A stretch of 63,736 bases of DNA from Anaerovibrio lipolyticus LB2005 (GTDB taxonomy: Bacteria > Bacillota > Negativicutes > Selenomonadales > Selenomonadaceae), in assembly GCF_000621545.1 (NCBI RefSeq), contig NZ_JHYA01000013.1:1-63736 (forward strand). The letters run 5' to 3'. A program made the translations under genes and the position numbers. Under the pieces are notes generated by a model that was given only the letters and a program-made list of their open reading frames with translations, ran no database searches and was not told where the DNA came from. This document shows, piece by piece, positions 1-63,736 of the stretch; positions within the stretch are counted from its first letter, which is position 1, and every line of letters starts with the position of its first letter.

Positions 1-196
1 CGTATACATCGCCTTCGTAGTCCTCGTTGATGGTCGTGGACTGTCCCGCCGATACAATCCCGCCGGTCGCCATCCACAGCGATACGGCGAGAGCCAAAGC
101 CATCTGTCCCTTTAAACCTTTCCAGCCCTTGCCCTTATTGGCTTTGCCGGTGACAATGTCCCCCCCTAGTGGACTACTATACTTCTGTGTTTCCAT
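1..196 (-). CDS. Autotransporter-like surface protein, N-terminal 65 codons only
   Basis: The gene runs off the left edge. The ATG at 196 is preceded by a GGAGG-type ribosome site with good spacing. The peptide starts METQKYSS, then a Lys/Gly-rich stretch (GKANKGKGWKGLKG) and a hydrophobic segment (MALALAVSLWMATGGIVSA), followed by QSTTINEDYEGDVYG. A long polar, basic N-region before the hydrophobic core resembles the extended signal peptides of type V secreted proteins, and the segment after it looks like the start of a beta-helical passenger. Calling it an autotransporter or adhesin is inference, because passenger and barrel are outside the window. It would be exported across the inner membrane and displayed on the outer membrane. 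Confidence 0.55.
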   Translation of the reverse strand, partial: METQKYSSPLGGDIVTGKANKGKGWKGLKGQMALALAVSLWMATGGIVSAGQSTTINEDYEGDVY

Positions 197-255
197 TTTT
201 ACATCCTCCATGCTTATCTGTTGTGCCATAAGGCACATTTTTTTCCTTATTTTAG

Positions 256-284
256 AAAATATCACAAAGATTCCAAACATTCAA
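256..284 (-). promoter_or_regulatory. Sigma70-type promoter of the truncated surface-protein gene
   Basis: On the minus strand TTGAAT (279-284) and TATTTT (256-261) are separated by exactly 17 nt. This gives a start near 249 and a leader of about 53 nt before the ATG at 196. The -35 box lies directly beside the direct repeats at 291-330. Confidence 0.5.
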
Positions 285-290
285 CGACTT

Positions 291-330
291 TGCAAAAAGT
301 GGTCGATTTTTGCAAAAAGTGGTCGATTTT
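291..330. repeat. Two perfect 20-bp tandem direct repeats next to a -35 box
   Basis: Positions 291-310 and 311-330 are identical 20-bp units with core GCAAAAAGTGGTCG. The 20-bp period places equivalent bases on nearly the same helical face, and the pair covers about -40 to -80 relative to the predicted start. Such paired sites suit a dimeric activator, for example of LytTR type. The regulator is not identified. Confidence 0.6.
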
Positions 331-363
331 TAGACCTTTTGACCTTTTATTTTTGACTTTTGG

Positions 364-393
364 GCAAAATAAAAGGGACTGCCGAAACAGCCC
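364..393 (-). terminator. Intrinsic terminator after the 43-aa peptide gene
   Basis: On the minus strand GGGGCTG and CAGTCCC form a short GC stem with one bulge and a small loop, followed by TTTTATTTT. It lies just downstream of the stop codon at 408. Confidence 0.6.
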
Positions 394-407
394 CAGATCA
401 CGCAACC

Positions 408-539
408 CTAATATTGATGAATTTCCTCATATAACCCTGTAATAAGGCGGTAAAGCATCTTTCCCGCCATAATCGCCAACGCACCAGTCAACCCGATAAA
501 TAACACTGAGATTAAACCAAAAGCCAAATTTGCCATCAT
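408..539 (-). CDS. Small hydrophobic membrane peptide, 43 aa, unknown function
   Basis: ATG at 539 follows AAAGGGGG with about 8 nt spacing; a second in-frame ATG follows immediately. The peptide has one long hydrophobic stretch (LAFGLISVLFIGLTGALAIM, residues 5-24) and a short amphipathic C-terminus ending YEEIHQY, so it is probably a single-pass membrane peptide. A TATAAT -10 box lies upstream at 594-599 on the minus strand, and a terminator follows. I do not recognise a family. The own promoter, ribosome site and terminator support a real one-gene unit. Confidence 0.6.
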   Translation of the reverse strand: MMANLAFGLISVLFIGLTGALAIMAGKMLYRLITGLYEEIHQY

Positions 540-710
540 GTTAAATCCCCCTTTGTTCTGGTTGGTTAATTATCAAATTATCTAACTAACCTAATTATAC
601 TACCTTTTGCTGGTTATATCGTAATATATGGGCCAAATACCGAACTTTTAATCTAATTATAATAATAGCCCCATCTTGATAACGGATACGCCCAGCCCAA
701 AATAATATCA

Positions 711-743
711 TTAAAAAGAGCGATTACTGGTAATAATCGCTCT
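711..743 (-). terminator. Intrinsic terminator, perfect 10-bp stem
   Basis: AGAGCGATTA (717-726) pairs perfectly with TAATCGCTCT (734-743) around a 7-nt loop. On the minus strand the stem is followed by TTTTTAA, so it ends a leftward transcript starting upstream of 743. Confidence 0.65.
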
Positions 744-789
744 GATTCTGGAAATTCTTGACAGCCTGACAAACTTGATCAAGAAAGTT
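711..789 (-). ncRNA. Candidate ~80-nt small RNA (or 23-codon peptide transcript)
   Basis: A promoter with TTGAAT (818-823), a 16-nt spacer and TATAAT (796-801) points to a start near 789, and a strong terminator ends at about 711. This predicts a free-standing RNA of about 80 nt. A TTG-initiated frame from 782 to 711 could encode a basic 23-aa peptide, but its AGAGG ribosome site (791-795) would fall upstream of the predicted start. A non-coding RNA is therefore the simpler reading. Confidence 0.35.
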
Positions 790-795
790 ACCTCT

Positions 796-823
796 ATTAT
801 ATCCGCCCCGCCAGTAAATTCAA
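796..823 (-). promoter_or_regulatory. Sigma70-type promoter of the candidate small RNA
   Basis: Minus-strand TTGAAT, 16-nt spacer, TATAAT. Confidence 0.45.
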
Positions 824-894
824 CACCTCACAGGGCAAAAAAACGGCCCATGTTTACTTAAATAAAATACATTTTATTATATTCATATTCAAAC

Positions 895-923
895 TTGACA
901 CGATAGACCAAATAATTTATAAT
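895..923 (+). promoter_or_regulatory. Consensus sigma70 promoter of the DUF1659/DUF2922 genes
   Basis: TTGACA (895-900), exactly 17 nt, TATAAT (918-923): a perfect match to both boxes. The predicted start near 930 leaves a long leader of about 185 nt before the first ATG at 1115. Confidence 0.8.
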
Positions 924-950
924 AAAGACATCAAATTTTATAAAGTCATT

Positions 951-1047
951 GCGGAATGACGAGTATACCCCGATATTCTCTCCTGGCCGGGATAGGAATA
1001 TATTGTCATTCCGCGAAAAGTCCGCGGTATGGCTCCGCGGGCTTTTT
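951..1047 (+). promoter_or_regulatory. Structured leader with intrinsic terminator (attenuator)
   Basis: GCGGAATGAC (951-960) is the exact complement of GTCATTCCGC (1005-1014), giving a long hairpin. It is followed at once by a terminator: AAAAG-T-CCGCGG (1016-1027), a 7-nt loop, CCGCGG-G-CTTTTT (1035-1047). The terminator lies between a consensus promoter and the first gene. Bases 951-955 could also pair with 1021-1025, which would break the terminator stem. The ligand or trigger is unknown. Confidence 0.6.
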
Positions 1048-1114
1048 GCGTTTTTGGCAAAAGGCCTCCGGAAATTATTTTGTCTTATTTTATCTTATGA
1101 AGGAGGTCAAGATT

Positions 1115-1333
1115 ATGACTATGAAATCCAATGAAACCAGCGCCATTAAGCTGAAGGTCGTAACCGACATTGACAGGGGCAAGGAGTCTTACGCTATCGT
1201 AACTTTCTCCGGCATTAGTGCTGCAGTTTCCGATGATAACTTCATGGAGCTGGCAAATGCTCTGGCTTCTCTCCAGAGCTATCCGGTTCATACTGTAAGC
1301 CGTATTAACAGTTGCACCCTTGTAACTGAGTAA
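1115..1333 (+). CDS. DUF1659 domain-containing protein, 72 aa
   Basis: ATG at 1115 follows AGGAGG with 8-nt spacing, so upstream in-frame starts are unlikely. The protein shows the DUF1659 pattern: a beta-rich N-half with a TFSGISAAVSDD segment, then a helix (MELANALASLQSY) and a closing strand (VSRINSCTLV). The family is small, cytosolic and of unknown function, and widespread in Firmicutes. Here, as elsewhere, it sits immediately before a DUF2922 gene (20 nt apart), so the two products probably act together. Expression is probably controlled by the leader terminator at 1016-1047. Confidence 0.85.
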   Translation: MTMKSNETSAIKLKVVTDIDRGKESYAIVTFSGISAAVSDDNFMELANALASLQSYPVHTVSRINSCTLVTE

Positions 1334-1353
1334 TGGAAGGAGGATGATTTATT

Positions 1354-1560
1354 ATGGCAAAGAAACTCTACGCTGAGCTTGAACTCAACAACGATCCTAA
1401 GAAGCTGAAGACCATCATTATCGCCAACCCAAAGGCTGGTCTTACCAAGGACGAGGCTACTGCTGTTATGCAGAAGTTTGTTGACATGAAGGCTTACCCT
1501 GATGTTACCGGTGTCCATGACGTTTATCTGAAGGAAACCGTTGTCACTAAGTTGGCCTGA
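1354..1560 (+). CDS. DUF2922 domain-containing protein, 68 aa
   Basis: The ATG at 1354 follows GGAAGGAGGATGATTTATT, a strong ribosome site. The protein matches the DUF2922 pattern: an N-terminal strand (YAELELNND), TIIIANPKAGLTKDEA, a helix, then GVHDVYLKET. It is a small, probably cytosolic protein of unknown function, the usual partner of DUF1659. It is followed by a strong GC hairpin at 1576-1609, which limits read-through into the YvrJ gene. Confidence 0.85.
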   Translation: MAKKLYAELELNNDPKKLKTIIIANPKAGLTKDEATAVMQKFVDMKAYPDVTGVHDVYLKETVVTKLA

Positions 1561-1575
1561 TAGGTCCTGATGATT

Positions 1576-1616
1576 GCCCCTCTGCTCGCCTGGCGGCCTG
1601 CAGGGGGGCTTTCTTA
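1576..1616 (+). terminator. Hairpin terminator between the DUF2922 and YvrJ genes
   Basis: GCCCCTCTGC (1576-1585) pairs with GCAGGGGGGC (1600-1609), 10 bp with one G-T pair, followed by TTTCTTAT. It lies 20 nt before the YvrJ ribosome site, so it may reduce rather than abolish YvrJ expression. Confidence 0.6.
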
Positions 1617-1636
1617 TCAAAGAAAGGAGTACACCT

Positions 1637-1786
1637 ATGGAAGAAAAGATTTTATCGGCTGTCAGCACCGTAGGCTTTCCGATAGTCATTACCTTTTATC
1701 TTCTGATAAGGTTCCAGACTACCATGGACAAGTTCTGCGACAAGCTGGATGCCCTGATACTGGAAATCCGCAAGGAACACTCGTAA
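1637..1786 (+). CDS. YvrJ family small membrane protein, 49 aa
   Basis: ATG at 1637 follows AGAAAGGAG with 7-nt spacing. The peptide has a hydrophobic segment containing the YvrJ hallmark VGFPIVITFYLLIRF (residues 12-26), then an amphipathic charged helix (MDKFCDKLDALILEIRK). It should be a single-pass membrane peptide with a cytosolic tail. Function is unknown; the family often accompanies DUF1659/DUF2922 genes, as here. Confidence 0.8.
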   Translation: MEEKILSAVSTVGFPIVITFYLLIRFQTTMDKFCDKLDALILEIRKEHS

Positions 1787-1798
1787 GCAGTCACATAA

Positions 1799-1854
1799 AC
1801 TGCCATTTCGCAAACTACAAATCCAGTAGTTATGCGGGATGGCAGTCTTTTTTG
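1799..1854 (+). terminator. Intrinsic terminator of the DUF1659-DUF2922-YvrJ cluster
   Basis: ACTGCCAT, CGCA and ACTAC (1799-1818) pair in order with GTAGT, TGCG and ATGGCAGT (1826-1846) with small internal loops, followed by CTTTTTT. Confidence 0.75.
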
Positions 1855-1859
1855 TGGCT

Positions 1860-1891
1860 GTACACCCCAAAAAATACACCCAAGTACACCC
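1860..1891. repeat. Three short direct repeats (RTACACCC), possible integrase arm-type sites
   Basis: GTACACCC at 1860-1867, ATACACCC at 1874-1881 and GTACACCC at 1884-1891. They lie in the 1855-2040 gap, about 190 nt past the 3' end of tRNA-Leu. Closely spaced GGGTGTA-type repeats beside a tRNA gene look like arm-binding sites of tyrosine recombinases. No integrase is present, so this would be a vestige. The rest of the gap shows no convincing gene. Confidence 0.3.
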
Positions 1892-2035
1892 ACAAAATTT
1901 TGCCATTTTGGGTAAAAATCTCCAATTCCCCACTTTGGCATCATATAGGTTCAAAAATTGGGATGGCGTTGTTTCGTGATGTGGCGTTTTGTGCCCATTG
2001 CAACCCTATTGCAACCTTTTGGGGTAAAACCGAAC

Positions 2036-2065
2036 ATAAAAAAACAGCCCCCGATTTCTCGGAGG
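2036..2065 (-). terminator. Intrinsic terminator of tRNA-Leu
   Basis: On the minus strand CCTCCGA, a GAAA tetraloop and TCGGGGG form a stem (2048-2065) with one wobble pair, followed by CTGTTTTTTTT. Confidence 0.75.
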
Positions 2066-2079
2066 CCAGTGTTTTCAAG

Positions 2080-2168
2080 TGGTGCCGAAGGCCGGACTCG
2101 AACCGGCACGTATTTGCATACGGCAGATTTTGAGTCTGCTGCGTCTGCCAATTCCGCCACTTCGGCAC
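2080..2168 (-). tRNA. tRNA-Leu (anticodon CAA)
   Basis: An 89-nt cloverleaf with CCA encoded. The acceptor stem is GTGCCGAA with TTCGGCAC, the anticodon stem GCAGA/TCTGC encloses the loop CTCAAAA (anticodon CAA). There is a long class II variable arm (CCGTATGCAAATACG) and a normal T-loop (GGTTCGAGTCC). Confidence 0.95.
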
Positions 2169-2203
2169 ATTTGGGTTGTGTAACTACATCACACAACAGT
2201 GCT

Positions 2204-2232
2204 ATGTTAACATACTATATCAATATTGTCAA
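2204..2232 (-). promoter_or_regulatory. Promoter of tRNA-Leu
   Basis: Minus-strand TTGACA (2227-2232), 17-nt spacer, TAACAT (2204-2209). The start would fall about 30 nt before the mature tRNA end. Confidence 0.65.
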
Positions 2233-2248
2233 CTATTTTAGAACATAA

Positions 2249-5200
2249 CTACCGATTATATTTTTCCACCAGACCTGCCAGCCAATGAGCTTTTTCTGAT
2301 GTTAAGGCTCCTGGCAGCATTCTCCAGCTCCAATTGCCTCCTGAGGTTCCTGGCAGATTCATTCGGTTATTGCCGTCCAAGGCCAAAACATCCCACACTG
2401 GGACAATGGCTGTACGGGCTTTTGAGGCATAGGCATGTTCCACCAAGGCCTGGCAGAGTGTTTGGCTGTCCGCCCCTTCCTTCCCCAAAAGCTTTGCCAC
2501 TGCAGCTCTGGTTTCGGTATCAGCATCATCCTCCAGCCAGCCCACCACAGTATTATTATCATGGGTACCGGTATAAACCAAGCTGTTTTCCGGCTCCACA
2601 AAATTTATTCTGTGGAAGGCATTAAAATGGAGCTCAAACTGCAACACCTTCATTCCCGGATAACCGCATCTTTCACGAAGTATCTCAACCTCATCGGTGA
2701 TGATGCCCAGATCCTCTGCCACTATTGGCACCTCACCCAAGGCATCCTTTAATTTCCCGAAGAAGTCCATTCCCGGTCCCTTGACCCATTCACCATCAAT
2801 AGCGGTTTCCGCATCGCCGTCTATCTCCCAATAAGCCTCAAAGCCACGGAAGTGATCAATGCGAACCATGTTCACCTGTTCAAGCATACGACCCAAACGA
2901 CTTATCCACCAACGGTAGCCGTCCTTGGCCATTTCATCCCAGTCATATTGCGGATTACCCCACAGCTGACCGGTCTTGCTGAAGTAATCAGGTGGTACGC
3001 CTGCCACCTTCAATGGTCTGCCATCCTCACCCAGCTTAAAGAGTTTTTGGTTGGCCCACACATCGGCACTGTTTTGGGATACAAATATCGGCATATCCCC
3101 CAAAATCTTTACGCCTTTTCCGTTGGCATAAATCTTAAGCTCCTGCCACTGAGTGGAGAACAAATATTGGTAGAAGCATTCCCTGCCAATCTCCTGAGCC
3201 AGTTCATTTCTGGCCTTCTCCAAGGCCTCAGGCCTACGCTTTTTCAGGTCCTCCGGCCACTCTATCCAACCAGCCTCAAGCTGTTGTTTTGAAATGGCTT
3301 TGAATAAAGCGTAATCATTGAGCCAATAGGCCTCCTGGCTGCAAAAGCCTTCAAATACGGCCATATCATCAGCATTACCATTGGTAAAGAAATTATCCGC
3401 CGCCTTGGCCAGAAGCTCACCCTTAACTTGACGGGCAAATTCATAATCTGTCTTATTCGTGGCTTCCTTTTCAGGTACCTTGATATCCTCCTCAGTGAGC
3501 AGCCCCATATCCACCAGCTTTTCCATGGAAATAAGCATGGTATTGCCCGCAAAGGCTGACGGTGATGCATACGGAGAATTGCAGTCATCCACCGGAGTCA
3601 ACGGCAGAATCTGCCATATTTTCTGATTGGCCTCTGCCAAAAAGTCCACGAATTCATAAGCCGAGGCACCAAAATCTCCCACGCCATATTTTGAAGGGAA
3701 GCTGGTTGGGTGCATCAGCACACCGCATTCCCTGATATGCTGGGACTCCTTCTTTACACATCTATATATCTTGACGCTGCAAGGCTTCATGGACACATGG
3801 AGCACTTCCCGAACAACATTCAGTTCCCTGCCATCACCAAAGACATTTGTAAAGCTGCCAGCCCACAGGTCACGAACATCCACATAAACGGTACGCTGTT
3901 CCCTGCCCCGATTCATCAGGATAATGAATACATCATTTTCCGCCGACTGGCCAAATACATCCTTGCCATCGTCAATAACCCTTGCATAGCCAAATATATC
4001 CCCATCGGAATAAATTGGCAGGAACTTGCCTGTCTGCAGGGCCACATTTTCATTTCTGAGGTGAATAAGCTTTTTGTACCACTGGCGCATATCCTCGTCG
4101 CCATTTTCCCAATCATAAGGAAGACGGCAGAAAGGATCCTTATAGCCCTCCATACCAATCTCATCACCATAATAAATACATGGCACGCCCGGGAAAGTCA
4201 TCTGCCATGCCGCAGCTATTTTCAGTCGGCTCTTGCCCAGCTTCAGTTTTTCATCATCCAGCTTATACTTTGCTTGAATTCTCTCTGGAACTCCCTCACA
4301 GGAAGGTGCTTCACCCAATATGGTCAGTATACGCTCCCGATCATGACTTCCCAAAAGATTCATCATGGCATAGAAGTTCTGAACTGGATAATTTTCCTTA
4401 AGACTCATTATCCTTCGACAAACCTGATAGCCGTCCACATACCCCAAAAGGAAGTCCATCACTATTTTGCGGAAAGGGTAATTCATGGCAGAATCAATCT
4501 CATAACCACAAAGATAATGTCGGTTCACACCATAAGCAACCTTGTTGGAGGCATCCTCCCACACCTCGCCAATAAGAACCGAATCCGGGTCAGTTTTTTT
4601 CAGCTCCTTGTAAAAGGCCTGAGAGAATTTTTCCGGCAGCTCATCAATAACATCCAAGCGCCAACCGCTGATACCCTGTTTATTCCAATAATGAAGTACA
4701 CTATCCTCTTTATGAATAATGTAATCCATATAGGCAGGGGTTTCCTCTCTCACATTTGGGAGATTGGTAAATCCCCACCAGCTCTCATATTTATCCGGAT
4801 AATCAATAAAGCTGTACCAGCTGTAATAAGGTGAATCCTTACTCTGACAAGCACCCACCGAATCATAATTCCCATACTTGTTGAAATAGATACTGTCCTC
4901 GCCGGTATGGCTGAACACACCATCCAAGATGAACCGTATACCCATTTTTTTACCCTCGGCACAAAGCTGGGCAAATTCCTCGTTTGTACCAAGAATAGGG
5001 TCTGTTTTCATGTAGTTACCAGTATCATAATGATGATTGCTGGCAGATTCGAATATTGGATTAAGATACACCACAGATATTCCTAAATCCTTTAAGTAAG
5101 GAAGCTTTTCCATGATGCCGGCAAAATTTCCCCCAAAGAAATCATAGGCGATTATTTCCCCATTATCCGGGTCCTTGTAATACCTTGGTTTATCCTTCCA

Positions 5201-5698
5201 GGATGCATGATAGAGAGCATTGGGCTTCTCCACCATTTCATTTCCCTTACGATAGAACCGGTCAGGGAAAATCTGATACATTACAGAGTGCTTAAACCAG
5301 TCAGGGGTTTTGGAGTCCTTATTATATACTGTTATCTGGTAAGCTGAATGAGGGCAATCGGCCAAAAGGCCCACGCCTCCCATCAGCTCATCATTATTAC
5401 TGTAAAAACAAATCTGACCATTAACTCTGATTATGAAATAGTACCAAAGGAGAGTTCCCTTTTTTGGCATATTAACATATCCCTCATAGTACTCCCCATC
5501 TTCCATACGGGCCATACTATAAAGGGTCTCTCCTACACGGTCCTCCCATATACGGATTTTTATACCGCTGACTTCTGTTTCCTTGTCGGTTTCCACCTTT
5601 AATCTCAGTCGCACCTTACTTTCAGTGGCAGCCGCCCCAACAGGGAAACGGTAAAATTCATTCTGCGAGTCGTGGATAACGTTTAATAGAGCAGCCAC
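2249..5698 (-). CDS. Bifunctional GH13 glycoside hydrolase / GH77 4-alpha-glucanotransferase
   Basis: A 1149-aa fusion. Residues ~1-125 are a CBM34-like beta domain as in neopullulanases. Residues ~130-640 are a GH13 amylase barrel (nucleophile Asp349 in GWRLDV, acid Glu378 in LIGEVWE, Asp453 in SHDRER). Residues ~656-1149 are a complete GH77 MalQ-type domain (Asp948 in RIDHF, Glu995 in AEDLG, Asp1047 in THDNN). There is no signal peptide, so it acts in the cytosol. The GH13 half should cut alpha-1,4 or alpha-1,6 bonds in glycogen and maltodextrin, and the GH77 half should shuffle short glucans. It is the last gene of the glycogen operon, which fits a debranching and recycling role. The start is GTG at 5698, 7 nt after GGAGG. 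Confidence 0.9.
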   Translation of the reverse strand: MAALLNVIHDSQNEFYRFPVGAAATESKVRLRLKVETDKETEVSGIKIRIWEDRVGETLYSMARMEDGEYYEGYVNMPKKGTLLWYYFIIRVNGQICFYSNNDELMGGVGLLADCPHSAYQITVYNKDSKTPDWFKHSVMYQIFPDRFYRKGNEMVEKPNALYHASWKDKPRYYKDPDNGEIIAYDFFGGNFAGIMEKLPYLKDLGISVVYLNPIFESASNHHYDTGNYMKTDPILGTNEEFAQLCAEGKKMGIRFILDGVFSHTGEDSIYFNKYGNYDSVGACQSKDSPYYSWYSFIDYPDKYESWWGFTNLPNVREETPAYMDYIIHKEDSVLHYWNKQGISGWRLDVIDELPEKFSQAFYKELKKTDPDSVLIGEVWEDASNKVAYGVNRHYLCGYEIDSAMNYPFRKIVMDFLLGYVDGYQVCRRIMSLKENYPVQNFYAMMNLLGSHDRERILTILGEAPSCEGVPERIQAKYKLDDEKLKLGKSRLKIAAAWQMTFPGVPCIYYGDEIGMEGYKDPFCRLPYDWENGDEDMRQWYKKLIHLRNENVALQTGKFLPIYSDGDIFGYARVIDDGKDVFGQSAENDVFIILMNRGREQRTVYVDVRDLWAGSFTNVFGDGRELNVVREVLHVSMKPCSVKIYRCVKKESQHIRECGVLMHPTSFPSKYGVGDFGASAYEFVDFLAEANQKIWQILPLTPVDDCNSPYASPSAFAGNTMLISMEKLVDMGLLTEEDIKVPEKEATNKTDYEFARQVKGELLAKAADNFFTNGNADDMAVFEGFCSQEAYWLNDYALFKAISKQQLEAGWIEWPEDLKKRRPEALEKARNELAQEIGRECFYQYLFSTQWQELKIYANGKGVKILGDMPIFVSQNSADVWANQKLFKLGEDGRPLKVAGVPPDYFSKTGQLWGNPQYDWDEMAKDGYRWWISRLGRMLEQVNMVRIDHFRGFEAYWEIDGDAETAIDGEWVKGPGMDFFGKLKDALGEVPIVAEDLGIITDEVEILRERCGYPGMKVLQFELHFNAFHRINFVEPENSLVYTGTHDNNTVVGWLEDDADTETRAAVAKLLGKEGADSQTLCQALVEHAYASKARTAIVPVWDVLALDGNNRMNLPGTSGGNWSWRMLPGALTSEKAHWLAGLVEKYNR

Positions 5699-5724
5699 AT
5701 AATGACCTCCTTACAGCATAAGCA

Positions 5725-7158
5725 CTAGGCTAAAAGCTGCTTGTACATATCAATATATTCACTTGCTGACTGTTTCCAATCGAAATTAGATCTGATGGCA
5801 TTATTCTGGAGTATGTTCCAAATCTGAATATTGTCGTATTCAGTGAGGGCACGTTTAATGCAATACAACAAATCATGGGCATTTATATTGGCAAAGGTAT
5901 ATCCATTGCCGGTGCTATCATATTTATTGAATGGTTTTACAGTATCCTTAAGTCCACCTGTTTCACGAACAATAGGCACAGTTCCATAACGCAGAGCTAT
6001 CATCTGGCCAATACCACATGGTTCAAAAATAGATGGCATAAGGAAGAAGTCCGCACTACCATAAATCTTCTGAGCCAAATCATTGGAGAAGTAAATATTG
6101 ACAGACACCTTGGTAGGGAAGCGCCACTGGAGTTCCCGGAACCAATCCTCATAAACCTTATCGCCAGTGCCCAAAATAACGAACTGGCAGTCCTCATGGG
6201 TCAGAAGCTCATCTAAAATTCTGGTAATAAGCTCAATACCCTTGTTCTCCACCAAACGGGATACCATGGCCAACATAGGGGTACTACGACTTACAGGAAG
6301 TCCCAGCTGCTCCTGAAGCTTTTCCTTGTTGGTCAGCTTCTTATCCAGAGAATTGGCATCAAAGTTCTCATAGAGGTATTTATCCGTTGCCGGATCGTAT
6401 ACAGAATTATCGATACCATTGATAATGCCCCGTAAATCCTCACAACGGGAACGAAGCAGTCCATCCAGATGCTCACCAAAGAATTCATATTGAATTTCCT
6501 CGGCGTAAGTACGGCTTACGGTACTGATTTTATCCGCATAAACAATACCGCCCTTCATAAAGTTCACACAATCATTGAACTCCAAATCGCCGTTATTGAA
6601 ATACTTCCAATCAAGGCCCAGTACATCTCCCATAATGTTCTTGTCGAAAATGCCCTGATACTTAAGATTGTGGATAGAGAATACGGTCTTAATGTTTTCG
6701 TAACGACTATCACCTTGATGTTCCAACTTCAGGAACACATTTACCAGCGCTGCATGCCAGTCATTGCTGTTGATGACATCTGGCCAGAAATCCATGGTTG
6801 GCAACAAATTCAGCACAGCACGGGAGAAGAAGGAAAATCTCTCAGCATCATCAAAGTAGCCATAAAGGCCATCGCGATAGAAATACTCCTGATTATCTAC
6901 AAAATAGTAGGTAACCCCTTCATATTCCAGCTTGTCCACCCCAGCATATTTCTCACGCCAGGATACTGGTACTGTAATATCTCCCACATGCTCCATGTTA
7001 TTGCGATATTCCTCAGAAATGGAGCTGTACTTAGGCAGAATAACTCTGGCGTCAACGCCTTCAGCCTTAAGGTATTTTGGTAAGGATCCGGCCACGTCGG
7101 CCAATCCGCCAGTCTTAATAAAAGGAACTGCTTCAGAAACTACATACAAAACTTTCAT
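5725..7158 (-). CDS. glgA: Glycogen synthase (ADP-glucose), GT5
   Basis: A 477-aa GT5 glucosyltransferase transferring glucose from ADP-glucose to the non-reducing ends of alpha-1,4-glucan. The N-terminus MKVLYVVSEAVPFIKTGGLADV contains the KxGGL ADP-glucose motif. The C-terminal half has FEPCGIGQMIALRYGTVPI and ETGGLKDTV, the conserved acidic and glycine-rich donor-site motifs. ATG at 7158 is preferred over an in-frame GTG three codons upstream because GAGAGAGG then has 8-nt spacing. The gene lies 18 nt after glgB and 26 nt before the GH13-GH77 gene. Confidence 0.95.
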   Translation of the reverse strand: MKVLYVVSEAVPFIKTGGLADVAGSLPKYLKAEGVDARVILPKYSSISEEYRNNMEHVGDITVPVSWREKYAGVDKLEYEGVTYYFVDNQEYFYRDGLYGYFDDAERFSFFSRAVLNLLPTMDFWPDVINSNDWHAALVNVFLKLEHQGDSRYENIKTVFSIHNLKYQGIFDKNIMGDVLGLDWKYFNNGDLEFNDCVNFMKGGIVYADKISTVSRTYAEEIQYEFFGEHLDGLLRSRCEDLRGIINGIDNSVYDPATDKYLYENFDANSLDKKLTNKEKLQEQLGLPVSRSTPMLAMVSRLVENKGIELITRILDELLTHEDCQFVILGTGDKVYEDWFRELQWRFPTKVSVNIYFSNDLAQKIYGSADFFLMPSIFEPCGIGQMIALRYGTVPIVRETGGLKDTVKPFNKYDSTGNGYTFANINAHDLLYCIKRALTEYDNIQIWNILQNNAIRSNFDWKQSASEYIDMYKQLLA

Positions 7159-7176
7159 AACTTGCACCTCTCTCTA

Positions 7177-9657
7177 TTACTCGGCCTTTTTTCGACCCCT
7201 GGTTGTTTTCTTGGGCTTCTCACTTATTTCTTCCTTTTTTGCAGCGGTTTTTGAACCGTCTTCTTTAGCCTTTGCAGTTGTGGCCTTGCGGGTCCGGGTC
7301 TTAGGTTTGTTTTCAGCTTCCTGGGCAGTTTCAGCTTTTGGCTTTCTTCCCCGGGTAGTTTTAGGCTTTACTTCCTTTTCCCCATCCTCCTTAGCCTTTA
7401 CAGCAGTTTTTCTGGTCCTTGTTGTCTTAGGCTTAGTTTCCTCTTCTGCCTCGGCTTTGGCAGCAGCCGTTTTAGTTGCTGCAGTCTTTTTTGCTGTGGT
7501 AGTCTTTTTTGCCGTGGCAGTTTTCTTTGTAGTGGTTGTTTTCGTCGTAGTCGTTGTCTTCTTTGCAGTTGTGGTTTTCTTTACTGCTGTTTTTTTCTTG
7601 GCCGTCGATTCTTCTGTGTCTGTTTCCTCTTTTTTAGCTTTTGCAGAAGTCTTGGTCTTAGCTGCAGTCGTTTTAGTTTTAGTTTTAGTTTTAGTTGCAG
7701 CTGCCTTGGCTTTTACTGTAGTCTTTTTGGGTGTAGTCTTTTTCTTCACCCCATCGTCACTGGGGGACTGTAATTCCAAATAAATGGTTGCCAAAGGTGG
7801 TACTGTAACCAGAATGGAATTTGCCTTCCCCTGCCATTCAACATCCTCGGATACAATATCATAATCATTCAGAACATTGGAACCACCATATTCCTCTGCA
7901 TCACTATTGAATATCTCCCGATAAACGCCAGCTTCTGGAACGCCGAAGCGATAGCCATGACGCACCTCCGGAGTAAAGTTGGAAATGGCAATGATGAAGG
8001 AGCCATCCTCAGCCTTACGAATAAAAGATACCAAGCTATCATCAGCATTGTCGCAGTCAATCCACTCAAAACCTCTCCAGTCAAAATCCACCTCCCAGAA
8101 TGCCTTGTGATCAACGTAGAATTTATTAAGGGCTCTTGAATATTCCAACATCTGGGTATGCTTTTCATACTGCTCTACCAGATGCCAGTCAAGGCTGTCA
8201 TCAAAATTCCATTCGATAAACTGACCGAACTCACCGCCCATAAAGAGCAGCTTCTTTCCCGGATGTGCCATCCAATAGCCGAAGAAGGCGCGGAGACCGG
8301 CAAATTTCTGCCAATAATCGCCTGGCATTTTGCTTATAAGTGAGCACTTACCATGAACTACTTCGTCATGGGACAAAGGCAGCACAAAATTCTCACTGAA
8401 GGCATACATCAAAGAGAAGGTCAGCTTGTCGTGATGCCACTTACGATAAACAGGGTCCAGACTGACATAGCGAAGAATATCATTCATCCAGCCCATGTTC
8501 CACTTATAATTAAAGCCCATGCCACCCATATAAACCGGCTTGGAAATATTCGGCCATGAGGTGGATTCCTCGGCAATCATAAGCGCCTGAGGGTAGTTCT
8601 TGAAAACTGCCTCGTTTAGCTTGTGGAGGAAATCGATGGCCTCCAGATTGCCATCACCGCCAAACTTATTTGGCACCCAGTCACCATCCTGACGACCGTA
8701 ATTTAAATACAGCATATTGGCCACAGCATCAATGCGCAGACCATCAATATGATACTGATCCATCCAGAACATGGCGTTGGAAATTAGGAAGCTCTGCACC
8801 TCAGTACGGCCATAGTCAAAGTTTACAGTACCCCAGCCTGCATTATCAGCCCGCTGGATATTATCGGATTCGTACAGATTCTGGCCATCGAAATCACGAA
8901 GGCCCTGATTGTCCTTACAGAAATGGCCAGGAACCCAGTCCATAATAATGCCGATGCCTGCCTGATGGGCCCTGTCCACCAGATAGCGGAACTCATCAGG
9001 GGTGCCATAACGGCTGGTAACAGCATAATAACCAGTGGCCTGATATCCCCATGAGCCGTCAAATGGATGCTCGCAAAGAGGCATCAGCTCAATATGGGTA
9101 TAGTTCATGCTCTTTACGTAGTCCACCAGCTGGTCAGCCATATCCATATAGGAAAGATATTCCCCATCAGGAGTACGTCTCCAGGAGCCAAGATGAACCT
9201 CATAGGTTAGCATCGGGCGGGTGTAGGAAGGATGATCCTCCTTGAATTTAGTCCATTTACTGTCCTTCCATTTGTAGTTACCCATATCATAAACGATGGA
9301 AGCTGTCTCAGGCTTTTTCTCAGCGAAAAAGCCATAAGGGTCAGCCTTCATAATATGTGGTCCCTCATGCTGTGGCAAAATAGCATATTTGTACACAGTG
9401 CCAGGCCCGACGTCTGGGATAAAGAGATTCCAGATTTCTCCATCCCCCAGCTTGGACATTTTATTTACTCTTGTATCCCAGTTATTGAAATCACCTACAA
9501 CTGAAACTTCCTTGGCATGAGGTGCCCAAACTGTGAATCTTACACCTTTTTTACCGTTCTGCTCCATTACATGAGCACCTAACATTTCATAGGCACGGAA
9601 ATTAGTACCCTGATGGAACAAAAACAGATCAAACTCGCTTAACTCAGATGTTTTCAT
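7177..9657 (-). CDS. glgB: 1,4-alpha-glucan branching enzyme with a histone-H1-like C-terminal tail
   Basis: 826 aa. Residues 1-632 form a normal GlgB: CBM48 at ~20-110, then a GH13 barrel with nucleophile Asp310 (GLRIDAV), acid Glu363 (MIAEES) and Asp431 (SHDEVVHGK). It makes alpha-1,6 branches in glycogen. Typical GlgB ends near 630-650, but this frame continues without interruption for about 194 residues of Lys/Thr/Ala repeats (AKKTTTAKK, TKTKTKT) with three TTRxRK-type motifs: TTRTRK, TTRGRKPK and TTRGRKK. These resemble AT-hook cores and H1-type tails. The tail is very basic and presumably disordered. Its role is unknown. The gene sits 11 nt after glgP. Confidence 0.95.
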   Translation of the reverse strand: MKTSELSEFDLFLFHQGTNFRAYEMLGAHVMEQNGKKGVRFTVWAPHAKEVSVVGDFNNWDTRVNKMSKLGDGEIWNLFIPDVGPGTVYKYAILPQHEGPHIMKADPYGFFAEKKPETASIVYDMGNYKWKDSKWTKFKEDHPSYTRPMLTYEVHLGSWRRTPDGEYLSYMDMADQLVDYVKSMNYTHIELMPLCEHPFDGSWGYQATGYYAVTSRYGTPDEFRYLVDRAHQAGIGIIMDWVPGHFCKDNQGLRDFDGQNLYESDNIQRADNAGWGTVNFDYGRTEVQSFLISNAMFWMDQYHIDGLRIDAVANMLYLNYGRQDGDWVPNKFGGDGNLEAIDFLHKLNEAVFKNYPQALMIAEESTSWPNISKPVYMGGMGFNYKWNMGWMNDILRYVSLDPVYRKWHHDKLTFSLMYAFSENFVLPLSHDEVVHGKCSLISKMPGDYWQKFAGLRAFFGYWMAHPGKKLLFMGGEFGQFIEWNFDDSLDWHLVEQYEKHTQMLEYSRALNKFYVDHKAFWEVDFDWRGFEWIDCDNADDSLVSFIRKAEDGSFIIAISNFTPEVRHGYRFGVPEAGVYREIFNSDAEEYGGSNVLNDYDIVSEDVEWQGKANSILVTVPPLATIYLELQSPSDDGVKKKTTPKKTTVKAKAAATKTKTKTKTTAAKTKTSAKAKKEETDTEESTAKKKTAVKKTTTAKKTTTTTKTTTTKKTATAKKTTTAKKTAATKTAAAKAEAEEETKPKTTRTRKTAVKAKEDGEKEVKPKTTRGRKPKAETAQEAENKPKTRTRKATTAKAKEDGSKTAAKKEEISEKPKKTTRGRKKAE
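7180..7761 (-). repeat. Low-complexity coding region for the Lys/Thr-rich tail of GlgB
   Basis: The DNA consists of degenerate short repeats (runs of ACT/AAA-type codons) over about 580 bp, encoding residues ~633-826 of GlgB. Such DNA is prone to slippage, so tail length may differ between strains. There is no frame disruption here. Confidence 0.85.
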
Positions 9658-9668
9658 GTATATACCTC

Positions 9669-12116
9669 TTACTTAATCTCTACAGGTTCAATATTCCAAA
9701 TATCCTCAGCATACTCAGTAATAGTACGGTCAGAGGAGAAAATACCAGAATTTGCAATATTGATGGCAGAGGACCTAAGCCATGCATCATGATCCTGATA
9801 ACGACGGACAATTTCCTCATGGGCTTCAATATATGCGTTGAAATCCTTCAAGATGAAGAACTCATCATTACTGTTGATCAGATAATCAAACAGTGTCTGG
9901 AAATTACCATAGGTACCATCAGTCAGCTGGTTCATAACGGTGCGGACATTTTCGTTGGTATTGTATTCATCCCACGCATTATAATTACCATTTTCATAGT
10001 AGGCAATAACCTCTTCAGCCCTGAGACCAAAGATTACGCAGTTATCGTCACCCACCTGCTCATGAATTTCCACATTGGCACCATCCATGGTTCCCAGAGT
10101 AATGGCACCATTCATCATAAACTTCATGTTACCGGTACCGGAGGCTTCCTTGGATGCGGTAGAAATCTGCTCGCTGACATCAGCTGCAGGATATACCATT
10201 TCACCAAGAGTTACGCCAAAGTTCTCCAGGAATACCACCTTGATCTTGCCGTTAATGCTCTCATCATTATTGATTTTGTCAGCCACTGCATTAATGAGGC
10301 GGATGGTTTCCTTGGCTGTGTAGTAACCAGGAGCTGCCTTGCCGCCGAAGAAGTAAACCACTGGTACAGGCATATCGTAATCAGGGTCATTCTTCAAGCG
10401 GTTATATTGATACATAATATGCAATATATTCATAAGCTGACGCTTGTAGGAGTGAATACGTTTAACTTGAATGTCAAATATGGAATCTATCTTTACACGA
10501 ACCTTATTGTGGGACCATACATACTGGGCCAAGGCGCGTTTTCTGGCTCTCTTTACCTTGTTTAGGGCCTTCAGGAAATCAGGATCATCCACATAATCAT
10601 TAATCTTCTTTAAAAGCTTAATATTATGACGCCACTCACGGGTCAGCTTATCATCGATGAGATGTGCCAAATCGTTGTTGGCGCTGATGAGCCAACGGCG
10701 ATGGGTAATACCGTTGGTCTTGTTGTTGAATTTTCTAGGGAATACCTTGTAGAAAAATTTTAAGGTATTGGTCTTCAAAATCTCTGAGTGGATACGGGCC
10801 ACACCGTTGACACTGTAGGAGCCCACAACTGCCAGACGGGCCATATGAACCTGACCATTCTCAATGATAGACAGCTCACGAACCAGTGCCTCGTCACCAG
10901 GATATTTTTTGCGGATTCCTTCAAGGAAGCGACGATTAATCTCCTCAACAATCATGTAGATACGAGGCAGCATTTCCTTAAAGAGGCCCACATCCCATTT
11001 CTCCAGTGCCTCTGGCAAAATGGTGTGGTTGGTATATGCACAGGTCTGAGTGGTAATATCCCATGCGTCCTCCCACTCAAGATGATACTCATCCACCAAA
11101 ATTCGCATCATTTCCGGAACAGCTGTAGCCGGATGGGTATCATTGATATGGATACCAATCTTGTCGGAAAGATCATAAACATTGTCATGGGTCAGCATAA
11201 AGTGACGGATAATACTCTGAACACCAGCAGACACAAAGAAATACTCCTGCAACAGGCGGAGCTTCTTACCATCGGAGAGTCTGTCATCCGGATAAAGGAA
11301 CTCAGTGATACGGTTTACCCAGCGACGATACTCCTGACGCTGGTTAATCTCCTCCTGGGTCAGGGTACCATAGTCAGAAAAGTCCATATTAACTTCTGCG
11401 TTCCAAAGGCGCAGGGTATTTACAGTGGTATTCTTGTAGCCGATAACCGGCACATCATATGGAACGGCCATAATATCGGTATAGCCTTCATAAACCAGCT
11501 GCAAATCATCCTCACCAGGCACTTCCTTCATGTAAGCATGGCCGCCCACCCGGACATTTACAGCCTTGTTAGGCTTTCTGAATTCCCAGGCGTAGCCATC
11601 ACGAAGCCAGTTATCTGGAATTTCAATCTGGGTTCCGTTAATAATTTTTTGCTCAAAAAGGCCATACTGATAACGAAGGCCGCAACCATGGGCTGGCAAG
11701 GACAGAGAAGCCATGGAATCGATAAAGCAAGCGGCCAGTCTGCCCAGACCACCATTACCCAGGCCTGCATCTGGCTCCTCGTTGTAGATATCGTCCAGCT
11801 TAACATCCAGCTCCTTCAATACAATTTTCAGGGCATTCTTCAAATCCAGATTAATCAAATTGGTATTAAGAAGTCTGCCCAGCAGGAACTCAATGGAAAA
11901 ATAATAAATCTGTTTATTGTCATTAATAGCATACTGTTTATTGGTCTTAATCCAATTTTCAGTGGTGTACTGCTTTACCACTGCTGCAACAGCATTATAT
12001 ACCTCATTCTGGGAAAGCTCTGAAAGCTCGCGTCCATACAGTATCTTGGATGTAAGTATAAAGCGTTCTTTAAGTTCATCCTTGATTTCATCAATATCTC
12101 TTTCAATAAATGCCAT
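9669..12116 (-). CDS. glgP: Glycogen/maltodextrin phosphorylase, GT35
   Basis: 815 aa, the full length for the family. It releases glucose-1-phosphate from the non-reducing ends of glycogen. The pyridoxal-phosphate site is EASGTGNMKFMMNG with Lys665, and other family signatures are DAGLGNGGLGRLAACF (residues 116-131) and HINDTHPA. ATG at 12116 follows GGGAG with 7-nt spacing. It sits between glgD and glgB, and a hairpin upstream at 12137-12191 may tune its expression relative to glgCD. Confidence 0.95.
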   Translation of the reverse strand: MAFIERDIDEIKDELKERFILTSKILYGRELSELSQNEVYNAVAAVVKQYTTENWIKTNKQYAINDNKQIYYFSIEFLLGRLLNTNLINLDLKNALKIVLKELDVKLDDIYNEEPDAGLGNGGLGRLAACFIDSMASLSLPAHGCGLRYQYGLFEQKIINGTQIEIPDNWLRDGYAWEFRKPNKAVNVRVGGHAYMKEVPGEDDLQLVYEGYTDIMAVPYDVPVIGYKNTTVNTLRLWNAEVNMDFSDYGTLTQEEINQRQEYRRWVNRITEFLYPDDRLSDGKKLRLLQEYFFVSAGVQSIIRHFMLTHDNVYDLSDKIGIHINDTHPATAVPEMMRILVDEYHLEWEDAWDITTQTCAYTNHTILPEALEKWDVGLFKEMLPRIYMIVEEINRRFLEGIRKKYPGDEALVRELSIIENGQVHMARLAVVGSYSVNGVARIHSEILKTNTLKFFYKVFPRKFNNKTNGITHRRWLISANNDLAHLIDDKLTREWRHNIKLLKKINDYVDDPDFLKALNKVKRARKRALAQYVWSHNKVRVKIDSIFDIQVKRIHSYKRQLMNILHIMYQYNRLKNDPDYDMPVPVVYFFGGKAAPGYYTAKETIRLINAVADKINNDESINGKIKVVFLENFGVTLGEMVYPAADVSEQISTASKEASGTGNMKFMMNGAITLGTMDGANVEIHEQVGDDNCVIFGLRAEEVIAYYENGNYNAWDEYNTNENVRTVMNQLTDGTYGNFQTLFDYLINSNDEFFILKDFNAYIEAHEEIVRRYQDHDAWLRSSAINIANSGIFSSDRTITEYAEDIWNIEPVEIK

Positions 12117-12136
12117 ATAATCACTCCCATATAATT

Positions 12137-12191
12137 AAAAAAAGCCAAACAGGCCCCTGACGACAGGATAACCCTTATCATCAGCGGCCTG
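12137..12191 (-). terminator. Hairpin with T-run between glgD and glgP (partial terminator)
   Basis: Minus-strand CAGGCC (12186-12191) pairs with GGCCTG (12150-12155), enclosing a smaller GATAA/TTATC hairpin. It is followed by TTTGGC and seven T. It lies inside an otherwise tight operon, so an attenuating role is likely. Confidence 0.45.
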
Positions 12192-12201
12192 AAATCAATT
12201 A

Positions 12202-13317
12202 TTAAATAACGGTGCTCTTAGCAATAATCAAAGGATAATTCTCAGCACCTTTTAACCACTGATCCTCAGAAACGACAACATTCTTGTCGCAGATTACATC
12301 CCTGAGCATTGCATACTGCTCTATCTGGCACTGCTCCATAATAATGCAATCCTTAATCTTTACGCCTTCAGCCACCCGTACTCCTCTAAAGAGAATACTG
12401 TCCTCAACCTCACCATAAATCTCACAACCATTGCCGATGAGAGAATTGGTAACCTTGGCAGTATTCTTGTACTGCACTGGAGCCGCATCCTTTGTCTTGG
12501 TGTGGATAGGATGTTCACTCATGAAGAGCTCATTCCAAATATCAGGATTTAATATGGACTTGTTGGCGTTAAAGTAGGCCATAGTGGAATTTATTCTAGT
12601 GGAAAAGCCCTTGTGCTCGTAGCCATAAATGCTGAATTCATCCATGTGACGTATAATACCATCCACCAGCATACTGTTGCCTCCACGCTCAAAGGTAGAG
12701 GTAACCAGCTTCACCAAAGTATCCTTTCTCATGAGGAAAATACCCATGAAGTCGTTGGAACCCTTGGTAGAGGTCATACGCTTGGCGATGTCAGTCACCT
12801 TGCCATTTTCGGCAACCTGCATGGAAGCTGCCTCTCCTGGCAGATCCTCCCGGGCCTTGCAATATACCATGGTGATATCTGCCCCAGTATTCTGATGGAA
12901 CAGAAGAACATGTCTAAAATCAATGTTATATACTGTATCAGCCTGTACCAGGAACACGTACTCAGCTGAACTGCGCATAACAAAATCTATATTTTGATAA
13001 AGTCCGGCGAGAGCACTGGTATTACCATTTTCGCCGTCATTAGGGAGATAAGCCAAGCCATCACGATGACGTGCCAAATCCCAATCCTTACCAGAGCGCA
13101 GATGGTCAAAAACAGGTCTTGCCTTTTTTGATACCAGAACACCAACATGACCAATACCAGAATTTACCAGACTAGACACGGCAAAATCCAATATACGATA
13201 TCGGCCCGCAATAGGAAGTGCGGCCACCGGACGGTGTTCACAAAGCTCCTTCAGCATACTGTTGGCACCATCGAGTCTTATAATCCCCATTACATTACCC
13301 AATATGATCAGCTCCAT
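12202..13317 (-). CDS. glgD: Glucose-1-phosphate adenylyltransferase, GlgD subunit
   Basis: 371 aa, nucleotidyltransferase fold followed by left-handed beta-helix hexapeptide repeats (residues ~270-350). The N-terminus (MGIIRLDGANSMLKELCEHRPVA) lacks the GGxGxRL pyrophosphorylase loop seen in GlgC, as usual for Firmicute GlgD. GlgD pairs with GlgC and modulates it. It starts 16 nt after the glgC stop. The ribosome site is weak (AACGAGAA), which suggests coupling to glgC translation. Confidence 0.93.
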   Translation of the reverse strand: MELIILGNVMGIIRLDGANSMLKELCEHRPVAALPIAGRYRILDFAVSSLVNSGIGHVGVLVSKKARPVFDHLRSGKDWDLARHRDGLAYLPNDGENGNTSALAGLYQNIDFVMRSSAEYVFLVQADTVYNIDFRHVLLFHQNTGADITMVYCKAREDLPGEAASMQVAENGKVTDIAKRMTSTKGSNDFMGIFLMRKDTLVKLVTSTFERGGNSMLVDGIIRHMDEFSIYGYEHKGFSTRINSTMAYFNANKSILNPDIWNELFMSEHPIHTKTKDAAPVQYKNTAKVTNSLIGNGCEIYGEVEDSILFRGVRVAEGVKIKDCIIMEQCQIEQYAMLRDVICDKNVVVSEDQWLKGAENYPLIIAKSTVI

Positions 13318-13333
13318 TTCTCGTTTTCGTAAA

Positions 13334-14497
13334 TCAGCTTACCTGCTGTCCCACACTTGCCTGCTCTGCCGCAACAGTTTCACCCTCTGGAACCACGGCA
13401 ATAGCCCCCTCTGAACCAGCAACGTGAGCCCCGGCGGAAATTACGCAGTTTTGGGCCACTATGGCGTGGTCAATTACTGCATTTTCCTCAACAACGGTAA
13501 ATGGCATGATTACTGAATTCGTAACCTTGGCACCCTTACCAATTTTAACACCGGAGAACAATACTGAATGATCCACTTCGCCCATAATCATGGAGCCTTC
13601 ATTCAGCATAGAGCAGGTGACTTTGGCATCCCTGCCTAAATAATGAGGTGGCAAGGATGGATTGTTGGAATAAATTTTCCATGCACTGGTAAAGGAGAAT
13701 GGTGGTTCATCCTGCAGGAGGTCCATATTGGCCTGCCACAGGCTCTCGATAGTTCCTACATCTTTCCAATACCCCTCAAAGGCATAGGAATACATCCTGG
13801 CCTTATCCTTCAACATCGTAGGAATAATATTCTTACCGAAATCGTGGGAGGAGTTATCATCAGTAGCATCTTCTTTAAGGTACTTATCCAAAAAGTCACG
13901 ATTAAAAATATAAATACCCATGGAAGCCAGATTGCTCTTTGGTTTTGCTGGTTTCTCCTCAAATTCTACAATACGGCCGTCCTTTTCATCGGTATTCATA
14001 ATGCCAAAGCGTGGTGCTTCGTCCCAAGGCACCTCAAATACACCGATGGTGGCATCGGCTTTGTTGGCCCTGTGAGCTGCCAGCATTTTGGCATAGTCCA
14101 TGGTATAAATATGATCGCCGGAAAGCACCAGCACATATTCTGGATCTACCATGTCAATAAAATTCAGATTCTGATATATGGCATCTGCTGTACCCTTGTA
14201 CCAGTCTGCCCCTTTGTCCCTTGCATAAGGTGGCAAAATAAACACACCACCATCTGACTTATCCAAGTCCCAGGCATCACCAGTACCCAGATAATTATGA
14301 AGCTCCAATGGGCGGTACTGTGTCAGCACGCCAACCTTGTCTATGCCGGAATTGGCACAATTTGAAAGTGGGAAATCAATAATTCGATACTTACCGCCAA
14401 ACGGTACTGCTGGTTTGGCAATTTTTTTGGTTAGTGCCCCCAGGCGGCTTCCCTGACCACCTGCCAATATCATGGCCACACATGTTGTCTTACTCAT
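13334..14497 (-). CDS. glgC: Glucose-1-phosphate adenylyltransferase, catalytic GlgC subunit
   Basis: 387 aa. It makes ADP-glucose from glucose-1-phosphate and ATP, the committed step of glycogen synthesis. The N-terminal [15 protein letters not shown] is the nucleotide-binding loop, [15 protein letters not shown] follows, and a C-terminal beta-helix provides allosteric and oligomer contacts. ATG at 14497 (MSKTT) follows AGGAG by 8 nt, so the 14 upstream in-frame codons are not used. It is the first gene of the glycogen operon. Confidence 0.95.
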
Positions 14498-14725
14498 AAA
14501 ACTCACTCCTGCGCTTAATTCAGCTCCAGGCTCAGCCATTGTATATATTTCCCTACGTAGCCGTTACCTGAAAAACTACACTACTGAAAAATAAAAATAT
14601 ATTATTTGTACTGTAATTATTTCTTCATATAAAAAAAAAATCCTGCAAAAAAGTAGTTTTGTTGAAAAAATAAACGTTTTTTCCTATCTTTTTCACAGAA
14701 TTCAGATATATATTGTGTTGTCAAA
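14498..14725. other. AT-rich gap upstream of the glycogen operon, with an inverted repeat
   Basis: No gene is seen. AAAAGTAGTTT (14649-14659) is the exact complement of AAACTACTTTT (14723-14733), which overlaps the yigZ stop codon. A TTGACA-like box reads leftward within 14717-14722, but no convincing -10 lies at proper spacing. The operon promoter must lie here or upstream; I cannot place it with confidence. Confidence 0.4.
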
Positions 14726-15361
14726 CTACTTTTCCACCGGAACCTCCAAATATTCAGGATCGGCTACATTAATGTCACACCTGCCTGCAGTTAAATCCAC
14801 CAAGGATGACTGTATATTTTCTACATCATCGGGCTCAATTAACAGCTTCACGGTCACCTTGTCTGTATACTCCGTTTCCCCGGAGCGAAGATTATTGGTT
14901 CGTACCCAATTTTCCACAGTACCCAACAAAGTATAATCCATCTCCGCCGAAACCATGCAAAAGGGCTTTACCTCCACCTGAGGTGTGGCCTCCAATCCCA
15001 ATGAGGCTGAATGATTATAGGCCCTGATAAGGCCGCCAGCTCCCAGCTTAATTCCACCAAAATAACGGGTTACCACTACCACCACATTGGTGAGGCCATG
15101 CTGTTTTATAGCTTCCAATATAGGATTTCCCGCAGTTCCTCCCGGCTCCCCGTCATCGTTGGATTTTTGCTGACTGCTGTCAGTGCCCAAAATCCATGCG
15201 GAGCAATTGTGTCTGGCATCAAAATGCTTTTTCTTGATACCCTGCACAAACTCTCTGGCTGCTGCCTCATTCTCCACATGGGCTGTATATGTATAAAATT
15301 TTGATTTTTGGATTTCGTAATATGAAGTTCCGAAATCAGAGGTGGTCTTATATGGCTGCAT
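14726..15361 (-). CDS. yigZ: YigZ/IMPACT family protein
   Basis: 211 aa. Residues ~15-125 carry the IMPACT-domain core (KSKFYTYTAHV, HNCSAWILG, DDGEPGGTAGNPIL, VVVVVTRYFGGIKLGAGGL), followed by the smaller EF-G-like C-terminal domain (DUF1949). Relatives are linked to translation control or nucleotide binding, but the bacterial function is not settled. It starts 2 nt from the stop of the upstream gene, so the two are cotranscribed. Confidence 0.9.
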   Translation of the reverse strand: MQPYKTTSDFGTSYYEIQKSKFYTYTAHVENEAAAREFVQGIKKKHFDARHNCSAWILGTDSSQQKSNDDGEPGGTAGNPILEAIKQHGLTNVVVVVTRYFGGIKLGAGGLIRAYNHSASLGLEATPQVEVKPFCMVSAEMDYTLLGTVENWVRTNNLRSGETEYTDKVTVKLLIEPDDVENIQSSLVDLTAGRCDINVADPEYLEVPVEK

Positions 15362-15362
15362 A

Positions 15363-16022
15363 TCAGTTCACCTCCGGTATGGTAAGATTTTTTCTGAGAG
15401 AATTAATCTCACTGGCTGTAAAGAGCATATCAGGTGAATTTACAAGCATGGCGTCCTTTAAATATCCCATCTGTACGTCATGATTTTCCGTAGGCATTTT
15501 TTCCGGATCCGCCATCATCTTGGTGGCCCGTATAGTCTTTAGCTGGCCATCAGAATAGGCCTTGGTTTTTTTCAAAATAGATGACGTTAAATCATAATTG
15601 GCATCATCAAGGCTAATGGGTGGTGCCATCTGGTAAATCTCATTATGAAGGCTGACCACATTGGATTCCAGCTGAGTAAGACGGGTATATGCCTCCCGCA
15701 GGGAAATATCCTCATTTTGAAAATCCTTCATTATACGATGATAGGATACCCAGCAATAATCAATGGCATCCAGCTTTTTCTTGTAATTGGTATACCATTC
15801 ACCAAAGGCCAGCTGCTGGGCTGTAATATGTCGGATAGTCGACTCATCCAGCTCCTCGTATGAGTTGGTGGTACTTGAATAATAGCCATACCCCACAATG
15901 GAAAGAGCCAACAATAGAGAACCACAAAAGGCATAAAATGCCATACGGCTTTTAATATTCTTTTCCAGTACCAGAACCATAAGGGCCAGCACTATAACTG
16001 CAATTAGAATAGGTAATAACAT
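15363..16022 (-). CDS. Uncharacterised membrane-anchored protein, 219 aa
   Basis: ATG at 16022 follows GAAGGGA with 7-nt spacing; an in-frame TTG five codons upstream is less likely. Two hydrophobic segments (MLLPILIAVIVLALMVLVLE, and MAFYAFCGSLLLALSIVGYG) form a hairpin. They are followed by ~165 polar, mostly helical residues (RLTQLESNVVSLHNEIYQM, NYDLTSSILKKTKAYSDGQLKTI). No catalytic motif is seen. Topology predicts both ends on the same side. I do not recognise the family. It is coupled to yigZ and divergent from the ABC transporter gene. Confidence 0.75.
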   Translation of the reverse strand: MLLPILIAVIVLALMVLVLEKNIKSRMAFYAFCGSLLLALSIVGYGYYSSTTNSYEELDESTIRHITAQQLAFGEWYTNYKKKLDAIDYCWVSYHRIMKDFQNEDISLREAYTRLTQLESNVVSLHNEIYQMAPPISLDDANYDLTSSILKKTKAYSDGQLKTIRATKMMADPEKMPTENHDVQMGYLKDAMLVNSPDMLFTASEINSLRKNLTIPEVN

Positions 16023-16134
16023 AATAAATCCCTTCAACAGAATTTAAGACAATGTAAAATCTATTAAGATATTATACACCAAACTGAGGTTGAGGCAAAA
16101 TATCACAGTTTTCATACAATACCCTTTAATTGTT

Positions 16135-16143
16135 TGTTATAAT
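16135..16143 (+). promoter_or_regulatory. Extended -10 promoter of the ABC transporter gene
   Basis: TGTTATAAT gives a TGnTATAAT extended -10 element, 35 nt before the start codon. The -35 region (TACAAT at 16115-16120) is weak. Confidence 0.5.
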
Positions 16144-16177
16144 TATAAAAGTTATTTTTATAAAAAGGAGACTCCTA

Positions 16178-17890
16178 ATGACGAAAAAGGATATTGCAAA
16201 AAGCATCTGGAGTATGATGCGCTCTTATTGGAAATCTGAAGAACGATGGTGGGCACGGGGCATGCTGGCTGTCATCATCATCCTGAATCTGGCCCAGGTT
16301 TATCTCCTGGTAATGCTGAATCAATGGAATAATGATTTTTATAATGCCCTGCAGAATTATGATCTGGATAACTTCTGGCCCCTGGTGGGGCACTTTACCC
16401 TTATAGCATTCATATACATAATCGCTGCGGTTTATGCCATCTATCTACAGCAAATGCTGCAAATAAAATGGCGTACATGGATGACAAACAATTATTTAAA
16501 TAGCTGGATGACCAAACAGGTCTATTATAAGCTCCAGGTTTTAAAGTCCGATATGGATAACCCGGACCAGCGTATTTCCGAGGATATCAATTCCTTTATT
16601 ACCCTGACCCTGAGCCTTTCACTAGGTTTTCTGAAGCAGCTCACCATATTAGCAGCCTTTATCTTTGTATTGTGGAGCCTTTCCGGTTCCCTGGACCTGA
16701 CCCTTGGCGAAACAGCCATTTCCATTCCTGGTTACATGGTATGGCTATCACTACTGTACTCCATTGCGGGTACCTGGCTGGCCCATATAGTTGGCCGCAA
16801 GCTGATAAAGCTGAACTATGACCAGCAACGCTACGAGGCTGATTTCCGTTTCAATATGATACGTGTCCGGGAAAACAGTGAAAGCATCGCCTTTTATCGC
16901 GGTGAATCCCCAGAGCTCAATGGCTTTGGAGACCGCTTTAAAATGGTGGTTAAAAACTTCTGGGGCCTTATGAAACGCACCAAGCTACTGAACTTCTACA
17001 TTAACGGTTATGCCCAGCTGGCCATTATTTATCCCCTTATTATGGCAGCCCCAAAATATTTTTCTGGGGAAATGCAGCTAGGCGGCCTTATGCAGACCAT
17101 CAGTGCCTTTGGGCGGGTACAGGATGCCCTAAGCTATTTTGTTACAGCCTACGATTCCATTGCCCAATACGCAGCAGTTATCCGCCGTCTTGGTGACTTT
17201 ACCGCCCACATGGAGGAAGTGGACGAGCTGGAATCCAAATTCACCACAGTTAACGAAGCTGATAACAAGGTAACCCTTTCCAATATTGATATACTTCTTC
17301 CAGAAGGCAAAAAAATCATCGAAAGCCTTAATCTGGAATTTACCCCTGGCGAATACGCCCTTATAAGTGGGCCTTCCGGTTCCGGCAAGAGTACCCTTTT
17401 AAGAGCCCTGGCTAATCTCTGGCCTTACGGCAGCGGAACCATCACAAGACCTGATGACTGGCGTCTGATGTTCCTGCCACAGCGTCCTTATCTGCCACTG
17501 GGTACCCTGCGTCAGGCCATTTATTACCCACAAAATGTTCCAGAAAATGACTCCACAGACCTGGGAGCATATCTTAAGGATTTTGGATTGGCAGATTTAA
17601 CAAGCCGTTTGGACGACGTGGACGACTGGAGCCGTATTCTGTCATTGGGTGAGCAGCAGCGCATCGCCTTTATCCGCATATTGCTCTTTAAGCCACAAAT
17701 GGTATTCCTGGATGAATCAACCTCCGCCATGGACGAGGATATGGAGGCTCATTCCTACGATACCCTAAAAGCCCAATTACCAGAGATGTCTGTGGTCAGT
17801 GTAGGCCACCGTTCCACACTGCTATCCCGTCATAATACCATTCTCCGTCTCATTGGAGGCGGTGCCTGGATGATTGAAAGGACCGTTTAA
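16178..17890 (+). CDS. SbmA/BacA-like ABC transporter, fused membrane and ATPase domains
   Basis: 570 aa. ATG at 16178 follows AAGGAG with 7-nt spacing, excluding 16 upstream in-frame codons. The N-terminal ~340 residues are an ABC_membrane_2 domain with six helices and the family signature QWNNDFYNALQNYD near residue 47 and DNPDQRISEDI. The C-terminal ATPase domain has Walker A GPSGSGKST, signature LSLGEQQR and Walker B MVFLDEST. It works as a homodimer. Relatives (SbmA, BacA, YddA, peroxisomal ABCD) move peptides or acyl-CoA-like substrates; the substrate here is unknown. It is followed after 1 nt by a small membrane-protein gene. Confidence 0.9.
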   Translation: MTKKDIAKSIWSMMRSYWKSEERWWARGMLAVIIILNLAQVYLLVMLNQWNNDFYNALQNYDLDNFWPLVGHFTLIAFIYIIAAVYAIYLQQMLQIKWRTWMTNNYLNSWMTKQVYYKLQVLKSDMDNPDQRISEDINSFITLTLSLSLGFLKQLTILAAFIFVLWSLSGSLDLTLGETAISIPGYMVWLSLLYSIAGTWLAHIVGRKLIKLNYDQQRYEADFRFNMIRVRENSESIAFYRGESPELNGFGDRFKMVVKNFWGLMKRTKLLNFYINGYAQLAIIYPLIMAAPKYFSGEMQLGGLMQTISAFGRVQDALSYFVTAYDSIAQYAAVIRRLGDFTAHMEEVDELESKFTTVNEADNKVTLSNIDILLPEGKKIIESLNLEFTPGEYALISGPSGSGKSTLLRALANLWPYGSGTITRPDDWRLMFLPQRPYLPLGTLRQAIYYPQNVPENDSTDLGAYLKDFGLADLTSRLDDVDDWSRILSLGEQQRIAFIRILLFKPQMVFLDESTSAMDEDMEAHSYDTLKAQLPEMSVVSVGHRSTLLSRHNTILRLIGGGAWMIERTV

Positions 17891-17891
17891 T

Positions 17892-18179
17892 ATGCCCGGA
17901 ATGCGTTCAAAAATACCTATAGAGGAAAATAACAATAAAGTTGAGCCCGCCTTCAGCAATGGCGAAAAAGCCGGCATGGCCCTGTCTTTGGTCTTATTTC
18001 TTTTTGGCCTTTCCGATGGTGATTTGCCCCTATGTTTTTTTACGGCCTCCTTCCTCATATATGAATTTCATGTAGTCTTAAAGCTGGCCAGAGGAAATCA
18101 GGATTGGTTTATGTCCAATCTGCTGAAGGGCATGAGCATCGCCATGTTCATCGGCTCCATTATGATGGTTCTCCTTTAA
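17892..18179 (+). CDS. Small membrane protein, 95 aa, unknown function
   Basis: ATG at 17892 lies 1 nt after the ABC transporter stop, with AAAGGA upstream inside that gene. After a ~27-residue polar start there are three hydrophobic stretches (AGMALSLVLFLFGL, LCFFTASFLIYEFHVVL, MSIAMFIGSIMMVLL) separated by short charged loops. No family is recognised. Tight coupling suggests an accessory of the SbmA-like transporter. A bidirectional terminator follows. Confidence 0.7.
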   Translation: MPGMRSKIPIEENNNKVEPAFSNGEKAGMALSLVLFLFGLSDGDLPLCFFTASFLIYEFHVVLKLARGNQDWFMSNLLKGMSIAMFIGSIMMVLL

Positions 18180-18182
18180 CGC

Positions 18183-18220
18183 AAAAGCTGCCTCACAATT
18201 ATTTCGTGAGACAGCTTTTT
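18183..18220. terminator. Bidirectional terminator between convergent genes
   Basis: AAAAGCTG-c-CTCAC (18183-18196) pairs with GTGAG-a-CAGCTTTT (18206-18219), with a T-run on the plus side and an A-run at the other end. It separates the plus-strand membrane gene from the minus-strand SGNH gene. Confidence 0.8.
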
Positions 18221-19534
18221 TTATTTTGCTGTTAAATTGTAATTTGGAAAGGTGGTCAGCAGATAGTTGCTGATGATCTCCCCTATTATTTTTTTGCCCA
18301 GATGGTCCGGATGAAGGCCATCAGTAGTGAGCTCTGCTTTCAGCTGTCCGTTGGAATCAGTAAGGGCCGGAGTCACATCCACATGATATGGCTGATTCTT
18401 TATCCACTGATTCAGAAGCTGCTGCTGCTCCTTCCAGTTCCAGGCCGCCGGTTCAATGGTAGGTACCTTTGACATTAAACCAGGATTTATAGGAGTCGCG
18501 GTTACAAAAACGGGAATCACATTGTGGAACTGGCATTCTGCCAATATCTGCTCCATGGCGGCAATGGTATCCCAGCCGTCCTCGCCGGCCCGGAAGTTAT
18601 TTACACCGCCCATTATTATCAACATCCCCGGAGTAAAAGCCATCACATCCTGGTCAAAGCGCTGGGCCATATCCTGAACACTGTCACCACTTCGTCCTAA
18701 ATTCTTAACAGGAACCTGGCAATAATATTCCCAGCTGTACATAGCATAACCAGGAGGAACATTACATACGCCACCACCATGGGTAATACTATCTCCCAGG
18801 GCTGCTACCCTCACATGGCTCTCCACATCAAAATATTTTGGTTCAGACCATTCAGTATTTGGCTCTCCCGCCTTGTTCTGTGAACGGACCTGCCACATAT
18901 AATGACCTGGCCAGGTGTAGCCACCTTCTTCGTAGTAAACATTATTCTTGGTGGTCATTACCCGAACCACTTCATACCGTCCAGGAGAAAATTTATTTTC
19001 ACGGCTGACCCTGATTTCATAGCCACCGCTGCCATCAACAGGAATCCAGGAAAACACCGGATACAGAGGCATATATGCCATTTTCTCAAACTCCGCAGTA
19101 GCCAACGGAGCTTTTGGATTTACCTCCTCACCAACAAGGGGCTTAGGTTCGCTGTAAGCTCCCATGACATTGCCGTCATAATCCAAAGGACACACCCGCC
19201 AATAATAATCCTTGGCTTTAAACATATTGGCAGTATCTAGCTCATAACCATTATTTGGTATGAGATTAAAATGCTTTACCTCCGCATCCTTGCTGGTAGA
19301 GTCCCCATCTGTTATAACCAGGCGATAGCTTACTGCCCCCGGAATGGTTTCCCAGCTAATTCTGACCTTATTCAGTGGCTCAGTCTTAAGTGTTTTTTCA
19401 GTATCAATCTCGTTAGTTATATTTCCAATGGCGTTGCCAATAGCCTCAGTATTAATATCCTCTGCCACGACCACCCCGGAAAAGGACATTAGGCCGACTA
19501 TAACCGCCACCACAATTTTATTGGAAAACTTCAT
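18221..19534 (-). CDS. Secreted SGNH/GDSL-family hydrolase with N-terminal Fn3-like repeats
   Basis: 437 aa. ATG at 19534 follows GGGAG with 7-nt spacing and opens a clear signal peptide (MKFSNKIVVAVIVGLMSFSG, cleavage near VVA-ED); 33 upstream in-frame codons are not used. Two fibronectin-III-like modules (~55-135 and ~145-238) have the WETIPGAVSYRLVI / YWRVCPLD pattern. The SGNH domain (~240-437) has Ser249 in ALGDSIT, the GGVNN block at 309-313 and Asp405/His408 in DGLHPDH. It probably hydrolyses esters on extracellular or envelope polysaccharide, with the Fn3-like part for binding. The substrate is unknown. Confidence 0.85.
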   Translation of the reverse strand: MKFSNKIVVAVIVGLMSFSGVVVAEDINTEAIGNAIGNITNEIDTEKTLKTEPLNKVRISWETIPGAVSYRLVITDGDSTSKDAEVKHFNLIPNNGYELDTANMFKAKDYYWRVCPLDYDGNVMGAYSEPKPLVGEEVNPKAPLATAEFEKMAYMPLYPVFSWIPVDGSGGYEIRVSRENKFSPGRYEVVRVMTTKNNVYYEEGGYTWPGHYMWQVRSQNKAGEPNTEWSEPKYFDVESHVRVAALGDSITHGGGVCNVPPGYAMYSWEYYCQVPVKNLGRSGDSVQDMAQRFDQDVMAFTPGMLIIMGGVNNFRAGEDGWDTIAAMEQILAECQFHNVIPVFVTATPINPGLMSKVPTIEPAAWNWKEQQQLLNQWIKNQPYHVDVTPALTDSNGQLKAELTTDGLHPDHLGKKIIGEIISNYLLTTFPNYNLTAK

Positions 19535-19635
19535 GTTATCTCTCCCAAGCAACATAGATAAACTTGCTTTATCCATAATTTTTTTAGCCAAATCACATAG
19601 GCAAAAAGTAATACCCGTATAATAGCTTATCATTA

Positions 19636-20913
19636 TTAACGACAGGTTGCAACGGCTGCGGCAATGGCGGCACCGATGCTGGAGCCATCCTTTACAAGAA
19701 CCGGTTCCAAGCCTCCCGCTTCAGCTCCCATTATTTCGTAAAGGGCCCGTCTCACATTCTCCTGAACATAGGGCATGTGCTGAAACAAGGAACCATCCAC
19801 AGCTATATGCTGGGGCTCCACCCTGCCGCTGCCAGCGATATGCCATAAAGTGCCGGCCCAGCTGGCAGCCACAATTCGGGCAGAACGGATGGTAATGACC
19901 TTGGTCAGATTACGCAGCTTTTCAATAATTTCTTCATCCTCAGCCACATTACCCAGGGTATCAACCAATATTTTAACAGCCTCGGATGAGTTCTCCATTA
20001 TGGCGGACATATCCACAGTGGAAAAGCTAGGCTTTTTGGATAAATCCAACAGTTCTTTTGTAAGCCTGCTGAACAGCTCCCCAATATATTTTCCCGATAC
20101 CATTTTCTCCAAGCGCTGCCGCCCCGGCTGCTCTGACGCCCTATCCAGCTCCAGATCCCATTTGCTCGGAATCATCTTGGAAAAGGCCCCGGATTCCATA
20201 TTAATAATACAGGCCGGCCTTCCTACATCTGGCATAACCTCCATATAGCAAGTATTATAGCCAGTAGCATAAATGCAGCCTATGCGGGTATCAGGATAGT
20301 TGTAGGCTGATGCCAAAAGCACAGCCACGGTGTCATTGAGAATAGCCACAGGCTTTATATTGCCAAATCCTTTACGAATAAGGGCCTTTTCCAGCAAAGC
20401 ATTGATATCTTCGCCTTCAACCCCTGGTACGGCAAATTCCTTGGCCCATTTTATGAGCCTTGCATGATTAATATCCTTTTGCTCCGTGCCAAAGGAAAAG
20501 GTATGCCCCAAAAAGTATGGCTTTTCCTTATCCCCTTCGACAGCTTCTCCCACTGCTTCTGCCAAAAAATCAAAGAGGTCATCAGGGGATGCAGAGCTGT
20601 TGATTAAATTATAATCAGCAGTTACCAGAGGCTTTTCCACCCATCGCAGAACTTCAAAGGTGCTATTTCCCATAAGACGTACCACAGAAGCCCGCACATT
20701 GGTGCCCCCAAAATCCACAGCCAGATATTCTCCCTTTTCATTGCCAGCAGGCAAGCCAATAAAGGAAGGCAGCATAGGCAGAGAAGAATATTCGCTTTTC
20801 TTAAGCCCCTGCTCCAAATCCCAGCGAAAGGCCCCGGCCACATCAGTAATAAACTCCTTACTGATATCCAGCTCCTCCATTATTTCCTTGTATAAAACCT
20901 CATTAAACGCCAC
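19636..20913 (-). CDS. Eukaryotic-type hexokinase family protein
   Basis: 425 aa. The fold and motifs are those of the Hexokinase_1/Hexokinase_2 family, not bacterial ROK or Glk: LAVDFGGTNVRA (phosphate loop, Asp67), TFSFGTEQ (sugar loop, ~138), LIKWAKEFAVPGVEGEDI, AILNDTVAVL (catalytic Asp194), then INMESGAF and PGRQRLEKMVSGKYIGELF. It should phosphorylate glucose or related hexoses with ATP in the cytosol. The start is GTG at 20913, 8 nt after GGGGG. Eukaryotic-type hexokinases are patchy in bacteria. Nearby glycogen and glycolysis operons make a role in glucose entry plausible. Confidence 0.85.
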   Translation of the reverse strand: MAFNEVLYKEIMEELDISKEFITDVAGAFRWDLEQGLKKSEYSSLPMLPSFIGLPAGNEKGEYLAVDFGGTNVRASVVRLMGNSTFEVLRWVEKPLVTADYNLINSSASPDDLFDFLAEAVGEAVEGDKEKPYFLGHTFSFGTEQKDINHARLIKWAKEFAVPGVEGEDINALLEKALIRKGFGNIKPVAILNDTVAVLLASAYNYPDTRIGCIYATGYNTCYMEVMPDVGRPACIINMESGAFSKMIPSKWDLELDRASEQPGRQRLEKMVSGKYIGELFSRLTKELLDLSKKPSFSTVDMSAIMENSSEAVKILVDTLGNVAEDEEIIEKLRNLTKVITIRSARIVAASWAGTLWHIAGSGRVEPQHIAVDGSLFQHMPYVQENVRRALYEIMGAEAGGLEPVLVKDGSSIGAAIAAAVATCR

Positions 20914-20943
20914 CCTGCATGCCCCCTAAAAACTTTTTAAACA

Positions 20944-20990
20944 CCTCATCCGTCTGCTTCGCAGACACCTTCCCCTCCAGGGGAAGGCTT
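20944..20990. repeat. Intergenic double-hairpin repeat (copy 1)
   Basis: Two hairpins in a row: GTCTGC-TTC-GCAGAC and CCTTCCCCT-cc-AGGGGAAGG. The unit starts CCTCATCCGTC and ends GGCTT. A second copy lies at 36728-36773 with the same frame and compensatory changes in the first stem (GTCAAC/GTTGAC). The repeat touches the stop codon of the glyoxalase-fold gene. Confidence 0.8.
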
Positions 20991-21354
20991 AAGGATTTGG
21001 CATTATTTCAGTTACATAGCCGTCCGGGTCCTGGATAAAATGAATACCCGCCGGCTCCACCACTCTCAATACGCAGCCCATCTCCTGATGCATAGCCAGG
21101 GCACCCTTGTAATCATCCACCCAAAAGGCCAGATGAACAGGATTTTCACCTAAATTATAATTCCCCTCATGGTCCTTTTTCAGAGTAATTTCCAATTCAT
21201 AACCGGAGTCCTCCTCATCCACCATGTAGGTGAGATTAATATGTGGCAAATCCTTCACGCTTTTCACCTTAAGTCCCACAGCCTTTTTATAAAATTCCAC
21301 GGAACGCTCCACGTCCTTAACTGCAATACTGCTATGTGCCATAGTAAATTTCAT
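20989..21354 (-). CDS. Glyoxalase/VOC superfamily protein (lactoylglutathione lyase-like)
   Basis: 121 aa with two beta-alpha-beta-beta-beta modules. It starts MKFTMAHSSIAVKDVERSVEFYKKAVGL, the usual glyoxalase I opening, with metal-ligand candidates His7, Glu54 (YELEITL), His74 (VHLAFWV) and Glu near the end (GYVTEIMP). Glyoxalase I isomerises the methylglyoxal hemithioacetal; the thiol cofactor in this organism is unknown. ATG at 21354 follows AAGGAG. Confidence 0.8.
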   Translation of the reverse strand: MKFTMAHSSIAVKDVERSVEFYKKAVGLKVKSVKDLPHINLTYMVDEEDSGYELEITLKKDHEGNYNLGENPVHLAFWVDDYKGALAMHQEMGCVLRVVEPAGIHFIQDPDGYVTEIMPNP

Positions 21355-21412
21355 TACCCAAAACTCCTTATTTTAAAGATAAAAATCTATATTTAAGTTA
21401 AAATTTCTTGTT

Positions 21413-23323
21413 TTATGACTCCTGAGCCTTTTCCTCAAGATAAGCCCAGCGATCCATGAGCTTGTCCAGCTCCGCGGTAAGCCGCTCCTGCTCCCCAGTA
21501 AGCTCCCGCAGCATATCATAATCCGAGCCGTTCATGGCCATCTGCATTTCCACTACATTAAGCTCACTTTCCTTGCTGGCAATAACAGCCTCTATTTCTG
21601 CATATTCCCTGGCCTCATTAGTGCTAAGGCCCCTGCTTTTGCTTTTTGGCTTTACCCTTTCGGTTGCCGGCCCAGCTGAGGCCCTGGCCTTTTCCGTCTG
21701 ACGCTGAAGCTGTATTTTTTCCGCCTGCTCTGCATCAGCCTTTGCCTTGTAATCGGAATAGCCGCCCATGAAAATCTGAACATGGGCATCATCATCAAAT
21801 ACAAAGACCTTTTGGGCCATGCGGTCAGTAAAGAAACGGTCATGGGAAACAAAAATGATAGCGCCGTTAAAGTCCTCTATAAAATTCTCCAGTACCGCCA
21901 TAGTGTCCAAATCCAAATCATTGGTAGGCTCATCCAAAAGCAGTACATTGGGCTCCTCCATTAAAATGCGCAAAAGGTACAGACGGCGCTTTTCGCCTCC
22001 TGACAGGCGGGAGATTTCCGTCCATTGAAGGTCTGGAGGAAAGAGGAATTTTTCCATCAGCTGGCCTGCTGACAGCTTGGTGCCGTCGGCCATGGTAATA
22101 TAATGGGCAGCCTCCTGGATGTATTCCTTAGCCCTGAGCCTTCCGTCCATTTCCACATTTGTTTGGGCAAAATACCCCAATTTAACGGTCTGGCCAATGT
22201 CCACTACTCCCTTTGTAGGCTGAAGACGCCCCGCAATTATGTTAAGAAGGGTGGATTTTCCCGTACCATTTCCACCTAAAATACCAATTCTGTCATTTCT
22301 TAGGACGGTATAGGTAAAATCATTGATATAGGTTTTCCCTTCCCACTCATAGGTAACGTTTTCCAGCTCAATTATCTTTCTTCCCAGGCGACTGCCGGCC
22401 AGACCTATTTCCACCTGATTGCGATTAAGGTCCACCTTCTGGTCCCTCACCTGCTCATAACGCTGAATACGGGCCTTCTGCTTTGTACTGCGGGCCTGGG
22501 CTCCACGACGTATCCATGCCAGCTCGTTGCGAAGGAAATTCTGACGTTTGCGCTCACCAGCTTCCTCCTGCTCAATACGGGCTGCCTTTAATTCCAAAAA
22601 TTGGGAATAGTTGCCATCATAGCTATAGGTTCGTCCCTTGTCAAATTCCAGTATTCCGTTGGTAACCCTGTCAAGAAAATAACGGTCATGGGTTACTGTC
22701 AAAAGGGAGCCCTTCCAGCGGGCAAGATATTCCTCCAGCCACCCTATGGTTTCACTGTCCAAATGGTTTGTGGGCTCATCCAAAATCAGCAGATCGCAGG
22801 GCTGAATAAGGGCCGTAGCCAATGCCATGCGCTTTTGCTGGCCTGAGGATAAGCTACCCACCTTGGCCTCAAAATCGTGAATGCCCAAATGATTCAAAAT
22901 GGTTTTGGCTTCACTTTCCATATTCCAGCCATTAACGCTGTCTATTTTGGCAGAGGCATTAACCAGTGCCTGCTGCACCTCGGGGGAGACGTCCCCGGCC
23001 TCAGTCTTGGCAAGAGCTGCCTCATAATCCCTAAGGGCTCTCATTAGGGGGCTATCATCCTTGAATACCTCCATGAGCACAGTATTTTCCATGTCAAATT
23101 CCTTGGACTGCTCCAAAAAACTGATACGAAGGTTTCTCATGGTAACCATATTTCCTGTATCCGCTGTGAGCTTACCCGCCACTGTCTTCAAAAATGTAGA
23201 TTTGCCCGTACCGTTTACGCCTACTATACCGATTTTATCATTTTCATTTACGTTAAGATTTACATGACTGAACAAGACTTTTTCGCCGTAGCTCTTGCCC
23301 AGGTCTTCCACTGTCAAAACCAA
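21413..23323 (-). CDS. ABC-F family ATPase (Uup-like)
   Basis: 636 aa with two ABC domains and no membrane part. Walker A motifs are GVNGTGKST (~36) and GGNGTGKST (~350); signatures are LSSGQQKR and LSGGEKRR; Walker B motifs are LLILDEPTNH and VLLLDEPTND. The linker between domains holds the two-helix P-site tRNA-interaction motif (charged, ~245-300). The C-terminal ~70 residues form a charged coiled coil (EIEAVIASKESELNVVE), as in Uup and some antibiotic-resistance ABC-Fs. It likely acts on the ribosome. The gene ends 1 nt before the next stop, so it is coupled to the CNNM gene. Confidence 0.9.
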   Translation of the reverse strand: MVLTVEDLGKSYGEKVLFSHVNLNVNENDKIGIVGVNGTGKSTFLKTVAGKLTADTGNMVTMRNLRISFLEQSKEFDMENTVLMEVFKDDSPLMRALRDYEAALAKTEAGDVSPEVQQALVNASAKIDSVNGWNMESEAKTILNHLGIHDFEAKVGSLSSGQQKRMALATALIQPCDLLILDEPTNHLDSETIGWLEEYLARWKGSLLTVTHDRYFLDRVTNGILEFDKGRTYSYDGNYSQFLELKAARIEQEEAGERKRQNFLRNELAWIRRGAQARSTKQKARIQRYEQVRDQKVDLNRNQVEIGLAGSRLGRKIIELENVTYEWEGKTYINDFTYTVLRNDRIGILGGNGTGKSTLLNIIAGRLQPTKGVVDIGQTVKLGYFAQTNVEMDGRLRAKEYIQEAAHYITMADGTKLSAGQLMEKFLFPPDLQWTEISRLSGGEKRRLYLLRILMEEPNVLLLDEPTNDLDLDTMAVLENFIEDFNGAIIFVSHDRFFTDRMAQKVFVFDDDAHVQIFMGGYSDYKAKADAEQAEKIQLQRQTEKARASAGPATERVKPKSKSRGLSTNEAREYAEIEAVIASKESELNVVEMQMAMNGSDYDMLRELTGEQERLTAELDKLMDRWAYLEEKAQES

Positions 23324-23324
23324 G

Positions 23325-24671
23325 TTATATTTCCTCCTCGGCGGTGATTTCCGGATGGTCCTCCACCAGCGGCTTCTTCAACTGAAGCAATATTCTGGTA
23401 ATGCGCAAATTATCAATTTCCTCCACAAAGAAATCCACGCAGTCACAGGATGCCTTCATACCAATCATAGGAGGCGACTGAACATTGTTATAGAGCCAGC
23501 CTCCAATGGTGTCAATGTTATCCGCCTCAATTTCCATTTCAAAAATATCACTTACTTCCTCCAATAACAGCATAGCATCAATGGAGTAAATAAGGTCAGA
23601 ACGCTTTTCAATGGAAGGACGTTCCTGGTCAAATTCATCCTGAATTTCACCTACGATTTCCTCAATGACATCCTCGATGGTAACCATGCCTGCAGTGCCA
23701 CCGTATTCATCCACCACAATAGCCAGCTGGGAACGCTGCTTCTGCATCATCTTCAAAAGCATACTGATTTTCATGGTTTCCGGCACCACCAAAGTACGGC
23801 GTACCAGTTTTCTCAGAATAGGACGACGACGTTTATATAAAGACTGCATCAAATCCTTAATATGCAAAAATCCCACAATATCATCCTTGTCCTCACCGCA
23901 CACCGGGTAACGGGTAAGGTGCTCCTCCATGGCCACCTTGATATTCTCCTCAAAGCTGTCCTCCAAGTAAAGGCATACCATATCAGTGCGGGGAATCATA
24001 ATTTCACGTACATTGCGGTCCGCAAAATCAAATACATTGTCCACAAAATCCAGCTCTGTTTTATCTATGTAGCCCTGCTTATGGCTTTCCTCCATAAGAC
24101 GTCTGATTTCATCCTCTGTATGGGCCACTTCATCACCGTTGTTGGATATATCAACCCCAAAAATGCTGGCCACAAACACAGCCACCTTGTTCAGCACCCA
24201 TACAGATGGGTACATAATTTTCTGGAAGAACATGAGGGGAATAGCCACTGCCAGCATTACCCTTTCCACCTGCTGGATTGCCACATTTTTTGGAATCAGC
24301 TCACCAATAATAATGGTAGCTGCCGTTACCAGTGAAAAGGCAATAATAAAGGAAATGGTGGTGGACAATGCTCCACTAAGGCCTATAATTTCAAATACCG
24401 GCTTCAACACATGACTGATGGTAGGCTCTCCCAAAAGTCCAAGGCCCAGGGAAGCCAGAGTGATACCCAGCTGGGTTACGGACAGAGAAACATCCACGTG
24501 CTCTACCAGTGGCTTGGCATAAACCGCCCGACGGTTACCTGCCTCTATCATGGAGTTTAAGCGGGACATTCGCATTTTTACAATGGCAAATTCTGCCGCC
24601 ACAAAAAATCCATTAAGGGCAACCAAAATTACTATGATTATAAGTTTAATTATAACCTCTGTTATATCCAA
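23325..24671 (-). CDS. CNNM/HlyC-type transporter-domain protein with CBS pair (hemolysin family)
   Basis: 448 aa. An N-terminal DUF21/CNNM membrane domain (~1-190; starts VIIKLIIIVILVALNGFFVAAEFAI) is followed by two CBS domains (~205-330; IMIPRTDMVCLYLED, DIVGFLHIKDLM, IVVDEYGGTAGMVTIEDV) and a CorC_HlyC C-terminal domain (~345-430). Relatives act in magnesium or cobalt efflux; the hemolysin label is historical. It lies between topB (17 nt) and the ABC-F gene (1 nt). Confidence 0.9.
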   Translation of the reverse strand: MDITEVIIKLIIIVILVALNGFFVAAEFAIVKMRMSRLNSMIEAGNRRAVYAKPLVEHVDVSLSVTQLGITLASLGLGLLGEPTISHVLKPVFEIIGLSGALSTTISFIIAFSLVTAATIIIGELIPKNVAIQQVERVMLAVAIPLMFFQKIMYPSVWVLNKVAVFVASIFGVDISNNGDEVAHTEDEIRRLMEESHKQGYIDKTELDFVDNVFDFADRNVREIMIPRTDMVCLYLEDSFEENIKVAMEEHLTRYPVCGEDKDDIVGFLHIKDLMQSLYKRRRPILRKLVRRTLVVPETMKISMLLKMMQKQRSQLAIVVDEYGGTAGMVTIEDVIEEIVGEIQDEFDQERPSIEKRSDLIYSIDAMLLLEEVSDIFEMEIEADNIDTIGGWLYNNVQSPPMIGMKASCDCVDFFVEEIDNLRITRILLQLKKPLVEDHPEITAEEEI

Positions 24672-24688
24672 GAAAATTTCCTCCTATG

Positions 24689-27193
24689 TTAATTGAAAAC
24701 AGGCATATTCTTTTCGTCATCAAAAGTGGCTGTACAACGTGGATAGTTACTACATCCCCAGAAATTTCCGTTACGGCCCTTGATGCGCCGCAAACTGCCC
24801 TCCCGGCACTTCGGGCAGAGATATTTGGAATCATCCTTTTTATTTTCTGTACTTAAATGCTCCATAGGTGCCGCCGAAGCCTTTGGCTCCTCCTTGCTCC
24901 AGCCGCCCTGATTGCCATTGCTGCGGGGCGTACCAAAGGAAGGTATTGTTTCATTGTAACCACTGGAGGCGGAGGCCGTAAAGGAATCCATTAGCTGAAA
25001 TTCCTGATTAAAGGCTGCCATCTCCTCCTCGCTGATATACGGATTGCCAAAAGGACTTTCTTCAATGTTTGCCGCTGCCGTGACAATTCTGCGTTTACCA
25101 CTTGAGAAATTGGAGCCCCCGCCAAAACTACGGCTCTGATTACGGGCTTTTGCTCCCTCCAAATCCGGTTTGCCATCCTTGTCGTCGCAGGTCATACGGC
25201 ATTTAGGAAAGGCAGAGCAACCCCAAAAATCACCATTTTTGCCGTGTCGTTTCAATAACACGCCACTTTTACACCGAGGACACACATTGGCAGCTTCACC
25301 GCCTTCTGTAGTGGAGGCCACCTGTAACTTGGCACCATAGGCCTTTTGACAAAGCTCTGTGGTAAATTTCACCTGATTTTCAATGAAATCATTTAATGAG
25401 CCGTCACCATCAGCCATGGAATGGAGCTTATCCTCCCAAATGGCTGTAAAATCCGGATATGACAGCTCCTCCGGCATTGCATCAATGAGCATATAGGCTG
25501 ACTGAGTAGGCTGAAGATATTTTTTCTTTCCGGTCTGGTTCATAAACTTACGGCGGATAAGATCATCGATAATGGTAGCCCTGGTGGCCTCTGTGCCGAT
25601 GCCATACACATCCTTCAGCTTCTTCTTGGACTCGGGGTCCTTTACGAATTTATGAATATCCTTCATGGCCGCCAACAGAGTAGATGTGGTAAATCTCATT
25701 GGAGGCTTAGTGGCCTTCTGGCTCATTTCACCTTCAAGATAAGCTACCCCATCCTTTTTCTTCATCATAGGCAAGGAAGCAGTGTCATCTTCCTCGTTAT
25801 TATCTCCGTTATCACCATTTTCTTCATGCTTATCCTTTGTCTGGGATGTATAAAGAGCCTTCCAGCCCAAATCCAGCTCTACTCTACCGCTGGCTGTAAA
25901 AAGCTCATCCTTGTAATCGATCTCTATTTTTGTCTGATTATATGTATGCACAGGATAGAACTGGGCAATATATGCCTGAGCCACCAAAAAATAAATATTT
26001 CGCTCCATTGGGGTCAGCTTTTCTGCCCCGGCTGGAACACGGGTAGGAATAATAGCGTGATGGGCAGAGATTTTCTTGTCATTCCAGGCACGGCTCTTGA
26101 TTGAGCCATCCGCTGCAGCCGCCCACTTAGCCAGCTGTTCATCACCGAAATTTTGCAAATGCTTTAAAATGGCCCCATTATCCTTGAACTGGTTGGTTGG
26201 CAAATACTCACAGTCAGAACGGGGATATGTGGTGAGCTTTCGCTCGTATAGCTTCTGAGCTGTATCCAATACCTGCTGTGGGTCGTAGCCAAACCGTTTT
26301 CCAGCCAACACCTGGAGTGATGACAGGGAAAATGGCAGTCGCTGCTGCTCCTGCTTCTTGCTCTTGGTATAAGCTGATATAACACCATTTGTTGGTGACT
26401 CAAGGAACTCCGCCATCTTGGCATCCGCTACGGCCTTGTCCACCAACCTGCCCTCAGAATCCAGACCAGCCTGAATGTCCTTTGGCTTCCATGTGGCGTA
26501 AAAATCTCCATTTTCATGGTGAAACTTACCCTTTATGGTGTAGTAATCCACTGGTTTAAAGTTTTCTATTTCCCGTTCCCTGCGCACCACCAAAGCAAGG
26601 GTAGGAGTCTTAACCCGTCCCACTGGAAGTACAAGACGTCTATGTCCTGCCCTCTGGGCCGCCAGAGTATAGGCTCTGGATAAATTCATACCAATAAGCC
26701 AGTCTGCCCGTGCCCTGGCCAGAGCTGACTGCTTAAGATTGAAAAACTCACTGTTTTCTCTAAGGGAACTGTTAGCTTCCTTAATGCTCTTTTCATCAAG
26801 AGCATTGAGAAGAATACGCCTCACCGGCTTTGTATTGCCCACAAAATCCAGCACCTCATCAATTAAGAGCTGTCCCTCCCGGTCCGGGTCACCTGCGTGA
26901 ACTATTTCATCAGCCTTATCTATGAGGCCCTTTATAATATTAAACTGCTTGGCACAGGAAGCATCCACCAACAATTTCCATTCCGCAGGAACGATTGGCA
27001 GATCCTCTGCCCGCCAGCTTTTATATTTTTCATCATACTCCTGGGGTTCAGCCTGCCTTAAAATATGGCCAAAGCCCCAAGTAACAACGCCCCCCTGGGT
27101 TTCAATAAAGCCATCCCCCCGGCGCATTGGCCCTGGAAGACATTTGGCAATTTCAGCACCCATGCTGGGCTTCTCTGCTATATATAAACGCAC
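24689..27193 (-). CDS. topB: DNA topoisomerase III (type IA)
   Basis: 834 aa. The N-terminal Toprim domain begins MRLYIAEKPSMGAEIAKCL and contains DPDREGQLL; the catalytic Tyr lies in LTTYPRSDCEYLP. The C-terminal part has two zinc-ribbon repeats (CPRCKSGVL...CSAFPKC and CPKCREGSL...CSNYPRC) separated by a low-complexity Ser/Gly-rich linker. It relaxes negative supercoils and decatenates DNA. Size fits chromosomal TopB with zinc fingers. Plasmid or ICE TopB proteins also look like this, but the neighbours are chromosomal. Confidence 0.92.
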   Translation of the reverse strand: MRLYIAEKPSMGAEIAKCLPGPMRRGDGFIETQGGVVTWGFGHILRQAEPQEYDEKYKSWRAEDLPIVPAEWKLLVDASCAKQFNIIKGLIDKADEIVHAGDPDREGQLLIDEVLDFVGNTKPVRRILLNALDEKSIKEANSSLRENSEFFNLKQSALARARADWLIGMNLSRAYTLAAQRAGHRRLVLPVGRVKTPTLALVVRREREIENFKPVDYYTIKGKFHHENGDFYATWKPKDIQAGLDSEGRLVDKAVADAKMAEFLESPTNGVISAYTKSKKQEQQRLPFSLSSLQVLAGKRFGYDPQQVLDTAQKLYERKLTTYPRSDCEYLPTNQFKDNGAILKHLQNFGDEQLAKWAAAADGSIKSRAWNDKKISAHHAIIPTRVPAGAEKLTPMERNIYFLVAQAYIAQFYPVHTYNQTKIEIDYKDELFTASGRVELDLGWKALYTSQTKDKHEENGDNGDNNEEDDTASLPMMKKKDGVAYLEGEMSQKATKPPMRFTTSTLLAAMKDIHKFVKDPESKKKLKDVYGIGTEATRATIIDDLIRRKFMNQTGKKKYLQPTQSAYMLIDAMPEELSYPDFTAIWEDKLHSMADGDGSLNDFIENQVKFTTELCQKAYGAKLQVASTTEGGEAANVCPRCKSGVLLKRHGKNGDFWGCSAFPKCRMTCDDKDGKPDLEGAKARNQSRSFGGGSNFSSGKRRIVTAAANIEESPFGNPYISEEEMAAFNQEFQLMDSFTASASSGYNETIPSFGTPRSNGNQGGWSKEEPKASAAPMEHLSTENKKDDSKYLCPKCREGSLRRIKGRNGNFWGCSNYPRCTATFDDEKNMPVFN

Positions 27194-27240
27194 TGTAAAA
27201 ACCTCTCGAATAAATTCTGTCTAAATATTTATTGGATAAA

Positions 27241-27612
27241 TCAAGTGAAAAGCAACTTATAAATTCCATATACCACCAGGAAAGTCCACAAAAGAAGCAA
27301 TATGGTAGCTATTACCACCACCATTGGCAGAAACTTCCCATAATGACCAGCACTGTGCTCACAATCCTCCAGCACCTCTGGAGGCAACAGCTGGCGCAGC
27401 CCCGCCAATATAGCCGGCACAATTACCGCATCATCCACAAGGCCAGCAGCGGGAATGGCATCAGGGACAATATCCACGGGGCTGACGAAATATAAAATAG
27501 CCGCCAATATGGCCAGACGGAATACCTTTGGAGTGCGACGATTTATAAGAGCAAAGAGCATTACAACAATATCTTTGCGTATCAGACGAAAAATCATAAA
27601 GAGCCGGTTCAT
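27241..27612 (-). CDS. DUF1232/YkvA family membrane protein
   Basis: 123 aa. ATG at 27612 (MNRLFMIF) follows AGAAGGAG. The family core YFVSPVDIVPDAIPAAGLVDDAVIV is at ~40-65; a hydrophobic C-terminus (FLPMVVVIATILLLLWTFLVVYGIYKLLF, split around residues 95-123) gives one or two membrane helices. Function is unknown. It stands just upstream of topB in the same direction (47-nt gap). Confidence 0.8.
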   Translation of the reverse strand: MNRLFMIFRLIRKDIVVMLFALINRRTPKVFRLAILAAILYFVSPVDIVPDAIPAAGLVDDAVIVPAILAGLRQLLPPEVLEDCEHSAGHYGKFLPMVVVIATILLLLWTFLVVYGIYKLLFT

Positions 27613-27734
27613 AAATTCATCTCCTTCTGGACTTACTGCAATGATATACATGTCTATCGTTATATTTTACCATATTTTCAATATATACCACAAAACCTAC
27701 ATTAAATAATATTAGTATAACAAAAAATATATAA

Positions 27735-27763
27735 TTGACATATTTTCTATGACAATTTATACT
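27735..27763 (+). promoter_or_regulatory. Promoter of the lysA-like / AEC transporter pair
   Basis: TTGACA (27735-27740), 17 nt, TATACT (27758-27763). The leader to ATG 27831 would be about 60 nt. Confidence 0.7.
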
Positions 27764-27830
27764 ATCTATGTAATTAATATTGCTTATCAATTAGCTATAA
27801 CTACCAAATTAAAATATGGAGGGCTTGTTT

Positions 27831-29093
27831 ATGAAAGAAAAGGTTTTCCCAATTTCCCAGCAGCGCCTGGAAGAAATTATTGCAAAGTACCCTACACCAT
27901 TTCATATCTATGATGAAAAGGCTATCAGGGCAAACATCCGCCGTCTTTTTAAAGCATTCAGCTGGGCTCCTGAATTCAGGGAGCATTTTGCTGTAAAGGC
28001 CACTCCAAATCCAAGACTCATGCAGATTCTGGCAGAGGAAGGTGCTGGCTCTGACTGCAGCTCCCTGGCAGAGCTTTGTCTTTCAGAGGCCGCTGGCATC
28101 ACCGGTGAAAAAATAATGCTCACCTCCAATGATACCCCTGCAGACGAATTTCAGAAGGCCATCGAGCTGGGAGCTGTCATCAACCTTGACGACATTACCC
28201 ACATCGAATATCTTGAAAAGCATGCGGGAATGCCAAAGATTATGTCATTCCGCTACAACCCTGGTAATCTTATTGCCGGCAACGATATTATCGGCAAGCC
28301 AATGGAAGCCAAGTACGGTCTTACCCATGATCAGATTCTCAAGGCCTATAAAATGGCTCAGGACCGTGGTGTAAAGCGCTTTGGGCTCCACTGTATGGTT
28401 ATTTCCAATGAGCTGAGAACTGAAGGATTTGCCCTTACAGCCTCCATCATGTTCAATCTGGCCAAGGAAATCAAGGAAAAGCTGGGCATCACCCTGGAGT
28501 TTGTAAATCTTGGCGGTGGTATCGGCATCCCGTATGAGCCTTCACAGGAGGAAGTAAATCTGGAGGAAGTAGGCGAGGCCATTCATAAGCTCTATGATGA
28601 AATCATGGTACCAGCAGGACTTGGCCAGTGTGCCATCTGCTTTGAATCCGGCCGTGCAATTACCGGGCCTTACGGCTATCTGGTTTCCACAGCTATCCAT
28701 GAAAAGCACACCTACAAAAATTACATTGGTCTTGATTCCTGCATGGCTAATCTCATGCGTCCTGCCCTTTATGGTGCTTATCACCATATTACTGTTGTGG
28801 GCAAGGAACACGCCCCTAAGGACCATGTATACGATGTAACCGGTTCCCTGTGCGAAAACAACGACAAATTCGCCATTGACCGTCAGCTGCCAAAGATTGA
28901 CATGGGTGATCGTATTGTTATTCACGATACTGGTGCTCATGGTCATTCCATGGGCTTTAACTACAACGGCAAGCTGAGAAGTGCCGAACTTTTATTGCGT
29001 GAGGACGGCAGCGTGGAAATGATTCGACGTGCCGAAACTCTGGATGATTACTTCGCCACACTCACCGGTTTTGATGGGGCAATTATGAAGTAA
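27831..29093 (+). CDS. lysA: Diaminopimelate decarboxylase-like PLP enzyme (fold III)
   Basis: 420 aa. ATG at 27831 follows TGGAGGG; five upstream in-frame codons overlap that site and are not used. The alanine-racemase-type barrel has the PLP lysine Lys56 in HFAVKATPNP, a glycine phosphate loop (NLGGGIGIPY, ~232) and CFESGRAITGPYGY; DSCMANLMRPALYGAYHH supplies the Cys of the decarboxylase active site. It should convert meso-diaminopimelate to lysine. Related fold-III decarboxylases of ornithine or carboxynorspermidine are possible, so substrate is inferred. It is followed by an AEC transporter gene (14 nt). Confidence 0.75.
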   Translation: MKEKVFPISQQRLEEIIAKYPTPFHIYDEKAIRANIRRLFKAFSWAPEFREHFAVKATPNPRLMQILAEEGAGSDCSSLAELCLSEAAGITGEKIMLTSNDTPADEFQKAIELGAVINLDDITHIEYLEKHAGMPKIMSFRYNPGNLIAGNDIIGKPMEAKYGLTHDQILKAYKMAQDRGVKRFGLHCMVISNELRTEGFALTASIMFNLAKEIKEKLGITLEFVNLGGGIGIPYEPSQEEVNLEEVGEAIHKLYDEIMVPAGLGQCAICFESGRAITGPYGYLVSTAIHEKHTYKNYIGLDSCMANLMRPALYGAYHHITVVGKEHAPKDHVYDVTGSLCENNDKFAIDRQLPKIDMGDRIVIHDTGAHGHSMGFNYNGKLRSAELLLREDGSVEMIRRAETLDDYFATLTGFDGAIMK

Positions 29094-29107
29094 AGCTGGG
29101 ATATTTA

Positions 29108-30049
29108 ATGTACAGTAATTTTATAGTCTCTCTGGAGGCAGTCCTTCCTATAGCCATTCTTATAGGTGTGGGAATGCTGACAAAAAAAATGCAGCTGCTC
29201 ACCAAGGATGAAATCGCCCATGTGAACAAGCTGGTGTTTAAGATTCTCTTTTTCTGCCTCTTATTTAAAAATATGTACCAGGCAGATTTCAGTATTGCCT
29301 TTCAGCCTCAGCTGCTGCTTTTTACCCTGATAGCCATTCTTGCTACCGTAGCAGTAGCCAGTATTGTTGTTTGTTATTTCGTCACGGATAATAAACGTCG
29401 TGGTGCCATGATTCATTCCATTTACCGCAGTAATTTTATTATTATAGGTATTCCTGTGGCAGCCAATATTTATGGCCAGGACAATATCGCCATTACCGCT
29501 ATGCTCATTACGGTGGTTATACCACTATATAACATTTTGGCCGTAACCATCTTTGAAACCTTCCGAGGCAACGAGATAAAACTGAAGCCTGTACTTCTGG
29601 GGATAGCCCACAACCCTATGATATTGGGCTGTGTTGTTGGTATCATCTTTAATCTATGCCATATTGTGGTACCCAATGCAGTTTTAAAGCCCATTTTCCA
29701 AATAGGCAGTGCCACAACCCCACTGGCTTTAATTCTTTTGGGCGCATCCTTTACCATTTCCAGCATAAAGAAGGACCACCTGTCCATCATGCTGTGTACA
29801 CTGGGAAGACTTGTAATTGCTCCGGCAATTATTCTGCCCATTGCTGTATGGCTGGGATATCGAAATATTGAGCTGGTATCCCTTATGACTGTTTTTGCAG
29901 CACCATGTGCTGTGGTGGGCTTTACCATGGCCCAGCAAATGGACAGCGATTATGAACTGGCTGGCAACTGCATAATAATGACCTCTGGACTATCCTGCTT
30001 CACCATTTTCGGCTGGATTTTCCTTGGAAAGACTTTAGGGCTTATTTAA
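29108..30049 (+). CDS. AEC family transporter (auxin efflux carrier-like)
   Basis: 313 aa with about ten hydrophobic segments in two halves, the AEC/MTR fold. The first half opens EAVLPIAILIGVGMLTKKM, and PLALILLGASFTIS is the conserved second-half motif. Bacterial AEC proteins move malate, malonate or other small carboxylates. The partner substrate might be an amino acid or diamine given the upstream decarboxylase, but this is inference. The stop codon lies inside the following terminator stem. Confidence 0.85.
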   Translation: MYSNFIVSLEAVLPIAILIGVGMLTKKMQLLTKDEIAHVNKLVFKILFFCLLFKNMYQADFSIAFQPQLLLFTLIAILATVAVASIVVCYFVTDNKRRGAMIHSIYRSNFIIIGIPVAANIYGQDNIAITAMLITVVIPLYNILAVTIFETFRGNEIKLKPVLLGIAHNPMILGCVVGIIFNLCHIVVPNAVLKPIFQIGSATTPLALILLGASFTISSIKKDHLSIMLCTLGRLVIAPAIILPIAVWLGYRNIELVSLMTVFAAPCAVVGFTMAQQMDSDYELAGNCIIMTSGLSCFTIFGWIFLGKTLGLI

Positions 30050-30064
30050 GCCCTTTTTCTTTAT
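30037..30064 (+). terminator. Terminator overlapping the AEC stop codon
   Basis: AGGGCTT-ATTT-AAGCCCT (30037-30054) then TTTTCTTTATTTT. Confidence 0.75.
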
Positions 30065-30132
30065 TTTAGACGCATTTTAGTGTATAATATCTCTGTTATG
30101 CAGATGGATTCATCTATATAATTTAATGCTAC

Positions 30133-30221
30133 GGAGAGGTGTCCGAGTGGTCGAAGGTGCTTGACTCGAAATCAAGTGAGGTTAATAGCCTCCGTGGGTT
30201 CGAATCCCACCCTCTCTGCCA
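30133..30221 (+). tRNA. tRNA-Ser (anticodon CGA)
   Basis: 89 nt with CCA encoded. Acceptor GGAGAGG pairs with CCTCTCT (G-U closing pair), the anticodon stem CTTGA/TCAAG encloses CTCGAAA (anticodon CGA), and there is a long variable arm (GAGGTTAATAGCCTC) and T-loop GGGTTCGAATCCC. A TATAAT box lies upstream at 30083-30088. Confidence 0.95.
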
Positions 30222-30372
30222 GCAACACTTGGCAAAAGCAAACGAAGTGCCGCTTGAGCCTAGTGATGCTCACTCGACAAGGGCCGTGAGTTTTGGGCCT
30301 TGTCCGTGCCAGTATCACTTAGTGTATTTACAGATTGCTCACCAGCAATCTCTTTTTTTAGGAGGAATTATT
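30222..30372 (+). promoter_or_regulatory. Structured leader between tRNA-Ser and gltX, ending in a terminator
   Basis: GACAAGG...CCTTGTC forms a strong hairpin (about 30275-30305). Then AGATTGCT-cacc-AGCAATCT (30332-30351) plus seven T makes a perfect intrinsic terminator directly before the gltX ribosome site (30361). No separate gltX promoter is obvious. The terminator ends the tRNA transcript or attenuates read-through into gltX. Confidence 0.55.
30332..30359 (+). terminator. Intrinsic terminator in front of gltX
   Basis: Perfect 8-bp stem with a CACC loop, followed by CTTTTTTT. Confidence 0.85.
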
Positions 30373-31842
30373 TTGTCAAATCGCGTTCGTACCCGCTTTG
30401 CTCCAAGCCCAACCGGCTACATGCATATCGGTAATCTTCGTACCGCACTATATGGTTATCTTTTTTCCAAGTCCCAGAATGGTGATTTTCTGCTTCGCAT
30501 CGAGGACACTGACCAAAAGCGTTATGTGGCTGATGCAGTGGAATTCATTCAGAATACCTTAAAGGCAGCCAACATCATCCCAAATGAGGGGCCTGATATC
30601 GGCGGTGACTGCGGTCCATACATCCAGAGCCAGCGTCTGGATATTTACAAGAAGTATGCAGAGGAGCTTATTGAAAAGGGCCATGCTTATCGTTGTTTCT
30701 GCAATGATTGCAGCGAGGAGCAGCATGCAGCTCAGGAAGCCGGCGATGCCAAGAGCTTCGGTGGTTACAATCGTGCCTGCCGCGATTTGGAGCAGTCTGT
30801 TATTGACCGGTATCTGGCTGAGGGCAGACCTTATGTTATCCGTCAGAAGATGCCTCTTACTGGTGAGGTTACATTCCACGATGTGGTTCACGGAAACATT
30901 ACTATCGCCTGTGACACTTTGGAGGATCAGGTTATACTGAAGCGTGACGGCATGCCTACATATAATTTTGCCAATGTTATCGATGACCATCTTATGGACA
31001 TCAGCCATATTTTCCGTGGCACTGAATTTATTACATCCACCCCTAAGCACGTACTGTTATATCAGTTCCTGGGCTGGGAGCCACCTGTATTCATTCACCT
31101 TCCTCCAGTAATGGGCAAGAACGAGGACGGCTCCATTTCCAAGCTCTCCAAGCGTCACGGAGCCACTGGCTTTAGCCAGCTGGTGGATATGGGATATCTC
31201 CCGGAGGCCATTACCAACTATGTGGCCCTTTTGGGTTGGTCTCCTAAATCCGAGCAGGAAATCTTCACCATGGATGAGTTGATTGAACGCTTCTCTTTAG
31301 AGGGCCTCAGCAAATCCCCAGCTGTATTTGACTACAACAAGCTGGACTGGGTAAACGGCGAATATTTCAAGTCCATGAGCGATGAGGACTTTGCCAAGAA
31401 GTCCAGTGCCTTTGGTGGCATTATTGCCGAATCCTTAGGTGACAAGTGGACCTACCTGGCTTCTCTCCTGAAGACCAGAGTTAGCCGTTTCAATGAAATT
31501 CCGGAACAGATTGGTTTCTTCAAGGATTTGCCTGATTATGATATCGATCTGTTTAACAATAAGCGTAATAAAGTAACTCCAGAAAAGGCTGCTGAAATCC
31601 TTCCTGTAGTTATTGAGGTTCTTGAAAAGGTTGAGACCTGGACTCCTGAGGGTATTGATGAGGTACTGCAGCCAGGCGTTGCTGAAAGCGGTATCAAAAT
31701 GGGCACCTTTATGTGGCCTGCCCGAATTGCTCTTTCCGGCCAGAAGGTAACACCAGGTGGTGTAACTGAACTGCTCTATCTCTTGGGCCGTGAAGAATCC
31801 ATGAAGCGTTTAAATCTGGGTCTGACCAAGGTTCAGGGCTAA
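30373..31842 (+). CDS. gltX: Glutamyl-tRNA synthetase
   Basis: 489 aa, normal family length. It starts at TTG 30373, 7 nt after AGGAGG; the longer in-frame extension runs through the upstream tRNA gene and is not real. Class I motifs: HIGN-type at PSPTGYMHIGNLRTA and KLSKRHG (KMSKS). SCFCNDC-like region: CFCNDCSEE, the discriminating zinc-like loop. It charges tRNA-Glu, and in Firmicutes often tRNA-Gln for later amidation. A tRNA-Glu gene lies 87 nt downstream with its own promoter. Confidence 0.95.
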   Translation: MSNRVRTRFAPSPTGYMHIGNLRTALYGYLFSKSQNGDFLLRIEDTDQKRYVADAVEFIQNTLKAANIIPNEGPDIGGDCGPYIQSQRLDIYKKYAEELIEKGHAYRCFCNDCSEEQHAAQEAGDAKSFGGYNRACRDLEQSVIDRYLAEGRPYVIRQKMPLTGEVTFHDVVHGNITIACDTLEDQVILKRDGMPTYNFANVIDDHLMDISHIFRGTEFITSTPKHVLLYQFLGWEPPVFIHLPPVMGKNEDGSISKLSKRHGATGFSQLVDMGYLPEAITNYVALLGWSPKSEQEIFTMDELIERFSLEGLSKSPAVFDYNKLDWVNGEYFKSMSDEDFAKKSSAFGGIIAESLGDKWTYLASLLKTRVSRFNEIPEQIGFFKDLPDYDIDLFNNKRNKVTPEKAAEILPVVIEVLEKVETWTPEGIDEVLQPGVAESGIKMGTFMWPARIALSGQKVTPGGVTELLYLLGREESMKRLNLGLTKVQG

Positions 31843-31887
31843 TTCCATAAGCCGAAATAACGCTCAAAAACTTTTTTCAAAAAATAT

Positions 31888-31916
31888 TTGACAAGTTCCT
31901 TTAAAAGAGGTATTAT
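31888..31916 (+). promoter_or_regulatory. Promoter of tRNA-Glu
   Basis: TTGACA (31888-31893), 17 nt, TATTAT (31911-31916), 13 nt before the mature tRNA end. Confidence 0.8.
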
Positions 31917-31929
31917 ATTCCTTGTCAAC

Positions 31930-32004
31930 GGCGCGTTGGTCAAGTGGTTAAGACTCCGCCCTCTCACGGCGGCTTCAGGGGTTCGAATCCCCTACGCGTC
32001 ACCA
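31930..32004 (+). tRNA. tRNA-Glu (anticodon CTC)
   Basis: 75 nt with CCA encoded. Acceptor GGCGCGT/ACGCGTC, anticodon stem CCGCC/GGCGG with loop CTCTCAC (anticodon CTC), T-arm GGGGTTCGAATCCCC. Confidence 0.95.
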
Positions 32005-32012
32005 GAAAATTC

Positions 32013-32042
32013 AGCTCAAGGCTTTCTGCCTTGAGCTTTTTT
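32013..32042 (+). terminator. Intrinsic terminator of tRNA-Glu
   Basis: AGCTCAAGGC-TTTCT-GCCTTGAGCT, a perfect 10-bp stem, then TTTTTT. Confidence 0.9.
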
Positions 32043-32058
32043 GATACCAAAATATACA

Positions 32059-32240
32059 TGGCAAGAACTAATGACTAGAGCGTCGGCCACGAGCCTAAAA
32101 TTCTTTTTTCCGATTATATAGTGAAAAAAATCATAACTCGCTTCGCTCAAACAAATGATTTTTTCCACTAATATTAAGGTACGTAAAAAAGACTTTTTTA
32201 CGGCCCATGTCCTAATTGCTCTAGTCATTGGCTCTTGCCA
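32059..32240. repeat. Palindromic element A (182 bp, nested hairpins)
   Basis: The 23-nt ends (32059-32081 and 32218-32240) are inverted repeats with two mismatches, starting TGGCAAGA and ending TCTTGCCA. Inside are a hairpin with 15-nt arms (32120-32134 / 32155-32169, one mismatch) and a perfect CGTAAAAAA-GAC-TTTTTTACG hairpin (32182-32202). The 20-nt loop of the larger hairpin is the near-perfect complement of the loop of element B. No coding frame is apparent. Confidence 0.75.
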
Positions 32241-32265
32241 TTTAAAATGATAACTACAATACTAG

Positions 32266-32448
32266 TGCCATGTTTGATTGTCTTGAACATTAGACTGAAT
32301 TGTGTATAGAAAATATTTTTTCCATACTAGAGTTATCTCGAAAAATTACTTGTTTGAGCGTAGCGAGTTGTAATTTTTCAAGATATTTATTTAAAGGAAA
32401 ACAATATTTTTAGCAATTCAGTTGGGTGAAAGGCAATCACACATGGCA
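32266..32448. repeat. Palindromic element B (183 bp), inverted relative to element A
   Basis: Outer arms 32266-32302 and 32414-32448 are imperfect inverted repeats (TGCCATGT...CTGAATTG with CAATTCAG...ACATGGCA). The centre is a 15-nt-arm hairpin (32335-32349 / 32370-32384) with loop TTGTTTGAGCGTAGCGAGTT, which matches the inverted loop of element A at 19 of 20 positions. It may be a mobile MITE-like unit or a long structured RNA. Confidence 0.7.
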
Positions 32449-32473
32449 TATACCTTTTATGCTTATTTTCAAA

Positions 32474-32507
32474 TACCAAAAAGGGCCTCCGCCAAAGCGG
32501 AAGCCCT
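32474..32507 (-). terminator. Intrinsic terminator after the GGGtGRT gene
   Basis: Minus-strand AGGGC-tt-CCGC-TTTG-GCGG-ag-GCCCT (32482-32507) followed by TTTTTGG. Confidence 0.8.
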
Positions 32508-32530
32508 AATTTTATTTATGTAAGCAAATC

Positions 32531-33532
32531 TTACTTGTTCATTGCCTCTGCAACAGCAACTGCAACAGCAACAGACATACCAACCATTGGGTTGTTACCA
32601 GCACCAATGAGGCCCATCATGTCAACATGAGCAGGTACGGAAGAAGAACCAGCGAACTGTGCATCGGAATGCATACGGCCGAGAGTATCAGTCATACCAT
32701 AGGAAGCAGGACCTGCAGCCATGTTATCTGGATGCAGAGTACGGCCAGTACCGCCACCGGAAGCAACGGAGAAGTACTTCTTACCCTGCTCGGTGCACTC
32801 CTTCTTGTAGGTACCAGCTACTGGATGCTGGAAACGGGTAGGGTTAGTGGAGTTACCAGTGATGGAGATATCAACCTTTTCCAGATGCATGATAGCAACA
32901 CCCTCTGGAACGGAATCAGCACCATAGCACTTAACAGCTGCACGAGGGCCGTCAGAGTACTTAACTTCCTTAACAACGTTAACCTTGCCAGCCTTGTAGT
33001 CATACTGAGTCTGAACATAGGTGAAGCCGTTGATACGGGAGATAATCTGAGCAGCATCCTTACCAAGACCATTAAGGATTACGCGGAGAGGGTTCTTACG
33101 AACCTTGTTTGCAGTCTGAGCAATACCGATAGCACCCTCAGCAGCAGCAAAGGACTCGTGACCAGCCAGGAATGCGAAGCACTCTGCATCCTCAGTGAGG
33201 AGCATAGCAGCCAGATTACCATGGCCCAGACCTACCTTACGATGGTCAGCAACAGAACCAGGTACGCAGAATGCCTGAATACCCTCGCCGATAGCTCTTG
33301 CAGCATCAGCAGCAGTCTTTACGCCCTTCTTGATAGCAATAGCAGCACCAAGAGTGTAAGCCCACTTAGCGTTCTCGAAGCAGATTGGCTGCAGATCAGT
33401 TACGATAGCAGCTGGGTCGAAACCCTTTTCCTTACAAATATCAGCAGCAGCTTCAATGGAAGCAATACCATATTTCTTGCAAACTTCATTAATACCGTCA
33501 ATACGGCGCTCATAGCCTTCAAATAATGCCAT
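32531..33532 (-). CDS. GGGtGRT family protein, unknown function
   Basis: 333 aa. The family-naming motif SGGGTGRT is at 258-265. Other conserved patches are FCVPGSVADHRKVGLGHGNLAAML (~88-111), FLAGHESFAAAEGAIGIA and GLIGAGNNPMVGMS near the C-terminus. Glycine-rich loops suggest nucleotide or cofactor binding, but no catalytic role is established. It has no signal peptide and is probably cytosolic. It is the last gene of the gap-pgk-tpiA-gpmI direction, 34 nt after a NifU-like gene; this pair recurs in anaerobic Firmicutes. Confidence 0.85.
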   Translation of the reverse strand: MALFEGYERRIDGINEVCKKYGIASIEAAADICKEKGFDPAAIVTDLQPICFENAKWAYTLGAAIAIKKGVKTAADAARAIGEGIQAFCVPGSVADHRKVGLGHGNLAAMLLTEDAECFAFLAGHESFAAAEGAIGIAQTANKVRKNPLRVILNGLGKDAAQIISRINGFTYVQTQYDYKAGKVNVVKEVKYSDGPRAAVKCYGADSVPEGVAIMHLEKVDISITGNSTNPTRFQHPVAGTYKKECTEQGKKYFSVASGGGTGRTLHPDNMAAGPASYGMTDTLGRMHSDAQFAGSSSVPAHVDMMGLIGAGNNPMVGMSVAVAVAVAEAMNK

Positions 33533-33566
33533 TTTATTTTCAGTCCTTCCTGTTCGTTATCTCAAA

Positions 33567-34262
33567 TTATTCCTTACGAGGATCGATGTAACGGGCAGCA
33601 TCTGCGTAACGGCCCTTAGTGGAGGTGTTCTTCTTGATTGCTTCGTTGGCATCCATGCCATTAGCAATAGCTTCCATAGCCTTACCAAGGTGAACAACTT
33701 CGTAACCGATTACGCGATCTTCACTGTCAACTGCCATTTTGGTAACATAACCTTCAGCTAATTCGAGGTAACGAGCACCCTTCAGCTTGGTGGAGTACAG
33801 AGTACCTACCTGGCTGCGGAGACCCTTACCAAGGTCATCCAGACCTGCGCCAACTGGCAAACCATTATCAGAGAATGCAGTCTGAGTACGGCCATAAACG
33901 ATCTGCAGGAACAGCTCGCGCATAGCAGTGTTGATAGCATCGCAAACCAGGTCAGTGTTGAGAGCTTCCAGAATAGTCTTGCCTGGGAGAATCTCAGCAG
34001 CCATAGCTGCGGAATGAGTCATACCAGAGCAACCGATGGTCTCGATGAGAGCCTCTTCGATGATACCATCCTTAACATTCAGAGTCAGCTTGCAGCCACC
34101 CTGCTGAGGAGCACACCAGCCGATACCGTGAGTCAGACCGCTGATATCCTTAATTTCCTTAGACTGTACCCATTTGCCCTCTTCAGGAATTGGAGCTGGA
34201 CCATGGTTTACTTCTTTTGCAATGCAAGTCATGTCTTCAACATGCTTATCATAATAAATCAT
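33567..34262 (-). CDS. NifU/IscU-like iron-sulfur scaffold homologue, 231 aa
   Basis: The central part matches the IscU/NifU N-terminal fold, with Cys residues in GWCAPQQGGCKL, TIGCSGMTHSAAM and LVCDAIN. These replace the usual three-Cys pattern and add one Cys. A C-terminal extension (~150-231: YLELAEGYVTKMAVDSEDRVIGYEV) is not part of plain IscU. It could hold an Fe-S cluster and hand it to the GGGtGRT protein encoded next to it; this is inference. No IscS or SufBCD gene is nearby. The start ATG at 34262 follows AGAGG. Confidence 0.75.
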   Translation of the reverse strand: MIYYDKHVEDMTCIAKEVNHGPAPIPEEGKWVQSKEIKDISGLTHGIGWCAPQQGGCKLTLNVKDGIIEEALIETIGCSGMTHSAAMAAEILPGKTILEALNTDLVCDAINTAMRELFLQIVYGRTQTAFSDNGLPVGAGLDDLGKGLRSQVGTLYSTKLKGARYLELAEGYVTKMAVDSEDRVIGYEVVHLGKAMEAIANGMDANEAIKKNTSTKGRYADAARYIDPRKE

Positions 34263-34304
34263 TTTGTATTCCTCTCTTCGCTAATAATATAATACTCAGT
34301 GCCA

Positions 34305-34333
34305 AGTGGCCCTAAAGCCAGGTCCGGGCCACT
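34305..34333. terminator. GC hairpin between gpmI and the NifU-like gene
   Basis: AGTGGCCC (34305-34312) and GGGCCACT (34326-34333) form a perfect 8-bp stem. No T-run follows on either strand, so it may be an mRNA-stabilising or processing hairpin rather than a full terminator. Confidence 0.5.
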
Positions 34334-34367
34334 ATACACCTTCAAACACATCTAAATGGCAGCTTTA

Positions 34368-35900
34368 TTACTTCAGCTTAACCATTGGAGTACCAGTCAT
34401 CTCTGCAGGAATCTCCATGCCTGCCAGGGTAAGCAGTGTTGGAGCAATATCACAGAGAGCACCATCGCTGGCTATCCAGCCTACACGGTCAGATACAACG
34501 ATGAATGGTACAGGGTTGGTTGTATGAGCGGTGAAAGGTGCACCAGTCTCAGGGTCAACCATCTGATCTGCATTACCGTGGTCAGCAGTGATGCATACCT
34601 CACCACCAACCTCGCGAATAGCCTCAACAAAGCGGCCAACGCAGGTATCAACAGTCTCAACAGCCTTTACAGCTGCCTCAATAACGCCAGTGTGGCCAAC
34701 CATATCGCCGTTAGCATAATTCAGAATGATGAAATCATACTTGCCGGACTTAATAGCCTCCACAACCTTGTCAGTAACCTCAATAGCACTCATTTCAGGC
34801 TGCAAATCATAGGTTGCAACCTTTGGAGAAGGAACCAGAATACGGTCCTCACCCTTATAAGGCTCCTCAACACCACCGTTGAAGAAGAAGGTTACGTGGG
34901 CATACTTCTCAGTTTCTGCAATACGCAGCTGGGTCATACCATTCTTGGAAATAACCTCACCAAGGGTGTTGGTGATGGATTCAGGCGGATATGCAACCTT
35001 TACATTAAGGCCTTCCTCGTACTGAGTCATGGTAACAAAAGAGAGCTTCAGAACCTTGCGCTCAAAACCGCTAAACTCAACATCAGTAAATGCATGAGTC
35101 AGCTCACGGGCGCGGTCAGGACGGAAGTTGAAGAATACAACACCATCTCCATCCTTCATACCCTTGTAGTCACCTACAACAGCAGGAACTACGAACTCAT
35201 CAGTTACCTCATTTGCATAAGATGCCTTAACGCCTGCTACTGCATCATCAGTAGCAACGCCCTTGCCCAACGCAATAGCCTCATAAGCCTTCTGTACACG
35301 ATCCCAGCGGTTGTCGCGGTCCATTGCATAATAACGACCGGACAGGGAAGCAATCTTACCACAACCGATTTCAGCAATCTTAGACTCCAGCTCTGCAACA
35401 TATTCAGCTGCGGAGGAAGGATCAACATCACGGCCATCAAGGAATGCATGAACATATACATCCTTGAAGCCCTGGTTCTTAGCGAACTGTAAGAGACCAT
35501 AGAGATGCTCACTATGGCTGTGTACACCGCCTGGGGAAACGAGACCCATGAGATGGAGAGCGCCGCCATTGGCCTTAGCCTGATCAGCAACACTTACCAG
35601 AGCCTCATTCTTGAAGAAATCACCATCCTTGATAGCCTTGGTGATACGGGTCAGTGCCTGATAAATAATACGACCGGCACCAATGTTGGTATGACCAACC
35701 TCAGAGTTACCCATCTGTCCATTAGGGAGACCAACGAACTCGCCAGAAGCCTGAATATGGGTGGATGGGAAATTCTGTCTGAGACTATCAATAACAGGAG
35801 TCTTAGCTATCTGGATAGCATTGTTTGGATCACAGGTTTTGCCGTTTCCGTAGCCATCCATGATAATTAATGCAACAGGTGCATTTTTTAATTTTGCCAT
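34368..35900 (-). CDS. gpmI: 2,3-bisphosphoglycerate-independent phosphoglycerate mutase
   Basis: 510 aa, alkaline-phosphatase superfamily, two-manganese enzyme interconverting 3- and 2-phosphoglycerate. The start ALIIMDGYGNG gives the first metal Asp, QMGNSEVGHTNIGAGR has the phospho-Ser, HSHSEH-like GGVHSHSEHLYGL and ITADHGNADQM supply further metal ligands. It follows tpiA by 19 nt in the glycolytic operon. Confidence 0.96.
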   Translation of the reverse strand: MAKLKNAPVALIIMDGYGNGKTCDPNNAIQIAKTPVIDSLRQNFPSTHIQASGEFVGLPNGQMGNSEVGHTNIGAGRIIYQALTRITKAIKDGDFFKNEALVSVADQAKANGGALHLMGLVSPGGVHSHSEHLYGLLQFAKNQGFKDVYVHAFLDGRDVDPSSAAEYVAELESKIAEIGCGKIASLSGRYYAMDRDNRWDRVQKAYEAIALGKGVATDDAVAGVKASYANEVTDEFVVPAVVGDYKGMKDGDGVVFFNFRPDRARELTHAFTDVEFSGFERKVLKLSFVTMTQYEEGLNVKVAYPPESITNTLGEVISKNGMTQLRIAETEKYAHVTFFFNGGVEEPYKGEDRILVPSPKVATYDLQPEMSAIEVTDKVVEAIKSGKYDFIILNYANGDMVGHTGVIEAAVKAVETVDTCVGRFVEAIREVGGEVCITADHGNADQMVDPETGAPFTAHTTNPVPFIVVSDRVGWIASDGALCDIAPTLLTLAGMEIPAEMTGTPMVKLK

Positions 35901-35919
35901 TATTTTATCAACCTCTAAA

Positions 35920-36672
35920 TTAGAACTTTACAATTGCGGAGAAGTCAGCAGCCTTCAGGGAAGCACCACCAACCAAAGCACCGTCAACGTTTGGCTGAGC
36001 CATGAGATCCTTAATAGTAGCAGGCTTTACAGAACCGCCATACTGGATGCGGATAGCATCAGCAGCGCTCTGACCAAATACCTCAGCTACAGCCTCACGG
36101 ATAGCCTTGCAAACCTCCTCAGCCTGCTCGAAGGTAGCAGTCTTGCCAGTACCGATAGCCCAGATTGGCTCATAAGCGATAACCAGCTTAGCAACCTCGT
36201 CAGCGGAGAAGCCATCAAGAGCAGCCTTGATCTGCTTTACAACATGGTCGATGTAAGTACCAGCCTCACGGATTTCCAGGGACTCACCACAGCAGATGAT
36301 AGGAGTAATGCCAGCAGCATAAGCAGCGCGAGCACGCTTGTTAACGCCCTCATCAGTTTCACCGAAGTAATCACGACGCTCGGAATGACCAAGTACAACA
36401 TACTCTACGCCGATTTCCTTCAGCATGCCAGTGGAGATTTCACCAGTGAAAGCACCTTTTGGCTCCCAATGAACATTCTGTGCACCAACATGAATCTTGG
36501 TACCCTTGCAAGCATCAGCTACAGCTGCCAGAGCAGTTGCAGTTGGGCAAGCTACTACATCTACAGCCTCAACGTCAGCTACCAATGGAGCCAGCTCCTT
36601 AACCAGCTTAACGCCCTCAGCGATAGTGTTGTTCATCTTCCAGTTACCAGCAATAATAGGTCTACGTGCCAT
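35920..36672 (-). CDS. tpiA: Triosephosphate isomerase
   Basis: 250 aa. Signature residues: the Asn/Lys of AGNWKMN, His of VLGHSERR and catalytic Glu of [12 protein letters not shown]. It interconverts dihydroxyacetone phosphate and glyceraldehyde 3-phosphate. GAGGAGG precedes ATG 36672. The preceding intergenic region to pgk carries repeat units (36728-36923). Confidence 0.97.
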
Positions 36673-36727
36673 AATAATTATATCCTCCTCAAATTATCTA
36701 TATATTTATCGGTTAAACGTTAAAATA

Positions 36728-36773
36728 CCTCATCCGTCAACTTCGTTGACACCTTCCCCAAAGGGGAAGGCTT
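36728..36773. repeat. Intergenic double-hairpin repeat (copy 2)
   Basis: CCTCATCCGTC, the stem GTCAAC-TTC-GTTGAC, then CCTTCCCC-AAA-GGGGAAGG and CTT. It has the same layout as 20944-20990, with both arms of the first stem changed together. Confidence 0.8.
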
Positions 36774-36923
36774 GACAAAGCTATGCGGTGAAAAGACAAA
36801 TCACAATGCGTAGGATTTTCGCCGCAGAGCGCGAAAACACGAAGGAAAAATCCACAGTCGTACATAACTGGTACGTCGAGGAATTTTTCCGAAGGTTGAC
36901 AAAGCTATGCAGTGAAAAGACAA
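36772..36923. repeat. Repeat cassette in the pgk-tpiA gap: 28-bp direct repeats around a hairpin
   Basis: A 28-bp unit beginning TTGACAAAGCTATGC occurs at 36772-36799 and 36896-36923 with one mismatch. Between them GGAAAAATCC (36844-36853) and GGAATTTTTCC (36880-36890) form arms with inner CGTAC/GTACG. A short plus-strand frame crosses this region but has no ribosome site, and I treat it as non-coding. It sits inside the glycolytic operon. Confidence 0.65.
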
Positions 36924-36927
36924 GCAT

Positions 36928-38127
36928 TTATGCGTCTGCTATAGCTGCGATGCCTGGCAGCTCCTTACCCTCTAAGAACTCGAGAGTAGCACCGCCACCA
37001 GTGGAAATGTGAGAAATCTTGTCAGAAAGGCCAGTCTTCTTCAGAGCCGCAATGGAGTCACCGCCACCAACGATGGAGGTTGCACCATTCTCAGTAGCCT
37101 TGGCAACAGCCTCAGCAACAGCCAGAGTACCCTTTGCAAATGCATCGAACTCAAATACGCCCATAGGACCATTCCAGATAACGGTCTTTGCACCCTCAAG
37201 AGCCTTTACATAAAGGTCGCAGGTCTTAGGACCGGAATCGAGAGCTTCCCAACCCTCTGGAACCTTGTCAACATCCACAATCTTGGTGTTGGCAGTAGCA
37301 GAGAAATCATCAGCAATAGTAAGGTCAGCAGGAAGAACAACCTTTACGCCCTTCTCCTTGGCCTTCTTGAGCTGACCAAGAGCCTCCTCAAACTTATCCT
37401 TCTCGCAGATGGAATTACCAATTGGCAAGCCCTGTGCTGCATCGAAGGTGTGAGCCATACCGCCACCGATGATGATGGTATCAACCTTATCAATCATGTT
37501 GGAGATAACGCCAATCTTGTCGGAAACCTTAGCACCACCGATGATAGCAACGAATGGACGCTTTGGAGCCTCAAGGGTCTGACCAATGAACTTAATCTCC
37601 TTTTCCATGAGGAAGCCTGCAACGGACTCAAGATACTGTGCAATACCAACGTTGGCAGCATGAGCACGATGGGAAACACCGAATGCATCGTTTACGGCAA
37701 TGTCAGCAAGGGAAGCAAGCTGCTTTGCAAATTCAGGATCGTTCTTCTTCTCTTCCTTGTGATAACGGAGGTTCTCTAAGAGGAGAATCTCACCTGGCTT
37801 AAGGTCAGCTGCAGCCTTTTCAGCCTCAGGACCTACACAGTCAGGAGCCCACTTAACATCTACGCCCATAACCTCGGATACGCGCTTAACGATGTGCTTG
37901 GTGGAGAACTTGTCCTCACGAGCCTCGGTAGGACGGCCAATGTGGCAAGCCAAAATAACTGCTGCACCCTGCTCCAGCATGTACTTAACAGTTTCCTTGG
38001 TAGCCTGAATACGAGTATCATTGGTGATATTCATATTCTCATCGAATGGTACGTTATAATCTACGCGGCAAAATACCTTCTTACCCTTAAGATCTACATC
38101 TTTAATGGTTTTCTTATTCATACCCAT
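36928..38127 (-). CDS. pgk: Phosphoglycerate kinase
   Basis: 399 aa, two-lobed kinase passing the acyl phosphate of 1,3-bisphosphoglycerate to ADP. Motifs: RVDYNVPFDENMNITNDTRI (substrate lobe), ACHIGRPT, ENLRYHKEE, and GGGDSIAALKK / HISTGGGATLEFLEG (nucleotide lobe). ATG at 38127 (MGMNKK) lies 11 nt after GGAGG; seven upstream in-frame codons overlap that site. It follows gap across a hairpin at 38155-38182. Confidence 0.96.
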   Translation of the reverse strand: MGMNKKTIKDVDLKGKKVFCRVDYNVPFDENMNITNDTRIQATKETVKYMLEQGAAVILACHIGRPTEAREDKFSTKHIVKRVSEVMGVDVKWAPDCVGPEAEKAAADLKPGEILLLENLRYHKEEKKNDPEFAKQLASLADIAVNDAFGVSHRAHAANVGIAQYLESVAGFLMEKEIKFIGQTLEAPKRPFVAIIGGAKVSDKIGVISNMIDKVDTIIIGGGMAHTFDAAQGLPIGNSICEKDKFEEALGQLKKAKEKGVKVVLPADLTIADDFSATANTKIVDVDKVPEGWEALDSGPKTCDLYVKALEGAKTVIWNGPMGVFEFDAFAKGTLAVAEAVAKATENGATSIVGGGDSIAALKKTGLSDKISHISTGGGATLEFLEGKELPGIAAIADA

Positions 38128-38145
38128 ATTAATAAAAACCTCCGT

Positions 38146-38182
38146 CAATAAAATAGGTCCGGCCCAAACAAAGGCCGGACCT
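38146..38182 (-). terminator. Strong hairpin between gap and pgk (partial terminator)
   Basis: AGGTCCGGCC (38155-38164) and GGCCGGACCT (38173-38182) form a perfect 10-bp stem. On the minus strand it is followed by ATTTTATTG, a weak T-run. It would let gap be expressed above pgk-tpiA-gpmI. Confidence 0.6.
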
Positions 38183-38222
38183 CAATGGATCTTTTAAACT
38201 ATTGTTTTTTGATGACGAGTTA

Positions 38223-39236
38223 TCAGCCTAACTCAGCGAAGTACTTAATGGTACGAACCATCTGGCTGGTGTAGGAGTTCTCGTTATCATACCAGGAAAC
38301 AACCTGAACCTGAGTCAGGCCATCTGCAACCTTGCTAACCATAGTCTGGGTAGCATCGAAGAGGGAACCATAACGCATACCAACGATATCGCTGGATACG
38401 ATCTCGTCCTCGTTGTAACCGAAGGACTCAGTAGCCTGCTTCTTCATAGCCTCGTTAACCTGCTCTACAGTTACATCACCCTTAACTACAGCGTAGAGGA
38501 GAGTAGTGGAACCAGTAGGGGTAGGAACGCGCTGTGCAGCACCGATGAGCTTGCCGTCCAGCTCAGGAATTACAAGGCCGATAGCCTTTGCAGCACCAGT
38601 GGAGTTAGGAACGATGTTAACAGCTGCAGCACGGGAACGACGGAGGTCACCCTTACGCTGTGGGCCATCAAGAGTCATCTGGTCACCAGTGTAAGCATGG
38701 ATAGTAGCCATGATACCGGACTGGATTGGAGCCAGATCGTTCAGAGCCTTAGCCATAGGAGCTAAGCAGTTAGTGGTGCAGGAAGCTGCGGAAATAACCT
38801 TATCTTCCTTGGTGAGTACCTTGTGGTTTACGTTGTAAACGATAGTAGGGAGGTCCTTACCTGCTGGAGCAGAAATAACAACCTTCTTAGCACCTGCAGT
38901 CAGATGTGCAGAAGCCTTCTCCTTGGAAGTGTAGAAACCAGTGCACTCCAGAACAACGTCTACATCATGCTTGCCCCAAGGAATCTCTGCTGCGTTAGCG
39001 CAAGCATAGATCTTGATCTCTTTGCCGTTAACAGTGATGGAATCCTCGCCAGCAGTTACCTTGTCAGCGTACTTGTAACGACCCTGGGAAGAATCGTACT
39101 TCAGAAGATGAGCCAGCATCTTAGGGCTGGTCAAGTCGTTGATTGCAACAACCTCATAACCCTCTGCGTCGAACATCTGACGGAATGCCAGACGACCAAT
39201 ACGGCCAAAACCATTAATAGCTACTTTTACTGCCAT
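38223..39236 (-). CDS. gap: Glyceraldehyde-3-phosphate dehydrogenase (NAD)
   Basis: 337 aa. [15 protein letters not shown] is the NAD loop, with Asp34 in AINDLT favouring NAD over NADP. Active-site Cys153 lies in [15 protein letters not shown] at 39236 follows GGGGG; a 31-codon in-frame extension upstream lacks a ribosome site and is excluded. It is first in the glycolytic operon; a promoter is predicted at 39368-39397. Confidence 0.97.
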
Positions 39237-39367
39237 TTGTAAAATACCCCCTAAAAATATATAGATAAAATAATTTGAGAACACGTCAGAAAAAGACACC
39301 CATCTACCTGAACGGCAGACAGATGACAATCATATATCCTAGTGTCCCTTATCTTTCAAGTAAGTTA

Positions 39368-39397
39368 ATATTACACCAATTCAAGATACCTTGTCAA
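39368..39397 (-). promoter_or_regulatory. Promoter of the gap-pgk-tpiA-gpmI operon
   Basis: Minus-strand TTGACA (39392-39397), 18-nt spacer, TAATAT (39368-39373). The ~125-nt leader contains CATCT...AGATG inverted repeats. No CggR gene or clear operator is seen. Confidence 0.5.
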
Positions 39398-39494
39398 CGC
39401 AAATTCATAAGCTTCAATAACTATAGCATAAATAATATGTATCATACTAAAGTAAGCTTACAATCACTATAAAGTAATAATTTTAGCACCTTTA

Positions 39495-40907
39495 TCAGCA
39501 ATTAACGCTGGCAGGCTTATAATCCTTTTTTCCTATCTTTTCCATGGACAAAACTGCCTGTACAGCGATGGCACATTCAAGGCGCTTCTTCTGAATTTCA
39601 CAGCCCACTTCATAAGGCTTTCTTATATCATCATGGAACAAATCCGCATTGGCATGACAACCACCTGAGCAGAAATACTTTGCCCAGCAGGTCTTACAGC
39701 GTTCCTTGTTCATAACATGGGATTCACGGAAATATCTGGTGATATCCTCAGCACCCTCATCAAGGTCATCAAATACATTACCCAATTTATACTTGTTGCG
39801 GCCCACAAACTGGTGACATGGATAAAGGTCGCCGTTGGCAGCCACTGCATAGTATTCATGACCAGCTCCACAGCCAGCCAGACGCTTAGCCACGCATGGA
39901 CCGTTGGAAAGGTCCATATTAAAATGGAAGAAGAAGAAGCCCTTTCCTTCACGATGACGCTTCAAATAGAAATCAGTAAGTCTGTCGTACTCAGCGAAAA
40001 TCTCCGGAAGCATCTCCTCAGTAAGACCATACGGAGAATCCTTCAGTACCACCGGTTCCATGGACAGAATATCAAAGCCTGCATCCGCCATGGCTTCCAC
40101 ATCCTTGGTAAAATCAAGGTTTTCTGCAGTGTAGGTACCGCGCATGTAGTAATTTTCGCCATTACGGGAATCCACACATTTCTTGAAATTCTTCATTACC
40201 TTGTCATAGGTTGGCTGACCGCCACAGTCAGGGCGCATATTGTCATGGGTCTCACGACGGCCATCGGTGCTGAGTACCAAACTGATATTGTTATCATTGA
40301 GCCATTTTATATTGTCATCATTAAGAGCCAAACCATTGGTAGTCAAGGTCAGCTTGAATTCCTTGCCAGTTTCCTTTTCACGCTTTCTTACATACTCGGT
40401 AACATCCTTCACCAAAGGCATATTGATGAGAGGTTCACCGCCGAAGAAGTCGATTTCACAATGCTTTCTAGGGCCACTGTGTTCAATAATATAATCAACT
40501 GCAGCACGGCCCACCTTGTTGTTCATGAGCTGACGCTCACCGCCGTACTCGCCGGTATCACCAAAGCAATATTTGCAGCGCATATTACAGTCATGGGCAG
40601 TCATCAGGCACAGGGACTTAACCAGGCCCTTGGCCTTGAAGGTAGGCGGAACATCAATATCAGGAGCAAAAAGCTGGTTCTTGTCCATGAGAATATGGAG
40701 TTCATCCAGGGCTTCCTTCAAATCATTTTCCGCATACTGAGATTTTAGGTTATTTATAACCTCATTATCGTTTTTACCATTAAAAATATCCATGATATCA
40801 TAAATCATTTTATCTATTACATGGACTGCACCACTATTTACATCCAACAGGATATACATGCCATTTTGGACAAATTTATGTATTTTTGTGCTCATTTCAT
40901 TATTCAT
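39495..40907 (-). CDS. scfB: SCIFF ranthipeptide maturase, radical SAM/SPASM enzyme
   Basis: 470 aa from ATG 40907; AGGAGAG lies 12 nt upstream. An N-terminal peptide-recognition region (~1-90) precedes the radical SAM core with CNMRCKYC (Cys107, Cys111, Cys114). The SPASM domain (~330-450) has many Cys in GCGAGHEYY, LYPCHQF, CKTCWAKYFCSGGCHA and VGCEIQKKRLEC. The family installs gamma-thioether (ranthionine) links between Cys and Thr or other residues of the SCIFF peptide. The precursor gene lies immediately upstream at 40977-41120. Assignment rests on that pairing and on the motifs. Confidence 0.93.
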   Translation of the reverse strand: MNNEMSTKIHKFVQNGMYILLDVNSGAVHVIDKMIYDIMDIFNGKNDNEVINNLKSQYAENDLKEALDELHILMDKNQLFAPDIDVPPTFKAKGLVKSLCLMTAHDCNMRCKYCFGDTGEYGGERQLMNNKVGRAAVDYIIEHSGPRKHCEIDFFGGEPLINMPLVKDVTEYVRKREKETGKEFKLTLTTNGLALNDDNIKWLNDNNISLVLSTDGRRETHDNMRPDCGGQPTYDKVMKNFKKCVDSRNGENYYMRGTYTAENLDFTKDVEAMADAGFDILSMEPVVLKDSPYGLTEEMLPEIFAEYDRLTDFYLKRHREGKGFFFFHFNMDLSNGPCVAKRLAGCGAGHEYYAVAANGDLYPCHQFVGRNKYKLGNVFDDLDEGAEDITRYFRESHVMNKERCKTCWAKYFCSGGCHANADLFHDDIRKPYEVGCEIQKKRLECAIAVQAVLSMEKIGKKDYKPASVNC

Positions 40908-40935
40908 AATAAAACAGTACTCTCCTAAAAACACA

Positions 40936-40960
40936 AGAAAAAAGCTCCCTCCTGGGGAGC
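40936..40960 (-). terminator. Terminator between the SCIFF peptide gene and its maturase
   Basis: Minus-strand GCTCCCC-AGG-AGGGAGC (40944-40960) followed by TTTTTTC. It should make the precursor transcript more abundant than the maturase transcript. Confidence 0.8.
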
Positions 40961-40976
40961 CCTTCTCACTAAATAA

Positions 40977-41120
40977 TTATTTCTTGCTTTCACAAACCTG
41001 ATTGCCGACAGTACAAGAAGTCTTGCATGCGGACTGGCAGGATGCCTGGCACTCGCCACAGCCGCCAGAAGTCTTGGTAGCCTGCAGAGTAGGCTCATTT
41101 ACAGTCTGAATGTGCTTCAT
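40977..41120 (-). CDS. scfA: Six-cysteine SCIFF peptide precursor, 47 aa
   Basis: Too short for usual gene finders. ATG at 41120 follows GAGGAGG. The leader MKHIQTVNEPTLQATKTSGG is followed by a core of six cysteines, CGECQASCQSACKTSC then VGNQVCESKK, the SCIFF hallmark. The core is the substrate of the downstream radical SAM enzyme. The mature product and its role are not known for this family. No dedicated exporter or protease gene is next to it. Confidence 0.95.
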   Translation of the reverse strand: MKHIQTVNEPTLQATKTSGGCGECQASCQSACKTSCTVGNQVCESKK

Positions 41121-41190
41121 ATTAGGTAACCTCCTCACCTTAAACAAAGTCTTAAGTTATTTTACCTTTTTTTGCCTTGATATGCAAATT

Positions 41191-41997
41191 TTAATGCTGG
41201 TTTATTCCCAATTGGGTCATAATTCTTCCCTTTAACAGGCGCCATTTAAATTCCGTCAAACCAAACAATGGATGTGGAATATTGATACGCTGAAGAAGAT
41301 AAGGATTTGTTTCAAAGGTATTAAGCCCTGCATCCCCAGTTACTGCCGCCAGATACTCCTCCTCCTTCAGCATATCCAGCAATTCCGCGGTATATTTGCC
41401 ATTAGGATAGGACAGGGTATAAATGGTATTCACCCCATTCCACTCCATCAAGAGCTTGGATAGCTTAACCTCATCTCTGGCTTCATCAAGGCTCATACTG
41501 GTCAACGGCAAATGGTTAGCAGTATGACTGCCTATTTCCACACCACGATGCTGGATGTCCTTCAACTGATCCCAGGACATGTAATTTTCCTTGCCAATAT
41601 CATTTCCTACCATAAAAATGGTAGCCTTAAGCCCCCGCTTTTCCAAAATTGGCAGAAGCTCCGTGTAATTACTCTCGTAGCCATCATCAAAGGTGAGAAT
41701 CACTGGCTTGTCCGGCAGCTGCTGCAACCCCTTTTTTGCTCTCAAATAATCCCTTATAGAAATGGTAGTGTAGCCCTGCTGCTCCAGATAATCAAGCTGA
41801 GCCTCAAATTCTGCCGGTGGTACGTTGTATTCATATGCCTTGTCCGGATTCGCTTCCTGTACCATGTGGTACTCCAAAATAGGGAACCCCTCCGGAGCCG
41901 GCTGCGATAATAGATACTGAATCCCGGCAAAAAGCAATATCGCCCCAAGGACAACAACCAACAGTGCTATCTTAATAAACCTCATATACTTTTTCAA
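41191..41997 (-). CDS. Polysaccharide deacetylase family protein (NodB domain)
   Basis: 268 aa. An N-terminal membrane anchor (IALLVVVLGAILLFAGIQYLL, residues 9-29) is followed by an extracytoplasmic NodB domain. Motifs: ILEYHMV, catalytic LTFDDGYESNY (Asp104/Asp105) and SHTANH metal ligands (His158, His162). It should deacetylate GlcNAc or MurNAc residues of envelope polysaccharide. Its start overlaps the whiA stop by 4 nt (ATGA), so the two are translated together. Confidence 0.88.
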   Translation of the reverse strand: MKKYMRFIKIALLVVVLGAILLFAGIQYLLSQPAPEGFPILEYHMVQEANPDKAYEYNVPPAEFEAQLDYLEQQGYTTISIRDYLRAKKGLQQLPDKPVILTFDDGYESNYTELLPILEKRGLKATIFMVGNDIGKENYMSWDQLKDIQHRGVEIGSHTANHLPLTSMSLDEARDEVKLSKLLMEWNGVNTIYTLSYPNGKYTAELLDMLKEEEYLAAVTGDAGLNTFETNPYLLQRINIPHPLFGLTEFKWRLLKGRIMTQLGINQH

Positions 41998-42950
41998 TCA
42001 TCTTCACCTTTTTCTTTATTTTTCCCCCGCAGTTCCTCCGCCAAGGCCACCAGCTTTCTCAACCGATGATTGACACAGGACTTGGTCACAAGCAGCATTT
42101 CTGCCAGTTCTGCCAAGGTGGCGTCGGGATTATCCTGCCTGCATTGGGCTGTCTTTCTAAGGGCCTTGGTTAGGCCTTCCAGCTTTCCCTCATCCCTTAA
42201 ATATTTTATACACTCATTTTGATAAATTGCTGCATCCACGGTTTTCTGCAGATTAGCAGTTTCACAATTAACCAAACGATTAACCTGGTTACGGACTTCC
42301 TTAAGATTACGACCACCCTCGAAATCATCCAAGGATTTGGTGGCACCGATAATGGACAAGAAATCCATTATCGCCTCTCCATCTTTCATATAAATAAGAT
42401 AATGATTTTTCCGGTCCGTAAAACCAGCAGGAAAGCCCATACGCTTAAGGACTCCTGCTATGGTGTCCGCAAAGCCGTAGTTTGAAGTGACCATTTCCAG
42501 ATGACACTCTGCTTCAGGCTTGTTAATGCTGCCACCACCCATAAAGGCCCCCCGAAGATACGCGTGACGACAGCACACCTTCTTCAGTAGGGCATTATCC
42601 CGGCCCAAGGAGCCCTCGGTCTCACCCAGCATTCCCAGCTTTTCCATCAGTGGCCGAACCAATGGCGATGGCACCACGCGCACCATATAGCGGTTATTCT
42701 TTTTAAGCCGCTTACTCCTGGTTACGGTTACCTCCGTCTGCACATTGCTGGTGGCCTTCAGCAAGCTCAGAGTCTTTCTGGCCACCGCCGCATTTTCAGT
42801 AACGTAATTAAGTCCCAGAGTCATGTTAGGGCCCAGGGTCATGGATGCACCCATACGCAAAAGTGCTGCCAGCTCCGCAGTCTGGCAGCATAATTTTTTA
42901 TCCAGTTTGTGGGCCAGCTCATTTTTCACATCAGCTGCAAAAGATGGCAT
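41994..42950 (-). CDS. whiA: DNA-binding protein WhiA
   Basis: 318 aa. The N-terminal LAGLIDADG-type fold (~1-200; FAADVKNELAHKL, LRGAFMGGGSINKPEAECHLE) lacks nuclease residues, and the C-terminal helix-turn-helix has DNPDATLAELAEMLLVTKSCVNHRLRKL. WhiA is a transcription regulator tied to division and metabolism in Gram-positives. Gene order rapZ-yvcK-whiA is conserved here. Confidence 0.95.
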   Translation of the reverse strand: MPSFAADVKNELAHKLDKKLCCQTAELAALLRMGASMTLGPNMTLGLNYVTENAAVARKTLSLLKATSNVQTEVTVTRSKRLKKNNRYMVRVVPSPLVRPLMEKLGMLGETEGSLGRDNALLKKVCCRHAYLRGAFMGGGSINKPEAECHLEMVTSNYGFADTIAGVLKRMGFPAGFTDRKNHYLIYMKDGEAIMDFLSIIGATKSLDDFEGGRNLKEVRNQVNRLVNCETANLQKTVDAAIYQNECIKYLRDEGKLEGLTKALRKTAQCRQDNPDATLAELAEMLLVTKSCVNHRLRKLVALAEELRGKNKEKGEDD

Positions 42951-42983
42951 ATATTTCTCACCAAACTTCTAATATAATTTCTG

Positions 42984-44297
42984 TTAATGCTTCCTTATTT
43001 CATCAAGGCCAGCCTTTATGCCATAAACTGCCCGCATAACACTGCTGGCTAATTTACGGGAATCATGATGAATTACATCCTTGCCACTTATAAGGTCTGC
43101 CTTAATAAGGCCTACCCCCAGAGCATTAAGTGCATCATCATCCACCTCCACCGGATAGGCACCCTTTTCCGCATATTTTTGAGCCAAGTCCTCAGGTACC
43201 GGAGTGGAATTTACAATAACATAATCTATGGCCTGCCGCCCCGCGTGATCCAAGATAGCCTTTACATGCATGGATGCGGTATAACCATCGGTTTCCCCGG
43301 GCTGGGTCATGACATTGCAAATGTAAATCTTAATTGCCTTGCTACGGCAAATAGCATCACCTATGCCCTCCACCAAAAGATTAGGCATAATACTGGTGTA
43401 CAAGCTGCCAGGCCCAAGAACGATTGCATTGGCATCCCGTATGGCATCCAAAGAGGACTGTACTGCTTCCACATGCTCAGGGAACAGCTTAACCCGATGA
43501 ATCCGCTTATGAACCTCCGGAATATGGGATTCACCACAGACGATGGTGCCATCCTCCATGATAGCATCCAGCCGTACATGCTCCTTACTGGCAGGGAGCA
43601 CCCGTCCCTTTACCGCCAGAACCTTGGAGGATTCTGTCAGGGCAGTTTCCACATCACCTGTGACCTCTGCCATGGCAGCAATAAAAAGATTGCCAAAGCT
43701 ATGACCAGACAATGAGCTGCTGCCTCCAAAACGGTGCTGAAACAGCTTTTCCATCAAAGGCTCCGTATCAGCCAAGGCCACCAGACAATTTCGCAAATCC
43801 CCTGGTGGAATAATCCCCAGCTCCTCACGAAGCCTGCCAGAGGACCCACCGTCATCAGCCACGGTCACCACTGCTGTAACATTGGTGGTAACCTCCTTTA
43901 TGCCACGCAAAAGCACGCTGAGTCCGTGACCGCCACCCACAACAGTAACAGCAGGTCCCTTGCCCAGCATTCGTTTCTCATAAATCAAATCCACCAGCTT
44001 CTCCGAAGATGATGGATACACCACATCAATAACCGACTGGATAATAAAGCGGGCCGCCATAGCCATAATCAAAAAGCCTATGACTACCATCACAGATCCC
44101 ATAACCGCTGTGGCAGTATAGGTGTATTCCCCGGAAAAGGTATAAACAGCCCAGAATATGGACTCCTCTATACTGTCTATATATTTATAGTTGAACATAA
44201 TTGCTATGCCCAGACTGGCCAACATAACACCGGCGGCAAACAGCAGCAGCCAGCGCTTGAATCTCATGCCTGGATACAACCATTTCAAAAAATTCAT
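42984..44297 (-). CDS. yvcK: Gluconeogenesis factor YvcK/CofD-like, membrane-anchored
   Basis: 437 aa. Two membrane segments at the N-terminus (LLLFAAGVMLASLGIAIMFN, ~19-38, and VMGSVMVVIGFLIMAMAARF, ~64-83) precede a UDP-sugar-binding CofD-like domain (VTVVGGGHGLSVLLRGI, VADDGGSSGRLREELG, FGNLFIAAM, GPGSLYTSI). The membrane part is longer than in Bacillus YvcK but usual in some Negativicutes and Clostridia. It is needed for growth on gluconeogenic carbon sources in Bacillus and links to wall synthesis. Confidence 0.93.
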   Translation of the reverse strand: MNFLKWLYPGMRFKRWLLLFAAGVMLASLGIAIMFNYKYIDSIEESIFWAVYTFSGEYTYTATAVMGSVMVVIGFLIMAMAARFIIQSVIDVVYPSSSEKLVDLIYEKRMLGKGPAVTVVGGGHGLSVLLRGIKEVTTNVTAVVTVADDGGSSGRLREELGIIPPGDLRNCLVALADTEPLMEKLFQHRFGGSSSLSGHSFGNLFIAAMAEVTGDVETALTESSKVLAVKGRVLPASKEHVRLDAIMEDGTIVCGESHIPEVHKRIHRVKLFPEHVEAVQSSLDAIRDANAIVLGPGSLYTSIMPNLLVEGIGDAICRSKAIKIYICNVMTQPGETDGYTASMHVKAILDHAGRQAIDYVIVNSTPVPEDLAQKYAEKGAYPVEVDDDALNALGVGLIKADLISGKDVIHHDSRKLASSVMRAVYGIKAGLDEIRKH

Positions 44298-44310
44298 TGT
44301 TTGTTACTCC

Positions 44311-45213
44311 TTAACATTCCTCACGAACGTGTTCCCAAACATCATTTTTCATCAGGTCACGGTGTTCTAAATTCACCAAATACCCCTTATCCTTCAGTCT
44401 GTCATATATATGCTTGGCGATAAACACAGAACGGTGCATTCCCCCGGTACACCCCACAGCTATTACCAGCTGAGTCTTCCCCTCTTTTTCATACTGGGGC
44501 ATTAGAAAATCTATCATATTATCAAGATGCTTCTCAAACTCCTTGGTAACAGGATACTGCTCGATATACTGGGCCACCTCCGGCACAGCACCGCTCTTAT
44601 GGCGCATTGATTCCACATAAAAGGGATTGGGCAAAAAACGCACATCAAATACCAAATCTGCATCCAGAGGCATACCAAACTTAAATCCAAAGGACATTAC
44701 ATTGGTGCTGAGCTTATCCCCTGGCTTGCTGGCAAATATATTCAGTATTTTTTCCTTAAGCTCAATCTTTTTCAGATCTGAGGTATCAATGATGTAGGTA
44801 GCCTTATTTCTGATAGGGGCCAACCTCTCACGCTCCTTGGCAACTCCCTCGGGAATTCTGGAGCTAGGGGCCATAGGATGACGACGTCGAGTTTCCTTGT
44901 AACGGCGAATAATGGCAGCATCGGATGCATCCATAAACAGCATTACATAGGGCTGATTATCCCTGTCCATATTTTCCAGTACATGGATAAATGTATCAAA
45001 AAACTCCCTACTTCTGGTATCAACTACCAGCACCACCTTGTTTACATGACCATCAGAATGACGGCACAGCTCGGCAAATTTTGGAATAAACACCGGAGGC
45101 AGATTATCTATTACGAAATACCCAATATCCTCCATATAGCGACACGCCTGGGTTTTTCCCGCCCCGGACATACCCGTTACGATAATAAAATCCATTCTTT
45201 CATCTCTATCCAT
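44311..45213 (-). CDS. rapZ: RNase adapter/nucleotide-binding protein RapZ (YvcJ)
   Basis: 300 aa. P-loop GMSGAGKTQACRYMEDIGY, IDNLPP, and the C-terminal CTGGMHRSVFIAKH typical of RapZ. It binds nucleotides; in E. coli it adapts RNase E to a small RNA and senses glucosamine-6-phosphate, while in Firmicutes its RNA role is less clear. ATG 45213 follows GAAGGAGG, and MDFIIVTG seven codons in is less likely. Confidence 0.94.
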   Translation of the reverse strand: MDRDERMDFIIVTGMSGAGKTQACRYMEDIGYFVIDNLPPVFIPKFAELCRHSDGHVNKVVLVVDTRSREFFDTFIHVLENMDRDNQPYVMLFMDASDAAIIRRYKETRRRHPMAPSSRIPEGVAKERERLAPIRNKATYIIDTSDLKKIELKEKILNIFASKPGDKLSTNVMSFGFKFGMPLDADLVFDVRFLPNPFYVESMRHKSGAVPEVAQYIEQYPVTKEFEKHLDNMIDFLMPQYEKEGKTQLVIAVGCTGGMHRSVFIAKHIYDRLKDKGYLVNLEHRDLMKNDVWEHVREEC

Positions 45214-45240
45214 AACAGCCTCCTTCTAAAAATCAGCCTG

Positions 45241-46038
45241 TTAGTCCAGACAAAATCTTTCGATAGCTTCTGCAACACCGTCATGGTCACAGTCAGCCAC
45301 CTCATATTCTGCAATTTTCTTCACGTTTTCGTTGGCATTGCCCATAGCTACCCCAAAGCCTGCTGCCTGAATCATGGTCAAATCATTGTTGGAATCACCA
45401 ATAGCAAGCACCGAATCCATAGGTATGTTATATTTCTCCGCCAGCCGAGCAATGGCTGTTGCCTTATTTACTCCCGGTTTTATAAGCTCAATATAAACTG
45501 GCGTAGACTTAACAGCCTCTATACGGCCACCAAACTGCTTCGAAATTGCATCAACCACTTTATCCCCTTCCTCCGGGGTATCCACCATAATCAAGAGCTT
45601 TGGCACATTGTCCATGAATTTTCCCAGCTCATCCCCCACAGGATTGCCATTAACACCGGCAGCACAGCGATAATATGCTGATTTATCATTTTCCTCTCTA
45701 TAATAGAGCTTTTCATTGCTGTAAATCTGAATATAAAGATTTCTCGACTCGGCAAATTCCACCAGCTCTTCCACAAGCTTACGATCCAGATAGGAGGCAA
45801 ATAATTCCTCCCCATCAACAGTTTTTACAAGGGCACCATTATATGTAATAATTGGCACATTAACTCCCAAATCCTTCACATGGGGCAGGGCAGAAATATG
45901 CATTCTTCCAGTGGCTACAGTAAAAATAACCCCAGCATCCACAGCCTTCTTAATGGCAGCCTTTACACCATCGGTTACCTTACGCTGGCTATTTAAGAGG
46001 GTGCCATCCATATCTGTAACAAAGAGCTTAGCTTTCAT
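45241..46038 (-). CDS. Cof-type HAD-IIB hydrolase
   Basis: 265 aa. Motifs: nucleophile FVTDMDGTLLNSQ (Asp8), TVATGR (motif II), Lys in the cap-adjacent GVNKATAI, and IGDSNNDLTMIQAAGFGVAMGNA (motif IV). Cytosolic phosphatase of sugar phosphates or other small phosphate esters; the substrate is not predictable. It lies 27 nt before rapZ. Confidence 0.9.
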   Translation of the reverse strand: MKAKLFVTDMDGTLLNSQRKVTDGVKAAIKKAVDAGVIFTVATGRMHISALPHVKDLGVNVPIITYNGALVKTVDGEELFASYLDRKLVEELVEFAESRNLYIQIYSNEKLYYREENDKSAYYRCAAGVNGNPVGDELGKFMDNVPKLLIMVDTPEEGDKVVDAISKQFGGRIEAVKSTPVYIELIKPGVNKATAIARLAEKYNIPMDSVLAIGDSNNDLTMIQAAGFGVAMGNANENVKKIAEYEVADCDHDGVAEAIERFCLD

Positions 46039-46082
46039 AATAATGTTCCTTTCCTGTGTATATTGGTATTATATGAATATCA

Positions 46083-48059
46083 TTATGGCTTAAAATAAAC
46101 CGTTACGCTTGTACCCGGATCCACTACTGTATTTGCTGGTATACTCTGGCCCGTGGAAAGACCCGTCCCCTGAATATTCATCCCAATTCCCAGCTCTCCC
46201 AGCTTTTGGGAAACCTCACGAATACTCATACCACTGAGATCAGGCATTATCTGTTTTCCAGGTGGAGCGGTCTTGACAGCTGGCTGTGATTCCTTTTCCT
46301 TGTGTTTCTTATCCATATCTTCAAATGGGTCAGATGATGGTTCAATGTGTTTATAACGAAGCAACTGGGCAAAGATTTCCCCTGCCACCGGTGCAGCAAT
46401 CTGACCACCGTAGAAGGAACCGGCTGTAGGATCATCAATTATAACCAGAACCACAAGCTGAGGATCTTCCACTGGAGCAAAGCCACAGAAGGACGCAATA
46501 TAACGGCCGTCCATATAGCCCGCAGTGTCCTTGTTAATTTTCTGAGCTGTACCGGTTTTTCCCGCCACCCGATAGCCCTTAACCTGAGCCTTCTGACCGC
46601 CACCGGTGGCAACTACCTGCTCCAGCAGTCCCATGAGAGTCTTGTCAGTGGCAGAACTCAGTACGCGACGTACTTCCTCGCGGCCATTTTCTTTATACAT
46701 AGAACCATCAGCATTGGTGATATTTTTTACGATATGAGGCTTTAAAAGCACACCGTCATTGGCAATGGCAGACATGGCTGTACACAGCTGAATAGGTGTC
46801 ACCGCAATACTCTGTCCAATGGACATGGTTGCTATATCGGAATCCACCATCTTATCACTTTCAAAGAGCATACCAGAGGCCTCACCCGGCAGCTCCACAC
46901 CTGTAGGCTCACCGAAGCCAAATTTCTTGGCATATTCGTTGAGCTTTTCACCAGTAAGTATCTGACCTATCATAGCAAAGCAGGTGTTAATGGAATTCTT
47001 AACAATATCCGTAAAGGTTACTGTACCAAAACTCTCACCATTCCAGTTCTGAATATGCTTGTCCGATACGTTAATACGCCCCGGATCGTAGAAAGTCTGA
47101 TTAGGTGTTACCACGCCTTCCTCCAAGGCAGCACCGGCCACAACTGACTTAAAGGTAGATCCTGGCTCATAAATATCCGACACAGCACGATTTTTTATTG
47201 CCTCCATGCTATAATCACCAAATTTATTTGGATTATAACTTGGTCGGGAAGCCATGGCCAGAATTTCACCTGTTTTAGGATCCATAACAATGGCAGTAAC
47301 ATTTTGAGGCTTGTTCTCAATCATTGCTTTATCCAGAACCTGCTCCACAATAAACTGCATTGTGGCATCTATTGTTAAGGTAACTGTCTTGCAGTTATCT
47401 CCCTTATAACGCTTCTGGGAATGGGAGAAAATGGAATCAAAAATGGTACGGCCCCTCATGTCCGTAAGTACATCCTCCTCCTGGACATCCCCCTTTACTA
47501 TGCTGTCCATGGAGTATTCCAGTCCTTCAAGGCCCTTATCTTCCATACCGATAAATCCGATTATATTTGCGGCCAACATATCGTTTGGATAATATCGTTT
47601 AACCTCATCATCCATCCAAAGGCATTCATATCCCTTGTCTTTTTTTAGCTGATTTATTGCCGCTTCCTCATCACTTTCCAGTCCATGCTTAACGGCATAG
47701 TAGGCACCGCCCTCCCGTATGCGGTTGGCAATAGTTTCTGCAGGAATATTAATTATTGGACTCAACTCCGCTGATAAAACCTGGATATCCTCCTCACTGC
47801 CAACTTTATCCGGCCGTATGACCAGCAGCTTGGCTATGCGGCTGATGGCCAGCTCCCTGCCATTTCGATCAAGTATCTTCCCTCTGGGAGATTGGCGCAC
47901 CACGTTATCCCGGGCTATATTCATAATCTTTTCTTCCATCTCATCGTGCTGGATTACCTGTAAAATGAAATATCTGCCAATGGTAACCACAAACAGGAAC
48001 ATCAGAAACAAGGTGAGTCTATTAATATTTATAAGAATCTTTGTCTGTTTATTTTTCAT
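46083..48059 (-). CDS. Class B penicillin-binding protein with C-terminal PASTA domain
   Basis: 658 aa. An N-terminal anchor (LTLFLMFLFVVTIGRYFIL, ~16-34) is followed by a PBP dimerisation domain (RGKILDRNGRELA), a transpeptidase domain with Ser301 in EPGSTFKSVV, SIN (356-358) and KTGTAQK (501-507), and one PASTA repeat (~597-658; MPDLSGMSIREVSQKL). It crosslinks peptidoglycan in the periplasm; FtsI/SpoVD-like. It is not in a dcw cluster here: its neighbours are a HAD phosphatase and an Lrp gene. Confidence 0.9.
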   Translation of the reverse strand: MKNKQTKILININRLTLFLMFLFVVTIGRYFILQVIQHDEMEEKIMNIARDNVVRQSPRGKILDRNGRELAISRIAKLLVIRPDKVGSEEDIQVLSAELSPIINIPAETIANRIREGGAYYAVKHGLESDEEAAINQLKKDKGYECLWMDDEVKRYYPNDMLAANIIGFIGMEDKGLEGLEYSMDSIVKGDVQEEDVLTDMRGRTIFDSIFSHSQKRYKGDNCKTVTLTIDATMQFIVEQVLDKAMIENKPQNVTAIVMDPKTGEILAMASRPSYNPNKFGDYSMEAIKNRAVSDIYEPGSTFKSVVAGAALEEGVVTPNQTFYDPGRINVSDKHIQNWNGESFGTVTFTDIVKNSINTCFAMIGQILTGEKLNEYAKKFGFGEPTGVELPGEASGMLFESDKMVDSDIATMSIGQSIAVTPIQLCTAMSAIANDGVLLKPHIVKNITNADGSMYKENGREEVRRVLSSATDKTLMGLLEQVVATGGGQKAQVKGYRVAGKTGTAQKINKDTAGYMDGRYIASFCGFAPVEDPQLVVLVIIDDPTAGSFYGGQIAAPVAGEIFAQLLRYKHIEPSSDPFEDMDKKHKEKESQPAVKTAPPGKQIMPDLSGMSIREVSQKLGELGIGMNIQGTGLSTGQSIPANTVVDPGTSVTVYFKP

Positions 48060-48198
48060 TACACTACCCCAAATTTATACTATTCTAACTTATTATTTTA
48101 CACCAATACAAAGTAAATGCAAAAATTTCACTTAAACAAAATAAAATGTCAGAATATTTTCTTTTTAAAGAATTATTTTATGGTTTTGAAGATAAAAG

Positions 48199-48228
48199 TT
48201 TACTTTTGTATCCTTTCACTGGTATAAT
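48199..48228 (+). promoter_or_regulatory. Promoter of the Lrp-family gene
   Basis: TTTACT (48199-48204), 18 nt, TATAAT (48223-48228). The start would be near 48235, which rules out the in-frame ATG at 48238 as a well-led start and supports 48253. Confidence 0.5.
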
Positions 48229-48252
48229 GTAATCAGAATGGTGGTGTTAAAA

Positions 48253-48699
48253 ATGGATGATATTGATAAGAAGATTCTTAAGCGCCTACAAGAAAATGCC
48301 CGTGTCACAATTTCAGTTTTGAGTTCTGAGATTTCCCTATCCATGCCAGCTATCAGTGAACGTTTAAAAAAGCTGGAGGCTTCTGGTGTCATTAAGCAGT
48401 ATACCGCTATTTTAAATCCTGAGCTTGTGGACAAGCAACTTATGGCTTTGGTTTATCTGAGCTTTGATAATCCTAGCCATGGTGACAGCTTTAAAAATTT
48501 TGTGGTTGGTGAGTCGGACATCAAGGAATGCTTCTACATCACTGGTGACTTTGATTATTCCCTAAAAATAATCACTCAGAATACGACTACTTTGGAAAAT
48601 CTTCTGACACGTATCAAGGAACAAACTGGTGTAATCAAAACACAAACTATTGTCGTTCTGTCCTCCATTATAGACAGACCTTCCGTTACCATTGAGTAA
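48253..48699 (+). CDS. Lrp/AsnC family transcriptional regulator
   Basis: 148 aa. The N-terminal winged helix starts MDDIDKKILKRLQENARVTI and has SLSMPAISERLKKLEASGVI; a C-terminal RAM domain (~60-148; LMALVYLSF, ECFYITGDFDYSLKI) binds amino acids and drives oligomerisation. It is a lone gene, convergent with rlmH and divergent from the PBP gene. Target genes are unknown; autoregulation is typical of the family. Confidence 0.88.
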   Translation: MDDIDKKILKRLQENARVTISVLSSEISLSMPAISERLKKLEASGVIKQYTAILNPELVDKQLMALVYLSFDNPSHGDSFKNFVVGESDIKECFYITGDFDYSLKIITQNTTTLENLLTRIKEQTGVIKTQTIVVLSSIIDRPSVTIE

Positions 48700-48713
48700 A
48701 TCGCAGATACTAA

Positions 48714-48748
48714 AAATGGGACTGCCCAGGCAGCCCCATTTTTTTGTT
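48714..48748. terminator. Bidirectional terminator between the Lrp gene and rlmH
   Basis: AAAAATGGG-a-CTGCC-ca-GGCAG-c-CCCATTTTTTT, strong GC stem with runs of A and T on the flanks. Confidence 0.9.
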
Positions 48749-48754
48749 TTTCCA

Positions 48755-49234
48755 TCACCAGTGGTACTTTTCCCCACGGTTTATTTTAAATGCCCTGTAT
48801 ATCTGCTCGACCAGAAGCAGGCGTACCATCTGATGGGTGAAGGTCATTTTTGAAAAGCTAAGAAGCATATCTGCAGCTGACCTTACCTCCGAAGACAAGC
48901 CAAAGGCTCCTCCTATAAGGAATGTTATATTGCTCTTTCCCGACAGGCCCAAGCTGTCAATTTTGGCAGCCAGCTCCTCAGAAGAAAGCTCCTTGCCGTA
49001 TACATCCAATACGATAAGATAGCTGCCCTCAGGCACCTGCTTTAAAAGACGTTGTCCCTCCTGAGTCAGAGTCTGCTGCTTTTCAGCCTCTGAAGGATTA
49101 TCCTTCATTTTTTCTTCACTTATCTCTATGATTTTCACATTGGCAAAGGGCCCCAGACGCTTCAAAAATTCGTTTATTCCCTCTGTCAGATATTTTTCCT
49201 TTATTTTACCGGCGGTAACTATATTAATCTTCAT
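48755..49234 (-). CDS. rlmH: 23S rRNA pseudouridine1915 N3-methyltransferase
   Basis: 159 aa SPOUT methyltransferase. ITVLIGGAFGLS-type loop here is FLIGGAFGLSSEV, and the C-terminus has TFTHQMVRLLLVEQIYRAF and ends KINRGEKYHW, as in all RlmH. It methylates helix 69 of 23S rRNA. It follows htrA by 5 nt. Confidence 0.96.
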   Translation of the reverse strand: MKINIVTAGKIKEKYLTEGINEFLKRLGPFANVKIIEISEEKMKDNPSEAEKQQTLTQEGQRLLKQVPEGSYLIVLDVYGKELSSEELAAKIDSLGLSGKSNITFLIGGAFGLSSEVRSAADMLLSFSKMTFTHQMVRLLLVEQIYRAFKINRGEKYHW

Positions 49235-49239
49235 TCTGC

Positions 49240-50331
49240 TTAACCCTCAACAGGCTGGGCATCCAAGGTTACATTAACAGTCTTTGTGGTTCCATTGGAA
49301 TCATATTTAACCTCTACTGTTTCACCCACTTTATGAGCAGTAATGGCTGCCCGCAGCTCACCCACAGTATTAACCTCTGTGCCACCTACAGCCAAGATAA
49401 TATCGCCACGACGGAAGCCGGCACGTCCAGCAGGTCCATCCAAGGATACATTAAATACATATACACCCTTATCCACATTTAAAATATAACCCTGACGGGC
49501 TGCGGACTCCTTGTCAAAAACACTTACCCCAAGGTATGGTCTGGTAACATGGCCCTGGGAAATAAGCTCCTCAACCACGGAACGTACAGTATTAATTGGA
49601 ATGGCAAAGCCCATACCTTCTACAGCATTTGTAACAATTTTCTGGGAATTAATACCAATGACCTTGCCATCGGCATTTACCAGGGCACCGCCGGAATTTC
49701 CCGGATTGATGGCCGCATCTGTCTGAATGAGCTTCATATTGCTTTCGCCCTTGTTCAAAACACGATTTACGGCACTTATTACGCCAGTGGTAACACTGCC
49801 CTGAAATTCCAGCCCCATTGGGTTACCAATGGCAATGGCAGGCTCTCCCACCATAATATCATCGGAGTCGCCGAACTCTGCTGCCGGCAGATCATCTGCA
49901 TCCACCTTAACCACAGCCAAATCAGTGATTTCATCAGCCCCAACCAGCTTACCGTTAAGGCTGCGGCCGTCAGAAAGGGATACTATAATCTCCTTAGCGC
50001 CATCGATTACATGATTATTGGTTACAATATAGCCATCCTTGCGGAAGATAACACCGGAGCCATAGCCCTCAACGTCACGAAGGTTAAAAAAGAAATCTCT
50101 GGCAACTGCCTTATTGGTAATACCCACTACGGCAGGCCCCACATTCTTGGCCGCCCTGACCACAGGTGTATTTCTGGCATCGGATACATTGGTATTATAG
50201 CTTGGACTGGAGGCTGGAATTCCTTCGGCCACATTGTTCTTGCCGCATCCCCCCAGCATTACCGATCCCGCTACCAGGAGACCCATTACAACTGGCAGAC
50301 AAGACTTAAAAATTCTCTTCTTTGTAATCAT
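49240..50331 (-). CDS. htrA: HtrA/DegP-like serine protease with PDZ domain, lipoprotein
   Basis: 363 aa. ATG 50331 follows GGAGGGAG and opens a lipoprotein signal with lipobox MLGGC (Cys29). Catalytic triad: His107 (TNNHVID), Asp137 (TDLAVVKV), Ser213 (NPGNSGGAL). One PDZ domain at ~270-355 (YLGVSVFDKESAARQ, GDIILAVGGTEVNTVGEL). It degrades or chaperones misfolded envelope proteins. The order yycJ-htrA-rlmH matches the tail of the Firmicute wal (yyc) operon. Confidence 0.93.
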   Translation of the reverse strand: MITKKRIFKSCLPVVMGLLVAGSVMLGGCGKNNVAEGIPASSPSYNTNVSDARNTPVVRAAKNVGPAVVGITNKAVARDFFFNLRDVEGYGSGVIFRKDGYIVTNNHVIDGAKEIIVSLSDGRSLNGKLVGADEITDLAVVKVDADDLPAAEFGDSDDIMVGEPAIAIGNPMGLEFQGSVTTGVISAVNRVLNKGESNMKLIQTDAAINPGNSGGALVNADGKVIGINSQKIVTNAVEGMGFAIPINTVRSVVEELISQGHVTRPYLGVSVFDKESAARQGYILNVDKGVYVFNVSLDGPAGRAGFRRGDIILAVGGTEVNTVGELRAAITAHKVGETVEVKYDSNGTTKTVNVTLDAQPVEG

Positions 50332-50360
50332 TTTCTCTCCCTCCAAAATATAAAAATATA

Positions 50361-51122
50361 TCAAAAATCCACACTAACACATCTATCCTGGGCAGTAAGT
50401 ATAAGCTCCATGTTCCTAACTCCCTGCTGATCAAGAATCTGCCGCACAGTTTTCATGGCCAATTCCGGCAGGTTGTTGGATTCACTTAGATGTGCCAGCA
50501 AGACCTTTTGCGGTTTTTGCTTTAAATGCACCAGTGTCCAGGCCGTATCAATGTTGGACAGGTGGCCCCGATTGCTTAAAATACGCCGTTTCAGTGGCCA
50601 GGGATATTCGCCGTTTTTCAGCATATCCACATCATGGTTTGCTTCCAATATCATTACTCTGGCTGATTCCAGCTCTCTGCGCAGATTGCTGTCCACAAAG
50701 CCCATATCAGTAGCTACCACACATTTTACACTGCCAGTTATGGAGTACCCCACAGGGTCAGCCGCATCATGAGGAATTCCAAAGGCCTTTACCGTCAGCT
50801 TGTTTATTCTGACCCGATCCATAATTGGATTAATACACTCCTGAGGAATATCCCTGTAGCAGCTCATGGCCCTAAAGGTTTCCGGACGGCTGTACACCGG
50901 TATACCATATTTTTTTGTCAAAGTGGCAAGCCCCTTAATATGGTCACTATGCTCATGGGTGATAAAGACCCCATCCAATTCCTCAATGGCCTGACCAATA
51001 TTACTGAGTTCCTGCTTAATGCGCCTGGCGCTGATACCAGCGTCCACTAAAAGTCTGCTTCCCTCCATTTCAATGAAGGTACAATTTCCTTTACTGCCGC
51101 TGGCCAAAACCGAAACCTGCAT
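50361..51122 (-). CDS. yycJ: MBL-fold hydrolase YycJ/WalJ
   Basis: 253 aa metallo-beta-lactamase fold. MQVSVLASGSKGNCTFIE opens the domain, HEHSDHIKGL is the metal motif, and DMGFVDSNLR and ANHDVDML supply later ligands. The Bacillus homologue is coupled with WalRK and implicated in coordinating wall metabolism and DNA repair; it is an exonuclease-like enzyme. It lies 29 nt upstream of htrA. The walRK-HI genes are not next to it. Confidence 0.92.
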   Translation of the reverse strand: MQVSVLASGSKGNCTFIEMEGSRLLVDAGISARRIKQELSNIGQAIEELDGVFITHEHSDHIKGLATLTKKYGIPVYSRPETFRAMSCYRDIPQECINPIMDRVRINKLTVKAFGIPHDAADPVGYSITGSVKCVVATDMGFVDSNLRRELESARVMILEANHDVDMLKNGEYPWPLKRRILSNRGHLSNIDTAWTLVHLKQKPQKVLLAHLSESNNLPELAMKTVRQILDQQGVRNMELILTAQDRCVSVDF

Positions 51123-51225
51123 CTTTCCTCCTATAAGCCAAGTATAAGAAGCCCTGCTGAAAAAATTCTGTAAATATTATTAGATTTTGTTTAGAACCCC
51201 ATATACCATAACAAAAATGTTCAAA

Positions 51226-51268
51226 AAGGTCAAAAGAAAAGGACAGGACTGACTCCTTGTCCAGTCCT
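51226..51268 (-). terminator. Terminator of the PerR/Fur-family gene
   Basis: CAGGACTG (51243-51250 region) and CAGTCCTG form an 8-bp perfect stem around a 10-nt loop; on the minus strand it is followed by TCCTTTTCTTTTG. Confidence 0.65.
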
Positions 51269-51281
51269 GCCCCAAATTTCC

Positions 51282-51722
51282 TTAATTATATTTTTTCTTT
51301 TTTCCCTGACATTTAGGACACTCACCATAAAAATACAGCTGTCTGCCTGTCAGCTTGTAATCGGACAGCTTTGCTACCTGTTCCATAATGGCCTCATCCT
51401 CAAACTCCATAATGTCATCTACACGGCCACATGTGTTGCAGCGCACATGTGGATGATTTTCCATTCTGGCATCGTAACGGTAACTGTCCTCACCAATATT
51501 CAGTACCTGAGCCAAACCAATCTGATCAAATATCTCCATGGTCTTATATACAGTTGCCAGACTCATGGCCGGATAACTTGGCAAAAGCATATTATAAAGC
51601 ATTTCCGCATTAGGATGCTCAGTTGTATTCTGCAACGCATCATATACAGCAAGACGCTGCGGAGTTACCTTAAAGCCATGACTGCGAAGTATATCTGCTA
51701 CACTTTGCATGTCCATCATCAT
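51282..51722 (-). CDS. Fur-family repressor, PerR-like
   Basis: 146 aa. Winged helix at ~5-85 (GFKVTPQRLAVYDAL, MSLATVYKTMEIFDQIG). Two CxxC pairs bind structural zinc (CNTC and CPKC). HPHVRC gives regulatory metal ligands; an Asp sits at the PerR position after CGRV (DDIMEF), and RYDA matches the PerR RFDF Asp. This favours a peroxide-sensing PerR over an iron-sensing Fur, but is not decisive. Expected targets are peroxide defence and iron genes. Its promoter overlaps a Fur-type box. Confidence 0.85.
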   Translation of the reverse strand: MMMDMQSVADILRSHGFKVTPQRLAVYDALQNTTEHPNAEMLYNMLLPSYPAMSLATVYKTMEIFDQIGLAQVLNIGEDSYRYDARMENHPHVRCNTCGRVDDIMEFEDEAIMEQVAKLSDYKLTGRQLYFYGECPKCQGKKKKYN

Positions 51723-51776
51723 ATTCTTCTTCCTCCAAATTTAGTTGTAAAACGTAACTACCTTCTCCCAATTATT

Positions 51777-51797
51777 AATGGATAATTACTATCCATT
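51777..51797. promoter_or_regulatory. Fur/PerR-type operator, palindromic
   Basis: A near-perfect inverted repeat centred on GATAATTACTATC, which matches the 7-1-7 Fur box at 12 of 13 positions. It lies at +1 of the predicted promoter of the Fur-family gene, so it should mediate autoregulation. Confidence 0.65.
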
Positions 51798-51801
51798 GAG
51801 T

Positions 51802-51830
51802 ATTGTACATATATTTAACATTTATGTCAA
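51802..51830 (-). promoter_or_regulatory. Promoter of the PerR/Fur-family gene
   Basis: Minus-strand TTGACA (51825-51830), 17 nt, TACAAT (51802-51807). Confidence 0.75.
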
Positions 51831-51856
51831 TAAAAATATAGGATAATAGTTTCATT

Positions 51857-51885
51857 TTTCTTAAAAGGAAATAATATGATATAAT
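51857..51885 (+). promoter_or_regulatory. Extended -10 promoter of tex
   Basis: TGATATAAT (51877-51885) is an extended -10 element; the -35 region is poor. It lies 40 nt before the tex start, divergent from the PerR gene. Confidence 0.45.
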
Positions 51886-51924
51886 TATTTGTCGATTGCT
51901 TACACGATGGAGGAATAAATCAAG

Positions 51925-54120
51925 ATGAAAACAGAAAATATCAGTAAAATTATTGCTGACGAATTAAAAATAAAAGTATTTCAGGTTGATGCTGTTACGG
52001 AGCTTTTAGACGAGGGCAACACCATTCCCTTCATTTCCCGCTACCGTAAGGAAAAAACCGGTGAACTGGACGAGGAGAAGGTTAGGATTATCTCTGAACG
52101 CCTCACCTACCTCCGCAATTTTGTAAAACGCCAGGAGGAAATCATCAACAAGATAGAGGAACAGGGAAAACTAACCCCTGAGCTGCAGCTGGCCATCGAA
52201 AAAACCACTAAGCTACAGGAGCTGGAGGATATTTATCTTCCATATAAGCAGAAGAAGCGCACCAGAGCCCAGAAGGCCAAGGAAAAGGGCTTAGAGCCAC
52301 TGGCAAGCACTATTATTCTGCAAAATCTTGCTGTGGGTACTCCTGAGGAAGTGGCTGCGGAATACATCAATCCAGAGCTGGAGGTGGAAACGGCCCAGGA
52401 TGCCTTGGCTGGAGCTCAGGATATTATTGCAGAAATGATTTCCGAGGATGCCCAGCTTCGTCAGGAGCTGCGTAAATTCCTTTGGAATAACGCCTTTATT
52501 ACCACCACTTTGGACGAGGAAAAAGAAAACACCGCTGAGGGCAAAGTATTCCTGATGTACAAGGAATATAAGGAACTGGTGCGCACCCTGCCATCCCATC
52601 GTATCTTGGCTATTAACCGTGGCGAAAAGCTGGAATGTCTGAAGGTGAAAATGGAGGATGATGAGGAAAAAATTCTTTCTATCATTGGCAAGCGTTTCAT
52701 AAAAGGTAACTCCATTTTCCAAAGCCTTTTGAAAGACACTGTGGCTGATAGCTGGAAGCGTCTCATTCAGCCGTCCCTTGAAAGAGAAATCAGAAATCAG
52801 CTTACGGAAACTGCCGAAAAACAGGCTATTGATATTTTTGGAACCAACCTACGCCAGCTATTACTGCAGGCACCACTGGCAGGCTTTACAGTAATGGGAC
52901 TGGATCCTGGCTACCGCACTGGCTGCAAAATGGCTATTGTAGATCCAACTGGACATGTCCTCGACCATGGAGTTCTTTATATTACCCATGGTGAAAAAGG
53001 TGCCGCTGAATCTGCAAAAAAAGCACTGGCTCTTATCAAAAAATACAAGGTCAATCTCATTTCCATCGGCAACGGTACTGCTTCCTTTGAAACAGAGGAA
53101 TTTGCCGCCAAGCTCATAAAGGATAACGGACTTGATACCCACTACATAGTTACCAGCGAAGCTGGGGCCTCCGTATATTCTGCTTCCCCACTGGCAAAGG
53201 AGGAGCTGCCTGAGTATGATGTTACTATCCGCGGTGCAGTGTCCATTGCCCGCAGAGTGCAGGATCCATTGGCAGAGCTGGTAAAAATCGATCCAAAGGC
53301 CATTGGCGTCGGCCAGTATCAGCATGACGTAAATCAAAAGGAACTGGCCAATACTCTGGATCAGACCATTGAATCAGCGGTAAACCACGTTGGTGTAGAA
53401 CTGAATACTGCTTCCCCAGCCCTTTTGAAGCATGTGGCAGGCATAAATGCCACTATTGCCAAGAATATAGTAACCTACAGAAATGAAAATGGTCCTTTCA
53501 GCTCCCGTAAAGAGCTGCTAAAGGTAGCCCGTCTGGGCAATGCCGCCTACACCCAGTGTGCCGGTTTCCTGCGTATCGGCGGGGGCAAAATGCCTTTGGA
53601 CAATACCCCTGTACATCCTGAATCCTATGAGCTGGCCAAAAATATTTTGGCAAAATTAGGGGCCGATTTGGATATTTTAAATGACAAAAAGCAGCTGGAA
53701 ATGCTCCAGGCCAAAATAAAAATTGCTAATCCTGAAAAGCTGGCCAAGGACTTAAATGCCGGTGTACCAACTGTTAAGGATATTTTGGATGCTTTGTCCA
53801 AGCCTGGCCGTGATCCTCGTGAGGATCTGCCAGTGCCTCTTACCAGAAAAGCCATTGTAAAGCTGTCTGATATTAAGGTAGGTACCATTATGCGTGGTAC
53901 TGTCCGCAATATAACCGACTTTGGTGCCTTTGTAGATATTGGCATAAAAACCGCTGGTCTTGTACATATTTCCGAATTAAGTAACAAGCACGTCAAGCAT
54001 CCTTTGGATGTGGTGGCTGTTGGTGATATTGTCACCGTTCTGGTCATTAGCGTGGACGAAGCAAGGGGCCGTATTGGCCTTAGCATCAAACAGGTCCCTC
54101 AGGAGGCCAAGGCTATATGA
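51925..54120 (+). CDS. tex: Tex family transcription accessory protein
   Basis: 731 aa. Tex N-terminal domain (~1-190; IPFISRYRKEKTGELDEEKV, KLQELEDIYLPYKQKKRT), YqgF/RNase H-like domain (~325-460; VMGLDPGYRTGCKMAIVD, RIQPSDxG-like SEAGASVYSASPLA), helix-hairpin-helix region (VGVELNTASPALLKHVAGI, KARFGSR-like) and C-terminal S1 RNA-binding domain (~650-720; GTIMRGTVRNITDFGAFVDIG). It binds RNA and affects transcription or toxin expression. GGAGG precedes ATG 51925. The stop overlaps the next start. Confidence 0.95.
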   Translation: MKTENISKIIADELKIKVFQVDAVTELLDEGNTIPFISRYRKEKTGELDEEKVRIISERLTYLRNFVKRQEEIINKIEEQGKLTPELQLAIEKTTKLQELEDIYLPYKQKKRTRAQKAKEKGLEPLASTIILQNLAVGTPEEVAAEYINPELEVETAQDALAGAQDIIAEMISEDAQLRQELRKFLWNNAFITTTLDEEKENTAEGKVFLMYKEYKELVRTLPSHRILAINRGEKLECLKVKMEDDEEKILSIIGKRFIKGNSIFQSLLKDTVADSWKRLIQPSLEREIRNQLTETAEKQAIDIFGTNLRQLLLQAPLAGFTVMGLDPGYRTGCKMAIVDPTGHVLDHGVLYITHGEKGAAESAKKALALIKKYKVNLISIGNGTASFETEEFAAKLIKDNGLDTHYIVTSEAGASVYSASPLAKEELPEYDVTIRGAVSIARRVQDPLAELVKIDPKAIGVGQYQHDVNQKELANTLDQTIESAVNHVGVELNTASPALLKHVAGINATIAKNIVTYRNENGPFSSRKELLKVARLGNAAYTQCAGFLRIGGGKMPLDNTPVHPESYELAKNILAKLGADLDILNDKKQLEMLQAKIKIANPEKLAKDLNAGVPTVKDILDALSKPGRDPREDLPVPLTRKAIVKLSDIKVGTIMRGTVRNITDFGAFVDIGIKTAGLVHISELSNKHVKHPLDVVAVGDIVTVLVISVDEARGRIGLSIKQVPQEAKAI

Positions 54121-56057
54121 CGAATTTACCCGTAATAAAGGAAGAGGATTTCAAAGCTCTCATAGCTCAAATACCTCCCAAGGATACTGACAGTATAGAT
54201 GAAGTGGAAAGAATTCTTGCCACTTCTACCATAAAAAGGGATGATTTTGGTGCCCTTCGCTTTTTATTGAAAAAGTATGCCGGTGCTACGGGCTCTGCTT
54301 CATTTGAGGACAAGCCTGTAAAGGCTGTCACCATCTGCTGTGCCGACCATGGTGTTGCAAAGGAAAATGTCAGTGCCTACCCGCCGGAAACCACACTGCA
54401 CATGGTGGCAAATTATCTTATTTCCCACGGTGCTGCTGCCAATGTTTTTGCCGACTTCACAGGAGCTCATCTCTGTGTGGCAGATTTGGGCATAAATAGT
54501 GAAAAGGCCAAGGAACTCCCGGGACTTATAGATTTCCATATCGCCTCCGGCACTAATAATTCCTCCCAGGGACCGGCAATGACCAGAGAACAGGCAGTAA
54601 AATCCCTATACTACGGCTATTCTCTGGCAAAACAGCTCCACCAGCAACAGGGGATAACCATATTTCTGCCCGGTGAAATGGGTATATCCAACACCACCTC
54701 CAGTGCAGCTATTACCGCTGCTCTCCTTGAGGAATCCCCTGCCAACACCACCGGCAGAGGCACCAATATCTCCGATGAACGGTTCAAGACAAAGCTGGCT
54801 ACTGTGGAAAAGATACTGGCGATAAATAACCCAAATTCCAATGATCCCATTGATGTGCTGGCAAAAGTAGGGGGCTTTGAGCTGGGAGCCATTGCCGGAC
54901 TTATGCTTGGTGCCGCAGCGTCCCATTCCCTCACCATACTGGACGGCTTTAATTCCAGTGCCGCTGCCCTAATAGCTTTAAGATTGGCTCCTGTCCTCAA
55001 GGATTATCTTGTTCCTTCCCACAAAGCGGGAGAACAGGGACAGCACTTAATCCTTAAAGAATTGGATTTTACCCCAATTATGGCTTTAAACATTAAGCTG
55101 GGAGAGGCCATTGGTTCATCCCTTGTGGCTGACATTTTAGATGCCGCCATAAGAGCCTTTAAAAATATTCAAAAGGACCTGGCCGCCAAAGAGTTAATGG
55201 CAGATACCATCGAAAAGGATGTTATTCCCAACATAGCCATTACCCTGACTGATAAAACCTTTGATTATTATACTCGTACCATGCCGGACCTGGATAAGGA
55301 GGCCATGGAACGCTGTCAGATGCGGCTGGACAATTTATCAAAGCCTATCTACAGCTTGGGGGTAATTGAACAGATAGCCGCCCAGCTAAGTGGTATAACC
55401 TCCAACGAGCTGCCAAATGATATATCCAAAACAATGCTTTTCATTGGCATGAAAAAGGAAGCTGCATTAGATAAGGACCAAGCTGCTTTTATTCATAGCT
55501 TTACCACTCAAACAGGAGCCGAAGCTATTGCAGCCTATCTCACAGGAGAAAGGACCCAGATGGATGCCTTTGAATTTGGTCGTCTGCAGGGGGAAAATAT
55601 CTCTCTGGGGAGCCAAATCATGGGCCTTTCCCTTATAGATAACGACACTGCATTAATAGATGCCATGGCAAATATGCTGTGCGACACCCAGGGCAATCTA
55701 AAGCTCCAACCAGGTACCTTCATGACTCAGCTGCCTGGGGAAATGCAGCTAATAGCCTCCGCGGTTCTTGGGGCCATAATTGCCGCCACCCACAACCGCA
55801 CCATGATAATTCTTGGAGATAGGGCAGTAACCGCCTTGGCTAGCTATGCAGCTCAATTGGTACCGGAAATTCAGCCATTCCTTTTACCGATTGAACCGCC
55901 TTTGTACCACATGGCAGTGAAAATACCAGGCATAACGGCCTGCATAGGAATGCGTCTTGCAGATGCTGCTATTCATATAGTTAATGATATGAAAACCTTC
56001 AGCGAGGCCCAGGTGGCTACTGCCAACGACGGCCCAGGTGCCGGAAGACAAATATAG
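54117..56057 (+). CDS. Tandem CobT-like phosphoribosyltransferase (two domains, second degenerate)
   Basis: 646 aa, nearly double CobT (about 350). Residues ~30-350 are a full CobT-like domain: CCADHGVA (74-81), PGEMGISNTTSSA with Glu187, KVGGFELGAIAG, LDGFNSSAAALIA and NIKLGEAIG with catalytic Glu330. Residues ~403-646 restart with the CobT N-terminal helix (LDNLSKPIYSLGVIEQIAAQ) and continue as a second CobT-like fold, but the LGE motif is replaced by KIPGITA, so the base Glu is missing. CobT attaches the lower-ligand base to ribose phosphate in cobamide synthesis. The pattern recalls the Sporomusa ArsA-ArsB pair for phenolic ligands. ATG overlaps the tex stop by 4 nt (ATGA). Confidence 0.8.
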   Translation: MTNLPVIKEEDFKALIAQIPPKDTDSIDEVERILATSTIKRDDFGALRFLLKKYAGATGSASFEDKPVKAVTICCADHGVAKENVSAYPPETTLHMVANYLISHGAAANVFADFTGAHLCVADLGINSEKAKELPGLIDFHIASGTNNSSQGPAMTREQAVKSLYYGYSLAKQLHQQQGITIFLPGEMGISNTTSSAAITAALLEESPANTTGRGTNISDERFKTKLATVEKILAINNPNSNDPIDVLAKVGGFELGAIAGLMLGAAASHSLTILDGFNSSAAALIALRLAPVLKDYLVPSHKAGEQGQHLILKELDFTPIMALNIKLGEAIGSSLVADILDAAIRAFKNIQKDLAAKELMADTIEKDVIPNIAITLTDKTFDYYTRTMPDLDKEAMERCQMRLDNLSKPIYSLGVIEQIAAQLSGITSNELPNDISKTMLFIGMKKEAALDKDQAAFIHSFTTQTGAEAIAAYLTGERTQMDAFEFGRLQGENISLGSQIMGLSLIDNDTALIDAMANMLCDTQGNLKLQPGTFMTQLPGEMQLIASAVLGAIIAATHNRTMIILGDRAVTALASYAAQLVPEIQPFLLPIEPPLYHMAVKIPGITACIGMRLADAAIHIVNDMKTFSEAQVATANDGPGAGRQI

Positions 56058-56090
56058 ATTACATGACAATCATTGCAAATCAAAACAGGG

Positions 56091-56134
56091 TTTGGGAAAC
56101 CTAAAAAGTATTCCCAACCCTGTTTTTCTTTTAT
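56091..56134. terminator. Bidirectional terminator between the CobT-like gene and the kinase gene
   Basis: AACAGGGTTTGGGAA and TTCCCAACCCTGTT form a long stem, with A- and T-runs at the ends. Confidence 0.9.
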
Positions 56135-56141
56135 CCGGGTA

Positions 56142-58712
56142 CTATTCTTCTGTCATATCCCTGGCCATTTGAGCCACATGCCGATACATAGCCATTAGCT
56201 CCTCATGGTGTTGTTTCATGTATTCCACAGCCTTTATGCGCTGTATCTCAGTGGATTCTTCGGAAATATACTCCTTACCGGCCTGCTCCTGTTCCTTGGC
56301 CATTTCATGGAGTAGATTACAACCGATATTTAAGGCCCCCGATTTCAGGGCATGTACCTTAATTCTGTATGCATCCCACTGCTCCTCCCCAAAGGATTGT
56401 TCCATTTCCTTGATATTGTCCTCACAAAGCTTGCTAAACATGCCAAGAAGCCTTTTATAAAGATTATCACTGTTATTGCAGTATTTTAGTCCAATGGACA
56501 TATCTATCTTAGGAATACGACTGGAAATAGGAACATCGTCATCAACCTTGCTGTCCGTTTTTACAGGTTCCTCCAACACTTTAACGTCATTTAATCCATT
56601 TGCCTCGGAGTTTTCTGCCGGATGCACCAATTCAGCAGGAAGATTGCGCTTTACCACAGTCTCAAGCTGCTTACCCGTCATAGGCTTGCTAAGATAATCA
56701 TCAAAGCCCTCTGACAGGAATTTTTCACGAACACCTGCCAGGGCAGTAGCCGTCAGAATAACAAACCTTGTATTTTCAGTGCCTTTGATTTTCTTGGCCT
56801 CATTGAGAGTTGCAATACCATCCATTCCCGGCATCATATAATCTGTCATAACCAAATGGAAGGATTCTTTCTTCAGAAATTCCAATGCCTCACTTCCGCT
56901 GTGAGCCACTGTCAATTTTGCCTTGGTATCAGACAGCATACAGGTCGCCACAAAGCAATTCATTTCATTGTCATCAACTATGAGAATGGATGCCTCCGGA
57001 GCAGTAAAGCTGGTGGCCACCACGTCCTCCAGTTCTTCCTCTATATCCTGATCTGCATCAAAATCTCCAATAACCTCTGCCCCCATAATCTTCTGAGGCA
57101 GTTCAATGGTAAAGGTACTTCCCTCTCCGTAGATACTGCTTACGTTAACAGCTCCCCCCATCATGGTAAGAAGCCTATGGGTAATGGCCAAACCAAGGCC
57201 CGTGCCCTCCACCTTGCAGTTTTTCTGAATATCAAGACGCTCAAAATCCTTGAACAGCTTTTCCATATCCTCTGGCTTAATACCAATACCAGTATCTGTT
57301 ACCACCAGTTTAAGGTTAAGTGTATCCTCTACGATGTCACCACTTACATCGAAGGTTACAGTACCTTCATCCGTATATTTTATGGCGTTGTTAATGACAT
57401 TAATAAGTATCTGGCGTATACGCCCCACATCACCATACAGCTCATTAGGCAAGTCGGCATCCACATTTATGATAAACTCCAACTGTTTTGCCTTGGCCCT
57501 GAACCCCACCAGAGTCACTACCTCCTTAAGGAGAACCCTTAAGCTGTATTTATCTGTTACCAGCTCCATACGGCCGGATTCGATTTTGGAAAAATCCAGA
57601 ATTTCATTAATAATTCCCAAAAGCGCTGTGGAGGCAGAATGAATATTGCTGGCATAACGCCGTATATCCATGTCCCTGCTACGCCTGAGAATCATCTCAT
57701 CCATGCCGTTAATGGCATTTAAAGGGGTTCTTATTTCATGACTCATATTGGCCAGGAACTGACTCTTGGCCTGATTGGCATCATCTGCTGCCTGTCGGGC
57801 CTTTTTAAGGGCTTCATTCTCCGCCACCTTGGTCTGGGCCATAAACAGATAAATGCTGACACAGGCAAACAACAGCAGCATCAAAGTAAATACCCACTGC
57901 ACCATCTGATACACACTATTGATTTTTCCTGCCACTGCAGACCAAGGAATATATCCCACCAAGGAAAAATCTGTTTGTGGAAGGTCTGCACCGAAAACAT
58001 AATATTTCCCTTTGCTTCCTTCTGTATAAACAGCTGCAGCCTTGCTTGTTTCCAGCCTGGAATGAACCTCCACCATACCGGCCTTTATATCCTGATCATC
58101 CCAAAATTCGTGATCCTTTGTGGAAAAATTCTCATAAGGAACGGCCAAACTACCATCCTTATACTGAATCATAATGCGGCTATATGGGTTATAATCTGCC
58201 AGTCCAAAAACCTTGGTTAAATTTCCCCTTGGAAAAATCTGATAGAGAACATACCTTACGTTATCCCCATAATAAACAGGAACAGCCACAATTATGCCTC
58301 CGTCAGTGTGGTAATCCACCACGTTATTTCCCTGAAAAGCCCTGAGCAGCTTGGGAAAATCATGCTTGCTGACTACAGCTCCAGTTATGTTTCCCTCGTA
58401 ATCCATAACACCGGCTCTGCCGTATACATTTTCCTGATTAATGGCCTCCAAAATATTATTTTTCTGTTCCTCATGCTGCTCCAAATAAATGGAAGCTGCC
58501 TTTAGGGTGCTAATGTAGCGCATAAACCGCTCATCTGCCAGCTGGGCCATATCCGCCGTCATTTGAGATACGGATTCCTCAGCAGCATCATTTAACTTAC
58601 GGCTTATTTGATTCTGGAGAATATTGCCGGTAATAAACAAAATTATGGTCAGGATAATTATCTCGATAAAAGCCTTTTGGGACAGTCCCAATTTACTGAT
58701 TTTACTATTCAA
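56142..58712 (-). CDS. Hybrid sensor histidine kinase with REC and HPt domains
   Basis: 856 aa. Membrane segments at ~15-33 and ~272-292 flank a periplasmic Cache-like sensor (~35-270). Then HisKA with His325 (SHEIRTPLN), HATPase (INNAIKYTD, DTGIGI, GTGLGLAI), receiver with Asp624 (VMTDYMMPG; acidic pair IVDDNE) and HPt with His787 (KVHALKSGA). A full phosphorelay in one chain. Its start overlaps the upstream BMP-protein gene by 8 nt. The HPt probably passes phosphate to the HD-GYP regulator encoded first in the operon. Confidence 0.93.
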   Translation of the reverse strand: MNSKISKLGLSQKAFIEIIILTIILFITGNILQNQISRKLNDAAEESVSQMTADMAQLADERFMRYISTLKAASIYLEQHEEQKNNILEAINQENVYGRAGVMDYEGNITGAVVSKHDFPKLLRAFQGNNVVDYHTDGGIIVAVPVYYGDNVRYVLYQIFPRGNLTKVFGLADYNPYSRIMIQYKDGSLAVPYENFSTKDHEFWDDQDIKAGMVEVHSRLETSKAAAVYTEGSKGKYYVFGADLPQTDFSLVGYIPWSAVAGKINSVYQMVQWVFTLMLLLFACVSIYLFMAQTKVAENEALKKARQAADDANQAKSQFLANMSHEIRTPLNAINGMDEMILRRSRDMDIRRYASNIHSASTALLGIINEILDFSKIESGRMELVTDKYSLRVLLKEVVTLVGFRAKAKQLEFIINVDADLPNELYGDVGRIRQILINVINNAIKYTDEGTVTFDVSGDIVEDTLNLKLVVTDTGIGIKPEDMEKLFKDFERLDIQKNCKVEGTGLGLAITHRLLTMMGGAVNVSSIYGEGSTFTIELPQKIMGAEVIGDFDADQDIEEELEDVVATSFTAPEASILIVDDNEMNCFVATCMLSDTKAKLTVAHSGSEALEFLKKESFHLVMTDYMMPGMDGIATLNEAKKIKGTENTRFVILTATALAGVREKFLSEGFDDYLSKPMTGKQLETVVKRNLPAELVHPAENSEANGLNDVKVLEEPVKTDSKVDDDVPISSRIPKIDMSIGLKYCNNSDNLYKRLLGMFSKLCEDNIKEMEQSFGEEQWDAYRIKVHALKSGALNIGCNLLHEMAKEQEQAGKEYISEESTEIQRIKAVEYMKQHHEELMAMYRHVAQMARDMTEE

Positions 58713-59811
58713 GGACGTCCACTCCCTTCACCAGCCAATCCATGTGCTGCAACAGATACTCGTCCCTGATAACCTCATTAGGCTGACAGCGGCGTCTCCC
58801 CTTGTTATCAAATATCTCACCAGCAAAGACAAAACGCCCAGCCAACATTTCCTTTTTCAATTGTTTCAATACAGTACGCTGTTCATAAGTCACAGCATCA
58901 GAAAGCTGACTGAGCTCTACCAGATCAGCCTCCATGCCTACCCATCTATTGTCCACAAAATTCATTTCGCCCTTGAGATAATACCTTACTATATCCTCAT
59001 AGTAACGGTCCCAATTACACATAATCGAAGTTAAATCATGTTCTGAGCCATTTTGCAGATCCTCATAATAGCCAATATAATCTACTCCCATTTTTTCCGC
59101 CACAGTGGCGGCCATTGGTTCATCCTGATGGTAGGTTATTACATCGGCCTTTTCCTGAGTAATAAGCCTGTAGGTATGTTCTTCCTCTACTTCCTCATTT
59201 TCCCAGCTTCCCGTATACATAACCACTACCCTGGCATTGGGGTTAGTTCTCTGAACCCCTAGAGTAAAGGCATTAATTCCCCGATTCACTTCAGAATTTG
59301 GCATAGCTGCCACGTAGCCAATAACATTGCTCTTGGTACGCATTCCCGCCAGGGCTCCTGTCAAATACCGCCCTTGATACATGCGAATAAAATAAGATGT
59401 CATATTCCGCCCCCGGCACTCTGCAGAATTAGTACCAAAAGCTACTTGGGGAAATTCACGTATCAAGGTTTTGCCGTCTGCCGTATAGGAATAGCTGGTA
59501 AGAAATACCATTCCGGCACCATTTTCTACCATTTTCCGTACTGCATCTGCACACTTGCCATCGAGGCCACTGTTGTTATCGCTTACCAGCAGCTCCACCC
59601 CCATGGCATCACAGGCCTTTTTCATTCCCCTGTACTGCGGTGCATTCCACCCTTCCTCATTTCTGTCCCCCAGCAATACTATACCTACGACGGGCTTTTT
59701 TATATCCTTATCATTGGAAAAGTACCAAAGGGAAGCTCCCAGGGCAGTAATAAAGAAAAACAGTCCCAAAAGCATTGCCCATTCAAACATCGAGCGCTGT
59801 TTAGGTTCCAT
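58705..59811 (-). CDS. BMP/PnrA-type substrate-binding protein, membrane-anchored
   Basis: 368 aa. An N-terminal uncleaved-looking helix (WAMLLGLFFFITALGASLWYF, ~10-30) has no lipobox, so the domain is tethered, facing the periplasm. The body is a BMP/PnrA-like two-lobed binding fold: VVGIVLLGDRNEEGWNAPQYRGMKKA, VFLTSYSYTADGK, AFGTNSAECRGRNMTSYFIRMYQGRYLTGALAGM, VIGYVAAMPNSEVNRGINAFTLGV. Classical members bind nucleosides for ABC uptake. No permease or ATPase gene is present; the gene lies between an HD-GYP regulator and a sensor kinase, so it may act as a sensor. Confidence 0.85.
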   Translation of the reverse strand: MEPKQRSMFEWAMLLGLFFFITALGASLWYFSNDKDIKKPVVGIVLLGDRNEEGWNAPQYRGMKKACDAMGVELLVSDNNSGLDGKCADAVRKMVENGAGMVFLTSYSYTADGKTLIREFPQVAFGTNSAECRGRNMTSYFIRMYQGRYLTGALAGMRTKSNVIGYVAAMPNSEVNRGINAFTLGVQRTNPNARVVVMYTGSWENEEVEEEHTYRLITQEKADVITYHQDEPMAATVAEKMGVDYIGYYEDLQNGSEHDLTSIMCNWDRYYEDIVRYYLKGEMNFVDNRWVGMEADLVELSQLSDAVTYEQRTVLKQLKKEMLAGRFVFAGEIFDNKGRRRCQPNEVIRDEYLLQHMDWLVKGVDVLE

Positions 59812-59823
59812 TGCAAAAGCCCC

Positions 59824-60861
59824 CTACTCATGCATTCTATATTCCACATCCTCGTCAATCATTTGAAGCATTATATCCGTAAATTTTGGGTCCAACTGAG
59901 TGCCTTTGGCCTTTACCAATTCCTCTCTCACCACTTCCTGGGGCAATATATCACGATAACTGCGCTTTGAAGTCATCGCATCATACACATCAGCCACCGC
60001 AATAATCCTGGCCTTTTCTGGAATGGCCTGGCCTGCCAACCCATCCGGATACCCGGTACCATCGTAACGCTCATGATGACTGCGGGCACCAACCTGCAAT
60101 TCCTCCATCTCCTGAACCGATGATAAAATCGAGGAACCTATGATAGGATGAACCTTAATTGAAGAATATTCACTGGGAGTCAGCTTATCAGGCTTATTTA
60201 GGACCTGACCTGACACCCCAATTTTACCGATATCGTGTAGAAGTGCTATAAAAAAAATCTTTCTCTGATAGGTTTTCGATTTCCCAGCCCTAAAGGCAAT
60301 TTCCCTGGAGTAATCCGCTACACGCTGAGAATGCCCATTAGTGTACGGGTCCTTGGCATCAATGGTCTTTGCCAAAGCAAAAACCATCTGCTTAAACAGC
60401 CTTTTTGTGGAGGCCAGCTGATTCATTGTGGCCTGAATCTGCATATTGATACGCTCCTGCATTCGCTTTTGCAGGGATATTAATTCCAAAGTCCGATGAA
60501 CATGTGTCAATATAAGTGTCGGTATATACGGCTTATGCAAAAAATCAAAGGCCCCAGATTGAATTCCCTTAACCTCTGTTTCCTGATCCACCTCAGCCGT
60601 CAACATAATAACGGGAATTTCCTTTAAGTCCTTATCCTGTTTCAGATACTCCAGCACCTGAAAACCATTCATACCAGGCATATTTAAGTCCAGAAGAATT
60701 AAATCAGGCTTTCGCCCCTTTAAAAATTCAATGGCCTTCTCACCACTTAAAATAGATACAACCTCATATTCCTCTTCCAGGATAGCTCCCAGCAGCATAT
60801 TATTAATTTCATCATCATCAATAGTAAGAATAAATGCTTTTTTCTCAGACGTTTGATCCAT
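59824..60861 (-). CDS. Response regulator with HD-GYP domain (c-di-GMP phosphodiesterase type)
   Basis: 345 aa. REC domain ~8-125 with phospho-Asp58 (LILLDLNMPGMNG); helical linker ~130-155; HD-GYP ~160-340 with GHSQRVADYSREIA, HDIGKIGV (His209/Asp210), HHERYDGTGYPDGL and VADVYDAMTSKRSYR. HD-GYP enzymes hydrolyse cyclic di-GMP. Its activity would be set by the phosphorelay encoded downstream. ATG 60861 follows GGTGGTG. Confidence 0.92.
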   Translation of the reverse strand: MDQTSEKKAFILTIDDDEINNMLLGAILEEEYEVVSILSGEKAIEFLKGRKPDLILLDLNMPGMNGFQVLEYLKQDKDLKEIPVIMLTAEVDQETEVKGIQSGAFDFLHKPYIPTLILTHVHRTLELISLQKRMQERINMQIQATMNQLASTKRLFKQMVFALAKTIDAKDPYTNGHSQRVADYSREIAFRAGKSKTYQRKIFFIALLHDIGKIGVSGQVLNKPDKLTPSEYSSIKVHPIIGSSILSSVQEMEELQVGARSHHERYDGTGYPDGLAGQAIPEKARIIAVADVYDAMTSKRSYRDILPQEVVREELVKAKGTQLDPKFTDIMLQMIDEDVEYRMHE

Positions 60862-60885
60862 AACGAATCACCACCTTTGTACATA

Positions 60886-60914
60886 ATTTTATATTTTATT
60901 TACATTAAAATCAA
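60886..60914 (-). promoter_or_regulatory. Promoter of the HD-GYP/BMP/kinase operon
   Basis: Minus-strand TTGATT (60909-60914), 17 nt, TAAAAT (60886-60891). Confidence 0.45.
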
Positions 60915-60939
60915 CATTCTGACACTTTCTGTTTTTCTA

Positions 60940-60990
60940 ACCAGAATAAAAATCCTCCGTCATTATCCTAAAACAGAATAATAACGGAGG
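60940..60990 (-). terminator. Terminator after panD
   Basis: Minus-strand CCTCCGT-t-ATTAT and ATAAT-g-ACGGAGG (60954-60966 / 60978-60990), 13 bp with one G-T pair, then ATTTTTATT. Confidence 0.85.
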
Positions 60991-60997
60991 CCGCCTA

Positions 60998-61390
60998 TCA
61001 GTTATTTATATATATTTCCCCATGACATTCATAATTTCGGGTTTCTTTAACCTTATTATCTCCATCCAGCATGACTACAGTTGGTCTATACTGAACTGCT
61101 TCCTTTTCTTCCATAAAAGCGTAGGCCATAATTATAACCACATCTCCGGGCTGGGCCCAGCGGGCTGCTGAGCCATTAAGACATATAACTCCGGATCCCG
61201 CCTTCCCGGGAATAACATAAGTTTCCAGCCTGGAGCCGTTATTGTTGTTTACCACCTGCACCCGCTCATTTTCATATATTCCCGCTGCCTTCATTAAATC
61301 AGCATCAATAGTTATACTGCCCATATACTGAAGATTCGCCTCAGTAACAGTTGCGCAATGAAGTTTAGATTTTAACATGTGAAGCATCAT
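60998..61390 (-). CDS. panD: Aspartate 1-decarboxylase, pyruvoyl type
   Basis: 130 aa. Self-cleavage occurs at Gly-Ser in YMGSITID, generating the pyruvoyl group from the Ser. [16 protein letters not shown] is the classic N-terminus; [19 protein letters not shown] follows. It makes beta-alanine for pantothenate. ATG 61390 follows GGAGGGC. It lies 4 nt after panC. Confidence 0.97.
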
Positions 61391-61394
61391 TTTC

Positions 61395-62243
61395 TTAGCC
61401 CTCCAAAATCACATTATCAATAAGACGTGTCTTACCAATCTTTACAGCGATTGCCATAATGGACTCGCCCATTACTTCATCAATTTCTTCCAAAGCCGGG
61501 AAGGAATATATTTCCACATAATCGATTACTGCCATTGGCTCACTATTAATTTCATCCAAAATAATCTGCTTGAGCTTGTCAACATTTCTTTCACCATCAT
61601 CAAAGGCCTTCTTTGCCATGTTCAGACTACGGGACAATACCAGGGCAGCCGTCTTTTCCTCTTTGGAAAGATATACATTACGGGAGCTGCGGGCCAAACC
61701 ACTTTCCTCCCGAACTATAGGAACCATGTTGATTTCCACAGGAATGGCCAAATCCTCTACGAAACGACGAATTACGCAAACCTGCTGTGCATCCTTCTGA
61801 CCGAAGTAGGCCTTATCAGCCCGTGCCAGATTAATGAGCTTGGTAACTACGGTAGCTACACCACGAAAATGTCCCGGTCGCTGGCCGCCGCACAGCTTTT
61901 TGGTAAAATCACCCTCCACATTTACATAAGTGCAAAATCCCTCAGGGTACATTTCACTTGGCTCTGGATGAAATACAGCATCCACACCAGTCTCTTCCAA
62001 TTTTTTACAGTCCTCTTCAAATTGACGGGGATAGGCATCAAAATCCTCATTAGGACCAAACTGAACAGGATTTACAAACACTGAAGCAATAACCACATCC
62101 ACAGACTGACGTGCTGTACGCATAAGAGTAAGGTGCCCCTCATGGAGAGCCCCCATGGTAGGAACAAGACCTATTACCTTTCCTGCTTTTTTCATTTCCT
62201 TAGAATATTGCTTTATTTCATCCTGAGTTCTTAAAATCTTCAT
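61395..62243 (-). CDS. panC: Pantothenate synthetase
   Basis: 282 aa, ATP-dependent condensation of pantoate with beta-alanine. [15 protein letters not shown] (HIGH-like), [21 protein letters not shown] and SSRNVYLS (KMSKS-like) are present. It lies between a BASS transporter gene and panD. No panB or panE is in the window. Confidence 0.97.
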
Positions 62244-62270
62244 TGTTGTCTTACCTCACATACCATATTT

Positions 62271-63245
62271 TTAAATACATTTAATACTATTATCAATTAG
62301 ATTATCATCATTGTCTTCTTCACTGTGCTTAGCAAAATAATTAGCTAGCATCGCTCCCGATACGTTATGCCATACGCTGAAAATAGCTCCTGGAATAGCA
62401 GCCACTGGATCAAAATAGAGAACAGCCAAGGAAGCGGCCATGCCGGAATTCTGCATACCAACCTCTATTGAAACAGTCCGGCTTCTCTTTTCATCCAATC
62501 TAAATAGCTTAGCTAAAATATATCCTAACAACAATCCAAAGGAATTATGACAAATAACCACTGCAAACATCATAAGTCCCACATCCAATAATTTGGCTGC
62601 GCTGAGGGATACCACGCCACCAACGGTTAAAACCACTGTAACCGCCGAAAGCATTGGCATAAAAGGATTTATTGTTCTTGAAAAATTCTCAAAGAAATGA
62701 TGGACCCCCAAGCCCAATAAAACAGGCAGCAATACCATTTTTACAATGGACATCATCATTGAGGACACTGACACATCAATTACTGCATCTGCCAATAAAT
62801 ATGTAAGAATCGGTGTAACCAGTGGAGCTAATATAGTAGACGTTGCCGACATGGATACAGACAAGGCCACATCACCCTTAGCCAAATAAGCAATTACATT
62901 GGATGCTGTTCCTCCTGGACAGGTTCCTACCAAAATAACGCCAATAGCAATTTCCGGTGGTAAACCAAAGGCCTTTACCAATCCAAATGCTACGGCTGGC
63001 ATAATGAGAAACTGTGCACAGACTCCAATAAAAATTCCCTTTGGATTCCTGAGAATGTTTTTAAAATCGTCTACCGTTAGGGTCATACCCATGCCAAACA
63101 TTATGATTCCCAACAAAACAGGAATGTGTGGCCCTACCCAAGTAAGAGCTTCAGGACGCCATACGGCAAAAACCCCAATCAAAAAAACTAATAAACTCAT
63201 ATTGCCTACAAGAAAATCGCAAGCCTTCTTCAATGCTGTTTTCAA
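62271..63245 (-). CDS. Bile acid:sodium symporter family (BASS) transporter
   Basis: 324 aa with about ten membrane helices. Motifs: GIIMFGMGMTLTVDDF, GTCPGGTASNVIAYLAKGDVALS and EVGMQNSGMAASLA, all BASS hallmarks for sodium sites. The start is TTG at 63245, 8 nt after GGGAGG; the in-frame GTG at 63254 overlaps that ribosome site. PanS of Salmonella, a BASS protein, carries ketopantoate. Placement just before panC-panD supports pantoate or ketopantoate uptake here, but this is inference. A structured leader precedes it. Confidence 0.85.
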   Translation of the reverse strand: MKTALKKACDFLVGNMSLLVFLIGVFAVWRPEALTWVGPHIPVLLGIIMFGMGMTLTVDDFKNILRNPKGIFIGVCAQFLIMPAVAFGLVKAFGLPPEIAIGVILVGTCPGGTASNVIAYLAKGDVALSVSMSATSTILAPLVTPILTYLLADAVIDVSVSSMMMSIVKMVLLPVLLGLGVHHFFENFSRTINPFMPMLSAVTVVLTVGGVVSLSAAKLLDVGLMMFAVVICHNSFGLLLGYILAKLFRLDEKRSRTVSIEVGMQNSGMAASLAVLYFDPVAAIPGAIFSVWHNVSGAMLANYFAKHSEEDNDDNLIDNSIKCI

Positions 63246-63471
63246 AAAAAGCACCTCCCAATAAAAAATCCAAACAAGGGAGCAATAAAATGCCTAATTA
63301 AAAAAGCCTCCTCATCGCAAAGGATAAGAAGGCATATAAACACGAATAACAGCAAGCCTCACGGCCGCTGGTGCCATCCGTCTCAGTCCCAAGGATCTAA
63401 GCGAAAAAGTATTTATAAAAATTGAAGCAAATTAAAGAGTATGACTCCAAACGGATGCCATCCCTTGTCCA
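63246..63471 (-). promoter_or_regulatory. Riboswitch-like leader of the BASS-panC-panD operon
   Basis: A ~225-nt leader. Segment 63443-63459 pairs with 63373-63388 (13 bp with a small internal loop). Next comes a hairpin capped by a GTGA (GNRA) tetraloop (63350-63370: CAGC-g-GCC-GTGA-GGC-tt-GCTG), then an intrinsic terminator. CCTTG-GA-CAAGG at the 5' end offers an alternative fold. I do not recognise a known class; it is not a clear TPP, SAM, cobalamin or complete T-box pattern. Confidence 0.5.
63297..63333 (-). terminator. Intrinsic terminator inside the BASS leader
   Basis: Minus-strand GCCTTCTTATC and GATGAGGAGGC (63306-63316 / 63323-63333), 11 bp with two G-T pairs, followed by TTTTTTAATT. 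It lies 50 nt before the start codon. Confidence 0.8.
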
Positions 63472-63477
63472 AGGTTG

Positions 63478-63506
63478 ATGATAACACAAGTATTTTGGTT
63501 ATGCAA
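63478..63506 (-). promoter_or_regulatory. Promoter of the BASS-panC-panD operon
   Basis: Minus-strand TTGCAT (63501-63506), 17 nt, TATCAT (63478-63483) with an extended TG at -15/-14. Confidence 0.65.
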
Positions 63507-63587
63507 GCTAATAATATAACAGATAACTTCCAACCGCGGAAGTGCGGGTGGCTGGAGACGACCCGTGAAAAAAAACAAATCAACATA
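63507..63587. other. Gap between the 5S terminator and the BASS promoter
   Basis: No gene is seen. CGGGT...ACCCG forms a small hairpin (about 63545-63565). GGCTGGAGACG (63550-63560) is an inverted copy of part of the 5S gene (63650-63660). Confidence 0.4.
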
Positions 63588-63620
63588 ATAAAAAAGACTG
63601 TCATCAGACAGTCCTTTTTA
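63588..63620 (-). terminator. Terminator of the rRNA operon
   Basis: Minus-strand AAAAAGGACTGTC-TGAT-GACAGTCTTTTTTATT, with a perfect stem and T-run, just after the 5S gene. Confidence 0.9.
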
Positions 63621-63625
63621 TTAAC

Positions 63626-63736
63626 CGGCAACTTCCTATCCTCCCAGGCCGTCTCCAGCCAAGTACTTTCGGCGTTTATGTGCTTAACTACTGTGTTCGG
63701 AATGGGAACAGGTGGGACCACATAGCCATCATCACC
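63626..63736 (-). rRNA. rrf: 5S ribosomal RNA (5' end at or just past the window edge)
   Basis: On the minus strand the sequence shows the 5S core CCCACCTGTTCCCATTCCG, AACACAGTAGTTAAGC, CGCCGAAAGTACTTGG and CTGGGAGGATAGGAAG, ending GTTGCCGG that pairs with GGTGAT at the other end. 23S and 16S would lie beyond the edge. Confidence 0.93.

Follow-up and report, generated by a model that had tools for sequence, protein, structure and literature searches.

In the window, the 63,736-nt stretch of Anaerovibrio lipolyticus LB2005 DNA analysed here, sequence comparisons identify the product of 54117-56057 (forward strand) as a single-chain ArsAB, with an A part orthologous to ArsA and a B part orthologous to ArsB. 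We consider it likely that the A half of this enzyme catalyses the formation of a phenolic alpha-ribotide and that the small domain of the B half, itself without catalysis, completes the A site in cis. ArsAB of Sporomusa is a heterodimer of CobT homologues that attaches phenol or p-cresol as lower ligand. No description of a single-chain ArsAB was found in searches of an open-licence library.

The gene and the identity of its two halves

The gene is one 646-aa open frame that starts at an ATG and encodes two CobT-like halves. The protein matches Pfam DBI_PRT (E = 4e-109; best stretch, residues 19-352), and residues 374-646 alone match the NCBIfam CobT models (E = 2e-13 and 1e-12), in keeping with the first-pass annotation, which had described a single-chain tandem CobT-type protein. 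The A half (residues 1-352; 54117..55172) is ArsA-like and keeps the catalytic positions. It is followed by a linker of approximate bounds (residues 353-385; 55173..55271), placed from the model's secondary structure between the end of the ArsA match and the helices of B, and by an ArsB-like, catalytically degenerate B half (residues 386-646; 55272..56054). The two-domain fold was modelled with confidence over the full chain (pLDDT 95.4, pTM 0.94), and the top Foldseek match of this model in the PDB is chain A of ArsAB.

The probability that the fusion is a frame artefact, or the gene a decaying pseudogene, is vanishingly small. The frame is broken in a few other assemblies (L116, G282) or runs off contig ends (G303, G310); against this stand the confident two-domain model, low dN/dS, and the 131 of 136 family genomes with an A half in which A is part of a single open frame 484 aa or longer. 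Eight relatives in the genus (L003-L007, L009-L011) keep an intact, stop-free frame, colinear over nearly its full length at 62-98% identity, and the gene is thus no pseudogene. Over seven pairs, dN/dS is 0.03-0.12 for B and 0.05-0.15 for A, values that are rough because several dS exceed 1; on these comparisons the B half is under purifying selection.

Immediately upstream lies tex (51925..54120, forward strand), a conserved neighbour whose stop shares the ATGA at 54117-54120 with the arsAB start. This 4-nt overlap had been called unusual, but it is conserved and ordinary: tex is found within 1.5 kb upstream in 51 of the 67 fused loci with enough DNA (within 200 nt in 49 of them), and ATGA is the tex stop context in 37 of the 51.

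Both halves side with ArsAB. By phmmer, the A half finds ArsA (4hdk_A, E = 8e-85) ahead of the best CobT (2e-61); its best Foldseek match is 4hds_A (43% identity), and it groups with the ArsA of Sporomusa, Pelosinus and Veillonella in a 74-row tree (100/99). The B half finds ArsB ahead of the best CobT in a PDB sequence search (8e-24 versus 5e-7), B halves and ArsB form one group separate from CobT in the same tree (100/100; 100% of 200 bootstrap trees), and a model of B alone has ArsB chain B as its best match (Z 27.1; CobT scores 24.1 and ArsA 23.4). For its fused rows (20 of A, 18 of B) the tree drew on 44 fused proteins found in genomes, and the 80 named loci contributed four split pairs (L133, L135, L140, L146); the CobT label of four other sequences (L002, L048, L049, L051) had been assigned by similarity before the tree. 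The earlier suggestion of a fused ArsA-ArsB-like protein is supported by comparison of the halves with CobT, ArsA and ArsB: half 1 is nearest Sporomusa ArsA, and half 2 is nearest ArsB, and not canonical CobT, by tree, sequence search and structure. Neither half groups with canonical CobT in the tree, although the protein passes the TIGR03160 cut-off. ArsAB consists of two separate subunits and a single frame is found here; we therefore class the protein as a fused ArsAB variant, not as a standard member.

The ArsAB of Sporomusa ovata (4HDK, 4HDM, 4HDN, 4HDR, 4HDS) resembles the window protein in its ArsA and ArsB counterparts of A and B, and the B half carries the C-terminal NDMKTFGEAEVAVAQDGPGALRQ tail of ArsB; the order of the halves is the ArsA-ArsB order of S. 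malonica. The solved structures have two chains and an ArsB with the catalytic Glu, whereas the window protein is one chain whose B half lacks it, and about 290 residues follow its A match, compared with split ArsB frames of 357-431 residues (longer forms) or 267-327 (others). Veillonella magna (L146) has its ArsA on the fused-lineage side of the A tree (87/21, weak) but encodes ArsAB in two genes; V. parvula is reported to favour phenolic bases (PMC4657239). CobT (Salmonella 1D0S and others) shares the fold, the catalytic positions of A and the small-domain motifs of B, but is a homodimer (PMC9561151) with one domain per chain, unlike the two-domain window protein. The BluB/CobT2 protein of Propionibacterium freudenreichii is likewise a natural fusion with a CobT domain, but it joins ligand synthesis to activation and does not combine two CobT homologues (PMC4657239).

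Complementary losses and the proposed composite site

Glu317 is the general base of SeCobT (PMC9561151), and its counterpart in the A half is Glu330 (codon at 55104..55106, in IKLGEAIG). In the B half, the site of the LGEG/LGEA motif reads KIPGITA (55920..55940, within VKIPGITACIGM), so that both readings of the first-pass annotation at this position stand. Among the rows of the 74-row tree, the Glu is present in 32/32 A, 11/12 split B and 2/18 fused B; among further rows, placed by mafft --add and including L041 (A only) and L042-L044, which lie outside the tree and this first count, it is present in 100/100 A, 2/8 split B and 1/76 fused B. Overall it is retained in 13 of 20 split B and in 3 of 94 fused B, and the S. 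ovata ArsB chain keeps it (NLGEGTG). The idea of an ArsB-like half without the Glu is therefore right for the B half of the window but not as a trait of ArsB: in these alignments, loss of the Glu marks the fused lineage. Among split B rows the loss is uneven. Other large-domain positions survive in part in fused B (D276 in 15/18 and 48/76 further rows, T194 in 8/18).

What B has kept lies at its two ends. Its N-terminal small-domain segment (residues 386-433; 55272..55415; RLDNLSKPIYSLGVIEQIA), retained in the shortest forms, holds K409, P410 and E418, conserved in 30/30 B rows and, among further rows, in 81/84, 84/84 and 82/84, respectively. Its C-terminal helix and tail (residues 605-646; 55929..56054; ending NDMKTFSEAQVATANDGPGAGRQI) match the ArsB C-terminus and hold M625, T627, F628 and V633, again in 30/30 B rows and in 83/84, 81/84, 84/84 and 82/84 further rows; L041-L044 are outside the 30-row motif count. 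Between them lies the core, an eroded large domain (residues 434-604; 55416..55928). Across 67 fused proteins the B half has 13 invariant columns, all in the small-domain segments and none in 434-604, and the A half has 54 in residues 75-333 and none in 1-74. The chain whose A half is broken across two frames (L116) counts as fused in the tex survey and is outside the invariant-column and further-row counts; alignment A2 omits L067, L087, L091 and L116.

The A half shows the reverse pattern. At the small-domain columns, fused A rows have P410 in 6/20 and E418 in 3/20. Because the A rows of the aligned sets end at the profile match, their gaps at the C-terminal motif columns were left unused, and loss of this motif in A rests on untrimmed chains: M-x-T/S-F-x-x-A/V/T occurs within 52 residues past the LGE of A in 0 of 79 distinct fused chains, and M-x-T/S-F occurs within the final 50 residues in 79 of 79 (9 of 88 chains, having no recognisable LGE, were excluded). 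By these counts A keeps the catalytic large-domain positions and has lost the terminal small-domain motifs, and B has done the opposite, D276 and T194 excepted. In the full chain the tail is modelled with pLDDT 91/85, compared with about 70 in B alone. In three split pairs from other families (L042-L044; f15, f8, f9), the gene for the B-like partner is not next to that for A, and this partner is without the DGPG tail. In archaeal CobT the active site is built by one chain; five of five archaeal CobT rows align from A residues 45-64 through to B residues 624-642, and one of the five, 3l0z, is called an incorrect entry in PMC9561151.

The small domain of CobT is said, after work by Cheong in 1999, to contact the neighbouring subunit. 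In Salmonella CobT, both chains take part in forming the base pocket (PMC9561151). We propose that the large domain of A, with Glu330 as general base, would convert a phenolic base to its alpha-ribotide, to be attached afterwards as the cobamide lower ligand. B, presumably silent in catalysis, would supply in cis what the neighbouring subunit gives in CobT dimers, namely the small domain needed for a complete base pocket in A, built from the N-terminal KPxxSLG helices and the C-terminal helix and tail. By complementary loss, the two composite sites of an ancestral dimer would have been reduced to one in a single chain. The B small domain most likely closes the active site of A, so that phenol or p-cresol would be used at a single working site; we infer the phenolic substrate, the placement of these B segments next to the A site and the silence of B.

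Domain 2 had been proposed as a structural partner. B is probably more than that, because what it conserves are the parts predicted to complete the A base pocket. It is unlikely that B is a passive dimerisation or stability module beside an A site that is complete alone: the degenerate core would suit such a module, but the invariant columns of B sit in the small-domain segments, those segments are retained in the shortest forms whereas A no longer has copies of its own, and B is under purifying selection.

Genome setting and base specificity

The genome encodes the anaerobic corrin genes cbiC, D, E, F, G, H, J and T along with cobB, cobQ, cbiB, cobU and cobS, and has two acyl-CoA mutase matches (methylmalonyl-CoA mutase type) above cut-off. 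It also encodes HydG (929.5 bits), an enzyme that produces p-cresol from tyrosine. ThiH was rejected as a p-cresol source: its best match reaches 281 bits against a cut-off of 380, and the protein matched is HydG itself. At gathering scores, no cobalamin riboswitch was found in the window or in the three regions that surround cbi and eut genes.

A tandem CobT acting on benzimidazoles, with a fusion unconnected to phenol use, is improbable. The protein does score above the TIGR03160 equivalog cut-off (342.5 versus 319.3), but its halves group with ArsA and ArsB, the genome has a separate CobT (L002), which the tree places among CobT sequences and whose gene is part of a eutA-eutBC-cobT-cobC run, and BluB, BzaB and TIGR04385 gave no match above cut-off in the genome. 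The triad Tyr88/Met96/Met188, corresponding to CobT S80Y/Q88M/L175M (PDB titles 4kqj, 4kqk), is present in 32/32 A rows, and among 91 further fused A rows four have Phe in place of the Tyr; since a Trichlorobacter CobT beside BzaF carries it too, it is not diagnostic of phenol use and we dropped it as proof of specificity. Deinococcus CobT has YML.

Shortened forms and the spread of the fusion

Single-chain forms occur in records named Anaerovibrio, Schwartzia, Selenomonas, Mitsuokella, Megamonas, Propionispira and Centipeda, a number of them labelled in their titles as rumen samples. The 80 named loci are the best 80 of 134 relatives, and the fused share among them is biased upward because they were ranked by likeness to the B half of the window. 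In a plasmid search, 128 records had CobT-like matches, but in none was 80% of the query covered at a single location. On a quick A tree (34 fused and 17 split rows), parsimony requires four fused/split changes, two of them forced by the starred branches; a single origin was set aside on this count, and there may have been several fusion events, or later splits of a fused gene.

Some relatives are shorter. In genus g6 (5/5 genomes; frames of 484-512 aa), the 134-139 residues after A contain little beyond the small-domain pieces of B, and in genus g13 the N-terminus of A is missing in three of four frames read. Genus g19 shows both losses: its frames are 398-439 aa long, the chain of roughly 390 residues has neither the A N-terminus nor the B large domain, 121-123 residues follow A with little beyond the small-domain pieces (3/3 genomes), and the resulting order is like that of a circularly permuted CobT. 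The B remnant of g19 lacks the tail and reads MP in place of KP, and its A part has Phe at the Tyr88 position; either these features are dispensable there, or the g19 chain has another role.

We moderately favour a circular permutation in progress, from homodimer to complementary heterodimer (ArsA, ArsB) to one chain, then to the single losses of g6 or g13 and both losses of g19, whose product may be a permuted, possibly monomeric CobT-fold enzyme with the large domain first and the lid in cis. Permutation by duplication, as outlined in PMC3320104, starts with a tandem fusion, after which redundant parts are lost, and predicts working intermediates; here, by difference, the tandem comes from a diverged pair, and the lost parts complement each other as the two halves of one shared site. 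The shortened B halves may record permutation by duplication stepwise, and as a natural deletion series they indicate which portions of ArsB are required by the enzyme.

The NCBI CobT model would misname this gene as a DMB-specific CobT, and the wrong cofactor would therefore be predicted. A genome survey took two adjacent cobT genes as the mark of phenolyl-cobamide makers and counted 27 species (PMC6461909); by that definition, a single-chain gene would be missed. A 2021 review gives phenolyl cobamides as 20-34% in the bovine rumen, with two producers known then (PMC8123684), and single-chain forms could help explain that share.

The fused protein and its nearest relatives

The gene at 54117-56057 on the forward strand encodes 646 residues, comprising an ArsA-like A half (residues 1-352), a linker and an ArsB-like B half (386-646); residue numbers below refer to this protein. 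In a sequence search of solved structures, the top match of the whole chain was ArsA (E 8e-85, residues 13-350), with the top CobT chain at only 2e-61. The first-pass annotation had suggested that the protein may be a fused ArsA-ArsB, which the data support: residues 374-646 alone matched ArsB at E 8e-24 vs 5e-7 for the top CobT, and the 30 B rows of a 74-row tree formed a single group (support 100/100) found in 100% of 200 bootstrap trees. The 32 A rows likewise grouped together (100/99; 100% of the 200 trees). The rows of this tree came from fused proteins (A and B halves), from split (separately encoded) ArsA and ArsB, among them those of Sporomusa malonica, S. silvacetica, Pelosinus and Veillonella, and from seven CobT and five unassigned sequences. 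The S. malonica genes served as references, with E-values of 8e-178 to ArsA and 9e-159 to ArsB of S. ovata. The source organism is an Anaerovibrio near A. lipolyticus, as its B half shares 99% identity with the counterpart in strain DSM 3074 of that species. The chain ends in NDMKTFSEAQVATANDGPGAGRQI, a tail common to ArsB whose DGPG and final Q are absent from all seven CobT rows compared. Against NCBI's CobT equivalog model (cut-off 319.3) the fused protein passes with 342.5, while the separate CobT of the same genome (L002), placed with the CobT rows in the tree, falls below at 278.3, so the names of the two would be swapped under this model.

The full chain, predicted with AlphaFold2 on 67 sequences, has a pLDDT of 95.4 and a pTM of 0.94, and its top Foldseek match is ArsAB chain A (43% identity). 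By VIA-align, residues 9-360 scored Z 44.6 against CobT vs 41.8 against ArsA; A is thus not separable from CobT by fold alone. For B modelled alone (57 sequences, pLDDT 90.9), the nearest structure is ArsB (chain B), at Z 27.1 with 244 residues aligned and an rmsd of 2.4, ahead of CobT (24.1) and ArsA (23.4); Foldseek also placed ArsB nearest.

Several further loci were placed in the same tree. In other Negativicutes families, one CobT-like copy at L035 falls beside the ArsA group, and the second L035 copy forms a separate group with L045 and L046; the CobT-like gene of L047 falls with CobT. A split arsA and short arsB occur on a contig labelled Acholeplasmataceae (L130, JAAYVM010000136.1, 4903-6852); in a separate tree of A parts, the A part is placed among Sporomusa-type sequences, and the contig is probably mis-binned Negativicutes.

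Distribution, neighbourhood and shortened forms

Among the best 80 of 134 relatives kept from a named scan, 70 are fused (Anaerovibrio, Schwartzia, Selenomonas, Mitsuokella, Megamonas, Propionispira and Centipeda records, and MAGs) and 10 are split (Sporomusa, Pelosinus, Anaerospora, Veillonella and MAGs). Within the family of A. lipolyticus, 136 of 141 genomes have an A half at E <=1e-50, 131 of them within a stop-to-stop open frame of at least 484 aa, a count that includes one genome (G282) whose frame is open only from query residue 173 onward. The remaining five comprise all three genomes of genus g19, with frames of 398-439 aa, and two (G303, G310) that cross a contig end. Class-wide, 281/300 genomes have a match at E <=1e-20, a figure that includes CobT relatives. 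Loci L042, L043 and L044 (families f15, f8 and f9) carry an ArsA-like gene with a shorter B-like gene ~740-880 bases downstream, which keeps KP and TF and lacks the DGPG tail.

The stop of tex overlaps the start of the fused gene at 54117-54120. This 4-nt overlap had been regarded as unusual, which was not borne out: tex lies <=1.5 kb upstream at 51/67 fused loci vs 0/10 split loci, and ATGA occurs at 37 of these 51 tex stops. The Rfam pan motif RF01749 occurs in this Negativicutes genome at 63374-63464 on the reverse strand (58.3 bits).

The B part varies in length. When split, ArsB is encoded by frames of 357-431 residues (longer forms) or 267-327 (the others). Fused chains continue beyond the A match for 257-405 residues at most loci read, and for 292 in the frame described here; this length is 134-139 in 5/5 genomes of genus g6 and 121-123 in 3/3 of g19. 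The g6 remnant consists of N-terminal helices with KPxxxLG, the last helix and the DGPG tail. The g19 remnant has MP in place of KP and no tail; a Met stands nine residues ahead of DHGVA, nothing in the frame before it resembles the N-terminal part of A, and along the chain the large domain comes before the small one. For g13, all 20 rows of the genus have an A match beginning at residue 65-71, and the frame opens <=21 codons from the match in three of four frames read, the fourth (L165) having 56 residues before it. For the short B parts, dN/dS could be computed in two of seven pairs and is ~0.15 there, synonymous sites being saturated in the other five. These shortened forms can be compared with the model of permutation by duplication, for which a passage in PMC3320104 predicts functional half-truncated intermediates.

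Complementary loss in the two halves

The general base of CobT is Glu317 (PMC9561151), equivalent to Glu330 of the fused protein. The first-pass annotation had noted Glu in the first half and its absence from the second, and this pattern recurs in the fused proteins among the tree rows: the position is Glu in 32/32 A, 11/12 split B and 2/18 fused B. Among 184 further rows added to the existing alignment, Glu330 is kept in 100/100 A, 2/8 split B and 1/76 fused B. Two other positions behave similarly in the tree rows, E187 (32/32 A vs 1/18 fused B) and N192 (32/32 vs 1/18); as counter-cases, however, Asp at D276 is retained in 15/18 fused B (48/76 in the added rows) and Thr at T194 in 8/18.

Conversely, the CobT terminal motifs K409, P410, E418, M625, T627, F628 and V633 are kept in 30/30 B tree rows, vs Pro at P410 in 6/20 and Glu at E418 in 3/20 fused A, with split A intermediate (9/12 for each). 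Of 84 added B rows, K409 is kept in 81 (Met in the other three), P410 in 84, E418 in 82 and F628 in 84; P410 is kept in 19/91 added fused A. M-x-T/S-F-x-x-A/V/T was found within 52 residues after the LGE of A in 0/79 untrimmed chains, and M-x-T/S-F inside the last 50 residues in 79/79. Across the 67 fused proteins of alignment A2, A has 54 invariant columns, all at 75-333 and none in 1-74; the 13 in B comprise five in 386-433, eight in 605-646 and none in the degenerate core (434-604), where column alignment is uncertain. The B half is not decaying, given a dN/dS of 0.03-0.12 over seven pairs (A, 0.05-0.15; several dS values saturated).

A possible shared site and its cobamide context

In CobT, the neighbouring chain reportedly contributes a small domain built from its N-terminal and C-terminal regions (Cheong et al., 1999). 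By analogy, the terminal small-domain parts of B would complete the base pocket of the A site. According to PMC9561151, the base pocket of Salmonella CobT draws components from both chains and that of an archaeal enzyme comes from a single chain. All five archaeal CobT rows span A residues 45-64 to B residues 624-642 of the fused model, the alignments ending near the archaeal C-terminus and being known by their first and last aligned residues only; one of the five, 3l0z, is termed incorrect in the same paper (PMC9561151). This span hints that the last helix of B may lie on A where the archaeal chain puts its own. The B tail has pLDDT values of 91 and 85 in the whole-chain model vs ~70 without A, from differing underlying alignments; the drop, which is not a measure of contacts, is likewise a hint of a shared site. 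The substrate, the catalytic silence of B and the shared pocket are all inferred. The Tyr88/Met96/Met188 triad of A, linked to phenol use, failed as a discriminator, as it also occurs in a plasmid-borne cobT of Trichlorobacter lovleyi (pGLOV01, L180) that adjoins BzaF.

Among the subset of anaerobic-type corrin-ring steps sought, the genome has cbiC, D, E, F, G, H, J and T, together with cobB, cobQ, cbiB, cobU and cobS, and two acyl-CoA mutase matches above cut-off. BluB, BzaB and TIGR04385 gave no match above cut-off in the genome, the BzaB hit (503.8 bits vs 700) being the ThiC gene. HydE and HydG are both present, and since HydG cleaves tyrosine to p-cresol, CO and cyanide, p-cresol should be available in the cell. 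The canonical-type CobT (L002) lies in a eutA-eutB-eutC-cobT-cobC run (L152, contig C2 of the genome, 4311-9551), which suggests a separate cobamide for ethanolamine ammonia-lyase.
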